Below, piece by piece: positions 1-64,000 of a DNA stretch of 64,000 bases. The notes under the pieces were generated by a model. It made no database searches, was not told the DNA's origin, and worked only from the letters and a program-made list of their open reading frames with translations. Position numbers and translations under genes: made by a program. Numbering within the stretch: the first letter of the stretch is position 1; each line of letters begins with the position of its first letter. Origin of the DNA: Bradyrhizobium sp. CB2312 (GTDB taxonomy: Bacteria > Pseudomonadota > Alphaproteobacteria > Rhizobiales > Xanthobacteraceae); assembly GCF_029714425.1 (NCBI RefSeq), contig NZ_CP121668.1, positions 620,001 to 684,000 on the forward strand, given 5' to 3'.

Positions 1-1
1 C

Positions 2-319
2 GACGTCGGCGTCTTCCTCAAGCGCTGCGCCGCGATGCTGAAGCCGAACGGCCTGATGGTGGTCTCGACCCTGAACCGAAACTGGAAGAGCTTTGCGCTC
101 GCCATCGTCGGCGCCGAATACGTCCTGCGCTGGCTGCCGCGCGGCACCCACGAATGGAACAAGTTCGTCACTCCGGACGAACTGACCAAATACCTCCTCG
201 ACAACCGCCTCGTCATCACCGAGCAGACCGGCGTCGTCTACTCCCCCTTCGCCGACAAATGGTCGCTCTCGTCGGACATGGACGTGAACTACATGGTGGT
301 GGCGGAAGGGATGGTGTGA
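2..319 (+). CDS. ubiG: Ubiquinone biosynthesis O-methyltransferase UbiG, C-terminal part (5' end outside window)
   Basis: UbiG is the SAM-dependent methyltransferase that performs both O-methylations of the ubiquinone pathway. The gene enters from the left edge already open in frame 2, so only about 105 C-terminal residues are seen. They carry the post-motif region typical of UbiG: a LKPNGLMVVSTLNRN strand-turn, then AIVGAEYVLRWLPRGTHEW and a KFVTPDEL stretch, all nearly invariant in UbiG proteins. The SAM-binding glycine loop lies upstream of the window. The frame ends at a TGA at 317-319. The identification is from recognised family sequence; start and total length cannot be judged. Confidence 0.9.
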   Translation, partial: DVGVFLKRCAAMLKPNGLMVVSTLNRNWKSFALAIVGAEYVLRWLPRGTHEWNKFVTPDELTKYLLDNRLVITEQTGVVYSPFADKWSLSSDMDVNYMVVAEGMV

Positions 320-432
320 GGGGGACGAGTAGGGCGCGAGCATCGCTCCTATGACGTGAGCGTGATTGACGTGCCTCGCGGCTAGCGTCAGGCTGGCCGA
401 AGTCTTCAGCCCTCCGCCTGTTTTCACCCCCC

Positions 433-1332
433 ATGCTCACCATCACCAGTCTCTGGATTCCCTTTACCGTCATCGCAGCGCTCGGGCAGGTCGCGCGCAA
501 TGCGATGCAGCGGTCGCTGACCAAGCCGCTGGGGACCTGGGGCGCGACCAACATCCGCTTTTTGTTCGGCTTCCCGTTCTCGCTGCTGTTCTTGGGGTTG
601 GTGCTGGTCGCGACCGGTGATCATCTCGGCATGCCGCCGTCGGCGTTCTGGCCGTGGCTGCTGCTCGGGGCGCTCAGCCAGATCGTCGGCACCGGCTTGA
701 TGCTGCTGGCGATGAATGACCACTCGTTCGTGGTGACCACGGCTTACCTGAAGACCGAGGCGATCCAGACCGCGATCTTCGGCTTCGTCTTCCTCGGCGA
801 TCACCTGACCTGGCCGAAGGTGCTGGCGATCGTGATCGCGACCATCGGCGTCGTCATCACGGCGCTCCGGCCCGGCGGAGAGAAGAGCTTTGCCGAATTG
901 AAGCCGACCATCCTTGGGCTTGTCGCGGCCGCGGCGTTCGCGCTGTCCGCGGTCGGCTTCCGCGGTGCGATCATCAACGTGCCGAACGTCTCCTTCGTCA
1001 CCGCGGCGTCGTTCACGCTGGTGCTGGGCCTGTTCGCGCAGACAGTGATCCTGTCGATTTATCTGCTCTGGCGCGCTCCGAAAGTGCTTCAGGCGATCCT
1101 TGGCCTGTGGAAGCCGTCGTTGTTCGCGGGCTTCATGGGCGCCTTCTCGTCACAGTTCTGGTTTCTGGCGTTTGCGCTGACCGCGGCGGCAAATGTCCGC
1201 ACGCTGGCGCTGATCGAGGTGCTGTTCGCACAAGGCGTCGCCTATTACTCGTTCAAGCAGCCGATCGCGCCGCGCGAGATTTTTGGGATCGTGCTGATCG
1301 TGGCGGGCGTTGCGCTGCTGGTGGGCGTGTAG
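433..1332 (+). CDS. EamA/DMT-superfamily transporter
   Basis: A 299-residue, very hydrophobic protein with about ten membrane segments in two halves, the layout of drug/metabolite (EamA) transporters. Recognisable points are the N-terminal helix with QVARNAMQRSL, the helix following QTAIFGFVFLGDHLTW (a repeated DMT motif), and the second-half copy around IEVLFAQGVAYYSFKQ. The C-terminus is a last helix ending VAGVALLVGV. It probably exports a small metabolite across the inner membrane; the substrate cannot be read from sequence. It starts at the ATG at 433, about 110 nt after the ubiG stop, and is followed by a palindromic repeat. No regulatory site was seen. Confidence 0.85.
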   Translation: MLTITSLWIPFTVIAALGQVARNAMQRSLTKPLGTWGATNIRFLFGFPFSLLFLGLVLVATGDHLGMPPSAFWPWLLLGALSQIVGTGLMLLAMNDHSFVVTTAYLKTEAIQTAIFGFVFLGDHLTWPKVLAIVIATIGVVITALRPGGEKSFAELKPTILGLVAAAAFALSAVGFRGAIINVPNVSFVTAASFTLVLGLFAQTVILSIYLLWRAPKVLQAILGLWKPSLFAGFMGAFSSQFWFLAFALTAAANVRTLALIEVLFAQGVAYYSFKQPIAPREIFGIVLIVAGVALLVGV

Positions 1333-1348
1333 CTGCGCTCTTCAGCCG

Positions 1349-1475
1349 CCGTCATGCCCGGGCTTGTCCCGGGCATCCACGTTCTCGGTGCTGTAGGAAA
1401 GAAAGGCGTGGATGGCCGGGTCATAGGCGAGCGGAAGCGACGCCGTCCTTCGGACGGCTATGCCCGGCCATGACG
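1349..1475. repeat. Intergenic palindromic repeat, family A copy 1
   Basis: The element opens with CCGTCATGCCCGGGCTTG and closes with CGGCCATGACG, so its ends are complementary, with an inner GTCCTTCGGAC hairpin near 1444. The same element in opposite orientation lies at 5051-5174, and a shorter relative at 29263-29348. It sits between convergent genes and has no coding frame. It resembles the dispersed palindromic repeats common in Bradyrhizobium genomes. Confidence 0.8.
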
Positions 1476-1489
1476 AAGAAGCGAGAACC

Positions 1490-1972
1490 TCAATTCCTGT
1501 CTTCCGGCAGCGTCGGCAGCGGCGAGACCTCGATGCCTTCGTCGATCAGCGACTTCGCCTCTTCCGGTGAGGCCTCGCCATAGATCGGGCGGTGCTCCTT
1601 GTCGCCGTAATGCATCGCGCGGGCTTCGTTGGCAAAGCGCTCGCCGACATTGTCGGCGTTTTTGACGATGTGGTCGCGCAGCTCCTTCAGCTTGGCGCGC
1701 AGCTCGCGCTCCTGTGCCATTAGCAGCGAGGTCGGTCCTGACGGCGTAGCCTCGGGCGTGGTCGCCGCCGCAGGCTCCGGCGGCGGCGTTGCACGGCCGC
1801 GGCCCTTCTTGCCGACGATGCGCGGGGCCATGATCGCCTTGTCGACCTTGGCCGAGCCGCAGATCGGGCAGGTCACGAGCTTGCGCTTCACCTGGGAATC
1901 ATAGGCCGAAGAACTCTGGAACCAGCTTTCGAAGTCGTGGCCGCGGTCGCAGTGCAGTGCGTAGCGGATCAT
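1490..1972 (-). CDS. DUF1178 family protein
   Basis: A 160-residue protein beginning MIRYALHCDRGHDFESWF. Cys8 and the pair Cys35/Cys38 (CPIC) look like zinc or metal ligands, as in DUF1178 proteins, whose role is unknown. A central Ala/Pro/Thr-rich linker (about residues 60-80) joins this knob to a C-terminal helical part ending in an acidic tail. Its ATG overlaps the stop of the upstream carbon-nitrogen hydrolase by 4 nt (ATGA), so it is translated as the last gene of the comF-grxC-hydrolase block. This pairing with a Nit-type hydrolase is common in alphaproteobacteria. Confidence 0.85.
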   Translation of the reverse strand: MIRYALHCDRGHDFESWFQSSSAYDSQVKRKLVTCPICGSAKVDKAIMAPRIVGKKGRGRATPPPEPAAATTPEATPSGPTSLLMAQERELRAKLKELRDHIVKNADNVGERFANEARAMHYGDKEHRPIYGEASPEEAKSLIDEGIEVSPLPTLPEDRN

Positions 1973-2847
1973 GCCGATCCCCGCACGAGGTGCAAATGAT
2001 CCGGCCCCGCCTTGGGGTCGGCGACGCCAAAGCGGCGGCCGTGCTGGAGCGAGGGGATCGCGCGGCGGGCGGTCTCGACCTTCGCCGGGTCGATCTTCGC
2101 CATGATGATGCCGGGCTCGACATCGCCCTCGGCGAGAATCTCGCCCCAGGGATCGATGATCAGCGAATGACCATAGGTCTCGCGCTTGTTCTCATGGGTG
2201 CCTGCCTGGGCGGCGGCAAAGATGAAGCAACCGGTCTCGATCGCGCGCGAGCGCAGCAGCACGTGCCAATGAGCTTCCCCGGTCTTGCGGGTGAAGGCCG
2301 ACGGCACCGTGATGAAATAGGCACCGCTCTCGGCCAGCGCCCGGTAGAGCGCGGGGAAGCGCACGTCGTAGCAGATCGTCAATCCGACGCGGCCCCAGGG
2401 CAGGTCGGAGATCACGGCGGTCTCGCCCGGCTGGTAATTGGCGGATTCGCGATAGCTCTCGCCGTCCGGCAGCTCGATGTCGAACATGTGGATCTTGTCG
2501 TAGCTCGCGAGCACGTTGCCTTGGGGCCCGATCAGGAACGAGCGGTTGACCGCTTTCTCCGGCGAGAAGCGCAGCGCCAGCGAGCCGACATGGATGTGAA
2601 TCCCGAGCTCTGCCGCGAGCGCGCGGTAGGCCTTCAGCGAGGTGTCGTTCTCCTCACTCTGGAGATGCTCGAACAGCGCCTTGCGGTTCAGCTGCATCAT
2701 GTTGCTGACTTCGGGCGTCTGCACGTAGTCGGCGCCATTGGCCGCGGCCTGCCGGATCAGCCGGATGGCCTGTTCGAGGCTCGGCCCGGGCATCAGGCCG
2801 GTGCGCATCTGCACCATCGCGGCGGTGAAGGTCCTGTTGTCGCTCAT
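1969..2847 (-). CDS. Carbon-nitrogen hydrolase (Nit1/NitFhit-type amidase)
   Basis: A 292-residue nitrilase-superfamily enzyme. The Glu-Lys-Cys triad is visible as Glu46 (QTPEVSN), Lys118 (YDKIHMFD) and Cys159 (LTICYDVRFP). The KIHMFDIELPDG stretch is typical of the Nit branch, whose characterised members repair deaminated glutathione. That substrate is an inference here, but it fits the glutaredoxin gene directly upstream. The ATG at 2847 was chosen because it overlaps the grxC stop by 4 nt (ATGA) and because homology begins there; the frame stays open further upstream only as shadow of grxC. The 3' end overlaps DUF1178 in the same way. Confidence 0.88.
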   Translation of the reverse strand: MSDNRTFTAAMVQMRTGLMPGPSLEQAIRLIRQAAANGADYVQTPEVSNMMQLNRKALFEHLQSEENDTSLKAYRALAAELGIHIHVGSLALRFSPEKAVNRSFLIGPQGNVLASYDKIHMFDIELPDGESYRESANYQPGETAVISDLPWGRVGLTICYDVRFPALYRALAESGAYFITVPSAFTRKTGEAHWHVLLRSRAIETGCFIFAAAQAGTHENKRETYGHSLIIDPWGEILAEGDVEPGIIMAKIDPAKVETARRAIPSLQHGRRFGVADPKAGPDHLHLVRGSA

Positions 2848-3137
2848 GAGACGGCCTTCACGCTTTCGAGCAGGCCGTCGAGCTTGCCCTCGCGGTCGAG
2901 CGCGTAGAGTTCGTCGCAGCCGCCGACATGGGTTCCGCCGATCCAGATTTGCGGGAAGGTCGAGCCCTCGCCGGCGCGGTCGTACATCTCCTGGCGCCAG
3001 GTCGGGTCCTTGGCGACGTCGAACTCCGCGAAGGTCGCCTTCTTGCGGGTCAGCAGGGACCTCGCGGCGGAACAATAGCCGCAACCCGGCCTCGTGTAGA
3101 TCTCGACAGCAGCGGTCATCTCGTTCAGCGCTTTCAT
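2844..3137 (-). CDS. grxC: Glutaredoxin 3
   Basis: A 97-residue monothiol/dithiol exchange protein of the thioredoxin fold. The redox site is C19-G-Y-C22, a GrxC-type dithiol active site. The cis-proline strand STFPQIWIGG and the glutathione-binding HVGGCDEL follow in the usual places, and the length is normal. The annotated ATG is at 3137; the second Met at residue 7 (MTAAVEIYTRPGCGYC, start 3119) is an equally good start because the fold begins there. It probably reduces mixed glutathione disulfides in the cytosol. It lies 17 nt downstream of comF and overlaps the hydrolase by 4 nt, suggesting one transcript. Confidence 0.93.
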   Translation of the reverse strand: MKALNEMTAAVEIYTRPGCGYCSAARSLLTRKKATFAEFDVAKDPTWRQEMYDRAGEGSTFPQIWIGGTHVGGCDELYALDREGKLDGLLESVKAVS

Positions 3138-3154
3138 GTCATGAATTCATTGAA

Positions 3155-3964
3155 CTATATGGGACGGGGGCCGCTCTCGACAACCCGGGCAAAGACCAGC
3201 ACGTCGACCTGGGCCGCTCTGGCGCGGAGCAGGGCCCGCGCGCAGGCGTCCAGCGTCGCACCCGTGGTCAGGACGTCGTCGATCAGGATGATGCGGCGGC
3301 CCTGAATCTCGGCCCGATGGTCAGGGGATACCTGGAATGCGCCCTGTACGTTGGTGGCGCGCTGGGCCCGCGACAGGCCGATCTGCTGCTCGGTAGCGCG
3401 CACCCGGCGCAGCACCTCAGCCCTGACCTTGACCCCGCTCTGCCGCTCGATGATGTGCGCCAGCGCCCCGGACTGGTTGTAGCGGCGGCGCCAGGCCCGC
3501 CGCCAGTGCAGGGGTACCGGCACCAGAATGTCGGCGCCTGCGAGCAACTCGCCGCCCGCGCGCGCCATCCAGCGGCCCATAGCCGGGGCCAGATCGGTGC
3601 GGTCCTGGTATTTCAGCGCGTGCACCAGCGTGCGCGCGACGTCGTCATAGCGCACGGCGGCTCGCGCGCGCTGGTAAGCCGGCGGGCTCGCGATTGCCTC
3701 CATCGACAGCATCTCGGGTCCGGGATCATAGACGAAGGGAATGCCGAGCCGCGGACAATAGGGCCGCTCGATGAACGACAGCCTCGCCCAGCACGCGGCA
3801 CAGACGCCCTCGCCCTCGACCGGCTCGCGACAGGAGACGCACAGCGTCGGCAATGCGATGTCGAGTGCGAGCCGCGCCGCCCGCGTCAGCACGCTGCAGC
3901 CAGCCGACCATGCGGCCCGCAGCGGCGCAGCGATGGAGCGGACAGGGGCGCTTTCGGCTTCCAT
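3155..3964 (-). CDS. ComF family protein (double zinc ribbon and phosphoribosyltransferase)
   Basis: A 269-residue protein with the ComF layout. An N-terminal zinc ribbon has Cys42/Cys45 and Cys55/Cys58 (LCVSCREP, VCAACW). A type I phosphoribosyltransferase domain follows, with the PRPP loop IILIDDVLTTGAT near residue 220. ComF proteins are needed for DNA uptake in Gram-positives; in alphaproteobacteria the role is unclear and may be recombination or phosphoribosyl transfer. It is first in the block leading to grxC, the hydrolase and DUF1178. The ATG at 3964 begins a basic/hydrophobic N-terminus; a palindromic repeat lies upstream. Confidence 0.88.
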   Translation of the reverse strand: MEAESAPVRSIAAPLRAAWSAGCSVLTRAARLALDIALPTLCVSCREPVEGEGVCAACWARLSFIERPYCPRLGIPFVYDPGPEMLSMEAIASPPAYQRARAAVRYDDVARTLVHALKYQDRTDLAPAMGRWMARAGGELLAGADILVPVPLHWRRAWRRRYNQSGALAHIIERQSGVKVRAEVLRRVRATEQQIGLSRAQRATNVQGAFQVSPDHRAEIQGRRIILIDDVLTTGATLDACARALLRARAAQVDVLVFARVVESGPRPI

Positions 3965-4009
3965 GAGGGGAGGCTAGCGTTCAGCTGGACCGCGCTCAAG
4001 CCACTCTCT

Positions 4010-4149
4010 CGTGCCCCGGACGCAGCGCAGCGCCACTTCGGCGGTGCGCTGCAGAGCCGGGGCCCATCTCACCGCATCATACGATGTTGCCTTCTGGGTC
4101 CCGGCTCTGCGCAGCAGCGCTAAGAGCGCTGCAGCGCGTCCGGGAGACG
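4010..4149. repeat. Intergenic palindromic repeat, family E relative
   Basis: Opens with CGTGCCCCGGACGCAGCGCA and closes with CAGCGCGTCCGGGAGACGA, with a nested near-inverted pair around TCTGGGTCCCGGCTCTGCG. It lies between the divergent comF and methyltransferase genes. It is non-coding in my reading, although it leaves open frames on both strands; this is one reason for starting the methyltransferase downstream of it. Confidence 0.65.
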
Positions 4150-4161
4150 AGAGCGATTGCA

Positions 4162-5040
4162 ATGCCCAGCGTGATCGGCGTAACCAGCGGCATGGCCCAG
4201 ACCCCGCAAACCCCGCCCGCCTTGTTCGATCGCGCCCTGCTGCATGCGCGGCAGCGGCGGGCAGAGGCGCAGGGTGTCGTGCGCTTCCTGCTCGATCGTG
4301 TCGCCGAGGACATGTCCGACCGGCTGGCCGCGGTGATGCGGGAGTTTCATGCGCCGGTCGATCTCTGGACGCCCGGTGAGGGGCTCGCGGGGCTGCGGGC
4401 GCGGCTTCCTTCCATCGCGCGGATCGTGCTCGATGCGGCGGGCGCGGAAAAATTGCCCTTCGCACCCGAGAGTCTCGATCTCGTCGTCTCGGCGCTGGCG
4501 CTGCAATTCGTCAACGACTTGCCGGGCGTGCTGGCGCAAATCCGCCGCGCGCTGAAGCCGGACGGGCTGCTGCTTGCCGCGATGATCGGCGGCGACAGCC
4601 TGACCGAGCTGCGCCAGGCCTTTGCCGCGGCGGAAGCCGAATGCGAGGGCGGGGTGTCGCCGCGCGTGGCGCCGTTCGCGGACTTGCGCGACATCGGCGC
4701 GCTGTTGCAGCGGGCGGGCTTTGCGCTGCCGGTGACCGATGTCGATCGCGTCGTGGTGCGCTATGGCAATGCGTTCGCGCTGATGCAGGACCTGCGCCGC
4801 ATGGGCGCGGCCAACGTGCTGATCGAGCGCCGCCGCGCGCCGAGCCGCCGCGCCACGCTGCTGCGCATGGCCGAAATCTATGCCGAGCGTTTCGCCGATG
4901 CCGACGGCCGCATTCGCGCCACCTTCGACATCATCTGGCTGTCCGGCTGGGCCCCGCATGCGAGCCAGCAGCAACCGCTCAAGCCGGGATCGGCGAAAGC
5001 GAGCCTGGCGGAGGCGGTGAAGAAGGCGGGAGAGACGTAA
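4162..5040 (+). CDS. SAM-dependent methyltransferase-fold protein, NDUFAF5/BioC-like
   Basis: A class I methyltransferase-fold protein of 292 residues from the ATG at 4162; Met at 4192 is an alternative start. Diagnostic stretches are LDLVVSALALQFVNDLPGVL after the acidic strand, then GGDSLTELRQAF and EGGVSPRVAPFADLRDIGALL, which match the bacterial homologues of human NDUFAF5. NDUFAF5 hydroxylates an arginine of the complex I subunit NDUFS7, so a role in NADH dehydrogenase maturation is plausible but inferred. The open frame extends upstream to 4084, but that part is repeat sequence and was excluded. It is a single gene between two repeats. Confidence 0.85.
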   Translation: MPSVIGVTSGMAQTPQTPPALFDRALLHARQRRAEAQGVVRFLLDRVAEDMSDRLAAVMREFHAPVDLWTPGEGLAGLRARLPSIARIVLDAAGAEKLPFAPESLDLVVSALALQFVNDLPGVLAQIRRALKPDGLLLAAMIGGDSLTELRQAFAAAEAECEGGVSPRVAPFADLRDIGALLQRAGFALPVTDVDRVVVRYGNAFALMQDLRRMGAANVLIERRRAPSRRATLLRMAEIYAERFADADGRIRATFDIIWLSGWAPHASQQQPLKPGSAKASLAEAVKKAGET

Positions 5041-5050
5041 GCTCTCTCCT

Positions 5051-5174
5051 CCGTCATGGCCGGGCATAGCCGTCCGAAGGACGGCGTCGCTTCCGCTCGC
5101 CTATGACCCGGCCATCCACGTCTTTCAGCTCGGCACAAAGATCGTGGATGCCCGGGACAAGCCCGGGCATGACG
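5051..5174. repeat. Intergenic palindromic repeat, family A copy 2 (inverted)
   Basis: This is the reverse complement of the 1349-1475 element: it opens CCGTCATGGCCGGGCATAG, contains the same GTCCGAAGGAC hairpin and GCTTCCGCTCGCCTATGACC segment, and closes CCCGGGCATGACG. It separates the convergent methyltransferase and mutT genes. The two copies bracket about 3.6 kb in inverted orientation. Confidence 0.8.
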
Positions 5175-5198
5175 TTGAGAGTGCCGCGCCACTTCAAC

Positions 5199-5609
5199 TC
5201 ACATCAGCAAATCGATCAAATGCGGGATCAGCGGGATGTCCGCGGGGGGCATCGGGTAGTCGCGCAGTCTGTTGGCGCGGACCCAGGCGAGGTTTTGGCC
5301 TTCGCGCGCGGTCACCAGCCCTTCCCAGCGCCGGCAGATGTAGAGCGGCATCAGGAGGTGAAACGTGTCGTAGCCGTAGCTCGCAAACGTCAGCGGCGCC
5401 AGGCACGGCTCGGCGACGGTGATGCCGAGCTCCTCATGGAGCTCGCGGATCAGGCTCTGCTCCGGCCGTTCGCCGGGCTCGAGCTTGCCGCCGGGGAATT
5501 CCCACAGGCCCGCCAGCGCCTTGCCCTCGGGACGCTGTGCGATCAGGACGCGCTTGTCGGCGTCGACCAGCGCACAGGCCACCACTAATGTCAGTTTGAG
5601 ATCGGCCAT
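5199..5609 (-). CDS. mutT: 8-oxo-dGTP diphosphatase (Nudix hydrolase, MutT type)
   Basis: A 136-residue Nudix hydrolase expected to cleanse oxidised GTP/dGTP from the nucleotide pool. The Nudix box is complete: GGKLEPGE followed by RELHEELGI fits GX5EX7REUXEEXGU. Substrate-side features LWEFPGGKLEPGE and YDTFHLLMPLY match MutT. The ATG at 5609 (MADLKLTLVVACALV) is where homology starts; the frame is open upstream by chance. It is transcribed away from the TadG-like gene. An odd 11-codon frame resembling a response-regulator start lies on the other strand across its start codon. Confidence 0.92.
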   Translation of the reverse strand: MADLKLTLVVACALVDADKRVLIAQRPEGKALAGLWEFPGGKLEPGERPEQSLIRELHEELGITVAEPCLAPLTFASYGYDTFHLLMPLYICRRWEGLVTAREGQNLAWVRANRLRDYPMPPADIPLIPHLIDLLM

Positions 5610-5643
5610 GCCAAGAATATTGCTCGTTGAAGATGATCCGTAA
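5608..5643 (+). pseudogene. Possible vestige of a response-regulator N-terminus (11 codons)
   Basis: On the plus strand an ATG at 5608 reads MPRILLVEDDP and then stops at TAA (5641-5643). That peptide is the textbook first strand and acidic pocket of receiver domains. Nothing recognisable as a receiver follows in any frame before the TadG-like gene. It may be the trace of a deleted gene or chance; it overlaps the mutT start codon on the opposite strand. Low confidence. Confidence 0.2.
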
Positions 5644-5748
5644 CGGTTCGTTAACTGCGTCGCGGCCGCATTTCCGGGAACCCCATAAGTCATATTTAAT
5701 CGTCGGTTCCTAGGGTGGGAACTCCTAAAACCACTCTGGACCCGAGCT

Positions 5749-7107
5749 ATGCGCGCTGCGTTTCGCACTCTCTTATGCCATTTCGTCCGCGACCGGCGTG
5801 GCAACATCGCGGTGATCTTCGCGCTGGCCTGCGTTCCCTTGATCACGGTGGTCGGCTGCGCGGTCGATTACTCGCGCGCGACGCAGATCCGGTCCAAGCT
5901 TCAGGCTGCGGCCGATGCGGCCAGCGTCGGCTCGATCGCCAAGGCCTCGCCGGCCTTTGCCGCCGCGGGCACGATGACCTCCGACGGCTCGATTGCGGTG
6001 GGCGTCACCGACGCGCGGAACATCTTCAATGCCAACGTTGCCAATCAGACCGGCTATACGCCGGGCACCGTCACGCCGACCGTGGTCAAGAGCGGCTCGA
6101 CCGTCACCTCGACCGTCACGTTCAGCGCCACCGTCAACACCATGTTCCTCGGTGTGATCGGCAAGACCTCGCTGGCCCTCACCGGCACGTCCACCGCGAC
6201 GGCCACCATGCCGCTCTATGTCGACTTCTACCTCTTGCTGGACAATTCGCCGTCGATGGGCGTGGCAGCAACGCCGACGGACATCACGAATATGCAGGCA
6301 AGGACAGGTGGATGCGCATTCGCGTGTCACGACACCACCAAGGCGGCCGGCACAAGCAACTACGACATTGCCAAAGCAAATGGCATCACGACCCGAATCG
6401 ACGTGGTGCGCCAGGCAAGCGCGAACTTGATGGACACAGCCAGGAACACGCAGACTTACACGAACCAGTTCAGAATGGCGATCTACGATTTCGGCGGTGC
6501 GTCAGCCACGATCGGATTGAGAAATCTGTTTTCGCTCTCGTCGAGTCTGACATCCGCCAAGACCGCGGCGGGAAGCATCGACCTGATGGCGGTGGCCGGT
6601 CAGAATGACGCGTATACTGCCGACAAGGATACGCCCTTCACCACCATTTTTCCTGCGATCAATAACGAAATCGCCTCGCCGGGACCCGGCACATCCGCCT
6701 CACCGCTGAAATATCTGTTCCTTGTATCGGATGGCGTCGCCGACGAGACCAACTCGGGCAAGACGATGTGTAGCGTCTCATCCGCTGCGTATCCACTTTA
6801 CACCCCAACAAACCGCTGTCAGTCGCCGATCAATCCGGCGCTCTGCAAGACGCTCAAGGACCGGGGTATCAAGATCGCGGTGCTGTACACAACATATCAA
6901 CCCCCGACCGACAATTGGTACAGCACATGGATCGCCCCCTTCAACGCCGGGACGTGGGGGCCGTCTCCGAACAGCAAGATCGCGCAGAACATGCAGGCCT
7001 GTGCCTCGCCGGGGCTGTATTTCGAGGTGAGCCCGACGCAAGGCATCTCGGACGCGATGAACGCGCTGTTCAAGAAGGCCGTCGCCGACGCGCGGATCTC
7101 GGGGTGA
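5749..7107 (+). CDS. TadE/TadG-like pilus assembly protein with VWA-like domain
   Basis: A 452-residue secreted protein. Residues 1-40 are a basic stretch (VRDRRGNIAVIFALA) leading into one membrane helix, the signature of TadE/TadG pseudopilins, followed by a typical ATQIRSKLQAAADAASVG segment. A von Willebrand-like domain begins near residue 160, with the MIDAS motif DNSPS at 165-169. Several cysteines in the second half may form disulfides. TadG proteins act with Flp/Tad pili in adhesion. No other tad gene is nearby, so this is an orphan copy. The region 5610-5748 upstream holds no other gene. Confidence 0.82.
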   Translation: MRAAFRTLLCHFVRDRRGNIAVIFALACVPLITVVGCAVDYSRATQIRSKLQAAADAASVGSIAKASPAFAAAGTMTSDGSIAVGVTDARNIFNANVANQTGYTPGTVTPTVVKSGSTVTSTVTFSATVNTMFLGVIGKTSLALTGTSTATATMPLYVDFYLLLDNSPSMGVAATPTDITNMQARTGGCAFACHDTTKAAGTSNYDIAKANGITTRIDVVRQASANLMDTARNTQTYTNQFRMAIYDFGGASATIGLRNLFSLSSSLTSAKTAAGSIDLMAVAGQNDAYTADKDTPFTTIFPAINNEIASPGPGTSASPLKYLFLVSDGVADETNSGKTMCSVSSAAYPLYTPTNRCQSPINPALCKTLKDRGIKIAVLYTTYQPPTDNWYSTWIAPFNAGTWGPSPNSKIAQNMQACASPGLYFEVSPTQGISDAMNALFKKAVADARISG

Positions 7108-7115
7108 GACTTGTT

Positions 7116-7258
7116 CACCTCTCCCCGCTTGCGGGGAGAGGTCGGAATTCGCGCGTAGCGCTGATTCCGGGTGAGGGGGTACAGGTGCCTCGCCGATCTC
7201 ACGTGTGGAGAGAGGCCCCTCACCCCAACCCTCTCCTCGTAAGAACGGGGAGAGGCAG
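7116..7258. repeat. Intergenic palindromic repeat, family B copy 1
   Basis: Outer arms are CACCTCTCCCCGCTTGCGGG and the facing GAACGGGGAGAGG, with an inner pair GAGGGGGTACAGG / CCCCTCACCCC. A second full copy lies at 42317-42480 and a mini copy (only the first stem) at 18697-18720. It separates the convergent TadG-like and argJ genes and may act as a bidirectional transcription end, though no T-run is present. Confidence 0.8.
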
Positions 7259-7263
7259 AAGAC

Positions 7264-8505
7264 TCAAGACCTGTAATCCCCGTTGATCGCCACATATTCC
7301 TTCGTGAGATCGCAGGTCATGACGCGGTCGCGGCCCTTGCCGAGGCCGAGCGAGACCTTGATCGCGATCTCCGGCGCCTTCATCGCTTCCGACACCTGGG
7401 CTTCGTCATAGTCGGGGTCGCGCGCGCCGCTCTTGGCGACGCGGATACCGTTGAAGGAGATCGAGAGCTTGTCGCGGTCGGCGGGCTCGCCGGCCTTGCC
7501 GACCGCCATCACCACGCGGCCCCAATTGGCGTCCTCGCCGGCGATCGCGGTCTTGACCAGCGGCGAGTTGGCGATCGACATCGCGATCTTGCGCGCGGAG
7601 GCCTTGGTCTTGGCGCCTTCGACGGTGATCTCGACCAGCTTGCGCGCGCCTTCGCCGTCACGGGCCACCTGCTCGGAGAGATTGGCGAGGATCTGGTTGA
7701 ACGCCCTCACGAAGGCCTTCAGGCGCGGATCGCTGGCGCGGCTGATCTTGGGCGCACCGTGCGCGGCAGCAGCGCCCGTCGCGAACGCCAGCAGCGTGTC
7801 GGAGGTCGAGGTGTCGCCGTCGATCGTCACGGCGTTGAACGTGTCCTCGACGCCGGCCTTGAGCAGGGCCTGGAGCGCGGCCGGCGCGATCGGCGCGTCG
7901 GTGAAAATGAAGGACAGCATCGTCGCCATGTCGGGGGCGATCATGCCGGCGCCCTTGGCTATGCCGTTGATGGTGACCTTGGCCTTGCCGAGCTTGACCG
8001 TCGCGGTCGCGACCTTGGGGAAGGTGTCGGTGGTCATGATCGCCTTGGCCGCGGCGAGATAGTCGCCGGGCTCGGCGGCCTGGGCGAGGCGACCCAGCAC
8101 GCCGTCGAATTTGTTCGCGTCCAGCGGCTCGCCGATCACACCGGTCGAGGCCAGGAAGATTTCACCCTCGCTGCACCCGACCGCCTTGGCCGCGATCTTC
8201 GCGGTCAGCGCGGTGGAGGCGCGGCCGGTCTTGCCGGTGAAGGCGTTGGCATTGCCGGAGTTGACGACCAGCGCGCGGGCCTTGCCGCCCTTCAGCTTGG
8301 CGCGGCACCATTCCACCGGCGCCGACGGGCACTTCGACTTGGTGAAGACGCCCGCGACCGCGGTGCCCTTGTCCATCACCGCCAGCAGCACGTCGGTGCG
8401 GTTCTTGTAGCGGATGCCGGCCTCGGCCGTCGCGAGACGGACCCCCGCGATCATGGGCATGTCGGGAACGTTCTTCGGGGCGAGCGGGGAGACGGCTGAG
8501 GACAT
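7264..8505 (-). CDS. argJ: Bifunctional ornithine acetyltransferase / glutamate N-acetyltransferase
   Basis: ArgJ transfers acetyl groups from N-acetylornithine to glutamate in the cyclic arginine pathway; members with bifunctional activity also use acetyl-CoA. The 413-residue protein has the autocleavage site with Thr195 in [14 protein letters not shown], whose Thr becomes the N-terminal nucleophile of the beta chain. It also has the conserved [12 protein letters not shown] and [12 protein letters not shown] motifs. Length is normal. It follows the PPIase gene on the same strand after about 117 nt containing a GC-rich hairpin. Confidence 0.95.
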
Positions 8506-8538
8506 CGGGGGGCGCCTTGGTGGGGTCTGGACATGCAG

Positions 8539-8561
8539 ATGGCCGGGGGATGCCCGGCCAT
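8539..8561. other. GC-rich hairpin between the PPIase and argJ genes
   Basis: ATGGCCGGG and CCCGGCCAT form a perfect 9-bp stem with a 5-nt loop. No U-run follows on either strand, so it is not a classic intrinsic terminator. It could attenuate read-through from the PPIase gene into argJ. Confidence 0.4.
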
Positions 8562-8622
8562 TGCGACGTTAGATACTATTGGCGTCCGTGAAGTGACAGC
8601 GAATTCTTACTTCTTAGCGGCC

Positions 8623-9567
8623 TTACTTCTTGGCGGGTGGAGCCATCTTGCTGTCGGAGGGCTTCGCCGCGTCGGCCGGCTTGGCATCCGGCTTGGCATC
8701 CGACTTGGCGTCCTTGGAGGCGTCGGCCTGGTCCATCCGTTCGACCTTGGCCTCGCTCCGCAGCTTGGCGACGTAGTCGGCCTGGGCCTTGCGGGTGACG
8801 TAGTTCTCGATCTGGGCCTTGACCTGCTCGAAGTCCGGCGCCTTGCGGTTGCGCTTTTCCTCGACCTTGATGATGTGCCAGCCGAACTGCGACTTCACGG
8901 GGTCGGAGATCTTGCCCGGCTCCAGCGCGAACGCCACCGCCGAGAATTCCGGCACCATCTGCTCCTTGGTGAAGAAGCCGAGGTCGCCGCCGTCGGCGGA
9001 GCCCGGATCCTTGGACTTCTTCTTGGCGAGCTCGGCGAAATCGGCGCCCTTGTCGAGCTCGGCCTTCACCGCCTTGGCCTCGTCCTCGGTCTCGACCAGG
9101 ATGTGGCGGGCACGCACCTCCTGCTCGCCGGTGATCTGCTTGGAGGCCTCCTCATAGACCTTCTTCATGGCGTCCGGGGTGGTGGCGGCCTTGCCCTCGC
9201 CCGCGAGCAGGTTGTCCATCAGCAGGCGGTTGCGGGCGAACGCCAGGCGCTTCTTGAACTCCTCGCTATCCGCGATCTTCTTGTCCTCGGCGGCCTTGGA
9301 GACGATCTTCATGTCGATCAGAAACGACAGGACGTTCTCGTCCTTGGTAGCCGGGTCCATCTGCGCGAGGCTCGGTCCGAGTTCCTCCTCGGCCATGGCG
9401 ACGTCGCTCTTCTTGATCTCGGCGCCATTGACCTTCGCCAGAACCGGATCGTCGGCGGCCCGGAGCGGGCCTGCGATCGCCAGGGTCAGCGCCAGAGCGA
9501 GGCTGCCAGCCAGGGCGGAAGCGAGGCGGAAACGCTGGCCGGTGGTTACCGGGAACGAGGTGGTCAT
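8623..9567 (-). CDS. Periplasmic parvulin-type peptidyl-prolyl isomerase (SurA/PrsA-like)
   Basis: A 314-residue exported foldase. A signal peptide (about residues 1-38, hydrophobic core ALAGSLALALTLAIAG, cleavage near LRAAD) precedes a SurA-N-like helical part. The parvulin domain starts at VRARHILVET and runs to QFGWHIIKVEEKR near residue 240. The tail is Lys/Asp/Ala/Pro-rich with DAKPDAKP-type repeats. The ATG at 9567 was preferred over an upstream in-frame ATG at 9615 because AAGGAT lies just before it and the signal peptide begins there. It should assist folding of secreted proteins, which fits its position divergent from secA. Confidence 0.87.
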   Translation of the reverse strand: MTTSFPVTTGQRFRLASALAGSLALALTLAIAGPLRAADDPVLAKVNGAEIKKSDVAMAEEELGPSLAQMDPATKDENVLSFLIDMKIVSKAAEDKKIADSEEFKKRLAFARNRLLMDNLLAGEGKAATTPDAMKKVYEEASKQITGEQEVRARHILVETEDEAKAVKAELDKGADFAELAKKKSKDPGSADGGDLGFFTKEQMVPEFSAVAFALEPGKISDPVKSQFGWHIIKVEEKRNRKAPDFEQVKAQIENYVTRKAQADYVAKLRSEAKVERMDQADASKDAKSDAKPDAKPADAAKPSDSKMAPPAKK

Positions 9568-9920
9568 GGAAAATCCTTTTGTTGAAGCAGGGGGCTGCTC
9601 GAGCGGGGCGGACACTCGCCCAATTCAGGGGGCCTTTGCAACGCGAAAAGTCTGTCAATTTGATGAATTAGCCGCAATGCGGCCGCCGTTGACAAGGCTC
9701 GGACCCGGCCATATCTCTGCCCGGTCGCGTCCATGGCGATGGCGTTTATTTTGCTGCGTTTTTGGCCGTTGAACCCTGACTTGCCCAATTCCCACCCATA
9801 TGGCGGACGACCCCCGCAGTCCGGGCTCTGGCGCCATCAGGCGTCACGGTGAGTTGATAGGCAGGCGGGTGACAACCTTTTGGCTGCCACGCGGTTAAAT
9901 CGCGAACACAGGAACTGGTC

Positions 9921-12761
<2,841 letters not shown>

Positions 12762-12805
12762 GGCTTGAAACATGAGGCGCGAAGCTCGCGCCTCAATTCC
12801 CGCTG

Positions 12806-12892
12806 TCGTCGCCCGGCTTGACCGGGCGACCCAGTACGCCGCGGCCTCTCGGTTCTATCACATCAGTCTCTGGAATACTGGATCGCCCGCCC
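12806..12892. repeat. Intergenic palindromic repeat, family C copy 1 (partial)
   Basis: Begins CGTCGCCCGGCTTGACCGGG with the CCAGTACGCC and GGAATACTGGAT blocks that recur at 21307-21466, 53669-53772 and 55374-55480. Here the 3' arm is cut short and replaced by a different repeat starting at 12911. No gene occupies 12762-13091; this region is entirely repeat material and spacer. Confidence 0.7.
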
Positions 12893-12910
12893 CTGTGCGC
12901 AATTGCGCAC

Positions 12911-13014
12911 TAAAGCGCGATGAGATCAGGATGAATCGTCATCGCGCTTTAGGTTATTGTTTGCGCATGATCTTTTCGGAAAACCGCTGCGCACTTTTCC
13001 TGATCATGCTTTAG
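12911..13014. repeat. Intergenic double-hairpin repeat, family I
   Basis: Two adjoining inverted pairs: TAAAGCGCGATGA with TCATCGCGCTTTA, then GCATGATCTTTTCGG with CCTGATCATGC around GAAAACCGCTGCGCAC. The second unit is a common small repeat in Bradyrhizobium genomes from memory. Only one copy was seen in this window. Confidence 0.6.
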
Positions 13015-13091
13015 GCGGGCGATGACGGCGAGTGTGTGGTGCGTACTGCGCTCGCTCGTCCGGGACGTTGAGGGAGCTCGCTAGCCGCCCT

Positions 13092-13535
13092 TCAATTCGA
13101 GCTGTCGATCAAGCTCTCCAGGAGCCGCTTCAATTCGCTCGTGGACTTGTCGCCGTAGCTCTCCAGGATGTGCTCCTCCTGATCCACCGCGAGCGAGTTG
13201 AGCTTCTTGCACAGCACCTTGCCGCGGTCGGAGATGAACATCAGCACCTTGCGGCGGTCGTTCGGGTCCTGCACGCGATAGACCAGCGTGTCGGAGACCA
13301 TGCGGTCGATCATCTTGGTCAGCGTCGGATGGTTGAGCAGCACGGCATCGGCGAGATCGCCCATCGAATGGCCGTTGCCATCGGAGAGAACTTTCAGGAT
13401 GCGCCATTGCTCGACGGGAACGCCCTCTTTGCTCAAGCGCAGTTCCAGCTGCCGGTTGATCTCCCGGTTGGCTTGCGCGAGCAGGTAGGCGAGGTGTTCG
13501 GTGATCGGGGAGTTTTCTTTCGACGGTTTTGCCAC
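13092..13535 (-). CDS. MarR-family transcriptional regulator
   Basis: A 147-residue winged-helix repressor from the GTG at 13535; a TTG at 13559 would add eight residues. The MarR core is clear: a dimerisation helix (EHLAYLLAQANREINRQLE), the wHTH with SMGDLADAVLLNHPTLTKMIDRM as helix-turn-helix, and the wing YRVQDPNDRRKVLMFIS carrying the conserved D-x-R-R. It is divergent from the amide cluster, and symmetrical AT-rich sites lie in the shared upstream region, so it probably controls that cluster and itself. The ligand is unknown; an amide or aromatic acid is a guess. Confidence 0.88.
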   Translation of the reverse strand: MAKPSKENSPITEHLAYLLAQANREINRQLELRLSKEGVPVEQWRILKVLSDGNGHSMGDLADAVLLNHPTLTKMIDRMVSDTLVYRVQDPNDRRKVLMFISDRGKVLCKKLNSLAVDQEEHILESYGDKSTSELKRLLESLIDSSN

Positions 13536-13600
13536 GGCTAAGACTTCGTCTTGACCCAAATGAGTGAATGTCTTGCAATCAATGCTGCATCTATATGCAC

Positions 13601-13620
13601 TTCAATTGTTGAATATTCAA
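13601..13620. promoter_or_regulatory. Candidate operator for the MarR-family regulator
   Basis: Two overlapping inverted repeats: TTCAATTGTTGAA (13601-13613) and the perfect palindrome TTGAATATTCAA (13609-13620), in an AT-rich patch of otherwise GC-rich DNA just upstream of the regulator. Spacing and symmetry suit a MarR dimer. A half site TTGAAT recurs at 14965-14970 ahead of the amidase. Inferred from symmetry only. Confidence 0.45.
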
Positions 13621-13828
13621 TATTTTCAAAATAGGATGATTGCCCAACAAAAGGGCGGAAGCCGCGGCCGCCCGCAGAACGTGCTTTCAGGTCTGGTCCC
13701 AGACAGGAGTTGGCGTGCGCGCGACGGTAAACTTCCCGGCTCACGGCGGCCCGGCGTTGCCGCCGTCCTTGCTGTTCAGGAATCTGTCGTCATCGGCGGC
13801 TGACGGTGCGTTGTCGCCGAGCGATCAC

Positions 13829-14899
13829 ATGGTCTTCCGGCGACGCCGCGCCAACAAGCTGCGCATCGGCGGCTTCATCTGCTGCACCGGCTCGCCTGGA
13901 GTGTGGGGGCCTTGTGCGACCAACAGCGCGCAGCTCGCCGTCGCCGAGATCAACAAGCGCGGCGGCATCCTCGGCCGCGAGATCGAGTTTTCCGTCTACG
14001 ACGCTGGCGGACCGCTGGATGAAGTGCTGAACCGCGCCGAGCAGGCGATCGCGTTCGACGAGATCGATCTCATCGTGGGCTTGCACACCAGCGCGGTCCG
14101 CGTCGCCTTGCGCGACGTCACCACGCGGCATCGCATCCCCTACATCTACACGCCGGTCTATGAAGGCGGCGAGCGCACGCCGGGCGTGATGGCGATCGGC
14201 GAGACGCCGCGCTGGCAGAGCCGGCCATCGATCCACTGGCTGGCGGATGTCAAGAAAGCAAAGCGCTGGTACCTGATCGGCAGCGATTATGTCTGGCCCT
14301 GGCAATCGCACCGTGCCGTGAAGAACTACATCAGGGAAACCGGCGGCCACGTCGTCGGCGAGGAGTTCGTCCCCCTCGGCGAGGACAATCACGAGCCGCA
14401 TCTGGCGCGCATTCGCGCCGCGCGGCCTGACGTGGTGCTGATCTCGCTGATCGGCACGGACAGCAGCACCTTCAATCGCGCCTTCGGCGAATGCGGCCTC
14501 GGCGCCACCACGCTGCGGCTTGCGGGCGCCATGGACGAGACGGTGCTGCTCGGCATCGGCGCGGACAACAGCGAGAACATGTTCTGCGCCTCGGGCTATT
14601 TCACCGGCACCGGCGCGCGCGCCAATGACGACTTCCAGAGCCGCTATCGCGCGATGTTCGGACCGAATGCGCCGCCGATCGGTTCGGTCGGGCAGTCCGG
14701 CTACGAAGGCCTGCGTTTTCTCGAAGCGGTCGCCAACAAGGCCGGCTCATTGGCGATGGGGCCCATGCTCGCAGCCGGCCGCAATATCGTCTACGGCGGC
14801 GCCCGCGGGCAGGTCGCCATCCGCAACGGGCATGTGCGGATGCCGATGCATCTCGCCGAGGCCGATGGTCTCGACTTCAAGCTGATCAAGCCGGTCTGA
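13829..14899 (+). CDS. AmiC/UrtA-like amide-binding protein (cytosolic receptor or transporter-type binding protein)
   Basis: A 356-residue periplasmic-binding-fold protein that begins directly with the fold (MVFRRRRANKLRIGGFICCTG) and has no signal peptide. That favours a cytosolic AmiC-type amide sensor over a transporter subunit. Typical points are CATNSAQLAVAEINKRGGILGREIE, the VGLHTSAVRVALRDV strand and the WYLIGSDYVWPW motif shared with AmiC and UrtA. The frame is open back to 13640, but that part looks non-coding, so the ATG at 13829 was taken; TTG 13811 is possible. It lies upstream of the amidase and probably reports amide availability. No AmiR-like antiterminator partner is present in the window. 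Confidence 0.75.
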   Translation: MVFRRRRANKLRIGGFICCTGSPGVWGPCATNSAQLAVAEINKRGGILGREIEFSVYDAGGPLDEVLNRAEQAIAFDEIDLIVGLHTSAVRVALRDVTTRHRIPYIYTPVYEGGERTPGVMAIGETPRWQSRPSIHWLADVKKAKRWYLIGSDYVWPWQSHRAVKNYIRETGGHVVGEEFVPLGEDNHEPHLARIRAARPDVVLISLIGTDSSTFNRAFGECGLGATTLRLAGAMDETVLLGIGADNSENMFCASGYFTGTGARANDDFQSRYRAMFGPNAPPIGSVGQSGYEGLRFLEAVANKAGSLAMGPMLAAGRNIVYGGARGQVAIRNGHVRMPMHLAEADGLDFKLIKPV

Positions 14900-14948
14900 C
14901 TGACGCAGTCAATTCGCCGGGCGCGCTGCGCCAATTAATACTTGAAAA

Positions 14949-14970
14949 GGAAAATATTTCCGTTTTGAAT
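14949..14970 (+). promoter_or_regulatory. AT-rich palindrome and half site upstream of the amidase
   Basis: GGAAA-ATA-TTTCC (14949-14961) is an exact inverted repeat, followed by TTGAAT (14965-14970), a half site of the palindrome near the MarR gene. The patch stands out as AT-rich about 90 nt before the amidase start. A regulator or promoter site is inferred; no clear -35/-10 pair was assigned. Confidence 0.3.
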
Positions 14971-15053
14971 GTTTTGGCGAGGCCGGTGGAGCGTGCGTCG
15001 CGCCGGGGGCGGCCGCGCCCAACGTTCGTTGCAAGAAACTTCAGGAGAGCGCC

Positions 15054-16568
15054 GTGACAGTTGTCCTTCCCACGCCAGCCCAGCTTCGCAGTGTCGCCGA
15101 GCAGTGCGGTCTTTCGCTGACCGACGACGACGTCGCCTCGTTCCGCGGCCTGATGCAGGGCTCGATCGAGGCCTACAATCTCGTTGCCGCCATGCCCGAC
15201 GAGGTGCCCGAGGTGAAATACCCGCGCACGCCCGGCTACAGGCCCTCGGCCGAGGAGAACCCTCGCAATGCCTGGTATCGCAAGTCGACCGTGAAGGGTG
15301 CCGCCAGTGGCAAGCTCAAGGGCAAGACGGTTGCCTTGAAGGACAACATCATGCTGGCCGGCGTTCCCATGACCAACGGCTCGTCGACCTTGGAAGGCTA
15401 TGTGCCCGATTTCGACGCCACCATCGTCACGCGCATGCTGGATGCCGGCGCCGAGATCAAGGGCAAGGTGCATTGCGAGCACTTCTGCCTGTCCGGCGGC
15501 AGCCACACCGGCTCCTACGGGCCGGTGCATAATCCGCACAAGATGGGTTACTCGGCCGGCGGCTCGTCGTCGGGTTCGGGCGTCGTGGTTGCGCTCGGCG
15601 AGGTCGACATGGCGATCGGCGGCGACCAGGGCGGCTCGATCCGCATGCCGTCCTCGTTCTGCGGCATCTACGGCATGAAGCCGACCTGGGGCCTCGTGCC
15701 CTATACCGGGATCATGCCGATCGAGATCTATGTCGATCATACCGGCCCGATGACCGCGACGGTCGCCGACAACGCGCTGCTGCTCGAAGTGCTCGCCGGC
15801 GATGATGGCTACGATCCCCGCATCAAGGCGCCGAAGGTTGAGGAATACACCAAAGCACTCGGCCAGGGCGTCAAGGGCATGAAGATCGGCATAGTCAAGG
15901 AAGGCTTTGAGCAGCCGGTCGCAGAGGCCGCGGTGAATGAGAGCGTGCGCGAGGCGGCAAAGCGCTTCAAGGATTTGGGCGCCACGGTAGAGACCGTGTC
16001 GATCCCGATGCACCTCCTGGGTGGCGCGATCTGGACCCCGATCGGTACCGAAGGTCTGACCCAGACCATGATGTTCGGCGACGGCTACGGCCTCAGCCGC
16101 GGCGATCTCTATTCGACCTCGCTGATGGATTTTCATCGTGGCTGGCGCCGGCAGGCAGACTCCCTGTCGGAGACGACGAAGTTGTTCATGATGCTCGGCA
16201 CCTACATCAACAACAATTTCGGTCCGCGCTTCTACGGCAAGGCGCTCAACATCTCCCGCCGGTTGACCGCCGCCTACGACAAGGCGTTCGGCGATTATGA
16301 TCTGCTGCTGATGCCGACCACGCCGATGAAGGCGGCCAAGCTGCCGGAGCCCAATGCCAGCCGCGAGGAGTACGTTGCGCGCGCGCTCGAGATGATCTCG
16401 AACACCGCGCCGTTCGACATCACCCACCACCCCGCGATGTCGCTGCCCTGCGGCATGGTCGACGGCCTGCCGATCGGCCTGATGCTGGTCGGCCGCATGT
16501 TCGAGGAATCCACCATCTATCGTGCCGCCCATGCCTTCGAGCAGATCGGCGACTGGAAGAAGATGTGA
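15054..16568 (+). CDS. Amidase signature enzyme, Rhodococcus enantioselective-amidase type
   Basis: A 504-residue amidase-signature hydrolase (amide to acid plus ammonia). The Ser-cisSer-Lys triad falls at Lys96 (ALKDNIM), Ser171 (SAGGSSSGSG) and Ser195 (GGDQGGSIRMPSS). These are the same numbers as in the characterised Rhodococcus amidase of nitrile-degrading strains, which has nearly the same length and an N-terminal helical extension as here. Substrates are therefore likely aliphatic or aromatic amides. It starts at a GTG preceded by AGGAGAG. It is followed by transporter genes, so imported amides are presumably hydrolysed here for nitrogen. No nitrile hydratase is in the window. Confidence 0.93.
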   Translation: MTVVLPTPAQLRSVAEQCGLSLTDDDVASFRGLMQGSIEAYNLVAAMPDEVPEVKYPRTPGYRPSAEENPRNAWYRKSTVKGAASGKLKGKTVALKDNIMLAGVPMTNGSSTLEGYVPDFDATIVTRMLDAGAEIKGKVHCEHFCLSGGSHTGSYGPVHNPHKMGYSAGGSSSGSGVVVALGEVDMAIGGDQGGSIRMPSSFCGIYGMKPTWGLVPYTGIMPIEIYVDHTGPMTATVADNALLLEVLAGDDGYDPRIKAPKVEEYTKALGQGVKGMKIGIVKEGFEQPVAEAAVNESVREAAKRFKDLGATVETVSIPMHLLGGAIWTPIGTEGLTQTMMFGDGYGLSRGDLYSTSLMDFHRGWRRQADSLSETTKLFMMLGTYINNNFGPRFYGKALNISRRLTAAYDKAFGDYDLLLMPTTPMKAAKLPEPNASREEYVARALEMISNTAPFDITHHPAMSLPCGMVDGLPIGLMLVGRMFEESTIYRAAHAFEQIGDWKKM

Positions 16569-16604
16569 GCAAGGCGTTGACACAGGCGGACGGAACGGCA
16601 CGGC

Positions 16605-17462
16605 ATGGCTAATGCGTTCGTCGCGGCGTTCGAAATCCTGAGCTTCGGCGCGATCATCGTCCTGATCGTGCTGGGGCTCGGGATCATCGCCAGCATGATG
16701 GGCATCTTCAACTTCGCGCAGGGCGAGTTCGTCCTGCTCGGGGCCTACATCACCTATCTCGCCTATGCCAAGGGCCTGCCGATCTGGGCCGGCATGGTCG
16801 CGGCGCCCTTTGTGGTCGGCGCGCTCGGTTTCGTGCTGGAGGCGCTGATCATCCGCCGCTTCTACGCCGCGCCGATCGTGGCGATGCTCGGCACCTACGC
16901 GCTCGGTCTCATCATCCGCGAAGCCGTGCGCGGCCTGATCGGCGGCTTCTATCTCACCGTGCCCGAGCCGATCGGCGGCTCCATCGATTTCGGCACGATC
17001 CACATCTCGGCCTGGCGCTTCACCATCATCGTCATCACGGTGCTGGTGATGGCGGGCTGCTACCTCCTGCTGTCGCGCACCAGCTTTGGCCTGCGCATGC
17101 GCGCGACACTGGAAAATCCGTCGCTGGCGCGCGCCTCCGGCATATCCACGCCGCTGATGTACGGCGCCACGTTCGCCTTCGGCTCCGCGCTCGCCGGTCT
17201 CGCCGGTGCGCTGATCGTGCCGGTGTTCAGCCTCTACGCCGATCTCGGCCTGCGCTTCCTGATCCAGGGCTTCGTCGCGGTGATGGTCGGCGGTGTCGGC
17301 TCCTTCATCGGGCCGGTCGCCGGTGCCGGCGTCATCGGCACCCTCAGCGCCGCGCTGCCCTGGCTCATGGCGCCCGTCGTCGCCGACGTCCTCGTCTTCG
17401 TTCTCGCCATTGTTTTCATCAAATTCCGGCCACAGGGCCTCATCGCTGGAAAAGGGGTTTAG
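16605..17462 (+). CDS. Urea/amide-type ABC transporter permease (UrtB/LivH-like)
   Basis: A 285-residue inner-membrane permease with about eight helices. The N-terminal GIFNFAQGEFVLLGAYITYLA and the later GAIVGAFIGP-like VGGVGSFIGPVAGAGVIG are the branched-chain/urea permease signatures; the EAA-like loop RATLENPSLARASGIS precedes the last helices. It forms the translocation pore with the second permease at 18738. It starts 36 nt after the amidase stop and runs into the binding protein with a 2-nt gap, so the genes form one operon. Confidence 0.9.
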   Translation: MANAFVAAFEILSFGAIIVLIVLGLGIIASMMGIFNFAQGEFVLLGAYITYLAYAKGLPIWAGMVAAPFVVGALGFVLEALIIRRFYAAPIVAMLGTYALGLIIREAVRGLIGGFYLTVPEPIGGSIDFGTIHISAWRFTIIVITVLVMAGCYLLLSRTSFGLRMRATLENPSLARASGISTPLMYGATFAFGSALAGLAGALIVPVFSLYADLGLRFLIQGFVAVMVGGVGSFIGPVAGAGVIGTLSAALPWLMAPVVADVLVFVLAIVFIKFRPQGLIAGKGV

Positions 17463-17464
17463 TC

Positions 17465-18682
17465 ATGTTCGATCGTACTCAGCTCTCACGCCGTCGCTTC
17501 CTCTCCAATTTCGCCTTTACCTCCGGCGCGGTCGCAACCGGCGTCGGCAGCTGGGTGATCCCGGCGCCCTGGGCCAATGCCGCGGAAGCTCCGATCAAGG
17601 TCGGTATCGCGACCGATCTCACCGGTCCCATCGCCTATGCCGGCAATGCCGATGCAAATGTCGCAAAGATGGTGATCAAGGAGATCAACGCGGCCGGCGG
17701 TCTGCTCGGTCGTCCGCTCGAGCTCTATATCGAGGACACCGCCTCCAACGAATCCGTCGCCGTCGGCAACGTCCGCAAGCTGATCCAGCGCGACAAGGTC
17801 GACATGGTGCTGGGCGGCATCACCTCGTCGATGCGCAATGCGATCAAGGACCCGATCGTGGCGCGCGGCAAGACGCTCTACATCTATCCGCAGCTCTACG
17901 AGGGCAAGGAATGCACACCCTATCTGTTCTGCACCGGACCGACGCCGGCTCAGCAATGCGACGAGTTCATCCCCTGGCTGATCAAGAACGGCGGCAAGAA
18001 ATTTGCGCTGCCGAGCGCCAACTATGTCTGGCCGCACACGCTCAACGTCTATGCCCGCAAGGTGATTGAATCGAACGGCGGCGAGGTCGTGTTCGAGGAA
18101 TACTATCCGCTCGACCAGGTCGATTTCTCCGCGACGGTCAACCGCATCGTCTCCAACAAGGTCGATGTCGTCTTCAACACCGTCATCCCGCCGGGTGTCG
18201 GCCCCTTCTTCAAGCAGCTCTATGAGGCCGGCTTCCTCAAGAACGGCGGGCGCCTCGCCTGCGTCTACTATGACGAGAACACGCTCAACATCAATCAGGC
18301 CAACGAGATCGAGGGCCTCGCGAGCTGTCTCGACTATTTCAAGGTGCTGACCAAGGAGAACCCGTTCGACGCCAAGATCCAGGCGGCCTATGAGAAGGAT
18401 TTTCCGGGCAACTTCCTGTTCGCGGCCGGCAGCGCCGCGACCGGCACCTACCGCGGCCTGAAGCTGTGGGAAGCCGCGGTGAAGGAAGCCGGCAAGATCG
18501 ATCGCGAGTCGGTCGCAGCCGCGCTCGACCACGCCAAGATCGCCGAAGGTCCCGGGGGACCGGCCGAAATGGTACCGGGCAAGCGGCACTGCAAGATGAA
18601 GATGTACACGGCGGTCGCCAAGGGCGGGAACTACGAGATCGTCGCGCGCAGCGAGGGTCTGGTCGATCCCAAGGAATGCTGA
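17465..18682 (+). CDS. Urea/amide ABC transporter substrate-binding protein, Tat-exported
   Basis: A 405-residue binding protein. The N-terminus has a twin-arginine signal (SRRRFLS at residues 8-14) followed by a hydrophobic stretch and a cleavage site near WANAAEA. The mature part begins IKVGIATDLTGPIAYAGNAD and has the type I periplasmic fold of UrtA/AmiC relatives (KLIQRDKVDMVLGGITSS, YEGKECTPYLFCTG). Tat export fits UrtA-type proteins. It differs from the signal-less paralogue at 13829, which shares the family but not the export signal. It should deliver an amide or urea to the two permeases; the exact ligand is not readable. Confidence 0.9.
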   Translation: MFDRTQLSRRRFLSNFAFTSGAVATGVGSWVIPAPWANAAEAPIKVGIATDLTGPIAYAGNADANVAKMVIKEINAAGGLLGRPLELYIEDTASNESVAVGNVRKLIQRDKVDMVLGGITSSMRNAIKDPIVARGKTLYIYPQLYEGKECTPYLFCTGPTPAQQCDEFIPWLIKNGGKKFALPSANYVWPHTLNVYARKVIESNGGEVVFEEYYPLDQVDFSATVNRIVSNKVDVVFNTVIPPGVGPFFKQLYEAGFLKNGGRLACVYYDENTLNINQANEIEGLASCLDYFKVLTKENPFDAKIQAAYEKDFPGNFLFAAGSAATGTYRGLKLWEAAVKEAGKIDRESVAAALDHAKIAEGPGGPAEMVPGKRHCKMKMYTAVAKGGNYEIVARSEGLVDPKEC

Positions 18683-18696
18683 GGCGGTCCGTCCTT

Positions 18697-18720
18697 CACC
18701 TCTCCCCGCTGGGGAGAGGT
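18697..18720. repeat. Mini copy of repeat family B between transporter genes
   Basis: CACCTCTCCCC-GCT-GGGGAGAGGTG is a 24-nt perfect hairpin equal to the first stem of the family B elements. It lies inside the transporter operon between the binding protein and second permease genes, where it could stabilise or segment the transcript. Confidence 0.65.
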
Positions 18721-18737
18721 GCAAGGACCAGCACAAG

Positions 18738-19853
18738 GTGCTTAAATTCGGAATGCTGAAATCCATGGGTGCAGCTAAGCAGGCGGTTCAAGTCGATGTC
18801 AGCGGCGAGTCAAATGTTCCGGTGATCGAACGCGCTTCATCGGAGCGAGTAACCGCGCGAAAGATCCTGCCGATCGTGGAGGGCGTGGTGCTCGTCGCCG
18901 CGCTGATCGCGCCGCTGGTGCTGCAGGACTATCTCACGGTGTTCGCGACGCGCGTGATCATCCTTGCGCTGTTCGCGCTGTCGTTCGATCTGGTCTGGGG
19001 TTATGCCGGCATCATGAGCTTCGGGCAGGCCCTGTTCTTCGGCTCGGCTGGCTATGGCGTGGCGCTGCTGGCGCGCGACCTCGACATCACCAACATCTTC
19101 CTGGTGCTGCCCGCGGGCACGCTGATCGGCCTCACCTTCGCACTGTTGCTTGGCGGCTTCCTGCTGCTGGGACGGCACCCCTCCAGCGTGATCTTCGCGT
19201 CGCTCGGCACGCTCACCGGCTCCTACGCCGCCGATCGCCTTGCGCGCGGCTGGTACTATCTCGGGGGCCAGAACGGCATCCCCTCCATCGCGCCAATGTC
19301 GATCAGTGGCTACGAATTCACGGAGGGGCCGGCCTTCTATTATCTCGTGCTCGGCATCCTCGTCGTGGTTTACCTGCTCTGCCGCTTCCTGGTGCGCTCG
19401 CAGTTTGGCCTCGCGCTCGCGGGCTTGCGCGAGAACGAGCAGCGCATTGCCTTCTTCGGCTACAAGGCGCAGCATCTTAAGGCGATCATCTTCGCGATCG
19501 GCGGCGCGATCGCAGGCCTCGCCGGCAGCCTCTATGCTTTCCACGAGGGCTTTGTCTGGCCCAACATGGTCGGCGTCGTCGTCTCCACGCAAGTGGTGCT
19601 CTACGTCCTGTTCGGCGGCTCCGGCACGCTGATCGGCGCCGTCATCGGCACTGTCATCGTCGAGGGCGTCAGCTTCTGGCTCTCGGACAATTATCGCGAC
19701 ATCTGGCCGATCATTCTGGGCATGCTGTTGCTGCTGGTGATCCTGTTCCGGCCGCTCGGTCTGATCAGCTTCGTGCTCGGCGAGCGCGAGCGGGTCGGCA
19801 GCTTTGGTGCCAAGCCCAAGGACAGCGTCAAGGAGAAGCGCAATGCTCCTTGA
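18738..19853 (+). CDS. Urea/amide-type ABC transporter permease (UrtC/LivM-like)
   Basis: A 371-residue permease with an N-terminal cytoplasmic stretch of about 45 residues and eight to ten helices. LivM/UrtC hallmarks include LVWGYAGIMSFGQALFFGSAGYG, the EAA-like LAGLRENEQRIAFFGY loop and FVWPNMVGVVVSTQVVLYVLFGGSGTL. The GTG at 18738 is the longest start; ATG 18753 or 18765 would shorten only the soluble leader. The 3' end overlaps the next ATPase gene by 11 nt, showing translational coupling. It is the pore partner of the permease at 16605. Confidence 0.9.
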   Translation: MLKFGMLKSMGAAKQAVQVDVSGESNVPVIERASSERVTARKILPIVEGVVLVAALIAPLVLQDYLTVFATRVIILALFALSFDLVWGYAGIMSFGQALFFGSAGYGVALLARDLDITNIFLVLPAGTLIGLTFALLLGGFLLLGRHPSSVIFASLGTLTGSYAADRLARGWYYLGGQNGIPSIAPMSISGYEFTEGPAFYYLVLGILVVVYLLCRFLVRSQFGLALAGLRENEQRIAFFGYKAQHLKAIIFAIGGAIAGLAGSLYAFHEGFVWPNMVGVVVSTQVVLYVLFGGSGTLIGAVIGTVIVEGVSFWLSDNYRDIWPIILGMLLLLVILFRPLGLISFVLGERERVGSFGAKPKDSVKEKRNAP

Positions 19854-20574
19854 AGCTGCCGGCATCAAAAAAGTCTTCGGCAAGCTCACCGCGCTCGACG
19901 GCGCCGCGCTCACCGTGGGTGAGAACGAGTTTCACGGTCTGATCGGCCCGAACGGTTCCGGCAAGAGCACGCTGATGAAGTGCATTGCGGGCGCCGAGGT
20001 GCCGACGCAGGGAAAAGTCTCCTTCGTCAACACCGACATCACGGCGTTCACGCCGACGGAGCGCGCCCGCGCCGGCATGAGCCTGAAATTCCAGATCACC
20101 AGCGTGCTACCCTCGCTGACCCTTTACGACAACATCCTGCTCGCGCTGCAGGCGCAGTCGTCGCTGTTCGACCTCGTGTTCTCGCGTACCCGCGGCGCGC
20201 TGCATGACCAGGTCATGACCATGCTGACGCAGTTTCGGCTGGCGAACCGCGCCTTCGATGCGGCAGCGGCACTGTCGCACGGCCAGCAGCAATGGCTGGA
20301 GATCGCGATGGCGCTCGCGGGCAAGCCGAAGCTGCTGCTGCTGGACGAGCCGACCGGCGGCATGAGCCTCGAGGAGCGCCGCGTGACCGGCGAACTGCTT
20401 CAGCCGATCAAAAAGCATTGCTCGCTCGTCATCGTCGAGCACGACCTCGATTTCATCCGCGACATCTGTGATCGGTTGACCGTGCTCGACCAGGGCAAGG
20501 TGCTGGCCTCGGGCACCGTGTCTGAGATCCAGGCCAACACATCCGTCCAGGAGATCTATCTGCGCCGTGCCTGA
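19843..20574 (+). CDS. ABC transporter ATPase, UrtD-like
   Basis: A 243-residue ATPase. Walker A is GPNGSGKST, the signature LSHGQQQWLEIAMAL has the LSHGQ form typical of UrtD rather than the LSYGQQ of LivG, and Walker B LLLLDEPTGGMS and the H-loop VEHDLDF follow. The ATG at 19843 overlaps the permease end by 11 nt; the frame stays open further upstream only inside the permease. It pairs with the ATPase at 20567 to power uptake. Confidence 0.92.
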   Translation: MLLEAAGIKKVFGKLTALDGAALTVGENEFHGLIGPNGSGKSTLMKCIAGAEVPTQGKVSFVNTDITAFTPTERARAGMSLKFQITSVLPSLTLYDNILLALQAQSSLFDLVFSRTRGALHDQVMTMLTQFRLANRAFDAAAALSHGQQQWLEIAMALAGKPKLLLLDEPTGGMSLEERRVTGELLQPIKKHCSLVIVEHDLDFIRDICDRLTVLDQGKVLASGTVSEIQANTSVQEIYLRRA

Positions 20575-21262
20575 ATTTTTGGACATCAAGCACCTCGATA
20601 CCGGCTACGGCCGCAGTCAGGTCCTGTTCGACGTCACCCTCGGCATCCCCTGGCGCGGCGGCGTCGCCGTGCTCGGCCGCAACGGCGCCGGCAAGACCAC
20701 GCTGATGAAGACCATCGTCGGCGAATTGCCGGCGTGGAAGGGCGAGGTCGCCTTCGACGGCCGCGATATCAGCCGGCGCGCGACCCAGGAGCGCGTCCGC
20801 GCCGGCATCGGCTACGTCCCGCAGGAGCATTCGGTGTTCGCGCGCCTGTCGGTGCGCGACAACCTTGCCGTCGGATCGCTCGCGAAGAAGGATGCCACCG
20901 CGGTCGATCGCGTGCTCACCATCTTCCCCAAGCTCGGCCAGCGCCTCGACCAGCCCGCCGGCACGCTCTCCGGCGGCGAGCGCAAGATGCTCGCCATCGG
21001 CCGCGCCATGTTAGGTGATCCCAAACTGTTGTTATTGGACGAACCCACCGAGGGCGTCTGGATCGGCGTGATCGAGGAGATCACCGAACGCCTGATCGCG
21101 CTCGCCAAAGAGATCGCCGTCATCATCGTCGAGCAGCACCTCGACCTCGCGCTGCGTGTTGCCGACTACGCCTATGTGCTGGACCGCGGAAGAGTCGCGC
21201 TGCAAGGCGCGGCGGGCGAGGTGAGGGGCAATCCGGAGCTGATGCGGTATCTGGCGCCGTAG
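20567..21262 (+). CDS. ABC transporter ATPase, UrtE/LivF-like
   Basis: A 231-residue ATPase with Walker A GRNGAGKTT, Q-loop GYVPQEHSVFARLSV, signature LSGGERKMLAIGRAM, Walker B LLLLDEPTEG and H-loop VEQHLDLAL. It starts at a GTG that overlaps the previous gene by 8 nt. The stretch after Walker B (EGVWIGVIEEI) differs from the usual EGIQP/EGLAP of UrtE/LivF, a small D-loop neighbour variation worth noting. It is the last gene of the amide transporter operon; a repeat follows. Confidence 0.92.
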   Translation: MPEFLDIKHLDTGYGRSQVLFDVTLGIPWRGGVAVLGRNGAGKTTLMKTIVGELPAWKGEVAFDGRDISRRATQERVRAGIGYVPQEHSVFARLSVRDNLAVGSLAKKDATAVDRVLTIFPKLGQRLDQPAGTLSGGERKMLAIGRAMLGDPKLLLLDEPTEGVWIGVIEEITERLIALAKEIAVIIVEQHLDLALRVADYAYVLDRGRVALQGAAGEVRGNPELMRYLAP

Positions 21263-21306
21263 GGACTTGTGTCGCTGAAGGGCGCTGCTCTCGCCTCGAC
21301 CTAAAC

Positions 21307-21466
21307 TGTCATGCCCCGCCTAGCGCGCAATTGCGCACGGGGGCGGGGCATCCAGTACGCCGCGGCTTCTCGGTTCAATCACAGCCGCCTCTGGAATACT
21401 GGATTCCCCGCCGGAGCCTGTCATCGGGCTCGCCGAAGGCGAGACCCGGTGGCGGGGAATGACAGC
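21307..21466. repeat. Intergenic palindromic repeat, family C copy 2
   Basis: Starts CTGTCATGCCCCGCCTAGCG and ends GGTGGCGGGGAATGACAG, enclosing the CCAGTACGCC and GGAATACTGGAT blocks shared with the other family C copies. It separates the convergent transporter operon and L,D-transpeptidase gene. No coding potential beyond chance frames. Confidence 0.75.
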
Positions 21467-21505
21467 GTCGGGCTTAGATGGATCGGAGAGACTAAGCCGA
21501 GCGCC

Positions 21506-23104
21506 TTACTTCACCGCCCCAAAGCGGCTGTCGAACGAGTTCGACGACACCACGGGCGCTGCGCCGGCCATCTGCTCGCTCGCACCATCGCCCACCGACG
21601 GCTTTAGCGCCGGGCGCGTCTGGGCGAGGCGGGTGTCGGGCTGCTGCGGCTTCGGCGCCTCGGCGGGCTTGGCGGCGGCGACCGTCGGCTTCGGCGCGTC
21701 CTTCGCTGCGTCCTTGGACTTGTCGTGGCCCGGCACGAAGCGAGTCACTGCGGCCTTCAGCCGGGACGCTGCGGTCGGCGCCGTCGTGGTGCTCGCGGCC
21801 GGAGCGGCGGACGCGGTGGCTTGCGGCGGAGGCGTCGTCGTCGCCGTGGTGTCGGCGGTGCCGAGGCCCATCTTGCGGCCGAGATTCGAGAAGAAGCCGC
21901 CTTGGGATTTCTCTTGGGATTTTTCCTGGGATTTCTCGGCCGGCTGAGCCGAGGCAACGCGGGTGTTGGTCGCGGGTGCGCTGACGGCGACGACCGGCTC
22001 CTGGCTCGCGGGAGCGGTGGCGACGGCATCGAGATTCGGCTTGGGCGGATTGACGTGGCCCGGGATCGTGCCCGGCGCCTTCGCCATCGCCAGCATTTCC
22101 AGGGTCGAGCCTTCGGCGCTCTCGGACAGGCCGGTCGATCCCTCCGGAATCTTGGAGGCGAAGATCTTGTTCATGCCGCCGTCGATGCCGGTGTTCATGC
22201 GCGCCATCGGCGTGCCCTTGGCGACGAGCTTGGCGTAGGCGGCCTCGTCCTGCTGCTGCTTCTCGCGCACAGCGCTGGCGATTTCCTCGGGGATCACATA
22301 GGCCGGGCATTTTGCGGAGGCGTCGAACACCGGATCGCGCTTGGCGTCGGCCGGCTTGGCCGCGTCGAAGACGTACTTCGTCTCGCAGAAATCGACCTTC
22401 GGCTCCTGCCGCGTCACCTCGAAATGATCATAGCCTTCCTTGATCATCTTCCAGAACGGCATGTTCGGATTGTTCCGGTGCTTAGCCATGTTCACCGGCG
22501 TCATCTTGAACGGATAGGCCTGCAGCTGGAACGCCTTCTGGCCGCCGAAGAAGGATTCGCGCCCGAGCGAATAGATCTCCGCGATCTGCTCGTCGGTCAT
22601 CGCGTAGCAGCCGCGCGAGGAGCAATCGCCGTGCACCATCAACTGCGAGCCGGTGCGGCCCAGCGCCTTGTCGAACGCGTTCGGGTAACCCGTGTTGAAG
22701 GACAGGTAGTACGCCGACTGCGGATTCATCTGGCTCGGATTGATCGAATAAAATCCTTCCGGCGCCTGGCGGTCGCCTTCGCGCACCTTGGGGCCGAGAT
22801 CGCCCGACCAGCGGCAGATCGGATAGGTCTTGAGCAGCGCGAACTGGCCGTTGCGAGTCTGCTTCCAGACCTCGAGCTCGGCCTCCTGCTTGAACAGGCG
22901 GACCAGGATCGGCGATTGCAGGTCCATGTTCTTCTCGACCATCGCGGCGAGAAGCTTTGGCGGCACCGGCTGGTTGGCCTTGGCATTGGTCGCGAGCGAG
23001 ACCTGGTCGGTATCGCAGCCGGTCAGCAGGACGCCGGCCGTCATCAGCGCAACCGAAGCCAAGAGCGCGCGAGCAAGCGAACGAGAAATCAAGATGGACC
23101 CCAC
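21506..23104 (-). CDS. L,D-transpeptidase (YkuD) family lipoprotein with long low-complexity tail
   Basis: A 532-residue envelope protein from the GTG at 23104 (GTG 23134 is also possible). It has a lipoprotein signal: hydrophobic stretch and lipobox LLTGC near residue 30. The YkuD domain follows, with the catalytic motif HGDCSSRGC near residue 160 and ICRWSGDLGPK upstream. These enzymes make 3-3 crosslinks or anchor proteins to peptidoglycan. The second half is rich in Ala, Pro, Lys and Thr and includes three tandem SQEK units, encoded by near-identical 12-nt repeats around 21904-21940. It is an independent gene between repeats. Confidence 0.85.
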   Translation of the reverse strand: MGSILISRSLARALLASVALMTAGVLLTGCDTDQVSLATNAKANQPVPPKLLAAMVEKNMDLQSPILVRLFKQEAELEVWKQTRNGQFALLKTYPICRWSGDLGPKVREGDRQAPEGFYSINPSQMNPQSAYYLSFNTGYPNAFDKALGRTGSQLMVHGDCSSRGCYAMTDEQIAEIYSLGRESFFGGQKAFQLQAYPFKMTPVNMAKHRNNPNMPFWKMIKEGYDHFEVTRQEPKVDFCETKYVFDAAKPADAKRDPVFDASAKCPAYVIPEEIASAVREKQQQDEAAYAKLVAKGTPMARMNTGIDGGMNKIFASKIPEGSTGLSESAEGSTLEMLAMAKAPGTIPGHVNPPKPNLDAVATAPASQEPVVAVSAPATNTRVASAQPAEKSQEKSQEKSQGGFFSNLGRKMGLGTADTTATTTPPPQATASAAPAASTTTAPTAASRLKAAVTRFVPGHDKSKDAAKDAPKPTVAAAKPAEAPKPQQPDTRLAQTRPALKPSVGDGASEQMAGAAPVVSSNSFDSRFGAVK

Positions 23105-23424
23105 ACCGTGCCGGGCAGAGAGCGCGAACCCCACTTCCTTTGGCGCATGATCCGAGCGGAAACCGACCCGCCGAAACGGGCTCGTTCAGACCACGCTCCA
23201 GCGCTTATGCCTGAAGCCATTCATTAAAATTCTAACCTCTGGGTCATGTGGTCGCAACCCGAGCCGGGATCACGAGGCCGTTGGCCCAGTGGCATGGTCA
23301 ACAGAGACTAAATGGACGCAACTTTGGGCCGTACTTGGGCCTTTCGGCCAAAACGGTACAGAGATCGCCGATTTGGGCAAAAAAAGGGTTAACGCGGGGT
23401 TACCGGGGACGGCTGGGGGAGGTC

Positions 23425-23516
23425 CCGTAGGGTGGGCAAAGGCGCGAAGCGCCGTGCCCACGAGCTGTTAGTACGGTGGGGAATGGTGGGCACGCTTCGC
23501 TTTGCCCACCCTACGG
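23425..23516. repeat. Long inverted repeat, family F
   Basis: CCGTAGGGTGGGCAAAGGCG on the left pairs with CGCTTCGCTTTGCCCACCCTACGG on the right, around a spacer with GTGCCCAC/GTGGGCAC. It is a widespread type of repeat in Bradyrhizobium and Rhodopseudomonas from memory. The interval 23135-23534 between the transpeptidase and accA has no gene; besides this repeat it is unremarkable spacer that should hold the transpeptidase promoter. Confidence 0.75.
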
Positions 23517-23534
23517 CACCGGAATCGCAGCGAA

Positions 23535-24497
23535 TCAGCCCAGTTTCCGGCCGATATCGAGGAATTTCTGCCGCCGCTGCTTGCGGATGGCGTCGCCGTC
23601 CATGCCGCGCAGCTCGTCGAACGCCTTGGCGATGGCCTCGCCCGTGGTTGCGATCATGGCGGCGGGGTCGCGATGGGCGCCGCCGACCGGCTCCTTCAGG
23701 ATCTGGTCGATCACCCCGAAGCGGAGCATGTCCTGGGCGGTGATCTTCATGTTGTTGGCGGCTTCCTGCGCCTTGGTGCCGTCGCGCCAGAGGATGGAGG
23801 AGGCGGCCTCCGGCGAGATCACGCTGTAGATCGCGTGTTCCAGCATCAACACCTTGTTGGCGGTGGTGATGGCGATGGCGCCGCCCGACATGCCCTCGCC
23901 GGTGATGATCGCGACGTTCGGCACGGTGAGCGCCAGGCACGCATCGGTCGAGCGCGCGATCGCCTCGGCCTGTCCCCGCTCCTCGGCGCCGATGCCGGGA
24001 TAGGCGCCGGCGGAATCGGCCAGCGACAGCACGGGCAGGCCGAACCGCTCGGCCATCTCCATCAGCCGCACGCATTTGCGATAGCCTTCGGGGCGCGCCA
24101 TGCCGAAATTGTGCCGGATGCGGCTGTCGGTGGAATCGCCCTTTTCCTGGCCCATCACGCAGATCGGCTCGCCGCGGAAGCGGCCGAAGCCGGCGACCAG
24201 CGCCTCGTCCTCGCCGAATTTGCGGTCGCCGGCGAGCGGGGTGAATTCGGTGATCAGGCCCTTGATGAAGTCGTTGAAATGCGGCCGCTGCGGATGCCGC
24301 GCAACCAGCGTCTTCTGCCACGGCGTCAGGTTCAGATAGAGGTCGGCCAGTGCCTGCGCCGCCTTGTCCTCGATCCGCCCGATCTCCTCGGCGATGTCGG
24401 TGCCGGAGGCCGCCAGCGTCCTGAGCTCGTCGACCTTGGAGTCGAGCTCGGCGACGGGCTTTTCGAAGTCGAGATAGCTGCGCATCTGGTCTGGCAT
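23535..24497 (-). CDS. accA: Acetyl-CoA carboxylase carboxyltransferase subunit alpha
   Basis: AccA forms with AccD the carboxyltransferase that makes malonyl-CoA for fatty acid synthesis. The 320-residue protein has the normal length and the usual blocks: LDFEKPVAEL, LTPWQKTLVARHPQRPH, FGMARPEGYRKC, ADSAGAYPGIGAEERGQ and GEGMSGGAIAI. The ATG at 24497 (MPDQMRSYLDFEKP) is the family start; the frame extends 25 codons further upstream without homology. The neighbour xerD is on the same strand after a 270-nt gap containing a repeat. Confidence 0.95.
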   Translation of the reverse strand: MPDQMRSYLDFEKPVAELDSKVDELRTLAASGTDIAEEIGRIEDKAAQALADLYLNLTPWQKTLVARHPQRPHFNDFIKGLITEFTPLAGDRKFGEDEALVAGFGRFRGEPICVMGQEKGDSTDSRIRHNFGMARPEGYRKCVRLMEMAERFGLPVLSLADSAGAYPGIGAEERGQAEAIARSTDACLALTVPNVAIITGEGMSGGAIAITTANKVLMLEHAIYSVISPEAASSILWRDGTKAQEAANNMKITAQDMLRFGVIDQILKEPVGGAHRDPAAMIATTGEAIAKAFDELRGMDGDAIRKQRRQKFLDIGRKLG

Positions 24498-24674
24498 CAA
24501 CTCAATATAGGAAGGATCGGGCGAAGCGGCGAAGCGGATTTGGGCTCGATGAGAGAAGTGTAGCTTCTTCAAGGGCTTGACCTGTGCGCTCTAAGAAGCG
24601 CGCCAGATCATTCGAAAGGCCCCGGCTCTTTCTGCGGAGATGTGGCCGAAGTCAAGGCGGTTTCGGCTGTTACC

Positions 24675-24758
24675 CGTAGCCTGGATGGAGCGCAGCGCAA
24701 TCCGGGAAGATCTCTCCACGAGGGGAGAATCCCGGATTTCGCTACGCTCAGGCTACGC
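24675..24758. repeat. Inverted repeat, family G
   Basis: CGTAGCCTGGATGGAGCGCA and TCGCTACGCTCAGGCTACG form the arms, with inner ATCCGGGA / TCCCGGAT. This type of element (AGCCTGGATGGAGCG) is a frequent dispersed repeat in the genus from memory. It lies immediately downstream of xerD. The gap 24498-24767 contains only this repeat and the accA upstream region. Confidence 0.7.
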
Positions 24759-24767
24759 GCTCGCGGC

Positions 24768-25751
<984 letters not shown>

Positions 25752-25768
25752 GCCCGTCAGGCTAGCTC

Positions 25769-25915
25769 CTATTTCTTGAGAAACTTATCCGGCGAGATCG
25801 TCACGGTCATTTCCCGCGACTTGGGGCTGACGAAGTTCGCCAGCGCGAACACCACGCCATAGACGATGCCGGCGATCACGGCGACGACCGTCAGGAAGCG
25901 GAACAGGCTGGGCAT
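25769..25915 (-). CDS. Small single-pass membrane protein (48 residues)
   Basis: A short frame from ATG at 25915 to TAG at 25769. The peptide begins MPSLFRFLTVVAVIAGIVYG, is hydrophobic to about residue 27, and ends with a polar tail SPKSREMTVTISPDKFLKK, so it is one membrane helix with a basic extracytoplasmic or cytoplasmic end. It lies 17 nt upstream of xerD on the same strand and could be cotranscribed with it. Such a small protein between aroK and xerD is conserved in Bradyrhizobium as far as I recall; no function is known. Confidence 0.7.
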   Translation of the reverse strand: MPSLFRFLTVVAVIAGIVYGVVFALANFVSPKSREMTVTISPDKFLKK

Positions 25916-26076
25916 CGGGATAGGGTCTCGAGGCGTGGCGAATTAACCAATGAAATCATCCAACATGTTCGCCGTTTCGTGGCAAGAGTCCTCTGGCGAG
26001 GCCCCCTGCGGGGTCGTATAGGTGGCCAAACCCCCCGCCCTTGGCGGCAGATTGAGCGAGATCCTGAGCGAAATTC

Positions 26077-26700
26077 ATGTCCGACGCCGTCCTGCCGATT
26101 CCCGCGTCCCCCGAGGCCGACATCCTGTCGGCGCTCGGTGCGCGCTCGATCGTGCTCGTCGGCATGATGGGGGTGGGCAAGTCCACCATCGGCCGCCGCA
26201 TGGCTCTCAGGCTCAAGCTGCCCTTCATCGACGCCGACACCGAGATCGAGGCGGCGGCCGGCATGACCATACCTGAGATCTTCGAGCGCCATGGCGAGCC
26301 GCATTTCCGCGACGGCGAGGCGCGCGTGATCGCGCGGCTGCTCGACGGCGGCCCTGTTGTGCTTGCGACCGGCGGCGGTGCCTTCATGCGCGAGGAGACG
26401 CGCAAGCGCATCGCGGCCAAGGCGGTCTCGATCTGGCTCAAGGCCGACCACGACGTCATCATGCGCCGCGTCCGCCGGCGCGCCGACCGTCCGCTGCTTC
26501 AGACCGCCGACCCCGAAGGAACCGTGACGCGCCTGCTCACCGAGCGTGAGCCGATCTACGGCAATGCCGACCTCACCATCGCCTCGCGCGACGTGCCGCA
26601 CGACAAGATCGTCGAGGAGACCATCGAGACGTTGCACGCCCATCTCTGCGGCGCGCAGTCCGCCCCGCCACCTGCCGACGTCGCGAGTGCCGCACGATGA
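26077..26700 (+). CDS. aroK: Shikimate kinase
   Basis: A 207-residue kinase that phosphorylates shikimate in aromatic amino acid synthesis. It has the P-loop GMMGVGKST (residues 29-37), the substrate motif DADTEIEAAAG, FRDGEARVIARLL, the TGGGAFM shikimate-binding loop and the LID region RADRPLL. About 20 extra residues at each end flank the core. Its last codons overlap aroB by 4 nt (ATGA), the usual aroKB operon. Confidence 0.95.
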   Translation: MSDAVLPIPASPEADILSALGARSIVLVGMMGVGKSTIGRRMALRLKLPFIDADTEIEAAAGMTIPEIFERHGEPHFRDGEARVIARLLDGGPVVLATGGGAFMREETRKRIAAKAVSIWLKADHDVIMRRVRRRADRPLLQTADPEGTVTRLLTEREPIYGNADLTIASRDVPHDKIVEETIETLHAHLCGAQSAPPPADVASAAR

Positions 26701-27845
26701 CCGCGCCCCTGAAGCATTCCGACCCTGTCAACGTCGACGTCGCGCTCGGCGACCGCGCCTATGACATCGTCATCGGCCGCGGCGTGCTGTCTTCGCTCGG
26801 CGAGCGCGTCGCCGCCCTGCGCCCCGGCGTCCGCACCGCGATCGTGACGGACCGCACCGTCGCAAAATACTGGCTCGAGCCGACCGAAGCTTCGCTCGCG
26901 GCGAGCGGCATCCCGACCTCGCGCATCGTGGTCGAGGAAGGCGAGATCTCGAAGACATACGCGGGCCTCGAAAAGGTCAGCGAAGCCCTGATCGCCGCAA
27001 AAATCGAGCGCAACGATCTCGTCATCGCGCTCGGCGGCGGCGTGGTCGGTGATCTCGCCGGCTTTGCCGCGGCGATCCTGCGCCGGGGCGTCGATTTCGT
27101 GCAGGTGCCGACCTCGCTCCTGGCGCAGGTCGATTCCTCCGTCGGCGGGAAGACCGGCATCAACTCGCCGCAGGGCAAGAATTTGCTCGGCGCCTTCCAC
27201 CAGCCGGTGCTGGTCATTGCCGACACCGCCGTGCTCGACACGCTGTCGCCACGCCAGTTCCGCGCCGGTTATGCCGAGGTCGCCAAATACGGCGTGCTCG
27301 GGGATGAAGCCTTCTTCTCCTGGCTGGAAAAGAACCATTCCGACATCTTCAAGGGCGGCTCGGCACGCGAGCACGCGATCGCGACCTCCTGCCGCGCCAA
27401 GGCCGGCGTCGTCTCGCGCGACGAGCGCGAGACCGGCGAGCGCGCGCTGCTCAATCTCGGCCACACCTTCGGTCACGCGCTGGAAGCGGCGACCGGTTTC
27501 TCCGATCGCCTGTTCCATGGCGAGGGCGTCGCCATCGGCATGACGCTGGCGGCGCAGTTCTCGGCGAAGCTCGGCATGATCGGCGAGATCGAGGCGGCAC
27601 GCGTCGAGCGGCATCTGATCGAGGCGGGCCTGCCGACGCGCTTGCAGGACATCGCGGGTTTCGCGCAGGAAGGGCTCGCCGACGCCGACGCGCTGATGGC
27701 GCTGATGGCGCAGGACAAGAAGGTCAAGCGCGGCAAGCTCACCTTCATCCTGCTCGAGGCCGTCGGGCGCGCCGTCATCGCCAAGGATGTCGAGCCGGCC
27801 CCGGTGCGCGATTTCCTGAAGGACAAGCTCGCGCAGAAGGCTTGA
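26697..27845 (+). CDS. aroB: 3-dehydroquinate synthase
   Basis: A 382-residue enzyme converting DAHP to 3-dehydroquinate, the step feeding the shikimate route in which aroK acts. Key motifs are the NAD-binding ALGGGVVGDLAGFAAA, substrate loop VDSSVGGKTGIN, and the metal ligands within GHTFGHALEA and LFHGEGVAIGM. Normal length. Translationally coupled to aroK. A short dispersed repeat begins 10 nt after its stop. Confidence 0.96.
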   Translation: MTAPLKHSDPVNVDVALGDRAYDIVIGRGVLSSLGERVAALRPGVRTAIVTDRTVAKYWLEPTEASLAASGIPTSRIVVEEGEISKTYAGLEKVSEALIAAKIERNDLVIALGGGVVGDLAGFAAAILRRGVDFVQVPTSLLAQVDSSVGGKTGINSPQGKNLLGAFHQPVLVIADTAVLDTLSPRQFRAGYAEVAKYGVLGDEAFFSWLEKNHSDIFKGGSAREHAIATSCRAKAGVVSRDERETGERALLNLGHTFGHALEAATGFSDRLFHGEGVAIGMTLAAQFSAKLGMIGEIEAARVERHLIEAGLPTRLQDIAGFAQEGLADADALMALMAQDKKVKRGKLTFILLEAVGRAVIAKDVEPAPVRDFLKDKLAQKA

Positions 27846-27855
27846 TGCGCTGAAG

Positions 27856-27903
27856 AGCGTTTTCGAGCGAAGTGGACACCGGTTCGCGTAAAGAAAACGC
27901 GTC
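27856..27903. repeat. 48-nt dispersed repeat, family H copy 1
   Basis: AGCGTTTTCGAGCGAAGTGG at the left and AAGAAAACGCGTC at the right form a hairpin (GCGTTTTC / GAAAACGC), with CCGGTTCGCG inside. Relatives lie at 58990-59035 (intergenic) and at 47662-47710 inside a coding region. Here it fills the short gap between aroB and the CNNM gene. Confidence 0.75.
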
Positions 27904-27926
27904 AGAACAAGAATTTCGAGTGATGC

Positions 27927-29231
27927 ATGGACTGGCTCGGCTTCACCATCGTCATCATCTGCCTGCTCGTCTCGGGCTTCTTCGCCGCGAGCGAGACCGC
28001 GCTGACCGGTGCCTCGCGCGCCAGCATGCTGAGGCTCTCCAAGCAGGGTAACCGCGACGCGGACGTCGTCTCGGACCTGCTCGACATGCGCGAGCGCCTG
28101 ATCGGCGCGCTGCTGCTCGGCAACAATATCGCCAATATCGGGGCGTCAGCGCTTGCCACCGGCATCTTCACGGCCTGGTTCGGCGATGTCGGCGTGCTCT
28201 ATGCCACCGGCGTGATGACCGCGCTGGTCGTGATTTTCGCGGAAGTGCTGCCCAAGACCATCGCGATCAACGCGCCCGACCGCATGGCGCTCGCTGTCGC
28301 GCGCCCGATGCGGCTGACCATGTATGTGCTGGGGCCGCTGCTGCGGATCGTCGAAGTCATCGTGCGCGTCCTGATGCGCCTGTTCGGCCTTGCGGGCGAG
28401 CACCAGGCGATCCTGTCGCCGACCGAGCGCCTGCGCGGCGCGGTCGACCTGTTGCATCACGAAGGCAAGGTCGAGAAGCAGGACCGCGACATGCTCGGCG
28501 GCCTGCTCGATCTGCGCGAGCTCCAGGTCTCCGACGTCATGATCCATCGCACCGAGATGATGATGATCAATGCCGATCTGCCGCCGGAGGAGCTGGTGCG
28601 CGAGGTGCTGGCGACCGAATACACCCGCATTCCGCTGTGGCGCGAGAAGCCCGAAAACATCATCGGCGTGCTCCACGCCAAGGACCTCCTGCGTGCGATC
28701 CGCGCCTCCGACGGCGACACCTCGCGCATCGACGTCTCCACCATCGCGCTGCCGCCCTGGTTCGTGCCGGAGATGCGCCCCGTCTCCGAGCAGCTGAAAG
28801 CCTTCCGCCGCCGCAAGACCCATTTCGCGCTGGTCGTCGACGAGTATGGCGAGGTTGAAGGTCTTGTGACGCTGGAAGACATTTTGGAGGAGATCGTCGG
28901 CGACATCTCCGACGAGCATGACGTCGTCGTCGCCGGCGTGCGCGCCCAGCCCGATGGTTCGGTGGTGGTCGACGGCTCGGTGCCGATCCGCGATCTCAAC
29001 CGCGCCATGGACTGGCGTCTGCCCGATGAAGAGGCAACCACGGTCGCCGGCCTCGTCATTCACGAGGCGCGCTCGATCCCCGACCGCGGCCAGAGCTTTA
29101 CGTTCCACGGCTTCCGTTTCCGCGTCCTCCGCCGCGAACGCAACCGCATCACTGCGCTCCGCATTTCACCGGTGCCGCGCGAGGCCGAGATGGAGGAGGC
29201 CAAGCCGAGAAGGGCGGGGACGTCGTTTTGA
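27927..29231 (+). CDS. HlyC/CorC (CNNM) family membrane protein with CBS domains
   Basis: A 434-residue protein. The N-terminal DUF21/CNNM domain has three to four helices and the signature SGFFAASETALTGASRAS. Two CBS modules follow (MIHRTEMMMINADLP to GVLHAKDLL, then FALVVDEYGEVEGLVTLEDILEEIVGDI), ending with a CorC_HlyC domain. Family members are implicated in Mg2+/Co2+ efflux or transport. It sits in the order aroK-aroB-CNNM that is common in alphaproteobacteria. The ATG at 27927 lies 81 nt after aroB; cotranscription is plausible. Confidence 0.9.
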   Translation: MDWLGFTIVIICLLVSGFFAASETALTGASRASMLRLSKQGNRDADVVSDLLDMRERLIGALLLGNNIANIGASALATGIFTAWFGDVGVLYATGVMTALVVIFAEVLPKTIAINAPDRMALAVARPMRLTMYVLGPLLRIVEVIVRVLMRLFGLAGEHQAILSPTERLRGAVDLLHHEGKVEKQDRDMLGGLLDLRELQVSDVMIHRTEMMMINADLPPEELVREVLATEYTRIPLWREKPENIIGVLHAKDLLRAIRASDGDTSRIDVSTIALPPWFVPEMRPVSEQLKAFRRRKTHFALVVDEYGEVEGLVTLEDILEEIVGDISDEHDVVVAGVRAQPDGSVVVDGSVPIRDLNRAMDWRLPDEEATTVAGLVIHEARSIPDRGQSFTFHGFRFRVLRRERNRITALRISPVPREAEMEEAKPRRAGTSF

Positions 29232-29262
29232 CGCGGCAGTTGTAAGCACTGTAGCTCCCACA

Positions 29263-29348
29263 TCGTCATGGCCGGGCTCGACCCGGCCATCCACGCCTTA
29301 ATACCCAAACGAAGAACGTGGATGCCCGGGACAAGCCAGGGCATGACG
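29263..29348. repeat. Intergenic palindromic repeat, family A copy 3 (short)
   Basis: Begins TCGTCATGGCCGGGCTCG and ends CAGGGCATGACGAC, with ATCCACG / CGTGGATG inner arms. It lacks the GTCCTTCGGAC segment found in the two longer copies. It lies between the convergent CNNM and bolA genes. Confidence 0.7.
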
Positions 29349-29393
29349 ACCATTTCGATTGTGTGCGAGGCCTTCCGGCGAGGGTGAAGAGCC

Positions 29394-29657
29394 TCAGCCT
29401 TCCCCCGGCGCCTGCGCGTGGATCGCCAGCGCGTGCACGCTGCCGGAAAGTTCCGCGGCCAGCGCCGAATTTATCATGCGGTGGCGGTCGACCCGGCTCT
29501 TCCCTTTGAAGGCCTGCGACACGATATAAACACGAAAGTGCGTCTCGCCGCTCGGCCGATGACCGGCGTGGCCCTCATGCAGATGTGACTCGTCGACGAC
29601 CTGCAGGCTTTCCGGCGTGAAAGCTTCCTGCAACTTGTTGCTGATAGTGTCTTTCAT
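29394..29657 (-). CDS. BolA family protein
   Basis: An 87-residue protein of the BolA class-II KH-like fold: SLQVVDESHLHEGHAGHRP, GETHFRVYIVS and the helix SRVDRHRMINSALAAEL are all conserved. BolA proteins pair with monothiol glutaredoxins in iron-sulfur and iron sensing. Three in-frame Met codons (29657, 29663, 29672) are possible starts; the shortest is given because homology begins there. A long open frame continuing upstream to 30011 is not coding, since it crosses the divergent J-domain gene. Divergent pairing of bolA with a J-domain gene is usual in rhizobia. Confidence 0.9.
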   Translation of the reverse strand: MKDTISNKLQEAFTPESLQVVDESHLHEGHAGHRPSGETHFRVYIVSQAFKGKSRVDRHRMINSALAAELSGSVHALAIHAQAPGEG

Positions 29658-29811
29658 AACCATGAGTGCCATTAAGGGACGCGATTGCACTCCGTCAATG
29701 CCATAGGCCGCCTCTGGCGGCCGTTCCAAAAACGCCGAAGTGCTACGGGGTTTCGTCCTAATTGCAATGTCAAGACTTGAAGGTTTTTGCATTGCGTAGT
29801 CAAAGTCAGCC

Positions 29812-30447
29812 ATGCCGATCGATTCATCAAAGTTCTTCGACTCCATCCGCGTCAAGCCGCGCGGCAAGCAGCCGCAAGCGAAGCCGCGCGAGACCGTGGT
29901 CGCTTGCGAATGGGCCGGATGCCAGAACAAGGGCTCGCACCGTGCGCCGAAGGGGCGCGAGAACCAGCGCGAATATTGGCACTTCTGCCTCGACCACGTG
30001 CGCGAGTACAACCAGAACTACAATTTCTTCTCCGGCATGAACGCCGACGCCGTCGCGCGCTATCAGAAGGATGCGCTGACCGGCCACCGTCCGACCTGGA
30101 AGATGGGCGGCAATGGCGGCGTCAAGAAGGGATCGGAAGCCGAGATCGATGGTGCGTTCGATCCGTTCAGCATGTTCAGCGAGATCAACGGCCGTGCCAG
30201 CTGGCGCAAGGGTCCGGAGGCCCAGCCCAAGGCCGAGACGCGCAAGGTGATGAATGCCGAGCGCAAGGCGCTCCAGGTCATGGGCCTCGGCCCCGACGCC
30301 ACGCTCGCCGACGTCAAGACCAAGTACAAGGCGCTGGTCAAGCAGCACCACCCCGACGCCAATGGCGGCGACCGCTCGACCGAGGATCGCCTGATCGAGA
30401 TCATCAAGGCGTATAATTATCTGAAGACCGTGGTGCGCGAGGCGTAG
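29812..30447 (+). CDS. J-domain protein with N-terminal Cys/His cluster
   Basis: A 211-residue co-chaperone-like protein. The J domain is at the C-terminus: VMGLGPDATLADVKTKYKAL, then the HPD motif at 180-182 (KQHHPDANGG). The N-terminal half has Cys32, Cys37, His43, Cys59 and His62, which could bind a metal, and a conserved WHFCLDHVREYNQNYNFF. It presumably stimulates an Hsp70 for a specific client. In related genomes this gene commonly lies next to bolA and cobST; here bolA is adjacent and cobST is about 3.8 kb away. Confidence 0.87.
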   Translation: MPIDSSKFFDSIRVKPRGKQPQAKPRETVVACEWAGCQNKGSHRAPKGRENQREYWHFCLDHVREYNQNYNFFSGMNADAVARYQKDALTGHRPTWKMGGNGGVKKGSEAEIDGAFDPFSMFSEINGRASWRKGPEAQPKAETRKVMNAERKALQVMGLGPDATLADVKTKYKALVKQHHPDANGGDRSTEDRLIEIIKAYNYLKTVVREA

Positions 30448-30464
30448 GGCGCTCGCTTTTCTTC

Positions 30465-30613
30465 CCTTCTCCCCTTGTGGGAGAAGGTGGCGCGAAGCGC
30501 CGGATGAGGGGTTGTCTCAGCGATTTCATCGCAAATGTTTTGCGCGCGGGTAGAGACCCCTCACCCGTCTCGCCGCTTTGCGGCGAGCCACCCTCTCCCA
30601 CAAGGGGAGGGGG
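30465..30613. repeat. Intergenic palindromic repeat, family B' copy 1
   Basis: CCTTCTCCCCTTGTGGGAG and the facing CTCTCCCACAAGGGGAGG are the outer arms; an inner GGCGCGAAGCGCC hairpin and CTCGCCGCTTTGCGGCGAG follow. The same element occurs at 43003-43152 and 43567-43713. It separates convergent genes. Confidence 0.8.
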
Positions 30614-30634
30614 GAAGAGCTCCGCCCACCCGGG

Positions 30635-31729
30635 CTACGCCTCCGGCATCTCCCCCACATAGGACGAGCTCGGCCGGATCAACCGCCCGGTCCGCGCCTG
30701 CTCGCGCGCATGCGCGGTCCAGCCTGCGCTACGCGCCACCGCGAAGATCGGCGTGAAGGCCTGCCGCGGGATCGCCAGCGCATCGAGCAGGATGGCAGTG
30801 AAGAACTCCACATTCGTCTCCAGCGGTCGCTCCGGATTCTTCTTCCGCAGGGCTGCGCGGATATAGGCCTCGACCTCGCCGGCAAACGGCAAATCGGTGC
30901 CGTTGGAGGCGAGCGCCTCGACCGCGGTCTTGAGCACGTCGGCGCGCGGATCGCGCACGCGATAGACGCGGTGACCAAAGCCCATCATCCGCTCGCCGCG
31001 CGCCAGCGCCGCGTCGACCCACGGCTGGATGCGCTCGCGCGAGCCGATCGCGTCCAGCATTTCCAGCACCGGCTCCGGTGCGCCGCCATGCAGCGGGCCG
31101 GTGAGCGCGCAATAGCCGGCGGTCACTGCGGCAAACAGATCGGCCTGCGTCGAAGCGACGACACGCGCGGTGAAAGTCGAGGCGTTCATGCCGTGGTCGC
31201 TCGCGGTGACGAGATAGGCGTCCAGCGCGGTCACCTCGCGCGCCGCGGGCGAGCGCCCGTGCAGCATGCGCAGCGTATCGGCGGCGTGGCTCACGTTCGC
31301 GTCGGGCGCGACCGGGTCTAGCCCCTTCGCACGCCGCACCAGCGCGCCCGCGATCACCGGAAAGGCGCCAACGATGGTCGCCTCATGCTCCAACCCGTGC
31401 TCGGCGCGTAGCCCCGCGATCGCCGCGCGAAACCCGTCGATGATGCCCATGCCGCGCGTCGCCGGCAAAAGCTCGTCCAGCCGCGCGAACGCCCGCTCGC
31501 GCGCCGCGCCCAGGCTCGCCCGCACGTTGGCTTCGGTGAGTGTCGTCTTGCTGGCGCCGTTCCAGAGCCGGGCGGTGACGCCTTCGAAACTCGATTTGGC
31601 GGCGAGGCGGCCGACATGCTCGCCGGCGATGATCAGTTCGCCGCGCTCGCCGTCGACGTGGCTCAGCACGGTTTCGGCCGCGGGAACGCCGTCCAGTCCG
31701 ATCTGGCTTTTGGTGAGGTGGATGTTCAT
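30635..31729 (-). CDS. Citrate synthase family protein (short type)
   Basis: A 364-residue citrate/methylcitrate synthase homologue. Catalytic histidines are in PLHGGAPE and MGFGHRVYRVRDPRA. The third catalytic position, Asp in classical enzymes (NVDF), is Glu here (TNVEFFTA), as in a branch of 'citrate synthase 2' proteins. It starts at ATG 31729 behind a good AAAGGAGA. It is divergent from, and paralogous to, the HTH-fused gene at 31809; the intergenic 79 nt carry symmetrical sites. Whether it makes citrate, methylcitrate or another condensation product is unknown. Confidence 0.85.
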   Translation of the reverse strand: MNIHLTKSQIGLDGVPAAETVLSHVDGERGELIIAGEHVGRLAAKSSFEGVTARLWNGASKTTLTEANVRASLGAARERAFARLDELLPATRGMGIIDGFRAAIAGLRAEHGLEHEATIVGAFPVIAGALVRRAKGLDPVAPDANVSHAADTLRMLHGRSPAAREVTALDAYLVTASDHGMNASTFTARVVASTQADLFAAVTAGYCALTGPLHGGAPEPVLEMLDAIGSRERIQPWVDAALARGERMMGFGHRVYRVRDPRADVLKTAVEALASNGTDLPFAGEVEAYIRAALRKKNPERPLETNVEFFTAILLDALAIPRQAFTPIFAVARSAGWTAHAREQARTGRLIRPSSSYVGEMPEA

Positions 31730-31779
31730 GACCCAATCTCCTTTGCACTGCACCAGGAGAAAATCGGCTCTCTCGACAG

Positions 31780-31807
31780 ATTGATCAATCTTGATTACAT
31801 AAATCAA
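31780..31807. promoter_or_regulatory. Candidate operator between the divergent citrate synthase genes
   Basis: Two inverted repeats side by side: ATTGATCAAT (31780-31789) and TTGATT-ACATA-AATCAA (31791-31807). Both share the half site TTGAT. They are AT-rich in a GC-rich genome and touch the start codon of the HTH-fused gene, so binding there would repress that gene and could affect the divergent one. Autoregulation by the fused HTH is an inference. Confidence 0.45.
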
Positions 31808-31808
31808 T

Positions 31809-33023
31809 ATGAATAATTCCGAAGAGCTCTACCTCTCCGCCCGGGAAGCCGCGGCCGAACTCGCGATCTCGCCGGCCACGCTCTACGCCTATGTCAGCCG
31901 CGGCCTGATCCGCTCCGAGCCGACGCCGGACTCGCGCAAAAACCGCTACCGCGCCGAGGACGTTCGCGCGCTCAAGGAGCGCCGGGTGCCGTCGCCCGAG
32001 CCGCGCGGCCTGCGCAGCTTCGACGCCGACCTGCCGGTGATGGACACGGAGATCTCGACCATCACCGAGGAGGGCGCGATCTATCGCGGCGTGAACTGCG
32101 TCGATCTCTCCGAGAACGACACGCTGGAGCACACCGCAACGCTGCTCTGGGACGTCTCCGACGTCGATCCCTTCGCGCCGGACAATCAGCCGGAGATTTC
32201 CGACGAGATGCGCGCGATCGCGCAAGCTGCGCGCCGGGCGGCGCCGATCGACCGCGCCATCGCCGTGCTGGCGCTTGCCGCCAGCGCCGATCCCCGTGCC
32301 TTCACCCGCGCCCCCGATGGCCGCGCCATGGTCGGCGCACGTATCGTTCGGCTGCTGGTTGCGACCATGCTCAACGCCGAGCCGTCAGCCGAGCCGCTGC
32401 ACCAGCAGGTCGGACGCGCCTGGGCGGCGGACAACAAGCACGCGGGCGATTTGATCCGCCGCGCACTGGTGCTGCTCGCCGATCACGAATTGAACGCCTC
32501 GACCTTCACCGCGCGCTGTGCGGCGTCCACCGGCCTCAACCTCTATGATTCCGTGATTGCAGGCCTTGCCGCGCTGAAAGGCCCCAGGCATGGCGGTGCC
32601 GGCGTGCTGGCCTCGCAGCTCGTCAAGACGTTGATCGACCGCGATGTCGAGCCGATGGTGCGCGAGCGCGTTGCGCTCGGCGAGCGCTTTGCCGGCTTCG
32701 GCCACGGCGTCTACAAGCGCGGCGATCCTCGCGCGCAATCGCTGCTGAACGCACTCGCCCGCGCCGGCGCGCCGCGTAAATTCACCCGCGAAGTGCCTGA
32801 GCGGATCATCGAGGCGACCGGCGAGCTCGTGAATATCGACTATGCGCTGGCCGTGCTCGTGCACGCGTTGCGGCTACCCGCAGGTAGCGAGCTCGCTTTG
32901 TTCGCCATGGCCCGCAGCGTCGGCTGGATCGCCCATGCGAGCGAGCAGTTGCAGTTCGGGAAGTTGATCCGGCCAAGGGCAAGGTATGTCGGGCCTGCGC
33001 CGGGGAGGAGGAGTGGGTCTTAA
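31809..33023 (+). CDS. Citrate synthase homologue fused to an N-terminal helix-turn-helix domain
   Basis: A 404-residue protein. Residues 8-60 form a MerR/excisionase-like winged HTH (LSAREAAAELAISPATLYAY, RGLIRSEPTPDSRKNRYRAEDV). A citrate synthase fold follows, with both His motifs (GPRHGGAG and GFGHGVYKRGDPRA) and an Asp at the third site (VNIDYALA). The Arg that normally follows the second His (GHRVY) is Gly here. It may be an enzyme that senses its own substrate or a regulator derived from one; such fusions are known in proteobacteria but their role is poorly documented. It is divergent from a short-type paralogue, with candidate operators at its start. Confidence 0.85.
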   Translation: MNNSEELYLSAREAAAELAISPATLYAYVSRGLIRSEPTPDSRKNRYRAEDVRALKERRVPSPEPRGLRSFDADLPVMDTEISTITEEGAIYRGVNCVDLSENDTLEHTATLLWDVSDVDPFAPDNQPEISDEMRAIAQAARRAAPIDRAIAVLALAASADPRAFTRAPDGRAMVGARIVRLLVATMLNAEPSAEPLHQQVGRAWAADNKHAGDLIRRALVLLADHELNASTFTARCAASTGLNLYDSVIAGLAALKGPRHGGAGVLASQLVKTLIDRDVEPMVRERVALGERFAGFGHGVYKRGDPRAQSLLNALARAGAPRKFTREVPERIIEATGELVNIDYALAVLVHALRLPAGSELALFAMARSVGWIAHASEQLQFGKLIRPRARYVGPAPGRRSGS

Positions 33024-33024
33024 C

Positions 33025-33194
33025 CTCTCCCGCTTGCGGGAGAGCACAGGCCGCCCTTCGGCGGCCGTTCTCAAGAGACGCCGAGGCGGAGCCTCGGCTA
33101 TGCCGAAGGCGCGGGTGAGGGCTCTCTCCTCTTGGGGGTTCTCGATTGGGGAAGCACCCTCTCCCCAACCCTCCCCCGCAAGCGGGGGAGGGAG
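33025..33194. repeat. Intergenic palindromic repeat, family B/B' relative
   Basis: CCTCTCCCGCTTGCGGGAGAG at the left faces CCTCCCCCGCAAGCGGGGGAGG at the right; inside are GCCGCCCTTCGGCGGC and GGCGGAGCCTCGGC hairpins. It lies between the convergent HTH-citrate synthase and DedA genes and is clearly composite. Confidence 0.7.
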
Positions 33195-33227
33195 CCCACC
33201 TCCGTCGCAGTTAGCAGTCAAAGGTAA

Positions 33228-33887
33228 TCAGCCCCGCGGCTTCACCGTCGCGGCGCCAGCACCATTCCGCCGGCGATAGATCCACACCGCTATGCCCACC
33301 ACGATCGCCACCGCCACCACCGTCAATATCCATATGTGCTTGAACGGATGCCCATGGTGCGGCACGCCGAAATATTGGTGGAAGGCCGACACCGCCAGCA
33401 CGCCCGGCAGCACATGCGCCGGGGCCCAGACCAGGATCGCCGGGATATTCACGGCATAAAACCGTGCCGGCGCCATTCCGAGCGCGCCCGCCGTCACCGG
33501 CACGAAGGCGCGGATCGGCGGCACGAAGCGGGCGAAGAACACGGCCCAGGTGCCGAAGCGCTTGAAGAAGGTTTCGCTCTCGGCGACCACCCGCGGGTAA
33601 TTGGTCAGCGGCCAGGCGGTGAGGATCTCGCGCTGGCGCCGGTGCCCGATCCAGTAGGCCGAGCCGTCGCCCAGCACGGCGCCGGCAGCGGCCGCCAGCA
33701 GAACCCATTGCAGCTTCAGCTCGCCGCCCGGAACCAGGGCGCTCAGGGCGAGGATGATGGTCGAGCCGGGAATGACTGATCCAACCACCGGTACGGCTTC
33801 GAGCAGCGCCGCCAGGAACAGGGTCAGATAGCCCAGCCAGGCATGGGCTGAGACGAAGGAGATGAGGGGATCGAGAAAGGACGTCAC
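33228..33887 (-). CDS. DedA family membrane protein
   Basis: A 219-residue DedA/VTT protein with about five helices. Family marks are the N-terminal ALLEAVPVVGSVIPGSTIIL, the GDGSAYWIGHRRQ loop, FFKRFGTWAVFFARFVPPIRAFVPVTAGALGM and the amphipathic re-entrant pattern. DedA proteins recycle undecaprenyl phosphate or phospholipids and support proton-motive force. The ATG at 33887 starts a soluble helix MTSFLDPLISFVSAH before the first membrane segment. It ends in a basic tail (YRRRNGAGA). No partner genes nearby. Confidence 0.9.
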   Translation of the reverse strand: MTSFLDPLISFVSAHAWLGYLTLFLAALLEAVPVVGSVIPGSTIILALSALVPGGELKLQWVLLAAAAGAVLGDGSAYWIGHRRQREILTAWPLTNYPRVVAESETFFKRFGTWAVFFARFVPPIRAFVPVTAGALGMAPARFYAVNIPAILVWAPAHVLPGVLAVSAFHQYFGVPHHGHPFKHIWILTVVAVAIVVGIAVWIYRRRNGAGAATVKPRG

Positions 33888-34208
33888 GTCGTCTCTGTGG
33901 CGGTGGGGTGGACTTGGGTTCGCCCCTTGGGTTCACCCTGGGTTCGGACCCTACATAAGTAAGGGCAGGCAGCAAAAGTGCCATTTGCCCGGGCAGGACG
34001 GCCGTTCAGGTTCGAAATTCGAGCATGATTCGCAAGGCAGCCCTCCAAAAACTGCGTTCCTGACCTATCTAAATGAAAAGACAACGGAACTTTGATTGAG
34101 GGGCGGGCTTCTGCCGGCACGTTGTCTCTGATAGGTTCGCAGCCGCACCCAGCCGCAGCCAACGTGCAAATAACTGGTCTCGGGACCGCCCGGGGCCTCG
34201 GAGGATTG
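33888..34208. other. Intergenic region between dedA and cobS; no gene seen
   Basis: About 320 nt between divergent genes. It contains the imperfect repeated block TTGGGTTCGCCCC / TTGGGTTCACCC / CTGGGTTCGGACCC (33913-33952). I looked for the conserved cobalamin riboswitch B12-box arrangement ahead of cobS and did not find it. Both promoters are presumably here, but no convincing -35/-10 was chosen. Confidence 0.5.
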
Positions 34209-35207
34209 ATGACGACCGCCGCCATGTCCAAAGTTGAGGAAGTTTCCGGTCTGCCCGACATGAAGGTGTCGGTGCGCCAGGTGTTCGGGATCGACAGCGA
34301 TCTCGAAGTGCCTGCTTATTCCGAAGTCGATCCTCATGTGCCCGAAGTCGATTCCGATTATCGCTTCGACCGCGCCACCACGCTTGCCATTCTCGCCGGC
34401 TTTGCCCGCAACCGCCGCGTGATGGTGACCGGCTATCACGGCACCGGTAAATCCACCCATATCGAGCAGGTCGCCGCCCGGCTGAACTGGCCCTGCGTGC
34501 GCGTCAACCTCGACAGCCACATCAGCCGTATCGATCTCGTCGGCAAGGACTCGATCGTGGTCCGCGACGGCAAGCAGGTCACCGAATTCCGTGACGGCAT
34601 TTTGCCCTGGGCGCTCCAGAACAACGTCGCACTGGTGTTCGACGAATACGACGCCGGCCGCCCGGACGTGATGTTCGTGATCCAGCGCGTGCTCGAAGTC
34701 TCCGGCCGCCTGACGCTGCTCGACCAGAACAAGGTGATCAAGCCGCATCCGGCCTTCCGCCTGTTCGCGACCGCCAACACCGTCGGTCTCGGCGACACCT
34801 CGGGCCTCTATCACGGCACCCAGCAGATCAACCAGGGCCAGATGGACCGCTGGTCGATCGTCACCACGCTGAACTATCTCAGCCACGACGAGGAAGTCGA
34901 GATCGTGCTGGCGAAGGCCAAGCACTATCGCACCCAGGAAGGCCGCGACATCGTCAACAAGATGGTGCGCCTTGCCGATCTCACCCGCAACGCCTTCGCC
35001 AATGGCGATCTGTCGACGGTGATGAGCCCGCGCACGGTGATCACCTGGGCGGAAAACTCCGACATCTTCGGCGATATCGGCTTCGCCTTCCGGGTCACCT
35101 TCCTCAACAAGTGCGACGAGCTCGAGCGTCCCCTGGTCGCCGAGTTCTACCAGCGCTGCTTCAATGCGGAGCTGCCGGAATCGGCAGTCAACGTGGCGCT
35201 CAGCTGA
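34209..35207 (+). CDS. cobS: Aerobic cobaltochelatase subunit CobS
   Basis: CobS is the AAA+ subunit that, with CobT, drives cobalt insertion by CobN into hydrogenobyrinate diamide in aerobic B12 synthesis. The 332-residue protein has Walker [10 protein letters not shown] (75-83), Walker [12 protein letters not shown], the sensor [14 protein letters not shown], and the CobS-specific N-terminus [19 protein letters not shown]. The ATG at 34209 follows GGAGGA and is the family start; the frame is open upstream without homology. cobT follows after a repeat; cobN is not in the window. Confidence 0.96.
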
Positions 35208-35217
35208 GGTGTGGGAT

Positions 35218-35359
35218 GTCGTCCCGGACAAGCGCAGCGAAGCGGAGCGCAGATCCGGGACCCATAACCACAGGCCGTGGTTGTTGCGAAGATTGGGCCG
35301 TCAGTGTGCTCACTAACTGCTCCCTGTGGCTATGGGTCCCCGCGTTCGCGGGGACGACG
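35218..35359. repeat. Intergenic palindromic repeat, family E
   Basis: GTCGTCCCGGACAAGCGCAG at the left faces CCCGCGTTCGCGGGGACGAC at the right; inner arms GGGACCCATAACCACAG / CTGTGGCTATGGGTCC. It fills the gap between cobS and cobT and ends 12 nt before the cobT start, so it would lie in the transcript of both if they are an operon. Confidence 0.75.
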
Positions 35360-35370
35360 GTGAGACCGAG

Positions 35371-37278
35371 ATGAGCACATCATCATCCAACTCCAAATTC
35401 CGTAACACCAAGGAAGCGCCGACCGAGCCGTTCAAGCGCTCGGTCGCCTCCTGCCTCAAGGCGATCGCCAAGGCGCCCGAGCTCGACGTCTCCTTCGCAG
35501 CCGAACGTCCGGGTCTTGCGCCCGGCAAGGCGCGGCTGCCGGAGCCGGCGCGGAAGATGACCAAGCGTGATGCGGCGATCGTGCGCGGCCACGCCGATTC
35601 CATCGCACTCAAGCTCGCCTGTCATGATCCCAAAGTGCATCGCAAGCTGATGCCCGGCAATCCGCAGGCGCGCGGCGTGTTCGAGGCGGTGGAGCAGGCG
35701 AGGGTCGAGGCGATCGGCGCGCGCCGCATGGCCGGCGTTGCGAAAAACCTCACCGCGATGCTCGACGACCATTTCCACCGCGGCAAGTTCGACGAGATCA
35801 CCGACCGCGCCGACGCGCCGCTGGCCGATGCGCTGGCGATGCTGGTGCGCGAGCGCCTGACCGGCATGGCGCCGCCGGCGGCCGCCAAGAAGATGGTCGA
35901 TCTCTGGCGCCCGATCCTCGAGGACAAGATCGGCAGGCGGCTCGACCGGCTCGACGGCGTGGTCGAGGACCAGACCCGGTTCGGCGATGCCGTGCATGAT
36001 CTGCTCTCGGCGCTCGAGCTCGGCGACGAGCGCAACGCCGACAGCGAAGACAATGATGAGAACGACGAGAACCAGGACGGCGACAACGATCAGTCCGGCG
36101 CCGAGGGCTCGCCCGATTCCGATGCCGCGCAGGAGATGAGCGCCGACCAGGCGCAGGCCTCATCCGAAGAGATGAGCGAGAGCGCGATGGAAAGCGCGCA
36201 GGCCTCGACCTCCGACACCTTCGATGACGGCGAGCTCGGCGACGACGAGACGCCGGGCGAGGCGACGCGTCCGAACGCGCACGGCAAGAACGAGCCGCGC
36301 GGGCCGGAATATCACGCCTTCGCGCCGAAATTCGACGAGGTCATCTCCGCCGAAGACCTTTGCGACCATGACGAGCTGGAGCGCTTGCGCGCCTATCTCG
36401 ACAAGCAGCTTGCGCATCTGCAAGGCATCGTCGCGCGCCTCGCCAACCGGCTACAGCGCCGCCTGATGGCGCAGCAGAACCGCGCCTGGGAGTTCGATCT
36501 CGAAGAGGGCATCCTCGATCCCGCGCGCCTCTCGCGCGTGGTCACCGATCCCTATCATCCGCTGTCCTTCATGCACGAGAAGGAGGCGACGTTCCGCGAC
36601 ACCGTGGTGACGCTGCTGCTGGACAATTCCGGCTCGATGCGCGGCCGCCCGATCACGGTCGCCGCGACCTGCGCCGACATTCTCGCGCGCACGCTGGAGC
36701 GTTGCGGCGTCAAGGTCGAGATTTTGGGCTTCACCACGCGCGCCTGGAAGGGCGGGCAGTCGCGTGAGGCGTGGCTTGCCGCCGGCAAGCCGGCCAATCC
36801 CGGCCGCCTCAACGATCTCCGCCACATCATCTACAAGTCGGCCGACGCCCCCTGGCGCCGTGCGCGGAAAAACCTCGGCCTGATGATGCGCGAGGGCCTC
36901 CTCAAGGAGAACATCGACGGCGAGGCGCTGGACTGGGCACACAAGCGCCTGCTCGGCCGGCCCGAGCAGCGCAAGATCCTGATGATGATCTCGGACGGCG
37001 CGCCGGTCGACGATTCCACGCTGTCGGTCAATCCCGGCAACTATCTCGAGCGGCACCTGCGCCACATCATCGAGGAGATCGAGACCCGCTCGCCGGTCGA
37101 GCTGATCGCGATCGGCATCGGCCATGACGTCACGCGCTACTATCGCCGCGCGGTGACGATCGTGGACGCGGAAGAACTCGGCGGCGCCATCACCGAGAAG
37201 CTCGCCGAGCTCTTCAGCGAGACCAACACCGCACCAACCCAGCCGGCCGGTCGCCCGCGACGTAAATTGCATTCGTGA
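35371..37278 (+). CDS. cobT: Aerobic cobaltochelatase subunit CobT
   Basis: CobT is the large VWA subunit of the cobaltochelatase complex. The 635-residue protein starts at ATG 35371, directly after the repeat; the frame upstream is repeat sequence. It has an N-terminal helical domain ([24 protein letters not shown]), a long acidic Asp/Glu/Asn/Gln-rich linker (about 220-320), and a C-terminal VWA domain with MIDAS DNSGS at 418-422 and a later [12 protein letters not shown]. This is the expected CobT arrangement and length. Its 3' end overlaps the next gene's GTG by 4 nt. Confidence 0.96.
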
Positions 37279-38348
37279 GCGCGCAACCATCCCGCCGCAG
37301 CTTTCTTGGCCACGCGGCGGCGGGATTTTCTATCTTAACGCTGCCCCGCTTGGCGCAGGCGCAAGCCACGACCGAGCCGCCGCCTCGCCCGGCGCAAATC
37401 GAGCACGCCGTCACCTCGCCTGTCAGCATCGAGGTCAATGCGCGGCAGATCCCCTCGTTCGAGCCGCGCGATCGTTCGCGCGTGCGCTTCGGCTCGCTGG
37501 AATATCGCAGCGGCCTCGTGCTGACCTCGCCGCATCGCGGTTTCGGCGGCCTGTCCGCGCTCCGCTTCCTCAATACCAAGGGCGACCGTTTCCTCGCGCT
37601 GTCCGACCAGGGCACCTGGTTCACTGGCAGCATCCGTTATTCCAGTGGCAAGATGGTCGCCCTCGACAACGTCGAGGCGGGGCCGATGCTGAATAGCGAG
37701 GGGCGGCCGATCACCGAGAAGCGCTACTGGTACGACACCGAGTCGCTGGCGCGTGACGGCAATATCTTTTACGTCGGGCTCGAGCGCGTCAACCAGATCA
37801 TGCGCTTCGATTTCGCCAAGGGCGGCACGCAGGCGCGCGGCGACGTGGTGCCGACGCCGGCCGCGATCCGCAAGCTGCCGAGCAACAAGGGGCTGGAGGC
37901 CTTGGTCTTCGCGCCGAAAGGCCAGCCGCTGGCGGGCACCCTGATCGCCTTCTCCGAGCGCGGGCTCGATGCCGACGGCAATCTTGTCGCCTTCCTGATC
38001 GGCGGTCCCACGCCCGGCCAGTTCAGCGTGCGCCGCACCGACAAGTTCGACATCAGCGATGCCGTGCTGCTTCCGAGCGGCGAGCTGCTCATCCTCGAAC
38101 GCAAATTCTCCTGGTTCACCGGCGTCAACATCCGCATCCGCGCGATTCCCTTGAAGTCCATAGCGCCCGGCGCGGTTGTCGACGGCCCCGCGCTGTTCGC
38201 CGCCGACCTCGGCCACGAGATCGACAACATGGAAGGCATCGACGCCCACGTCACTCCCGAGGGCGAGACCGTGCTGACGCTGGTGTCGGACGACAATTTC
38301 TCGCTGCTGCAACGGACGCTGCTGCTGCAATTCACGCTGGTGGAGTGA
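37275..38348 (+). CDS. Tat-exported phytase-like/esterase-like beta-propeller protein
   Basis: A 357-residue protein starting at a GTG that overlaps the cobT stop (GTGA). The N-terminus carries a twin-arginine signal (SRRSFLG at residues 6-12), then a hydrophobic region and LAQAQA cleavage site. The mature part matches the 'esterase-like activity of phytase' family by its [32 protein letters not shown] and [10 protein letters not shown] blocks, repeated propeller blades of that family. The substrate is unknown. Coupling to cobT is found in related genomes as far as I recall, without a known functional link. Confidence 0.83.
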
Positions 38349-38452
38349 ACGCGCACCGACTGGCGATGTTCGGCTTGACCCCGGCAATCCGATCGAGACA
38401 TGATCGGCGTGTATTTGATCGATTGTTAACGCAATGATTGACGGGGCGGCAG

Positions 38453-40264
38453 ATGGCGCTGGTTGTCTTGATCGTTGTTTTCGTTCTGTTGTTTGTCTTG
38501 CGATATCTGAAATTCGGCGCCATCGGCGCCGTCGAGGGCATGCCCGAGACGGTGGGCCGCAAGACGCTCGTCGTGTATGGCCCGCCGCTCGGCGGCAGGA
38601 CGTCGCGGAACGACCTCGAAAAGCTGGTGCGCGAGGCCTATCCCGACGCCGACATTCTCGTCCCGACCTACCGGCATTCCTGGATGTCGAACATCGACGC
38701 GTTCGAGCTCACGAGCCAGATCGAAGCCGCGATCCGGGACGCCGACGACAAGAACAAGATCGACGGATCATACCAATATGAAAAGATTGTGCTGTTCGGT
38801 TATTCGACCGGCGGGCTCCTGCTGCGCAAGGCCTACATCTGGGGACACGGGCTCGACGACGACCGCAGCGTCCCGCGCGGGCGGCATCCCTGGGTCGATC
38901 GGCTCGACCGCTTCGTGTCGTTGTCGGCGCCGAACCGCGGCTGGCCCAGCGACAAGCCGAAGCATCTCGATATCTTCCGCTATGCCATCGCCTATGTGCT
39001 TCAGCGGTTCGCCCGCCTGACCGGGACGGGCCGGTTCATCGAGAGCCTGATGCAGGGCTCACCCTTCGTATCCAACATGCGGGTGCAATGGATCGACCTG
39101 TTTCGCGACGGCAATGGCGCGTCCGCGGGTCGCAAGCCCCTGATCATCCACCTCGTCGGCGACAAGGACGAACTGGTCGATCGCGACGACAGCATCGATC
39201 TCGAAGCGGGCACGGGCGCGAACGTCATGATCAAGACGCTGGAGAGGCTTACGCACGCGGAGATATCGGAGAACCTCTACCGGGACGACGGCGCCGCGCC
39301 GATGAGCCCCACAGGCGAAGCTATCCGCATGGCGCTGATCACGCCGCCCGCCGCGTTTCCGGCCTATTGGGCCGATCGGGTCGGCGCGCTCCAGGCCGAT
39401 GACAATGTCACGCAGCTGATCTTCATCATGCACGGCATTCGCGACGAGGGTAGCTGGCCGGCCGAGGTGAAGCGGTCGATCGAAAGCCAGATCGGAGATG
39501 CCGCCGCGCACGTCAAGATCATCCCGCCGCTTTACCGGCGCTTCGCCATGCTGCCGTTCCTGCTCTACTGGGATCGCCAGCACAATGTGCGCTGGTTCAT
39601 GGACCAGTACACCCAGGCCAAGGCGATGTATCCGAAGTTGGAGCACGTGGATTTCATCGGCCACAGCAACGGCACCTACATCCTCGCCAGCGCGCTCGAG
39701 CGCTATCCGGTGCTGAAAGTTCGCAACGTCTTCTTTGCCGGCAGCGTCGTTCCCGTGCATTACGACTGGGCCAGACGGATCACGGATAAGCAGGTGACAG
39801 GCCGCGTCTGGAACGTCTGTGCCGACTTCGACTGGGTCGTGGCGATCTTCCCGCAGTTCTTCCAGCAGATCTCCGATTGGCTGGGGATCAAGAAATCCCG
39901 GCCTGGGCTATTGGATATCGGATCGGCCGGGTTTCGCGGCTTTCGTCAGGATGTGGAGACCGCGGGGATACTGACAAATCTGAAATACATCGCTGGTGAG
40001 CACGGCGCCGCCTTCGAGCCCGCGATGGTCGAACCGATCGCGGCCTATGTCAGCCGCGATCCCGAGATCGACTTCATCGCGTGCTGGCGGCCGCAGGACA
40101 GACCGAAGCCGGTGTGGCTTGAATTCTTTTCCAATCTGAGCTGGGCGATCTGGGCCGTGGGCGTTGGCCTGATCGTCGGGATCGGGATCCTGATTTCCGG
40201 GGTGGGCTGGCTCTGGCTGGTGGGCTATCTGATCGTGCTGTTCGGCCTGTTGACGACGCTCTGA
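38453..40264 (+). CDS. Membrane-anchored protein with two alpha/beta-hydrolase-like halves
   Basis: A 603-residue protein from ATG 38453 (a TTG at 38438 would add five residues). It starts with one membrane helix (MALVVLIVVFVLLFVL). A first hydrolase-like half has GYSTGG, with the putative nucleophile at Ser118. A second has LIFIMHGIRDEGSW as oxyanion strand and GHSNG, with Ser405 in the nucleophile elbow. The C-terminus has two further hydrophobic helices (from about 570). Both halves resemble lipase/esterase folds by motif only. I do not recognise a named family, and no neighbour clarifies the role. An Asp/His completing either triad was not assigned. Confidence 0.7.
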   Translation: MALVVLIVVFVLLFVLRYLKFGAIGAVEGMPETVGRKTLVVYGPPLGGRTSRNDLEKLVREAYPDADILVPTYRHSWMSNIDAFELTSQIEAAIRDADDKNKIDGSYQYEKIVLFGYSTGGLLLRKAYIWGHGLDDDRSVPRGRHPWVDRLDRFVSLSAPNRGWPSDKPKHLDIFRYAIAYVLQRFARLTGTGRFIESLMQGSPFVSNMRVQWIDLFRDGNGASAGRKPLIIHLVGDKDELVDRDDSIDLEAGTGANVMIKTLERLTHAEISENLYRDDGAAPMSPTGEAIRMALITPPAAFPAYWADRVGALQADDNVTQLIFIMHGIRDEGSWPAEVKRSIESQIGDAAAHVKIIPPLYRRFAMLPFLLYWDRQHNVRWFMDQYTQAKAMYPKLEHVDFIGHSNGTYILASALERYPVLKVRNVFFAGSVVPVHYDWARRITDKQVTGRVWNVCADFDWVVAIFPQFFQQISDWLGIKKSRPGLLDIGSAGFRGFRQDVETAGILTNLKYIAGEHGAAFEPAMVEPIAAYVSRDPEIDFIACWRPQDRPKPVWLEFFSNLSWAIWAVGVGLIVGIGILISGVGWLWLVGYLIVLFGLLTTL

Positions 40265-40381
40265 GAGGGCTGCCTTGGAGGTCGCGCCTCTCCTTGCCAG
40301 TGGTGCTGCCGTTCACTCTGGCGGAGGGGCGGATGGCCCATCGGGGATGAACATGCACCCGCCCCGCCGCGACATATCATC

Positions 40382-41077
40382 ATGCCCCTTCGCGCCATCC
40401 TCGCCCTCATCCTCACGCTCACCGCGCTGCCTCAGGCGCACGCCACGGCCGAGCACCAGTACAAGAAGGGCGAATACGCCATCATCCAGGGCGGGCGTGC
40501 GCCGAATGGGAAGCTCTCGGTCGCGGCTCATGCCGGCGGCGAGGCCGGGCGCGAGGGTTTTCGCCTCTATCTGATGGCGGAGCCGAGCCATCGCCGGCTG
40601 ATGACGCTCGACAATGTCAATGACGACAACATCCTCGACACCGCGCCGGACGCCTTCCACGCGGCCTGGTCGGCCGATGCGCGCATTGTCGCGGTGAGCT
40701 TCCGCAGCGAGCGCCATATCGTCACCTTGAACCTCTACGCCGTCGACGGCGGCCGCGCGCGCCTGCTCAAGGGGCCGGACCTGTTCCGCGACGTCACCGG
40801 CCGCAGCATCGACGTCATGACTGACGTCGACATGCGCACCTCCGTGCCGGCGCTGACCTGGCAGGCCCCGCGCCGCTTCCACCTCACGGAGTATCGCGTG
40901 TTCGTGCTCGACGACCTGGCGCTCGCGGACAAGCTGGGGGTGCTCGCCAAGACGACGAAACGCGAGGGCGGCGGGAACACGGTCCAGTTCTCGGCCGAGG
41001 CCGATGGCGAGATCCTGCCTGATGGCAGCGTCCGCATGGGCAAGCCGGCGGCCGGGAAGTTCGAGGAGCTGGAGTAG
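40382..41077 (+). CDS. Secreted protein of unknown function
   Basis: A 231-residue protein with a signal peptide (MPLRAILALILTLTALPQAHA, cleavage near residue 21). The mature part has a predicted all-beta character (alternating strands around RLYLMAEP, RIVAVSFRSERHIVTLNLY, YRVFVLDDL) and no cysteine. I do not recognise the family. It starts 118 nt after the double-hydrolase gene and may be cotranscribed; codon use is like its neighbours, so it is probably a real gene. Confidence 0.65.
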   Translation: MPLRAILALILTLTALPQAHATAEHQYKKGEYAIIQGGRAPNGKLSVAAHAGGEAGREGFRLYLMAEPSHRRLMTLDNVNDDNILDTAPDAFHAAWSADARIVAVSFRSERHIVTLNLYAVDGGRARLLKGPDLFRDVTGRSIDVMTDVDMRTSVPALTWQAPRRFHLTEYRVFVLDDLALADKLGVLAKTTKREGGGNTVQFSAEADGEILPDGSVRMGKPAAGKFEELE

Positions 41078-41197
41078 GGCGGCCGCAATGCATGCCGTCC
41101 CGGTCGGCCATGCCGCCGGCGCAACTCGCAATTTGCCATCCACCCACTAAACTTCATGCAATCGCTTCCATCCCTCCATCCCCCTGGAACTCCCCGC

Positions 41198-42310
41198 ATG
41201 AGCGCCCTGTTTTCCCCGATCAAGCTGCGCGGCCTGACGTTGAAGAACCGCGTCGTGGTGTCGCCGATGTGCCAATATTCGGCCGACGACGGCGTCGCCA
41301 CTGACTGGCACTTCACCCACATCAACAATCTCAGCCTGTCGGGCGCGGCGATGTTCTGCATCGAGGCGACCCATGTCGAGGCGATCGGCCGCATCACGCC
41401 GGGCTGCCTCGGGCTCTACAGCGATGCCTGCGAGGCCGCGCTGAAGCAGATCCTCTCCTCCGTGCGCAAGCATTCCTCCACCGCGGTGGCGATGCAGCTC
41501 GCCCATGCGGGCCGCAAAGCGTCCAGCGCGCGGCCCTGGGACGGCGGCCAGCTGATCCCGGTCGAGCACGGCGGCTGGCAGACGGTGGCGCCTTCAGCGG
41601 TGCCGCACAAGGAGGGCGAGGCCGCGCCGCTGGCGCTGGATGCGAGCGGCCTCAAGCGCATCCGCGATGCCTTCGTCGACAGCGCAAAGCGCGCGATGCG
41701 CATCGGCATCGACGCGATCGAGCTGCACGGCGCGCACGGCTATCTGCTGCACCAGTTCCTCTCGCCGATCTCCAACAAGCGCACCGACGAATATGGCGGC
41801 AGCCTGCAGAACCGCATGCGCTTCCCGCTCGAGGTCTATGATGCGGTGCGCGCCGTCGTCCCGCACGACAAGCCGGTCGGCATGCGGGTGTCGTCGACCG
41901 ACTGGGTCGAGGGCGGCTGGGACCTCGCGCAGACCATCGAGTTCGCGAGCGCGCTGAAGGCGCGCGGCGTCGACTGGATCGATGCCTCCTCCGGCGGCGT
42001 CTCGCCGCTGCAGAAAATTACGCTCGGCCCCGGCTATCAGGTGCAGTTCGCCGAGGCCATCAAGCGCGAGACCGGATTGCCGACCATCGCCGTCGGCCTC
42101 ATCACCGATCCGAAGCAGGCGGAGGACATCGTCGCGTCCGGCAAGGCCGACATGGTCGCGCTCGCCCGCGGCATGCTCTACGACCCGCGCTGGGCCTGGC
42201 ACGCCGCCGCCGAACTTGGCGGCGAGGTCGAAGCCCCGCCGCAATATTGGCGCTCGCAGCCCTCGACGCAGAAGGCGCTGTTCGGCAAGACGACGTTCGG
42301 CGCGCGGTGA
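41198..42310 (+). CDS. NADH:flavin oxidoreductase of the old yellow enzyme family (YqjM-like)
   Basis: A 370-residue FMN enzyme that reduces activated C=C bonds with NAD(P)H. The YqjM-class pattern is clear: LTLKNRVVVSPMCQYSA with the FMN-side Cys, QLAHAGRK, the catalytic His pair in IELHGAHGYLLHQFLSP, SNKRTDEYGGSLQNRMRF, and the C-terminal IVASGKADMVALARGMLYDPRW. The ATG at 41198 (MSALFSPIKLRGL) is the family start; an ATG at 41156 would add 14 residues without homology. Physiological substrate unknown. Confidence 0.92.
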   Translation: MSALFSPIKLRGLTLKNRVVVSPMCQYSADDGVATDWHFTHINNLSLSGAAMFCIEATHVEAIGRITPGCLGLYSDACEAALKQILSSVRKHSSTAVAMQLAHAGRKASSARPWDGGQLIPVEHGGWQTVAPSAVPHKEGEAAPLALDASGLKRIRDAFVDSAKRAMRIGIDAIELHGAHGYLLHQFLSPISNKRTDEYGGSLQNRMRFPLEVYDAVRAVVPHDKPVGMRVSSTDWVEGGWDLAQTIEFASALKARGVDWIDASSGGVSPLQKITLGPGYQVQFAEAIKRETGLPTIAVGLITDPKQAEDIVASGKADMVALARGMLYDPRWAWHAAAELGGEVEAPPQYWRSQPSTQKALFGKTTFGAR

Positions 42311-42316
42311 CTTCTT

Positions 42317-42480
42317 CACCTCTCCCCGCTTGCGGGGAGAGGTCGGATTGCGCGCAAGCGCAATCCGGGTGAGGGGGTACAGGTGCGGCGATAATCTCAT
42401 GCGCGGAGAGAAGCCCCTCACCCCAACCCTCCCAGCGCGAGCGAAGCTCGTCGCGCCCCCGTAAGAACGGGGAGAGGGAG
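42317..42480. repeat. Intergenic palindromic repeat, family B copy 2
   Basis: Same outer arms as the 7116-7258 element (CACCTCTCCCCGCTTGCGGG / GTAAGAACGGGGAGAGG) and the GTGAGGGGGTACAGGTG block, but with a 20-nt insertion (around 42432-42455) before the last arm. It follows the oxidoreductase gene directly. Confidence 0.8.
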
Positions 42481-42587
42481 TTGGCACCTCACCATCACGC
42501 GACCTCACGTATCCGTAAAACTCCTCGGCTTTCGCGCTCCGCAAAACTGGCCTAACCTTGCATCGTGGGGCATCACGGAGGCCCGCC

Positions 42588-42995
42588 ATGCGGTTTCGTG
42601 TCCGGAAGACTGCTCATGTGTTCGAGCGCGTGGGTCTTGCGATGGCAGGCGCGGCGTGCGGGCTGTTCGTCGGTGCCTATGTCGGTTCGTCGATCGCGCA
42701 CCTCACCACGCAGGGTTTCCTGCTGACGATGATGCTGCTCGGCTTCGTCGGCTTCTATCTCGGCATCGACACGCCGCAGCTTCCCTTCGACGACGCGCAC
42801 AGCCATATCGACGCCGCGGAATTCTTGAGCGCCGCCGGCACGCTCTGCGCCACCTTCACTGCGCTCGCCTCCGTCGCCGTGATCGTGCTGCGGCTGGAGC
42901 CGCACATCGCCTGGACCTGGCTCGTGCTGCTCGGCTGGATCGCCGGCGTCGCCATGCAGATCGTCGCAGGGACAAAGGCGAGGATGCGGAAGTAG
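42588..42995 (+). CDS. Small membrane protein of unknown function
   Basis: A 135-residue protein with four hydrophobic segments (about residues 16-38, 42-60, 75-100 and 106-125), separated by a short acidic loop PQLPFDDAHSHIDAAE. The ATG at 42588 has GGAG eight nt upstream; the frame is open 10 codons further without a good site. No family recognised. It lies between two repeats and has normal codon bias. Confidence 0.7.
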   Translation: MRFRVRKTAHVFERVGLAMAGAACGLFVGAYVGSSIAHLTTQGFLLTMMLLGFVGFYLGIDTPQLPFDDAHSHIDAAEFLSAAGTLCATFTALASVAVIVLRLEPHIAWTWLVLLGWIAGVAMQIVAGTKARMRK

Positions 42996-43002
42996 GGCTC
43001 TT

Positions 43003-43152
43003 CCTTCTCCCCTTGTGGGAGAAGGTGGCGCGAAGCGCCGGATGAGGGGTTGCTTCGGCAAGTTCAAATGCGAGAGTTTCGCGCGCGGAGAGAGACCCCT
43101 CACCCGTCTCGCCGCGTTGCGGCGAGCCACCCTCTCCCACAAGGGGAGAGGG
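43003..43152. repeat. Intergenic palindromic repeat, family B' copy 2
   Basis: CCTTCTCCCCTTGTGGGAG / CTCTCCCACAAGGGGAGAGG arms, with GGCGCGAAGCGCC and CTCGCCGCGTTGCGGCGAG inside, nearly identical to 30465-30613. It is inverted relative to 43567-43713, and the two flank the PilZ gene. Confidence 0.8.
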
Positions 43153-43171
43153 TAAGAAAGAAGGCAGCCCC

Positions 43172-43423
43172 CTAAAACACCACGCCGACCCGCGTGCCGC
43201 GCTTCCACGCGATCCGGCAGCGCTTTTTCGTGTTGACGTGCAGCAGCTCGAACCGATCGGGGATGCTCACCTGCCCGCCGAGATCGACGCAGGCCCCGCC
43301 GGGCGAATAGTCGATCAGCGTGCAGGGGATGACCGGCTTGCGCGGGTCGGTGATGATCTTGGCCTGGCGGGACACCAGGCCTGCGGGTTTGACGCGGACA
43401 AATTTTCGCGGATGCATTGGCAC
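43172..43423 (-). CDS. PilZ domain protein
   Basis: An 83-residue single-domain protein. It has a basic N-terminus (MPMHPRKFVRVKPAGLVSRQ) and IDYSPGGACVDLGG, corresponding to the RxxxR and (D/N)-x-S-x-x-G motifs of PilZ domains that bind cyclic di-GMP. The first motif is imperfect (R-K-F-V-R), so nucleotide binding is likely but unproven. It is closely flanked by inverted copies of one repeat family. Single PilZ domains of this size usually act as adaptor proteins. Confidence 0.8.
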   Translation of the reverse strand: MPMHPRKFVRVKPAGLVSRQAKIITDPRKPVIPCTLIDYSPGGACVDLGGQVSIPDRFELLHVNTKKRCRIAWKRGTRVGVVF

Positions 43424-43566
43424 ATCTCCTCCAATTCCGCAGCTTACGGCGGGCTCGGTGCAGGATGATGCAGAGCAGTTGATGCGATGACGCTAAGGCG
43501 GCCCGGAGAATTTTAATGAAAAGTGGCGGTGAAGCGAGAAAGTAGCGGTAGCGAGGTGCGGTCTTC

Positions 43567-43713
43567 CCCTCTCCCCTTGTGGGAGAGGGTGGCTCGCCGC
43601 GCAGCGGCGAGACGGGTGAGGGTTTCTCTCCACGCATCGAACTCCTGCATGCGCAGCGACAACCCCTCATCCGGCGCGCCTTCGCGCGCCACCTTCTCCC
43701 ACAAGGGGAGAAG
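43567..43713. repeat. Intergenic palindromic repeat, family B' copy 3 (inverted)
   Basis: Arms CCTCTCCCCTTGTGGGAGAGG and CCTTCTCCCACAAGGGGAGAAGG; interior CTCGCCGCGCAGCGGCGAG and GGCGCGCCTTCGCGCGCC. Reverse orientation relative to 43003-43152. The remaining parts of the gap 43424-43726 show nothing else apart from the PilZ upstream region. Confidence 0.8.
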
Positions 43714-43726
43714 GGAAGCCGCCCCC

Positions 43727-45058
43727 TCACGCCACGTGCTCCTCTGCCGGCGCGTCCGTATGCGGCGGCACCGGCATCGGCACGGTGACATACTCTTTCG
43801 GCAGGTTCACCGGCCGGTAGTCCGGCTCCGCCGCCATCCGCTTCAACACGCTCTCATGCACATGCGCGCCCTCGGGGATGAGGCGCGGCTCGCAATCGGG
43901 GATGTAGAAGCCGAGCACCACCGTCCTGTCAGGCCATTCCTTGTACTTCGCGCGCTTCGGTAAGTACTCCAGCACGCGCCAGGCCGCATTCATCGAATTG
44001 TGCAGTTCGCCCGTCTTGCCGGCATAGGCCGGCGCGACGTATTGGAACGGCGAGTTCTTGCGCTGGATGCCCCAGGCGAGTTGGTTCACGGTGCGCGGGT
44101 TGAACTTCAGCCCGGCCTTTTCCGCCTCCGCGATCATCCAGATCAGCGGATATTTGGACTCGCCGCTCTCGGCCTCCGCATAGCCGCCGCCGACGTCGCA
44201 ATGCACGCCGGCGAACCACACCTGCAAAATGTCCTGCGGCACCTTCTTCTCGTCCGGCACGTAGCGGTTGCTCCAGAAGTCCTGCGGCTCGACATATTTG
44301 TTGAGGCGGAACATGCGCCGCCGCTCGTCGATCGCGATCGCCTGGCGGAAGATGTTGACGCTCGGATTGCGCCGCGTGAAGGCGAGTTCCTCCAGGCTGA
44401 ACACGAAGAAGAGATTGTCGCGCCGCGGCACGATCACGCTCGCCACCGTGTCCCAGACGCCGATGAAGTGGATGGTCGGCCAGCGCGTCGAGGTGATGCG
44501 CGCGAACTGCGCGGCGAGGTCGAATTTGCCCTGCGGCAGCGGTCCCTGATCGTCCACCGCGACATCGCGGAGGTCCTCGACCTCGTTGCCGCGCCCGGTG
44601 CCGGAATATTGCTTGTAGGCGACCATGCCGCTTCCTGCGAGGTTCGCCTGCTCCGGCGAGATCAGGCCGATTTTATGAATGAGCCCCGCCAGCACCCGCA
44701 CCGTATAGGCCCCGCGCGAGAAGCCGAACAGGTAGATGTGGTCGCCGGGCGCGTAGTGCTCGATCAGGAAGCAATAGGCCGAGAGCACGTTGTCATCGAG
44801 CCCGTAGCCGGTGGCGAGCCCCAGCACCAGATTGATGTTGGCCTTCCAGCGGTGCCACGTCGTCGGTTCCGTCACCGTGCCGACCCCGGGATCGTAAAAC
44901 ACCATCTGCCGCGGCTGCGTCTTGTCGGTCTTGCGCAGGCAGCGATAGAGCTTCAGGACGTTGGAGATGTTCTCCGAAATCTCGTTGCCGGTGCCGTCAC
45001 AGCAGATGACGAGGTTTTTCGAGCCGGGTTTGCGGTCGGTGTCGTGCGCGTGCTCCAC
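43727..45058 (-). CDS. DUF2235 (Tle1-type phospholipase/alpha-beta hydrolase) family protein
   Basis: A 443-residue protein. The N-terminus KNLVICCDGTGNEISE is the DUF2235 hallmark, and GFSRGAYTVR near residue 120 is the nucleophile elbow. HFIGVWDTVASV and the late HCDVGGGYAE contribute candidate acid and His positions. The family includes the type VI secretion phospholipase Tle1, but no vgrG, PAAR or immunity gene is close, so an internal role is as likely. A second, broken copy of its first 65 codons and leader is found at 48066-48294. Confidence 0.87.
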   Translation of the reverse strand: MEHAHDTDRKPGSKNLVICCDGTGNEISENISNVLKLYRCLRKTDKTQPRQMVFYDPGVGTVTEPTTWHRWKANINLVLGLATGYGLDDNVLSAYCFLIEHYAPGDHIYLFGFSRGAYTVRVLAGLIHKIGLISPEQANLAGSGMVAYKQYSGTGRGNEVEDLRDVAVDDQGPLPQGKFDLAAQFARITSTRWPTIHFIGVWDTVASVIVPRRDNLFFVFSLEELAFTRRNPSVNIFRQAIAIDERRRMFRLNKYVEPQDFWSNRYVPDEKKVPQDILQVWFAGVHCDVGGGYAEAESGESKYPLIWMIAEAEKAGLKFNPRTVNQLAWGIQRKNSPFQYVAPAYAGKTGELHNSMNAAWRVLEYLPKRAKYKEWPDRTVVLGFYIPDCEPRLIPEGAHVHESVLKRMAAEPDYRPVNLPKEYVTVPMPVPPHTDAPAEEHVA

Positions 45059-45328
45059 GGTATCCCCCTCCCAGTGATGCTACCGGGGCGAGCATAGCGG
45101 AAACGGATGGCAGCGAGGAGACGAAGTCGGCAAGGGGGCGGCATGTCGCCCCATTGCCGCGTCATCTGTTGACATTAACCACTCGTTAACCATGCCGGCG
45201 CCTAATGTGGACGACTGGGGGTCACCATGTCGGCCCATGTGACGCGACCGCAATTGATGCCTGTTTCGGCCGGTCCAGCCCTCGGCTGGCTGGCGGTTCG
45301 CGCCACGGCTGTCCTACGGAGCAAAGCA

Positions 45329-45874
45329 ATGTTCGGGAAGGACGATCTAGTGGACAATCTCAGCCGCGATCTCGATCGCGCGCGCACAAGACGCGATGCA
45401 CTCGCATCCGAAGCCACCACCCTGACGGCTCAGATCGCCGAGATCGAAGCCCGCCTTTCGGAGGAGAAGAACAGGCGGGAGCGTGATCGCGTCCTCGCCG
45501 AAATCGAAGCGATAAAAACGCGAATCGCGCAGGCCGCCGGCGCGTTTGCCCCCGTCGTCGATGGTCTCTCCAAGGCGATCGCGCAGGCTTCGGCCGTCGT
45601 GCCCGAGGCGCGCGAGCTCAAGAGTTTCCTGGTGTCGGTGGCGACCGAAATCGACACCGTGCTCGATCCCCTGTTGCGTGAACTGGACCAGCGTGCGGAC
45701 GCCGTGCGAACAGGACACGCCGTGCTGGACCTTCCGAGCTCGGCCAGTGAAGCGCCCATCGAGCCGCCCAAAGAGGCGGGCGATCGCCTGCTTCGCTTTC
45801 CGGCATGGCTGTCTCGCGACAAGGAGACGGAAAAACGGGAAGCAGCGGAGACCCCGCGCAGCACGGCAGCGTAA
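45329..45874 (+). CDS. Coiled-coil protein of unknown function
   Basis: A 181-residue protein from ATG 45329, chosen for the GGAG upstream and because the preceding codons lack any pattern. Residues 5-75 are a strongly charged heptad coiled coil (RDLDRARTRRDALAS, IEARLSEEKNRRERD). A second helical part follows (LKSFLVSVATEIDTVLDPLLRELDQ), then a Pro/Glu-rich C-terminus. Such proteins often oligomerise. It is divergent from DUF2235 and faces ftsZ. No family recognised. Confidence 0.7.
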   Translation: MFGKDDLVDNLSRDLDRARTRRDALASEATTLTAQIAEIEARLSEEKNRRERDRVLAEIEAIKTRIAQAAGAFAPVVDGLSKAIAQASAVVPEARELKSFLVSVATEIDTVLDPLLRELDQRADAVRTGHAVLDLPSSASEAPIEPPKEAGDRLLRFPAWLSRDKETEKREAAETPRSTAA

Positions 45875-45933
45875 ACGCGGCGGGTGGCGCATCCTTCGAG
45901 ACGCCCGCCAAAGCGGGATAGTTGCTGTTTGCT

Positions 45934-46035
45934 CCGTCATTCCGGGGCGCGCCTCTTGGCGCGAGCCCGGAATCCATACTCACGATGGTGGTTATGGATC
46001 CCGGGCTCGCGACTTCGTCGCGCCCCGGGATGACG
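45934..46035. repeat. Intergenic palindromic repeat, family D copy 1
   Basis: CCGTCATTCCGGGGCGCG / CGCGCCCCGGGATGACG arms with GGCGCGAGCCCGGAATCCAT and ATGGATCCCGGGCTCGCG inside. A second copy lies at 54857-54966. It sits between the convergent coiled-coil and ftsZ genes. Confidence 0.8.
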
Positions 46036-46060
46036 ACTTATTGTCTTGTTGGGCTGCCGC

Positions 46061-47320
46061 TCAGTTGGCGGCGCGGCGCAGGAAGGCGGGGATGTCGAGA
46101 ATGCTTTCGTCGGCCATATTGCGCGGGGATGATCGGCCGTAGGGATCGAGCGATTGCTGAGCCGCCTGGCGCGCATAGTCCGGATTCGGCCTTGCCGGTG
46201 GCCCCACGGGGTTATGCGGCTGCGGGCGGAGCGGCGGGCTTTCCACCTGCGGCAGGGTCGCACTGCGCTCGATGCGATCGGCGATGCGGCGGCTGTCGTT
46301 GCGCAGCCGGCCGGCAAGCTGCGTGAGCGCGGTTTCCACCGCGGGCGCCTGCTGCGCCGGGTCGACATTGTCGATCCCGGTCGCCACCACCGAGACGCGG
46401 ACGATGCCTTCGAGGCTTTCATCGAACGAGGCGCCGACGATGATGTTGGCGTCCGGATCGGCCTCGTCGCGAATCCGGGTGGCGGCTTCGTCGACCTCGT
46501 ACAGCATGAGATCCTTGCCGCCGGTGATGGAGATGATGAGGCCGCTGGCGCGCTTGATCGAGGGGTTCTCGATCAATGGATTGGAGATGGCCGCCACGGC
46601 GGCCGCGAGCACGCGTTTCTCGCCGGACGCCTCGCCCCGTCCCATCATGGCCTTGCCCTTCTCGCGCATCACGGAGAGAACGTCGGCGAAATCGAGATTG
46701 ATCAGGCCTTCCTTGACGATGAGGTCGCTGATGCAGGCCACGCCCGAATAGAGCACCTGGTCGGCAAGGGCAAAGGCATCGGCGAACGTGGTCTTCGCGC
46801 TGGCGACGCGGAACAGATTCTGGTTCGGGATGATCAGGAGGGTGTCGACCGTCTTCAGCAGTTCCTCGATGCCGGCTTCGGCAAAGCGCATGCGGCGCTG
46901 GCCCTCGAAGTAGAACGGCTTGGTGACGACGCCGATGGTGAGGATGCCGAGCTCGCGCGCGGTCCTGGCGATGATCGGTGCAGCCCCGGTACCGGTGCCG
47001 CCGCCCATGCCGGCCGTCACGAACACCATGTGCGCGCCGGTCAGATGCTCGCGGATCGTATCGATGACCTCCTCGGCTGCGGCGCGTCCGAGTTCGGGCT
47101 GCGAGCCGGCGCCGAGGCCTGCGGTGACGTTGGTGCCGAGCTGGATCAGGCGCGTCGCCTTCGACATGGCAAGCGCCTGCGCGTCGGTATTGGCGACGAC
47201 GAACTCGACCCCTTGCAGCCCGGCCGTGATCATGTTGTTGACGGCGTTGCCGCCGGCGCCGCCGACGCCGAACACGACGATGCGGGCTTTCATCTCGCGG
47301 ATGTCGGTGATGCCAGTCAT
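46061..47320 (-). CDS. ftsZ: FtsZ-family cell division GTPase, solitary copy
   Basis: A 419-residue tubulin-like GTPase. The G-box GGGTGTG is at 106-112, the synergy (T7) loop NLDFADV at 208-214, and the N-terminal [13 protein letters not shown] is standard, so polymerisation and GTP hydrolysis look intact. The C-terminal tail ends [11 protein letters not shown], matching the alphaproteobacterial FtsA-binding peptide. It is shorter than the roughly 600-residue FtsZ of the dcw cluster in this group, and no ftsQ, ftsA or mur gene is nearby, so it is probably a second FtsZ. Start ATG 47320; the frame is open upstream by chance. Confidence 0.92.
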
Positions 47321-47370
47321 TCTGTCCTCGCGGTTGCTCCGGCGGCCGGGAATGGGGAAAGGTTCAAGTG

Positions 47371-47940
47371 CTACCTGCGCGCCGCGCGGTCTGCTTGCAC
47401 GATCGAAGCGGCCAGATGTCCCAATCGATGCGCGGCCTGTCCCGCGATCCCGCCGCCAGGGCGGCGACCGGTCCGTAACTCCGCCACTTCGTCTTCCAGT
47501 CGTGCCGCCCACGCATTGGCTGCCGCCGTCTCGGCCGCCGCCTGCATCAGCTCGGCGGCCAGCCGATCGGCGCGCTCACGCTCGCGCTCGAACACGGCCC
47601 TGTAGGCGGTTGCGACGTCTTCGAGCCGCGCGACCTCCGCCTTGAGGGCCTCGATCTCCATAGCGTTTTCGAGCGAAGTGGATGCCGGTTCGCGCAAGGA
47701 AAACGCGTCTGGCTCCAACGCCTCGATCTTCGCCGTGGCGGCATCGATATGGCCCACCTCGCGGGCACGTCGCGGGCGGGGCGTGTAGCGAAGCTCGGAC
47801 AAATCAACGCTGATCAGGGCCTTGCCGTCATCCGACTGCGAGCGCGGCCACCGGCGGCGTCGCGCCAGCGAACGCGCGGCCTCGCGCGAGATCTTGAGGT
47901 GGGCACCCAGATCGGCATACGTCAACAACGCAACGCACAT
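47371..47940 (-). CDS. HTH and coiled-coil protein, KfrA-like in layout
   Basis: A 189-residue protein starting at ATG 47940 behind GGAGAAG. Residues 5-32 look like a helix-turn-helix ([20 protein letters not shown]) followed by basic RRRRWPR. The rest is a long Ala/Glu/Arg coiled coil (about 65-165) with a basic C-terminal helix. This layout recalls KfrA-like DNA-binding filament proteins; sequence identity was not established. It lies 50 nt upstream of ftsZ on the same strand, so cotranscription and a role with this FtsZ are possible. Residues of about 78-93 are encoded by a dispersed 48-nt repeat. Confidence 0.75.
47662..47710. repeat. Family H dispersed repeat inside a coding region
   Basis: AGCGTTTTCGAGCGAAGTGG and CGCAAGGAAAACGCGTC match the intergenic copy at 27856-27903 almost base for base. 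Read on the minus strand it encodes [16 protein letters not shown] within the coiled coil of the HTH protein, flanked on both sides by IEAL. Its unit length is a multiple of three, so the frame is kept. Confidence 0.8.
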
Positions 47941-48065
47941 CGGCACTTCTCCTGGAGCGAGCCGGGAAGGCATTTCGAGCTAATGATGGCTGGACGGTTA
48001 CAGCAGGCTAGGCTGCGTTGGTTAACGGACGGTTAACGGGCGCGCAGTGGTGTTTACGGGTGCCC

Positions 48066-48294
48066 GTCACCGTGCCGACCCCGGGATCGCAGAACTCCAT
48101 CTGACGCGGCTGCGTCCTGCCGGTCCTGCGCAGGCAGCGATAGAGCTTCAGGACGTTGGAGATGTTTTCCGAGATCTCGTTGCCGGTGCCGTCACAGCAG
48201 ATGATGAGGTTTTTCGGCTCGGCCGTGCGGTCGGAACCGTGCGCGTGCTCCCGGTATACCCCTCGGATGATGCTACCGGGCGAGTATAGCGGAA
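48066..48294 (-). pseudogene. Broken duplicate of the DUF2235 5' end and leader
   Basis: The minus-strand translation from about 48265 contains PKNLIICCDGTGNEISENIS and on to DPGVGTVT, matching residues 13-62 of the intact DUF2235 protein at 43727-45058 with few changes. Similarity at DNA level also covers its upstream leader (compare 48270-48294 with 45070-45100) and stops abruptly after GTVT at about 48066. No downstream part of the gene remains, so it is a truncated duplicate. The copies are in the same orientation about 3.2 kb apart and bracket the coiled-coil, ftsZ and HTH genes. Confidence 0.85.
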
Positions 48295-48360
48295 AATGGG
48301 AGAGCATTGCCAATTTCATTAGCAAACGGCTGATTCAAATGAGAGAAGGCAGGCACGGAC

Positions 48361-49584
48361 TTACATAAGGGCTAGCTTAGTCGTTAGTGACAGTCGTCCA
48401 AGCTTGCGTGTTGCAATCGTCACCGAGTGGAGGAAGTTCGTCTTTGTCATGAGGTGAACAATCTCTGACTGCGCATCGTTCGCAGCGGCATGCTCCTCCT
48501 GCTTCTTCTCGATAAACGGCTCGTAGTCCTCTGGATAAACGCCATCTCGCCCCAAATAGAAGATTGCCTCAATTTCAGCTAGCTTGGCGCCAGAGATCTT
48601 TTCTTGCACCGTCGAAATAACTTCGCTCCGAACCTTTTGCTTTTCTTTCATCTGTTTGATCCACGCGCGGTCAATGAAGCTAGGCAACGCCGCTTCCCCT
48701 TGTTGCGCCTTCGGATGGATTCGCCTCCACTGCTCAACTATCCAAAGAATCTCGTCGTCAGTGAGGTGAAGTAACTTGGTTTCCATTCCGAGGATGGCTT
48801 TAGTCTCACGCGCAGTCTGGATAACGTTCAAAGCTTCGCAGAATTGTCGGTTGGATAAATTAAATCGCTTGATCACCACGGCTTTCTGTGTGTCGAACAA
48901 GCTGGTGGACCAAGATTCTCTTCTCGGCATTAGCTGCGCAATTGTCACGAGGTCGCGCCGCGAACAGCGATTTGTGAAAAGGCCACTGTGACGTTCGTCG
49001 ACGAAGGAAACAATGCGGTTCTTCAAGACCTCAATAATTTCCGACAGCTCGACGAGACTTGCCTGGATGATTTCAAGGTTTGCAAGTGAGTAAGATGAGA
49101 GGCTTGGATCGCTGAACTGATTTAGATGATATCGAAGTTCTTGGCCGTCTCGATCGATCCGCGAGAGGCTATCGATAAAGGGCTTTAGCTCAGAGAGCTT
49201 TCTTGAGATGACTTCGTCCCCGATTGCTGCACGGTCAAGTCTTTCCCAGTATTCGCGGATGTTGTGCGAGGGACGCCCTGCCGGCTTTTGGAGCAATTCA
49301 GCCTTTTCGAGATGACCCGTTGAAAATTTCAGCGCTAGTTCGAGGGCGTGCCGAGCAGTGTACAGAATGGGCAGAACTAGCGTATCGCGCTTCGCGAACA
49401 GCTTTTGCTCTATGACGAGACGCGAAAGTTGGAGAGCGGCATCGATGTAGCCGTCTAGATAATTCTCCTCGTCGCCCTGTTCGCCTATGCAAGCGTTCCA
49501 GGTCGGGTCAGTGTGCCGCTTAAAGAAAGGATCACCCGCGTACGGGTCCAAGTCCGCGGCTTCGCCTACTTCAGGTGTGGTCAT
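48361..49584 (-). CDS. Protein of unknown function, last gene of the ABC-3C-like operon
   Basis: A 407-residue protein starting at ATG 49584, which overlaps the ATPase stop by 4 nt (ATGA), so it is coupled to the Rad50-like gene. The N-terminal part has LVLPILYTARHALELALK and, some 25 residues on, SHNIREYWERL. Pairs of this kind occur in helical HEPN-like proteins, but a clear R-x4-6-H nuclease motif was not found, so the link is weak. The middle has LTDDEILWIVEQWRRI; the rest is helical and charged. Base composition is visibly lower in GC than the flanks, with many A/T third positions. It may be an effector or regulator of the neighbouring system. Confidence 0.7.
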   Translation of the reverse strand: MTTPEVGEAADLDPYAGDPFFKRHTDPTWNACIGEQGDEENYLDGYIDAALQLSRLVIEQKLFAKRDTLVLPILYTARHALELALKFSTGHLEKAELLQKPAGRPSHNIREYWERLDRAAIGDEVISRKLSELKPFIDSLSRIDRDGQELRYHLNQFSDPSLSSYSLANLEIIQASLVELSEIIEVLKNRIVSFVDERHSGLFTNRCSRRDLVTIAQLMPRRESWSTSLFDTQKAVVIKRFNLSNRQFCEALNVIQTARETKAILGMETKLLHLTDDEILWIVEQWRRIHPKAQQGEAALPSFIDRAWIKQMKEKQKVRSEVISTVQEKISGAKLAEIEAIFYLGRDGVYPEDYEPFIEKKQEEHAAANDAQSEIVHLMTKTNFLHSVTIATRKLGRLSLTTKLALM

Positions 49585-51614
49585 GACGATGGAGAATGGA
49601 GTGGTTTGATCAGATAGCCGGGAAAGATAAGCGCTTCGCAATCCAAGCCTGCGATGATGCCTTTCAATACCGTTAGATCCTCACTCGTCGAAAAGATGAC
49701 CTGTTGCCCTCGTGCTTTTGCGGACGAAGCCCGTTCAAGAAGCTTTTGGAAGCTAACTCTTGCGGAGGATTGTTGCCTTGGTTCGTCAAATACAAGTAGG
49801 TCGGAATGATTTGTTTTCTCCAAACTGGCGAGCTCAAGTAGGCCTAGTTGATAGGCCCATTTAAGTCGTATCGCATCGCTCGCGGACGTTTCAAATCCGA
49901 TCTCGAAGCCTTCCTTTTGCGGTCGGTAGCTGTCGTCAGAGATGCTAACCTCGTCAGGATCAAATGTGCTAAATCCAAATTGTTTTGTCTGCTCTCGCAC
50001 GATTCGAGTTAGCCGAGACAGTTTGATACTGTCGGTCTGACTAAGTTTTTCGCGTGGCAGAGATGCCTGTTCGGCCAGCAACCTTGCATATTCTTGAGAA
50101 ATTGCTTTGAGTCGATCGATCATATTTTGGAAGGCCGTTTCCATTTCCTCTAGCTCGCGGAGGCGACCCTCCGTGCGGATGCGCTCTTCTATGGCTACAA
50201 GTGATGGCGAGGTGTTAGGTGACACCAAATCAGTTCGAAGTGAGCGGATGCGGGCGTAGAGCTCAGTCAACTCTTTGTCTGATACCTCAATGTCCCGATT
50301 CAATGCGATAACGGCTTCTTGCTCTCGAGCAAGAATATCTCTGAACATTCGAAGCTCAGAACGGAGATATTCGATATTGTCTTCAATGGGCATCACCGCA
50401 GAGAGTGCCTCTTGTCTTAGCAGGGTGTCGATCAATGCCTGCTCGCAAGTGGGGCAGTGGTCGGGAGTGATTTCAACTAAGCTGCCGGAAAAGCGCTGAA
50501 GCTTCTGAACATCGAGATTCTTCTGCAGGTCGTCTTCGAGAGATTTTATTCGACGGGCCAAGGAGGAGATGTCTGCATCTTTGAGCTGTTTGGCGCTGTA
50601 GGCCGAAAGTCTTATAGCGTTTAGATCATCTGCTCTTTGACTCGCCTGGCCCAGTTCTTCGGCCAACTTGTCCGCCGAAGTTCCTACCTCCGGAACGGAG
50701 GCATTGCTCAGCGCCGCTGCACGGGCCCTCAGTTGGGACATGAGAATGTTCAGTGGTAGCCATTCTGTAGTTTCGGCGATTAGTACATGGGCTTGGTTCA
50801 ATTCATCGGGAATTGAGGTCTGCTTAGGAGGAAGCGCTTCAATTCTCCCGCCGCCGCGACGAACGCTTCTTTCTGCCTCTTCTAGACGAGCTCGCCATTC
50901 GTGCGCGTTAGCGGTGAGCTGCTCCGCGAGTTGCTGACGGCGAAGTTCGAGACGATAGACGTCAAGATCCATAATGAACTCGACTGCTCGCTTGTGAACT
51001 TCGCGGATACGCAAATATGTAGGAATTGCTGCCGGTATAGACGACCAACCTATCTTTTGTTCGACCCAAAACAGGGGGAAAATTGTTTCCAAGTACAATT
51101 TGCCATCGGGCGCGTCATATCGCTTAACTGTCGGAAGCTCCCATCCTATGAAATTTTCTAGGAAATGATGAAACCCATCCTCCCGCGAGGCCGCGCCGGG
51201 ATCACTAACGAAGAAGTTCCTTCGGAGCGCCTTCGCATTCGAATTCGTCAATGTAGGACCAAAATCAACCGTTACTAGGCGGTTGTCGCGTTGAGATTTT
51301 ACCGGGCGGTAAACTGTAATTATCTGGCCCGCCCCGTTCTCGATTTCGAGTGCAACTGTGGATTCGAGGATAGTATGTCGTTTTTTGTCGTCATCCTCGA
51401 CGTAGTTGGTCATCGCATGGGGCAAGGGTATTTCGCGTCGAGGGCTAAGCATTCGCTCCATGCCCAGGACGTAAAGCATCGCTTGCATGCACGTTGATTT
51501 GCCCTTGGTGTTGTCGGCCCAGATCACTGTTAATCCATCGCCAAAAGCAAGATCGGCACCGTATGGGCCGGCCGAGGTTTCGGCACGTAGCCGTAGGTGT
51601 CTGAGGCGCAGCAT
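49581..51614 (-). CDS. Rad50/SMC-like ATPase of an ABC-three-component-like system
   Basis: A 677-residue ATPase. The N-terminus carries a Walker A variant, ADNTKGKST, where the usual first Gly is Ala. About 330 residues of coiled coil with a central CPTC zinc-hook-like turn (DHCPTCEQAL) follow. The C-terminal lobe has FETSASDAIRLKWAYQLGLLELA in the signature position, Walker B DLLVFDEPRQQSS and a terminal FPGYLIKPLHS. This is the Rad50/AAA plan of ABC ATPases in conflict systems. The start ATG 51614 shares one base with the stop of the upstream gene (TGATG); a Met 8 codons earlier is possible. Expected partners are the two genes upstream. GC is clearly below that of the chromosome. Confidence 0.82.
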   Translation of the reverse strand: MLRLRHLRLRAETSAGPYGADLAFGDGLTVIWADNTKGKSTCMQAMLYVLGMERMLSPRREIPLPHAMTNYVEDDDKKRHTILESTVALEIENGAGQIITVYRPVKSQRDNRLVTVDFGPTLTNSNAKALRRNFFVSDPGAASREDGFHHFLENFIGWELPTVKRYDAPDGKLYLETIFPLFWVEQKIGWSSIPAAIPTYLRIREVHKRAVEFIMDLDVYRLELRRQQLAEQLTANAHEWRARLEEAERSVRRGGGRIEALPPKQTSIPDELNQAHVLIAETTEWLPLNILMSQLRARAAALSNASVPEVGTSADKLAEELGQASQRADDLNAIRLSAYSAKQLKDADISSLARRIKSLEDDLQKNLDVQKLQRFSGSLVEITPDHCPTCEQALIDTLLRQEALSAVMPIEDNIEYLRSELRMFRDILAREQEAVIALNRDIEVSDKELTELYARIRSLRTDLVSPNTSPSLVAIEERIRTEGRLRELEEMETAFQNMIDRLKAISQEYARLLAEQASLPREKLSQTDSIKLSRLTRIVREQTKQFGFSTFDPDEVSISDDSYRPQKEGFEIGFETSASDAIRLKWAYQLGLLELASLEKTNHSDLLVFDEPRQQSSARVSFQKLLERASSAKARGQQVIFSTSEDLTVLKGIIAGLDCEALIFPGYLIKPLHSPSS

Positions 51615-52096
51615 CAGAGCAGATCCTCCATTCGCCAAATTCTTCGGAGCAAGGCGTCTGTAACTTTTGAGGCGACCTCATTCAGGAAAACACTCTCTTC
51701 CGCGAGCGCGCCGCTCTTTCTAATTTCGTCAGTAACCTCCACGCCTCTGTTGGTCAGTGAGACGATCTTGCCCTTGTCCACTGAAACGAGACCAAGCGCA
51801 TACGCGTACGAAATTGCTCTATTCAACCAAGGCTCCACTCGGACTGAGATGTCCGATGGACGAAGCTCCGCACGAAGTAGCGCTCTTACATCGTCACGCC
51901 CCTCGGCTATTCGCACGGAATGCGCCAAGAACTGAAGCTTCTGGAAACTCGCTTTTTTCTCTCGGCTGTAGAGCAGGCTTAACAGGAGTACGGAGATGCC
52001 CCAAGACATCCTTAGGTCGCCAGCGATCGGCTCCGGTCTGGAGTTGAATGAGAACGGAGCGTCGAACAGCTTTCTTAATTGGGTCTCAAAAGGCAT
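51614..52096 (-). CDS. Small winged-helix-like protein, candidate 'middle component' of an ABC-3C system
   Basis: A 160-residue protein between the endonuclease-like gene and the ATPase gene. It is mostly helical, with a block SWGISVLLLSLLYSREKKAS and a later wing-like VSVDKGKIVSLTNRGVEVTDEI that suggests a winged helix. Its size, position and character fit the middle component of ABC-three-component systems, thought to link ATPase and effector; this is inference from architecture. The gap to the upstream gene is 4 nt and the overlap with the ATPase start is 1 nt. Confidence 0.7.
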   Translation of the reverse strand: MPFETQLRKLFDAPFSFNSRPEPIAGDLRMSWGISVLLLSLLYSREKKASFQKLQFLAHSVRIAEGRDDVRALLRAELRPSDISVRVEPWLNRAISYAYALGLVSVDKGKIVSLTNRGVEVTDEIRKSGALAEESVFLNEVASKVTDALLRRIWRMEDLL

Positions 52097-52100
52097 CGCG

Positions 52101-53006
52101 CTAGAAGTCCAAAGGGCACCGCATTATCCACTCGGAGATCGTCCCTAAGGCGATATCCTGAACGAGATCATTCGAAAGGTTCGGCGCCGCAGTCGCGATG
52201 GAACTGATCAAGCTATCGATTTCGGTATTGAGGATCGCGGTTGGCGTCGGGCCACCCCTCGGCCCTGCAAAGCCCAACCTTTTAGCTTGGTTCGCCACTG
52301 CGGAGATAATTTGTTCATGTAAATCTGGCGAGCTAGAACGTAGCGCATCCAACACGGAACGGCCTTGAAGAAATGATTTTGCAGCTTCCGAAACGGCGTC
52401 CTGGACTCCCTTAGAGCCCGCTCGTTTGGCTAGCTTGTGCGTTGCGTTGGCGACAAGGTCCGCCGATCCTGCTTGCCAGTGATTCAATTCCTCTGGGGTT
52501 GGAGGCGGAACGTTCAAGCGTATTGTATGCAGCGCGATCATGCCTGCGGCGACGGCCTTGGTCGCAAACGAGTCCCGGTCATGAATGCCGACTTCAAAGT
52601 CGGCATCGAGATGGGCGCAGCTTAGCTTTCGAAGCTCGGTAGTTTTCTTTGCACAGTGAAGGTTGACTTCTCTGCTGTCGTGCAAAGGTGCCAAGAGAAT
52701 CCAGTGCTTGATTTTGTTGCCTAGAAATAACTTTGAAATGTCCGTCGAGTTCGAGACCAACTTTCCCGTATCGATTGTGATCTTCGTCTTCTGCCGATCC
52801 GCCCGAGTTGCAATGTCGATAGGCTCTCGAACTGCATAGCATTGATAAGCAACTAGCTCGGATATGCAGATGTAGTCGATGCCGAGATCCCCTTTATGAG
52901 CAGCAGGGATCTTATGCACGTTGAGCGGACCGTGCCTGCTCTGCAACAGGCCCAGCGCAAACGTTTCCCAGTCGTCCGGATTCCAAACTTGAACCGCATC
53001 CGACAC
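52101..53006 (-). CDS. Restriction-endonuclease-like protein, first gene of the ABC-3C-like operon
   Basis: A 301-residue protein starting at GTG 53006 because GGAGGAGG precedes it by five nt; an ATG at 53036 lacks such a site. The N-terminal third has WETFALGLLQSRHGPLN, then HKGDLGIDYICIS and YQCYAV. The GD-x-GID / QxY pattern resembles the PD-(D/E)xK nuclease core in which the last Lys is replaced. A later DRQKTKITIDTGK fits a partner-binding strand. The C-terminal half is helical. Taken with its neighbours it is the probable effector of the system. No close family name could be assigned with confidence. Confidence 0.7.
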   Translation of the reverse strand: MSDAVQVWNPDDWETFALGLLQSRHGPLNVHKIPAAHKGDLGIDYICISELVAYQCYAVREPIDIATRADRQKTKITIDTGKLVSNSTDISKLFLGNKIKHWILLAPLHDSREVNLHCAKKTTELRKLSCAHLDADFEVGIHDRDSFATKAVAAGMIALHTIRLNVPPPTPEELNHWQAGSADLVANATHKLAKRAGSKGVQDAVSEAAKSFLQGRSVLDALRSSSPDLHEQIISAVANQAKRLGFAGPRGGPTPTAILNTEIDSLISSIATAAPNLSNDLVQDIALGTISEWIMRCPLDF

Positions 53007-53090
53007 GCGGCCCTCCTCCCCCACGTCATCAAACATTTACATGATTGGAAGAGTGGTACAACCCAGCCGAGTGGCGCAATCCTTTAGTCG

Positions 53091-53128
53091 CAAAAAAACA
53101 AAAACGGCCGGATCTTTCGATCCGGCCG
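53091..53128 (-). terminator. Intrinsic terminator downstream of rpmB
   Basis: CGGCCGGATC and GATCCGGCCG make a perfect 10-bp stem with a 4-nt loop (53105-53128). On the minus strand it is followed by TTTTTGTTTTTTT (53091-53104). It therefore ends minus-strand transcription from rpmB and insulates it from the operon beginning about 55-85 nt further on. Confidence 0.9.
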
Positions 53129-53197
53129 CAATGCAAAACTCGACTGGCTAAGCCTCCGCCACGCGACGCAACTTAGCCCCCGCCCTGTCTGAATTCC

Positions 53198-53506
53198 TTA
53201 GCTCGCCTTCTTCGCCGGCGCGGTGTCGCCGACCTTCTTCTGGATGGCGCGCTTCAGCTCCAGGGCGCGCGGCGACAGGGCGTCGGCATTGGCCTTGAGC
53301 AGGAAGGCGTCGAGGCCGCCATTGTGGTCGACGCTCTTCACCGCGTTGGTGGAGACGCGCAGGCGCACGTTGCGCTCCAGGGCTTCCGAGATGAACGTCA
53401 CGTTGACGAGGTTCGGCAGGAAGCGGCGCTTGGTCTTGATGTTGGAGTGGCTGACCTTGTGGCCGACGAGGGGGCCCTTGGCCGTCAGTTCGCAGCGGCG
53501 AGACAT
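53198..53506 (-). CDS. rpmB: 50S ribosomal protein L28
   Basis: A 102-residue large-subunit protein. It begins [21 protein letters not shown], has the [17 protein letters not shown] core and [22 protein letters not shown], the alphaproteobacterial L28 form. It lacks zinc-binding cysteine pairs. The ATG at 53506 is the family start; an upstream ATG adds nine unrelated residues. It has its own promoter and terminator, so it is a single transcription unit. Confidence 0.96.
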
Positions 53507-53599
53507 GGCATTATCCTTGGTTCGAGCCCCCAATGAGTTGCGGCCGCCATTCGGGGCGCCACAGGGGCAAATTCTCTGTCCTTGCAGGGAGCGGGCGGA

Positions 53600-53627
53600 C
53601 GTATAGGGGGAAGGGACGGGTAGTCAA
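53600..53627 (-). promoter_or_regulatory. Candidate sigma-70-type promoter of rpmB
   Basis: Read on the minus strand, TTGACT (53627-53622) and TATACG (53605-53600) are separated by 16 nt. This lies about 95 nt upstream of the rpmB start and gives a short GC-rich leader. It is the best promoter match seen near this gene; not tested. Confidence 0.5.
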
Positions 53628-53668
53628 GGATTTGGGCGGGGTTTTGGGGGGCGCTCTGCCCCACCACG

Positions 53669-53772
53669 GTGTCATCGCCCGGCTTGACCGGGCGATCCAG
53701 TATTCCACCGGCGGCGCGGCTGGAACCGAGAAGCTGCGGCGTACTGGATGCCCCGCCTTCGCGGGGCATGAC
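53669..53772. repeat. Intergenic palindromic repeat, family C copy 3
   Basis: GTGTCATCGCCCGGCTTGAC at the left and CTTCGCGGGGCATGACG at the right; GGCGATCCAGTATTCC and GCGTACTGGATGCCCC inside. Near-identical layout to 55374-55480. The gap 53507-53964 contains the rpmB promoter, this repeat, and otherwise nothing recognised. Confidence 0.8.
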
Positions 53773-53964
53773 GACTGAATGGGTGGTGAGAGGGTGCGCG
53801 CCCCTGACGCGCCCCGATCACCAAAACGGCAATGATTGAAACCCCTTACCATCACATAAAGGGCGTAATCGGACTGGAAAAGTCCCCCCAGGTTCCAGGC
53901 TGGAGATGCCCGGACGCATTGTCTGCCGCGGTTTTTGGCTTAAGTAACAACCGTCGCGCCCCGA

Positions 53965-54840
53965 TTGGATCGTTTCGTGCCCAGAACTTCCCGACTTGCG
54001 TCCCGGCCGCGCTCGGCTCGCCGGCTGGCCTTCGCGACCCTTTGCGGGTTCGCGCTCGCGTGGGGCGCCGAGCCGGTGGCGGCGCAGGGCAAGCTCGAGG
54101 CGCAATATGAGGCGACGCTGGCCGGCATTCCGGTCGGCAAGGGCGCCTGGAACATCGATATCGGCGACGACGTGTTCGCGGCTGCGGCCAGTGGCGGCAC
54201 CACGGGGCTTTTGAAGTCGTTCGCGGGCGGGTCCGGCACCGGCGCCTCGCAGGGCCGCGTCGTCAATGGTGCGCTGGTTGCGACCGGCTACCAGGCCTCC
54301 ACCACCACCTCGAAGAAGACCGAAGAGATCCGCATCACCCTCGACAAGGGCAATGTGAAGGAGTTCGGCATCGTGCCGGAGCCGCCGGTCGATCCGGACC
54401 GCATCGTCGTCACCGACGCGCATCGCCGCGGCGTCTGGGACCCGATGACGGCCTCGCTGTTGCGCGTGCCCGGCACCGGCGACCCCGTGACGCCGGACGC
54501 CTGCCACAACGGCGCACCCGTGTTCGACGGCCGCATGCGCTACGACTTGAAACTCGATTTCAAGCGGATGGAGACGGTGAAGGCGGAGAAGGGGTACAGA
54601 GGCCCGGTCGTGGTCTGCGCGCTCTATTTCGTCCCCGTCGCCGGCTACATCCCCGATCGCCCCGTGATCAAATACCTCGCCGCCCAGCGCAACATCGAGA
54701 TCGCGTTTGCCCCCGTCGCGGGCACGCGCATCCTGGTCCCGTTCTGGCTGAAGGTGCCGACGCCGCTCGGGCCTGCGATGCTGGAAGCCACCAGCTTCGT
54801 CACCTCGCCCCAGCCGCCGAGGGTGGCGAAGACACAGTAA
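53965..54840 (+). CDS. DUF3108 family secreted protein
   Basis: A 291-residue protein. The basic leader RLASRPRSARRLAFATLCGFALAWG and cleavage near VAAQ form a signal peptide. The mature part begins LEAQYEATLAGIPVGKGAWNI, the start of DUF3108, a beta-rich periplasmic family of unknown role. The first codon is TTG at 53965 or GTG at 53977; no ATG is available near the signal. The C-terminal strands end LEATSFVTSPQPP. No operon partners. Confidence 0.82.
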   Translation: MDRFVPRTSRLASRPRSARRLAFATLCGFALAWGAEPVAAQGKLEAQYEATLAGIPVGKGAWNIDIGDDVFAAAASGGTTGLLKSFAGGSGTGASQGRVVNGALVATGYQASTTTSKKTEEIRITLDKGNVKEFGIVPEPPVDPDRIVVTDAHRRGVWDPMTASLLRVPGTGDPVTPDACHNGAPVFDGRMRYDLKLDFKRMETVKAEKGYRGPVVVCALYFVPVAGYIPDRPVIKYLAAQRNIEIAFAPVAGTRILVPFWLKVPTPLGPAMLEATSFVTSPQPPRVAKTQ

Positions 54841-54856
54841 GCCCCGCTGCTCACCG

Positions 54857-54966
54857 CCGTCATTCCGGGGCGCGCCTCTTGGCGCGAGCCCGGAATCCAT
54901 CGGGCGACAAACACTGCGGCCTGATGGATTCCGGGCTCGCGACTGCGTCGCGCCCCGGAATGACGA
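54857..54966. repeat. Intergenic palindromic repeat, family D copy 2
   Basis: CCGTCATTCCGGGGCGCG and CGTCGCGCCCCGGAATGACG with GAGCCCGGAATCCATC and GATGGATTCCGGGCTC inside, the same plan as 45934-46035. It follows the DUF3108 gene directly. Confidence 0.8.
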
Positions 54967-55373
54967 TCAGCGTAGTTTAACTTGCGTCTTCAATGTCTTA
55001 CCCGCCGTCACTTCGCTCTTCCGGCGGCAGGCGTTTCTACTGTGCATGGGGTTGTTTTCGCGCTTTTTGTTTCGGAGCATCGAGAACCGGGAATCCATTT
55101 GACTCCTCCCCGATTCTGATTCGACTCAGGCTCGTCCCCAACTTAAGCCTTTCCGTCCTCAAATCGTCGCTTGTGCGACACCCCAAAACTCCATCTAGTG
55201 CACACGCAAAACGAGTCCCGCGACATGTTGCGTGAACGTAACAGGACCCAATGGGGAGTCAGCGATTCGGCCGCGATTCGTTCTAGAGTCGTTCCGAAGC
55301 TTAAAGAGAACGGGAAAAGCGTCGCAAAGTGAGACAGTTGCGCGAGGTTCGGGGAGGCGGCTTCCACACCCAC
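54967..55373. other. Gene-free spacer upstream of the helicase gene
   Basis: About 400 nt between two repeats, with lower GC than its surroundings. Several chance frames exist but none has codon bias, ribosome binding site and homology together. I searched for a tRNA-like cloverleaf and for a long hairpin and found none. It may contain the distal promoter of the helicase gene or a small RNA, neither of which I can support. Confidence 0.5.
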
Positions 55374-55480
55374 GGTGTCATCGCCCGGCTTGACCGGGCG
55401 ATCCAGTACGCCGAGGCGGATGTGGTGGAGCAGACAGGCCACGGCGTACTGGATGCCCCGGTCGAGCCGGGGCATGACAG
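55374..55480. repeat. Intergenic palindromic repeat, family C copy 4
   Basis: GTGTCATCGCCCGGCTTGAC / GTCGAGCCGGGGCATGACA arms, with GGCGATCCAGTACGCC and GGCGTACTGGATGCC inside. It lies about 115 nt before the helicase gene start. Confidence 0.8.
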
Positions 55481-55596
55481 AGGGATGCTGGCCGCGCAGC
55501 GCAGCGTTCGGAGACATAGCTGACACTTCGGAGCCCCCAACACGCCCCATCCAGCACTGACATTCGCCCAAATCGCCATTACCTAATCCCCCAGAC

Positions 55597-58500
55597 ATGC
55601 CCTTCTCTCCATCCCTCTTCGCTTCCGAGCGCGCAGCCGGCGCGGGCGTCACCGCGGTGCTCGGGCCGACCAACACCGGCAAGACCCATCTCGCCATCGA
55701 GCGGATGCTGGCGCATCCCTCCGGCATGATCGGCCTGCCGCTGCGCCTGCTCGCGCGCGAGGTCTACAACAAGATCGCCGATCGCGCGGGTATCGAGAGC
55801 GTCGCGCTGGTCACGGGCGAGGAGAAGATCAAGCCGAAGAACCCGCGCTATTGGGTCTCCACTGTCGAGGCGATGCCGCGCGATATCGACGTCTCCTTCC
55901 TCGCGGTCGACGAGGTCCAGATCGCCTCCGATCTCGAACGCGGCCACGTCTTCACCGACCGCATCCTCAACCGTCGCGGCCGCGACGAGACGCTGCTGTT
56001 AGGCGCCGCCACGATGCGCCCGATCATCGAGCGCCTGTTGCCGGGCGTCTCCATGATTACGCGGCCGCGCCTGTCCAGCCTCGAATTTGCCGGCGACCGC
56101 AAGATCACGCGCCAGCCGCGCCGTACTGCGATTGTCGCCTTCTCGGCCGACGAGGTCTACGCCATCGCCGAGCTGATCCGCCGCCAGCATGGCGGCGCGG
56201 CCGTCGTGCTGGGCTCGCTCTCGCCGCGCACCAGAAACGCACAGGTGGCGATGTTCCAGAACGGTGACGTCGATTACCTCGTCGCCACCGACGCCGTCGG
56301 CATGGGCCTCAATCTCGATGTCGACCACGTCGCCTTCGCCTCCGACCGCAAATTCGACGGCTACCAGTTCCGCCGCCTGACGCCGGCCGAATTCGCGCAG
56401 ATCGCCGGCCGCGCCGGACGTGCCACGCGCAACGGCACTTTTGGTACGACAGGGCGCTGCGCGCCGTTCGAGCCCGAGCTCGTCAACGCGCTGCAGAACC
56501 ACACCTTCGATGCCGTGAAGGTGCTGCAATGGCGCAACGCGAAGCTGGATTTCTCCTCGCTCGGCGCGCTCCAGGTGTCCCTGAATTTGGCCCCCGGCCA
56601 TGAGGCGCTGACGCGCGCTCCCGTCGCCGAGGACATGCGCGTGCTCGACCATGCCGCCCGCGACGTCGAGGTGCGCGATATCGCGCATGGCAAGGCCGCC
56701 GTGGAGCGGCTCTGGGAGGCCTGCCAGGTCCCGGATTACCGAAAGCTGTCGCCGGCCGCCCATGCCGAGCTCGTGACCACGCTCTACGGCTTCCTGATGC
56801 GGAAGGGCTGCATCCCCGATTCCTGGTTCGCGGCCCAGGTCGACCAGGCCGACCGCATCGACGGCGACATCGACACGCTGTCGGCCCGGATCGCGCAGAT
56901 CCGCACCTGGACCTTCGTCGCCAACCGCCCGGACTGGCTGAAAGACCCCGAACGCTGGCAGGGGATCGCCCGCGAGGTCGAAAATAAATTATCGGATGCG
57001 CTCCATGAACGCTTGACTGAGCGTTTCGTTGATCGTCGGACCAGTGTATTGATGCGCCGCCTGCGGGAGAACACGAGCTTGAATACTGAAATCGGCAAGA
57101 CCGGCGAAGTCATCGTCGAAGGCCATGTCATCGGCCGCCTCGATGGCTTCACCTTTGCACCGGATGCGGCGGAGGCCGGCTCCGATGCGAAAGCCTTGCA
57201 GGCTGCAGCGCAAGCGGTGCTCGCCGGCGAGATCAATGCGCGCGCCGAAAAACTGGGCAACGCGCCGGACGACCAGTTCGTGCTGACCTCGGAGGGCATG
57301 ATCCGCTGGACCGGCGATGCCGTGGCGCGGCTGTCTGCCGCAGACGACGCGCTGCATCCGCGCATCCGCATCATCTCCGACGAGCGCCTCACCGGCGGCC
57401 CCCGCGAGAAGGTGCAGGCCCGGCTCGAGCTCTGGCTCAAAACGCATATCGAGAAGCTGCTCGGGCCGATGTTCGAGCTGTCGAAGGCCGAGGATGTCAC
57501 CGGCATTGCCCGCGGCATCGCCTATCAGCTGGTCGAGGCGCTCGGCGTTTTGGAGCGTCCGAAGATCGCCAACGAGCTGAAGGATCTCGACCAGCCCTCG
57601 CGCGCGACCTTGCGCAAATACGGCGTCCGCTTCGGCGCCTATCACATCTATTTCCCCGGCCTCTTGAAGCCCGCCGCGCGTGCGCTCGCTGCGCTGTTGT
57701 GGGCGCTGAAGCAGGACAATGTCGATCTGTCCTCGCTCTCGGGCGCGCAGCATCTGGCTTCGTCCGGCCGCACCTCGTTCCCGGTCGACAAGCAGCTGCC
57801 GCGCGATGCCTATCGCGTGCTCGGCTACAAGCAGGCCGGCGAGCGCGCCGTACGCGTCGACATCCTGGAGCGTCTCGCTGATCTGATCCGCCCGGCGCTG
57901 GCCTGGCGCGAGAACTCGCCCGGCGAAAAGCCCGCCGGCGCATTCGACGGCCGCAGCTTTGTGGTGACGCAGGCGATGACCTCGCTCACCGGCTCGGCAG
58001 GCGAAGACTTTGCCTCGGTGCTGCGTGCGCTCGGCTATCGCATGGAGAAGCGTCCGCCGCTGCCGGTGAAGCCGGCAGCGCCTGCTGCGGAGACGGTCGC
58101 GGCCGAGACGCCGCCCGCCGAGGGCCGCGCGGAGACCTCGACCGAGACGGCCGCAGAAGCCGTTGCAGGCTTGCCTGAAGAGGCGGCCGTGTCCGCCGAA
58201 GCCGTCACCGTTGAAGACGCGCCCGGCATGGAGCAGCACGACGAGCCCGCCCAGGAAGAGCCGGCGCTCGAAGCTTCTCCCGAGGCGCCCGTCACGCCCG
58301 AGGATGCTCCCGGCATCGCACCGCCGGCGGAAGAAACCGCTACGCCTGCGGAGGCTGCCGGCCTCGAAGCCGCGCCTGCCGAGACCGCTGCAACCGAAGC
58401 CGCCGCATCGCCCGATGCTGCCGCGCCTGTCGAGGCCGCGGCTGCGCCCGCCGAGCCCGAGCTGGTCGAGGTCTGGCGTCCCGGCGGCCGTCACGAGGAC

Positions 58501-58986
58501 CGCAAGCCGCGCCACGAGCGCCATCGCCACCAGCGCCATCACAACCAGCCGCGTTCGCAGGCTGGTGCTGAAGCCGGCAGCGCGCCCGCGGAGGCGACGG
58601 CCGGCGAAGCCGCCGATGGCGCCAAGCCTGGCGAGCGCCAGCGTCACGGCGGCGGTCATCGCCGGGATGGCAGGGATTTCCGCAAGGGCCGCGAGGAAGG
58701 CGGTGGCGAGCGCCGCGAGCAGCGCAACGACAACAACCGCCGCTTCGAGGGCAAGGATCGCGATCGTGACCGCGATCGCAACAAGGGCAAGCCGGGCGAG
58801 CGCGAGCACCGTGGCGGCCGCGACCGCGACAAGGGCCGCGATCGTCGCGATCGCGAGTCCGGTCCCTCGCTGCGCCCCTACGCCTCGAGCGCCAACCCGC
58901 GCGAGCGCGATCGTCCCATGGATCCGAACTCGCCCTTCGCCAAACTCGCCGCGCTGAAGGAGCAGCTGTCGGGGCGGAAGGAGTAG
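55597..58986 (+). CDS. SUV3-like superfamily 2 RNA helicase with long disordered tail
   Basis: A 1129-residue helicase. The N-terminal core has Walker A GPTNTGKTH (23-31), FLAVDEVQIASDLERGH (DEVQ box), LLLGAATMRPI, and in the second lobe LVATDAVGMGLNLDVDHVAF and FAQIAGRAGRATRNG; these are the marks of mitochondrial SUV3 and its alphaproteobacterial relatives, which unwind RNA for decay. About residues 450-830 hold the C-terminal helicase domains. The last 300 residues are low complexity: first Ala/Glu/Pro, then RHEDRKPRHERHRH and RDRD/GRD-type basic repeats likely to bind RNA. Genes for an S4 protein, FdxA and CarD follow, the usual order. Confidence 0.9.
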   Translation: MPFSPSLFASERAAGAGVTAVLGPTNTGKTHLAIERMLAHPSGMIGLPLRLLAREVYNKIADRAGIESVALVTGEEKIKPKNPRYWVSTVEAMPRDIDVSFLAVDEVQIASDLERGHVFTDRILNRRGRDETLLLGAATMRPIIERLLPGVSMITRPRLSSLEFAGDRKITRQPRRTAIVAFSADEVYAIAELIRRQHGGAAVVLGSLSPRTRNAQVAMFQNGDVDYLVATDAVGMGLNLDVDHVAFASDRKFDGYQFRRLTPAEFAQIAGRAGRATRNGTFGTTGRCAPFEPELVNALQNHTFDAVKVLQWRNAKLDFSSLGALQVSLNLAPGHEALTRAPVAEDMRVLDHAARDVEVRDIAHGKAAVERLWEACQVPDYRKLSPAAHAELVTTLYGFLMRKGCIPDSWFAAQVDQADRIDGDIDTLSARIAQIRTWTFVANRPDWLKDPERWQGIAREVENKLSDALHERLTERFVDRRTSVLMRRLRENTSLNTEIGKTGEVIVEGHVIGRLDGFTFAPDAAEAGSDAKALQAAAQAVLAGEINARAEKLGNAPDDQFVLTSEGMIRWTGDAVARLSAADDALHPRIRIISDERLTGGPREKVQARLELWLKTHIEKLLGPMFELSKAEDVTGIARGIAYQLVEALGVLERPKIANELKDLDQPSRATLRKYGVRFGAYHIYFPGLLKPAARALAALLWALKQDNVDLSSLSGAQHLASSGRTSFPVDKQLPRDAYRVLGYKQAGERAVRVDILERLADLIRPALAWRENSPGEKPAGAFDGRSFVVTQAMTSLTGSAGEDFASVLRALGYRMEKRPPLPVKPAAPAAETVAAETPPAEGRAETSTETAAEAVAGLPEEAAVSAEAVTVEDAPGMEQHDEPAQEEPALEASPEAPVTPEDAPGIAPPAEETATPAEAAGLEAAPAETAATEAAASPDAAAPVEAAAAPAEPELVEVWRPGGRHEDRKPRHERHRHQRHHNQPRSQAGAEAGSAPAEATAGEAADGAKPGERQRHGGGHRRDGRDFRKGREEGGGERREQRNDNNRRFEGKDRDRDRDRNKGKPGEREHRGGRDRDKGRDRRDRESGPSLRPYASSANPRERDRPMDPNSPFAKLAALKEQLSGRKE

Positions 58987-58989
58987 GAT

Positions 58990-59035
58990 AGCGTTTTCAA
59001 GCGAAGTGCGGAGCGGTTCGCGTGAAGAAAACGCG
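58990..59035. repeat. 48-nt dispersed repeat, family H copy 3
   Basis: AGCGTTTTCAAGCGAAGTGC ... GTGAAGAAAACGCG, a diverged relative of 27856-27903 and 47662-47710. It lies between the helicase stop and the S4 gene's ribosome binding site. Confidence 0.7.
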
Positions 59036-59052
59036 CCATAAGGAATAGAGCC

Positions 59053-59340
59053 ACGACCGAGCGGCAGCGCATCGACAAATGGCTGTGGCACGCGCGGGTG
59101 GTGAAGGCGCGCACCTCCGCGGCCGAGCTCGTCGAGTCCGGCCACGTCCGCGTCAACGGTACCCGCGAGACATCGCCGGGCCATGCGATCAAGCTCGGTG
59201 ATGTCCTCACCATCGCGCTCGATCGCACCGTGCGCGTGTTGAAAGTCACCGGCTTCAACGAGCGCCGCGGCGATGCCGCCTCGGCCCGTGTCCTCTACGA
59301 GGAACTGAGCGAAGGCAATCCAGGTTCTCAGCGCAATTAA
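59053..59340 (+). CDS. S4-domain RNA-binding protein (Hsp15-like) without a standard start codon
   Basis: A protein of about 95 residues. The S4 domain begins RQRIDKWLWHARVVKARTSA and continues VESGHVRVNGTRE, SPGHAIKLGDVLTI, as in Hsp15-type proteins that rescue stalled 50S subunits. Codons back to 59026 are open, but there is no ATG, GTG or TTG before residue 16 (GTG 59098), which would cut the first helix of the fold. ACG at 59053 stands where relatives have ATG, and AAGGA precedes it by 8-9 nt. So the start is ACG (rare), or the ATG was lost or misread. Coordinates assume the ACG. Confidence 0.7.
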   Translation, partial: TTERQRIDKWLWHARVVKARTSAAELVESGHVRVNGTRETSPGHAIKLGDVLTIALDRTVRVLKVTGFNERRGDAASARVLYEELSEGNPGSQRN

Positions 59341-59472
59341 TTGCGCTTTGAATTCATTTCTTGGTCGATCAAACACATAAAGCCGTCATGATCGAGCCTT
59401 CCCGACCTTGCGGCGCCGGGCCATCCGCGCTAGGCAAGCCGCGACTTCTAAAAGAGCTTTTCGGAGCGTTGG

Positions 59473-59811
59473 ATGACTTACGTCGTCACTGAAAACTGCA
59501 TCAAGTGCAAGTACACCGACTGCGTCGAGGTCTGCCCGGTCGATTGTTTCTACGAGGGTGACAACATGCTCGTCATCCATCCGGACGAATGCATCGATTG
59601 CGGCGTGTGCGAGCCGGAATGCCCCGCCGACGCCATCAAGCCGGACACGGAACCGGGCCTCGAAAAGTGGCTCCAGGTCAACGCCGACTACGCCAAGAGC
59701 TGGCCGAACATCACCCAGAAGAAAGAATCACCCGCCGACGCCAAGGAGTTCGACGGGATGGACGGAAAGTTCGAGAAATATTTTTCTCCGAACCCCGGCT
59801 CCGGAGACTGA
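59473..59811 (+). CDS. fdxA: 7Fe ferredoxin FdxA
   Basis: A 112-residue ferredoxin with one [3Fe-4S] and one [4Fe-4S] cluster, as in Azotobacter FdI. Cysteines are at 9, 12, 17, 21, 25, 40, 43, 46 and 50: [17 protein letters not shown] and [12 protein letters not shown]. By alignment with FdI, Cys9, 17 and 50 hold the 3Fe cluster and 21, 40, 43 and 46 the 4Fe cluster. The C-terminal extension ([16 protein letters not shown]) is also typical. It starts at ATG 59473 with GGAGCG upstream. It may donate electrons in respiration or stress response. Confidence 0.95.
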
Positions 59812-59879
59812 ATCAGGGCCAAACTTAACCCTAATACCTTCGTCGGCGCCGAAAACCAGTCACAAAAGCCCCTAAATCA

Positions 59880-59907
59880 TTGATTTTTGCGGGAAATGTG
59901 CTATATT
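59880..59907 (+). promoter_or_regulatory. Candidate sigma-70-type promoter of the CarD gene
   Basis: TTGATT (59880-59885) and TATATT (59902-59907) are 16 nt apart, in an AT-rich patch 70 nt downstream of fdxA. Transcription would start near 59914, leaving a leader of about 90 nt before the GTG start. Good match by eye; not tested. Confidence 0.5.
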
Positions 59908-60006
59908 GGGCACATTGAGCCGAACCCCGTCAGCCTCGTTGGCCCCTCTGGGTTCCCGTGAAACCTAAATGTCGAACAGGGGCGTGGCAGTTTCCGCGCG
60001 CAGGCT

Positions 60007-60969
60007 GTGTCACAGAAAACGCGTAAAAAGAGTACTTCAGCGAGGGCTTCCCATAAGGAGGCCAAAAAAGTCGCCGCGGCCAGCCGTAGCGCATCCAAGG
60101 GTCGGACCGCGACGAAGGCGCCGGCTGCAAAGTCCTCGAAGAACAAAAGAAGCGCAATGCCTAACAAGTCTGCCAAACCGGCCGCGAAAGCGACCGTTGC
60201 CAAGCCTGCTGCTGCCAAGCCCGCTGCTGTTAAGGCTCACGCTGCCAAGCCCGCCGCGCCGAAGGCCCCCGTTGCTGCTGCGCCTGCCAAGGCTCCCGTC
60301 GCTGCCGCCAAGCCGGCCGTGAAGCCCGCTGCGCCGAAGGTCGAGGAAAAGAAGGTCGTGACCCAGCGTCAGGGCTTCAAGGCCAACGAATTCGTGGTCT
60401 ATCCCGCTCACGGCGTCGGCCAGATCCTGGCCATCGAGGAGCAGGAGATCGCCGGCGCAAAGCTCGAGCTGTTCGTCATCAACTTCATCAAGGACAAGAT
60501 GACGCTCCGTGTTCCGACCGCCAAGGTCGCCAATGTCGGCATGCGCAAGCTGTCCGAGCCCGCGCTGGTCAAGAAGGCGCTGGAGACGCTCAAGGGCCGC
60601 GCCCGCGTCAAGCGCACCATGTGGTCGCGCCGCGCCCAGGAATACGAAGCGAAGATCAACTCGGGCGACATCGTCGCGATCGCGGAAGTCGTGCGCGACC
60701 TCTACCGCTCGGAGTCGCAGCCGGAGCAGTCCTACAGCGAACGCCAGCTCTATGAAGCGGCGCTCGATCGTCTTTCCCGCGAGATCGCGGTGGTGCAGCA
60801 CTCGACCGAGACCGAAGCGGTCAAGGAGATCGAGGCCCAGCTCGCCAAGAGCCCGCGCCGCACCAACGCCAAGGCGGAAGCTGCCGATGGCGAAGGCGAG
60901 AGCGATGCCGAGGGCGATACCGACGATACGGATGGCGACGATACCACCGTTGCCGACGAGGCCGCGTAA
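60007..60969 (+). CDS. CarD/CdnL-family transcription regulator with histone-H1-like N-terminus
   Basis: CarD proteins bind the RNA polymerase beta subunit and stabilise open complexes. The 320-residue protein has a CarD domain from about residue 120: FKANEFVVYPAHGVGQILAI, then INFIKDKMTLRVPTAKV and the helical DNA-binding part (RRAQEYEAKINSGD, LYRSESQPEQSYSERQLYEAAL). The N-terminal 110 residues are Ala/Lys/Pro-rich with AKPAA repeats like histone H1 or AlgR3 tails, and the C-terminus is acidic. The start is GTG 60007; ATG 60157 (MPNKSAKPAAK) would remove 50 residues and is a serious alternative. It has its own promoter and terminator. Confidence 0.9.
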   Translation: MSQKTRKKSTSARASHKEAKKVAAASRSASKGRTATKAPAAKSSKNKRSAMPNKSAKPAAKATVAKPAAAKPAAVKAHAAKPAAPKAPVAAAPAKAPVAAAKPAVKPAAPKVEEKKVVTQRQGFKANEFVVYPAHGVGQILAIEEQEIAGAKLELFVINFIKDKMTLRVPTAKVANVGMRKLSEPALVKKALETLKGRARVKRTMWSRRAQEYEAKINSGDIVAIAEVVRDLYRSESQPEQSYSERQLYEAALDRLSREIAVVQHSTETEAVKEIEAQLAKSPRRTNAKAEAADGEGESDAEGDTDDTDGDDTTVADEAA

Positions 60970-60997
60970 ACATCCCGTCGCGTCGATCGCAACAGTT

Positions 60998-61028
60998 CAA
61001 AAGCCCGGCCGTTTGGCCGGGCTTTTTT
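60998..61028 (+). terminator. Intrinsic terminator of the CarD gene
   Basis: AAGCCCGGCC and GGCCGGGCTT form a perfect 10-bp stem around GTTT (61001-61024), followed by TTTTTT. It lies about 30 nt after the CarD stop and before the convergent cyclase gene, so it may serve both if the A-run on the left side is used in reverse (AAAAG). Confidence 0.92.
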
Positions 61029-61065
61029 GTTTGGAGGCGTGATCCAGTGGCGGTCTGGCCTCGCT

Positions 61066-62463
61066 TTACGGCGTCGCGCGCGGCTGGGTCCAGATCGCGA
61101 TCGGCCGCTCGAGACCGCGGATCACTTGGGGATCGACGGCGACCAGCGATGCAAACGTCTCGGCTGCGCTGCCGAGCTCGAGCCTGGCGCGACTGACGAG
61201 ATCGTTGCTTGCCACCAGCGCGCAGTCGAGCGTGCGCGTCAGCCCCTCCAGTCGGCTTGCCGCATTGACGGTCGCGCCAATCACGGCAAATTCCAGACAG
61301 GTGTGCCCGATGTCGCCGAGCACCACCGGCCCGTAATGCAAGCCAAAGCCGACGCGCATCGGTGGTTCACTGGACGCCGCTCGCTGGGCGTTCCAGCCGT
61401 CCGCCGCCGCGATCATGGCCTGGGCGCAGCGCAGCGCGTTGCTGGCATCGCGCGCGCCTGCGAAGGGCGTGCCGAATGTCGCCATCAATCCGTCGCCCAG
61501 ATATTTGTCCAATGTGCCGTCGTGGCGGAAAACCTCCTGCTCCATCAATCCGTGGAATTCGCGTAACGTCCGCACCACTTCCTCCGGTGTGCGCACATCG
61601 GCAAAGGCCGTGAAGCCGACGATGTCCACGAACAGCACCGCGACGTCCTGGGTGCGCACCTGCTTCAATGGCTCATCGTGCTTCGATAACTCCGTGACGA
61701 CATTGGGTGAGAAGTAGCGCGCAAGATTGCCGCGTTCTCGCTCCACCGCAGCATGCCGGATCAGCAGATCATTGCTGCGACGGACCGCGAGCGCCAGCGT
61801 CCCCGCCACGATCAGGAAGACGACGATCTCCTGGATGCGGAGACCGAATCCGATCGCATCGGGCGAGATCAGCGCGAACAGCCTGTGATCGCTGTCCACC
61901 GCCTCCGCAATGCGGGCGGTCAGTGCGGGATCGCGATCAGGTTGCCACCACACCCAGGCCACGCCGATCACCCAGAGCGCTGCCGTCCATGTTCCGACCG
62001 TAATCACGGTTCGCCAGGAATAGGCCAGCGTGGCGCCTGCGAGCAGGACGAAGAAATAGATGAAGTTGCCGAAATGATATTGCATCGCGACCGGCCAGTG
62101 CGTCGTGCCGAATGGATTCGGGACGACGATGACGAATGTGAGCAGCGCCAGGTCGCAGAACAACAGTGCCAGCTCCGACCGCGATACGCCGACCCGCCCG
62201 ACCCTGACCTGGGCCCATCCGATCAGTGCGAACAGGCCGAGCAACGCCACGTAGTAGAGCTGCTCCCACGCCGGGTTGATGGCCAGCAGCAGGCACGCGA
62301 TGGCCGCAAGCGCGACATAGCGCGCTCGCACGGCCAGTTGCAGGCCCTCCTTCTTGCCGGCCTCGAGCGCCGCCTGTGCAAACTGAACGGTTTCGGTATC
62401 ACGCTGGCTGCGCGCAGGCGACAGGGCGGCAGGCGAGTCGATGCGCTCGACGAGCAATGTCAC
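61066..62463 (-). CDS. Membrane-bound adenylate/guanylate cyclase
   Basis: A 465-residue class III nucleotide cyclase starting at GTG 62463 behind GAGGAG. Five or six membrane segments fill about residues 45-245 (AIACLLLAINPAWEQLYYVALLGLF-type helices; only part is quoted here). A linker with NLARYFSPNVVTEL leads to the cyclase domain: VLFVDIVGFTAFAD with the first metal Asp, LDKYLGDGLMATFG with the second, and FGLHYGPVVLGDIG. The catalytic Asn/Arg region is IGATVNAASRLEG. It should produce cAMP at the inner membrane. The signal sensed is unknown; a RegA/RegB-type pair lies upstream. Confidence 0.88.
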   Translation of the reverse strand: MTLLVERIDSPAALSPARSQRDTETVQFAQAALEAGKKEGLQLAVRARYVALAAIACLLLAINPAWEQLYYVALLGLFALIGWAQVRVGRVGVSRSELALLFCDLALLTFVIVVPNPFGTTHWPVAMQYHFGNFIYFFVLLAGATLAYSWRTVITVGTWTAALWVIGVAWVWWQPDRDPALTARIAEAVDSDHRLFALISPDAIGFGLRIQEIVVFLIVAGTLALAVRRSNDLLIRHAAVERERGNLARYFSPNVVTELSKHDEPLKQVRTQDVAVLFVDIVGFTAFADVRTPEEVVRTLREFHGLMEQEVFRHDGTLDKYLGDGLMATFGTPFAGARDASNALRCAQAMIAAADGWNAQRAASSEPPMRVGFGLHYGPVVLGDIGHTCLEFAVIGATVNAASRLEGLTRTLDCALVASNDLVSRARLELGSAAETFASLVAVDPQVIRGLERPIAIWTQPRATP

Positions 62464-62593
62464 GGGGCAGTCTCCTCGCTTGGGCCGCTGCAGCACAGCG
62501 GCGGCCGTCAGCCGCCGCATCCAATAGTCTAGTGATGCATGGCTGCAAGGTCATCAGCTCCGGTGCGTGTTTCCCCCCCGCGCGGCGAACCGT

Positions 62594-63127
62594 TCACTTC
62601 ACCGGACGCTTCTCGAGCTTCCTTGCCAGCGTGCGCCGGTGCATGCCAAGCCGCCGAGCCGCTTCCGAGATGTTGAAATCCGTCTCGATCAGGGTCTGGT
62701 GGATGCGTTCCCATTCCAGAGTCTTGATCGAGGTCGGCCGCGTGTCGAGGGCAACCTCGGCATTGCCTTCGGCCCGGTTGAAGGCGGCCTCGATGTCGTC
62801 GGTGTTGGAGGGCTTGGCGAGATAGTGGCAGGCGCCGAGCTTGATGGCTTCAACGGCGGTCGAGATGCTGGCAAAGCCTGTCAGCACCACGATCAGCATC
62901 TCCGGATCGTGGGTATGCAGCAGCTCGACACACGCGAGCCCGGAGGCGCCGCCGAGCTTGAGGTCGACCACGGCATGGCCGAAGGAGCGCTCCTCCAGCA
63001 CTTTCCGCACCTCTTCGATCGACGCCGCCAGCACGACCTCGTAGCCGCGGCGCTCGAACGAGCGTTTCAGCGTGCGCGCGAAGCCGGCGTCGTCCTCGAC
63101 GACGATGAGCGAGCGGTCAGGTGTCAA
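62594..63127 (-). CDS. RegA/ActR/PrrA-type response regulator
   Basis: A 177-residue two-domain regulator. The receiver has the acidic pair ED at 11-12, phosphoacceptor Asp55 (AVVDLKLGG), Thr in VLTGFAS and Lys in YLAKPS. A linker is followed by a Fis-type HTH at the C-terminus, NISEAARRLGMHRRTLARKL, the arrangement of redox regulators RegA/PrrA/ActR. It starts at a TTG (63127) overlapping the kinase gene by 11 nt. Members control photosynthesis, nitrogen fixation and respiration genes in response to redox state; in Bradyrhizobium the equivalent system is RegSR. This copy may be the main system or a paralogue. Confidence 0.87.
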   Translation of the reverse strand: MTPDRSLIVVEDDAGFARTLKRSFERRGYEVVLAASIEEVRKVLEERSFGHAVVDLKLGGASGLACVELLHTHDPEMLIVVLTGFASISTAVEAIKLGACHYLAKPSNTDDIEAAFNRAEGNAEVALDTRPTSIKTLEWERIHQTLIETDFNISEAARRLGMHRRTLARKLEKRPVK

Positions 63128-64000
63128 ACTTGCCTCCGATCGCGAGTGTTGCGAGCGGCAGCGTCAGGCGGACTGTGGCGCCGCGCTTCCTGTGGTTCTC
63201 GGCGGTCACGCTGCCGCCGAGCTTGCGCACGACGTTCACCACCAGGAACAGGCCGAGCCCACCGCCGGCGCGGCCCTTGCTCGACTGATAGGGTTTTCCG
63301 AGCTGCGCCAGCATCTCCGGCGCGAAGCCCGGGCCGCGATCGCTGATCGCCAGCACGAGATTGTCGCCCTCGCGCTCGGCCACGAGCTCGACCCAGTCGC
63401 GCGAGACCTCATAGGCGTTGTCGAGCACGTTGAAGATCACCTGCTTCAGCGCGATGTCGGAGACGATCGCGACGTCCTCGCCGAAGGTGTTGACGAAATA
63501 GAGGGTGCGCGCCGAGCGCGCGTCGCGCCATTCTTCGACCAGCGCGGTGACGAACGCCGTCACCGTGGTCGGCGAGGAGCCTTCGCCGCGCGCTTCGCCG
63601 GCCGAGACGAGAATGCCCGTGACGATGGTCTTGCAGCGCTGCAGCGAGGTCTCCATCTCCGAGAGATCCTCGGCGAGCTCCTGATCGGCGGCGAGGTCGG
63701 GCATGCGCCGCCAGTCGCTGAGGATCACCGAGAGCGAGGCCAGCGGCGTGCCGAGCTCATGCGCTGCGCCGGAGGCCAGCAGGCCCATGCGGACGATGTG
63801 GTCCTGCTCGGCCGCATGCTGGCGCAGCGCGGCCAAGTGCGCGTCGCGCTCCCTCAGGTTTCGATTGATGCGGGTGACGAACACGACCAGCAGCACGGCG
63901 TTGAGCACGAATCCGAGCAGCATGCCGGCCACGGTGAGCGTATAAGTCTCGCTCAGCGGATTCGGCGGCAGGTCGAGCGGGCGATAGGCGATCGTCAGCC
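63117..64000 (-). CDS. RegB/ActS/PrrB-type sensor histidine kinase (5' end outside window)
   Basis: The C-terminal 295 residues of a sensor kinase. A last membrane helix (MAGMLLGFVLNAVLLVVFVT) precedes the H-box GLLASGAAHELGTPLASLSV, which matches RegB-type kinases including the surrounding residues. The ATPase core has N-box LDNAYEVS, G1 DRGPGFAP and G2 GGGLGLFLVV. The frame remains open to the window end, so the N-terminal membrane sensor is beyond 64000. It overlaps the response regulator start by 11 nt, one operon. The redox-active Cys described in RegB was not found in the visible part. Confidence 0.88.
   Translation of the reverse strand, partial: LTIAYRPLDLPPNPLSETYTLTVAGMLLGFVLNAVLLVVFVTRINRNLRERDAHLAALRQHAAEQDHIVRMGLLASGAAHELGTPLASLSVILSDWRRMPDLAADQELAEDLSEMETSLQRCKTIVTGILVSAGEARGEGSSPTTVTAFVTALVEEWRDARSARTLYFVNTFGEDVAIVSDIALKQVIFNVLDNAYEVSRDWVELVAEREGDNLVLAISDRGPGFAPEMLAQLGKPYQSSKGRAGGGLGLFLVVNVVRKLGGSVTAENHRKRGATVRLTLPLATLAIGGKFDT

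Follow-up and report, generated by a model that had tools for sequence, protein, structure and literature searches.

A predicted type II Lamassu system with a facultative HEPN-like gene at a variable site after rpmB in Bradyrhizobium

ABC-three-component (ABC-3C) systems are placed inside the Lamassu superfamily, and LmuC is also named the middle component, in the available part of the review PMC10586767. The same part of the source describes type II systems such as DdmABC from Vibrio cholerae, with a Cap4-type effector, and states that LmuB generally carries a Glu to Gln exchange in Walker B, a general and not a defining feature. A zinc hook of the type CPxC is found in many, but not all, Lamassu members. 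Additional genes are taken in by some Lamassu systems, namely accessory nuclease-protease pairs; as far as the available part of PMC12799240 goes, these consist of an MBL-fold nuclease, typically encoded upstream, and a protease fused to LmuA. The locus described here resembles type II Lamassu in the order of effector, middle component and SMC-like ATPase (PMC10586767, in part), but differs by a fourth, coupled gene. This extra gene lies downstream and encodes an HEPN-like protein, in contrast to the nuclease-protease pairs.

The window analysed comprises 64,000 nucleotides of Bradyrhizobium sp. CB2312, a member of a genus of root-nodule bacteria. It contains four head-to-tail ORFs on the minus strand, lmuA, lmuC, lmuB and gene 4 (P4), which form a cassette placed just past the rpmB terminator:

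53198..53506, minus strand: rpmB (ribosomal protein L28), the conserved left flank; Pfam Ribosomal_L28 7.4e-24, scanned with a longer ORF from 53533
53104..53129, minus strand: intrinsic terminator of rpmB, left boundary of the variable region
52101..53006, minus strand: lmuA, predicted effector of 301 aa, probable GTG start
51614..52096, minus strand: lmuC, middle component of 160 aa, ATG at 52096
49581..51614, minus strand: lmuB, SMC/Rad50-like ATPase of 677 aa, ATG at 51614
48361..49584, minus strand: gene 4, all-helical protein of 407 aa (predicted), ATG at 49584
48008..48325, minus strand: N-terminal remnant of a DUF2235/Tle1-like gene, right flank of the cassette

The remnant matched Pfam PF09994 with 2.4e-12 over profile positions 1-57 of 287, and a full-length DUF2235/Tle1-like copy is present in the window at about 43727-45058. 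A preliminary description had reported four genes on one strand with junctions of +4, -1 and -4 nt, in agreement with the ORFs: 4 nt lie between the end of lmuA (52101) and the ATG of lmuC (52096), lmuC ends and lmuB starts at 51614 with an overlap of 1 nt, and the end of lmuB (49581) overlaps the ATG of gene 4 (49584) by 4 nt (ATGA). The operon is also AT-richer, as had been noted, with a GC content of about 0.52 versus about 0.65; the 1-kb bins from 48001 to 53000 ranged from 0.507 to 0.538 and most other bins of the window from 0.60 to 0.70. The gene span had been drawn to 53036. However, lmuA probably starts with GTG at 53006 and not with ATG at 53036, since an AGGAGG lies just upstream and the 93% identical homologue P0121 starts at this position. 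Residues of LmuA are numbered by the 311-aa form from the in-frame ATG at 53036.

Judged by profile matches, genes 1-3 are a type II Lamassu/ABC-3C system, a known kind, and the ABC-3C architecture proposed before is thus borne out by all three proteins. LmuA matched the PADLOC LmuA profile with 1.6e-28 and LmuB the profile PDLC03863 with 7.1e-109 (residues 9-653 of a 685-aa ORF). The 160-aa protein, suspected earlier to be the middle component, matched LmuC (PDLC03871) with 4.7e-17 over residues 18-153, a firm assignment by sequence profile; its earlier label as "winged-helix-like" is backed by no more than a weak match to Mrr_N (E 0.13). LmuA consists of a REase-like N-terminal part, the enzymatic domain expected of LmuA, and a helical C-terminal domain for docking or oligomerisation that aligns to a solved Lamassu LmuA, both in line with type II effectors. 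This match was obtained by fold comparison only; searches of LmuA, LmuC and LmuB against solved structures by sequence, singly and as profiles, returned no Lamassu entry. The N-terminal domain carries a YQCY/YQCF motif, unlike the Cap4-type effector described for V. cholerae in the available part of PMC10586767. LmuB is close in length to type II LmuB (near 650 aa) and shares the CPxC hook. The CPTC noticed previously is located at 387-390, with no change at any of its four positions in 11/11 aligned LmuB. The Walker B motif DEP (610-612) is likewise invariant in 11/11 and retains its glutamate, which differs from the usual Glu to Gln exchange (PMC10586767, in part).

The order LmuA-LmuC-LmuB was found in 13/13 Lamassu loci examined. 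The ATPase thus lies with LmuA and LmuC in every one of them, and the pattern named as refuting the earlier reading, ATPase homologues mostly without the other genes, was not borne out. Because the first three genes are kept together as a unit in other loci, the operon is not a chance arrangement. The locus counts leave out L094 and L109, where LmuB matched weakly (E near 1e-3); L107/L110 (G925) had identities equal to those of L002 and were taken as one lineage and counted once, and L105 and L106 were not included in the analysis. LmuA homologues named from other Bradyrhizobium strains (e.g. P0144, P0158 and P0176) stand outside the set of loci. LmuABC is under purifying selection, with omega values between the window and L002 of 0.105 for LmuA, 0.087 for LmuC and 0.074 for LmuB.

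Studies of E. coli and Pseudomonas have reportedly described islands or hotspots whose defence cargo differs; the site occupied here differs from those in that it extends from the rpmB terminator to the DUF2235 gene in Bradyrhizobium-type genomes. The terminator pattern was present in 31/32 related loci and similarity was lost from 10 nt beyond it. The region after the rpmB terminator is a hypervariable site in these genomes. At 14 of the 18 other sites scanned, genes were detected that match profiles of defence systems (Lamassu, Gabija, Zorya, retron, IetAS, Dsr1 and others), and 4 of the 18 hold cargo that PADLOC did not match at E up to 1e-15. This count covers 30 cargo ORFs from 18 sites (10 plus 20 of 52 listed) and leaves out L099, L101, L104, L126, L128, L135, L136 and L139. 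Some matches are maybe at the level of a domain and denote a gene and not a system, namely HamB (L132), MTase_II (L133), DndC (L102), GajA (L134) and PDC-M55A (L103). L123 holds the C-terminal half of LmuB only. A literature search found no earlier report of an rpmB hotspot, and the gap between rpmB and DUF2235 offers a fixed address at which new defence systems could be sought in Bradyrhizobium.

In its structural model the gene 4 protein is all-helical, with a HEPN-like domain at about 38-194 and an uncharacterised helical domain at about 205-407. At the sequence level, the window protein gave no family match at E <0.05 in three libraries, none to HEPN sequence families and none to PADLOC at E up to 1, and as a profile it matched no solved structure. 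A HEPN family match was obtained for 1/56 homologues (0.0082), and PF05168 HEPN was matched by 2/5 scanned relatives of about 200 aa that correspond to the N-terminal domain, at best with 2.1e-4 and 21.9 bits, just under the cut-off of 22. The fold comparisons, with PDB as well as viral structures, cover mainly residues 37-202. Among the top 16 solved chains, 7 carry HEPN in their title, and most of the others are HEPN proteins, in part according to a survey's table. With viral structures the best E was 0.6 and nothing usable was obtained; a phage HEPN protein ranked 44th (E 6.8).

R78, H79, E82, K86, D144 and R151 are present in 56/56 aligned sequences and H107 in 55/56. E82-x3-K86 is located in helix 2, H107 in the insert that separates helix 2 from helix 3, and R151 is a basic residue late in the HEPN-like domain. 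Together with the predicted helical fold, this resembles AbiV/AF0298 (HEPN-T, PF05168), for which the available part of PMC3710099 gives an Ex3[KR] in helix 2, a histidine in that insert and a later basic residue. Unlike AbiV/AF0298, gene 4 encodes an additional helical C-terminal domain of about 200 aa, with weak DUF3775 matches in 22/56 members (best 0.0018). A conserved Rx4-6H RNase motif was not found in the alignment, where the best R..H column pair occurred in 8/56 rows, and gene 4 was rejected as an RNase by this classical motif. From model and motifs we infer that gene 4 encodes an AbiV-type HEPN protein that would cleave or bind RNA. Should gene 4 act with Lamassu, it would offer a way into a HEPN-like family of 402 homologues (E up to 0.001). 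One homologue, P0005, is named "ribonuclease M5", the sole such name among 120 matches listed.

Gene 4 is facultative for Lamassu. It was present in 2/13 Lamassu loci and absent from the other 11 within 1.5-5 kb of flank, while this Lamassu was absent from 34/36 gene 4 loci. Partial matches were left out of these counts and L037 and L038 dropped, having no gene 4 ORF; the gene is split in L029 and cut by the contig end in L027. The distribution does not support an integral fourth Lamassu subunit. Of the earlier proposal that an ABC-3C system had been extended by a fourth gene, the three-gene core was confirmed, but gene 4 as a component was not. In 33 loci where gene 4 occurs without this Lamassu, the neighbouring ORFs include matches to Gabija, TIR, methyltransferase, integrase and resolvase, in a descriptive list without control set (25 families listed of 90 and 85). 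In the sphingomonad loci L028, L030 and L031 another gene directly follows gene 4, in L030 and L031 with a PD-(D/E)xK-like motif.

On the best reading, gene 4 is a mobile module of the HEPN type that was attached to Lamassu. It could instead be an independent defence or toxin gene parked behind Lamassu, sharing its expression but not its mechanism, a serious possibility to which we give somewhat less than an even chance. The many loci with either part on its own agree with such independence, and so does the divergence between the two cassettes that carry gene 4. The LmuABC genes of the second cassette are at a dS of about 0.9 from those of the window, and the synonymous divergence of gene 4 exceeds theirs (pS difference 0.23, with 0/2000 permutations as large), which means that gene 4 has had a separate history. 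However, the ATGA overlap of lmuB and gene 4 is kept in both cassettes, and the four closest gene 4 sequences, P0001-P0004, form one clade (support 1.0), which fits an old pairing, P0002 and P0003 being known without gene context. A third explanation, a non-catalytic, RNA-binding HEPN regulator that holds Lamassu back or adjusts its trigger, is unlikely in our estimate. The position of gene 4 as last in the operon, coupled to the ATPase gene, would suit a regulator, as would the missing Rx4-6H conservation, HEPN domains without this motif being thought to bind RNA (PMC3710099, available part). Yet the conserved polar residues resemble an active or ligand site, and at most gene 4 loci the supposed target of regulation, a Lamassu of this family, is absent.

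That the whole operon serves chromosome repair and not defence, as a module of Rad50-like ATPase and nuclease, is very improbable. LmuB is indeed Rad50/SMC-like, with a zinc-hook motif and a match to Pfam AAA_23 of 1.2e-4 that lies below Pfam's cut-off. However, the Lamassu profiles span most of LmuA, LmuC and LmuB each, the GC content is low, other genomes carry defence-profile genes at the same rpmB site, and the distribution is sporadic: Lamassu was detected in 3/391 genomes of the family and 5/397 of the order, the own genome being counted in each and one order match being weak.

The Lamassu system is likely to kill or stop cells invaded by phages or plasmids. By analogy with solved relatives and the review, LmuB with LmuC would keep LmuA inactive until abnormal foreign DNA (DNA ends or hairpins) frees it. 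LmuA would then assemble via its C-terminal domain and cut DNA, ending the infection whether or not the host survives. Gene 4, presumably co-expressed with Lamassu by translational coupling, would cleave or bind RNA through its predicted HEPN domain (E82-x3-K86, H107 and R151), and perhaps acts as an RNA-directed second arm. The combined scheme, in which Lamassu senses foreign DNA and frees a predicted nuclease while the HEPN protein forms the added arm, is considered moderately probable. If gene 4 acts with Lamassu, the locus is an example of a DNA-sensing system acquiring an RNA-directed arm. A more far-reaching version is doubtful: a double strike, in which DNA sensing by LmuB/LmuC frees both the DNA-cutting LmuA and a HEPN RNase, translationally coupled and representing a new family, this mobile module also pairing with another large gene with a nuclease-like motif, and all of it in an undescribed Bradyrhizobium hotspot after rpmB.

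Gene 4 had no match in phage genomes by tblastn. LmuB was found in 24 plasmid records and gene 4 in 48, of which 4 each were examined, and each of the two was present on one contig in IMG/VR.

rpmB and a DUF2235 remnant enclose four head-to-tail genes on the minus strand of the window:

52101..53006, minus strand, lmuA
51614..52096, minus strand, lmuC
49581..51614, minus strand, lmuB
48361..49584, minus strand, gene 4, encoding a 407-residue all-helical protein with a predicted HEPN-like N-terminal domain

The junctions of +4, -1 and -4 nt on one strand given in the preliminary description agree with the ORF coordinates, and its AT-richer operon was recovered as well, with a GC content of 0.507-0.538 in the bins 48001-53000 compared to 0.60-0.70 in most of the remaining window. 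The genome is a single contig of 9.78 Mb. LmuA (residues 12-305 in the numbering of its 311-residue form), LmuC and LmuB matched their PADLOC profiles with 1.6e-28, 4.7e-17 and 7.1e-109, respectively. In the Pfam profile search, LmuB matched AAA_23 weakly and under the family cut-off, while no family was found for LmuA and none reaching the cut-off for LmuC. The presence of LmuC is the mark of type II Lamassu, of which a cloned system is reported to protect against phage (PMC8565338). Genes 1-3 are almost certainly Lamassu, and the core is well supported as an ordinary member of an already known kind. According to a review, the Lamassu superfamily takes in ABC-3C, "middle component" being another name of LmuC, and LmuA combines an effector domain at its N terminus with variable C-terminal domains, which may dock to the other parts (PMC10586767).

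Walker A (NTxGKST), SASDxIR, the CPTC hook already noticed in the Rad50-like ATPase and Walker B (DEP) were invariant in all 11 aligned LmuB proteins; SASDxIR is the signature region. The Walker B D-E pair was present in every locus read by the pattern check (12 of 14; L093 and L098 gave no matching line). This differs from the Lamassu LmuB of the review, which describes the exchange of the Walker B Glu for Gln as general (PMC10586767). As the LmuB family of the window keeps this Glu, ATP hydrolysis may be retained.

LmuB relatives were sporadic: with the own genome counted, they occurred in 3/391 genomes of the family set, 5/397 of the order set and 5/265 of the genus set (one match being weak in each of the latter two), and 24 plasmid records matched. 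Thirteen Lamassu loci were examined (window, L002, L040, L041, L087-L093, L095 and L108) with flanks of 1.5 kb for loci from genome searches and about 5 kb for plasmid and viral loci. All 13 had the order LmuA, LmuC, LmuB. L041 and L108 carry a stop inside LmuB, and LmuC is split in L108. Close three-gene LmuACB sets lie on Mesorhizobium and Agrobacterium Ti plasmids (L087, L088), adjoined on both by AbiE-type toxin-antitoxin genes, and on an IMG/VR viral contig (L095, LmuB identity 49%).

Gene 4 matched no family at E < 0.05 in the profile libraries searched. The protein search gave 402 homologues (120 listed), and the genome collection yielded 37 loci, 35 of them with the protein as an ORF (L029 is split, L027 cut), or 36 with the window. 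In the genus, 18/265 genomes matched, 7 near full length, 10 via ~100-180 N-terminal residues only and one via a C-terminal piece only. The N-terminal domain also occurs in separate ORFs without the remainder, mostly of about 200-230 aa, which indicates a domain boundary in gene 4. It is quite likely a HEPN-type protein, as predicted. On the 6-kb contig L048 (1450-3504), the HEPN-like domain continues in one open frame into an apparent leucyl-tRNA synthetase (by eye), which may be a genuine fusion or a misassembly. Distant homologues (26-29% identity) are carried by Providencia, Acinetobacter and Klebsiella plasmids (L084-L086), the Providencia one directly behind a recombinase gene.

The best explanation as one whole, a Lamassu core sensing foreign DNA with gene 4 as an RNA-directed second arm, is reasonably probable, mostly on account of the core; the second-arm role itself is less likely than not and slightly less likely than the hitch-hiker role. 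Gene 4 as part of the system is backed by the lmuB/gene 4 ATGA overlap, which is identical in the window and in L002, the second cassette with gene 4, and by the four closest gene 4 sequences among those listed (P0001-P0004, P0004 being the L002 protein), which form one clade with a support of 1.0. The same two findings speak against gene 4 as a mere hitch-hiker behind Lamassu, a serious contender that nevertheless falls short of even chances. In its favour, the pairing is sparse: gene 4 was found in only 2/13 Lamassu loci, the window and L002 (Bradyrhizobium yuanmingense), and Lamassu of the window type adjoins gene 4 in 2/36 loci. The earlier proposal of an ABC-3C system extended by a fourth gene stood for genes 1-3; gene 4 as an integral subunit is not supported by this distribution.

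Between the window and L002, LmuA, LmuC and LmuB have a dS of 0.89-0.96 (omega 0.07-0.11) compared to 0.16 for rpmB and 0.27 for the DUF2235 gene. Given this larger divergence, the two cassettes were probably acquired separately. The pS of gene 4 was higher still with 0.76 versus 0.52-0.54 for LmuABC (0/2000 permutations as large), hence its history differs from theirs; together with the distribution, this counts against gene 4 as part of the system and suits the hitch-hiker. A role of gene 4 as regulator is considered unlikely. Two features set this Lamassu apart, its hypervariable site and the HEPN-like gene coupled to it in fourth place; titles and abstracts of the open PMC literature searched state neither HEPN nor a fourth gene in Lamassu.

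Gene 4 also looks like a module attaching to different partners, since in L028, L030 and L031 a different gene follows it directly on the same strand, with a 4-nt overlap for a GTG start, or no more than 11 nt away for a start at the next ATG. This partner has about 700 aa and the motif EYDYDLLV...FLFECK in L030 and L031; in L028 it is truncated to 128 aa (site around 9194 in the three loci). In L004 (5026-7152), a full-length ~700-aa homologue with the nuclease-like ECK motif is located near gene 4 in divergent orientation. Among the matches listed for 128 ORFs around gene 4 in 33 loci without window-type Lamassu, a purely descriptive count, were 4 phage integrases, 3 resolvases and 2 members of a TIR effector family at 1e-10, and 1 GajA and 2 GajB models at 1e-20.

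The cassette occupies a site at which, beyond the rpmB terminator, the DNA of Bradyrhizobium-type genomes is unrelated:

53104-53198 plus the region from there to 43727 (window); L097-L104 and L121-L140: hypervariable site, rpmB terminator to DUF2235 gene

The rpmB search matched 58/60 genus genomes, 30 of which gave loci. The terminator pattern was present in 31/32 loci (these 30, L002 and L100). For the 100 bp that finish with the terminator, median identity over 120 sampled pairs of the 30 loci was 0.815; starting 10 nt past the terminator it was 0.36, compared to 0.34 for shuffled sequence. A DUF2235 gene or fragment followed downstream in 10/10 and 18/20 extended sites of two sets. All four strong genus LmuB matches lie here (window, G925/L002, G320/L100 and G875/L140) and were left out of the count because they had been chosen for Lamassu. 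Of the 26 extended sites remaining, 18 had part of their cargo scanned, and a PADLOC match came up at 14 of these.

Cargo of the site (PADLOC matches unless stated otherwise)
retron RT-Toprim I-C, 3.1e-217
L098:4825-8509, LmuB-like ATPase, 2e-37 (PADLOC); ABC-3C MC5, 3.8e-39 (Pfam); hydrolase with CTD9, 2e-27 (Pfam)
DndC, 3.2e-68
PDC-M55A, 1.9e-40
LmuA, 1.7e-105, with LmuB, 6.8e-170
ZorA, 5.8e-134
GajA, 7e-285, with GajB, 2e-253
LmuB, 3.3e-163
IetS, 5e-262
HamB, 7e-31
MTase_II, 1.4e-48
GajA (another site), 3.4e-36
Dsr1, 1e-99
C-terminal LmuB half, 1.3e-83

The partly scanned sites L125, L129, L130 and L137 had no PADLOC match at 1e-15. Judged from sequence, the gap between the rpmB terminator and DUF2235 is a hypervariable defence hotspot in Bradyrhizobium-type genomes. 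L098 holds another kind of ABC-3C system at this hotspot, composed of a CTD9 hydrolase, an LmuB-like ATPase and, as middle component, MC5. A hotspot at rpmB is not stated in the titles and abstracts of the open PMC literature searched, and rpmB is absent from PMC11476347.

DUF2235 is present in the window as an N-terminal remnant beside the cassette (48008-48325) and, about 3 kb further, as a full-length gene (43727-45058). In L097, where the cargo is different, a remnant ends almost identically (VTGTRKHH), an indication that the remnant is older than the cargo. Between both copies lies an ftsZ-like gene (46061-47512, named by eye). L097 repeats this gene order, and so does L098, except that it lacks the remnant.
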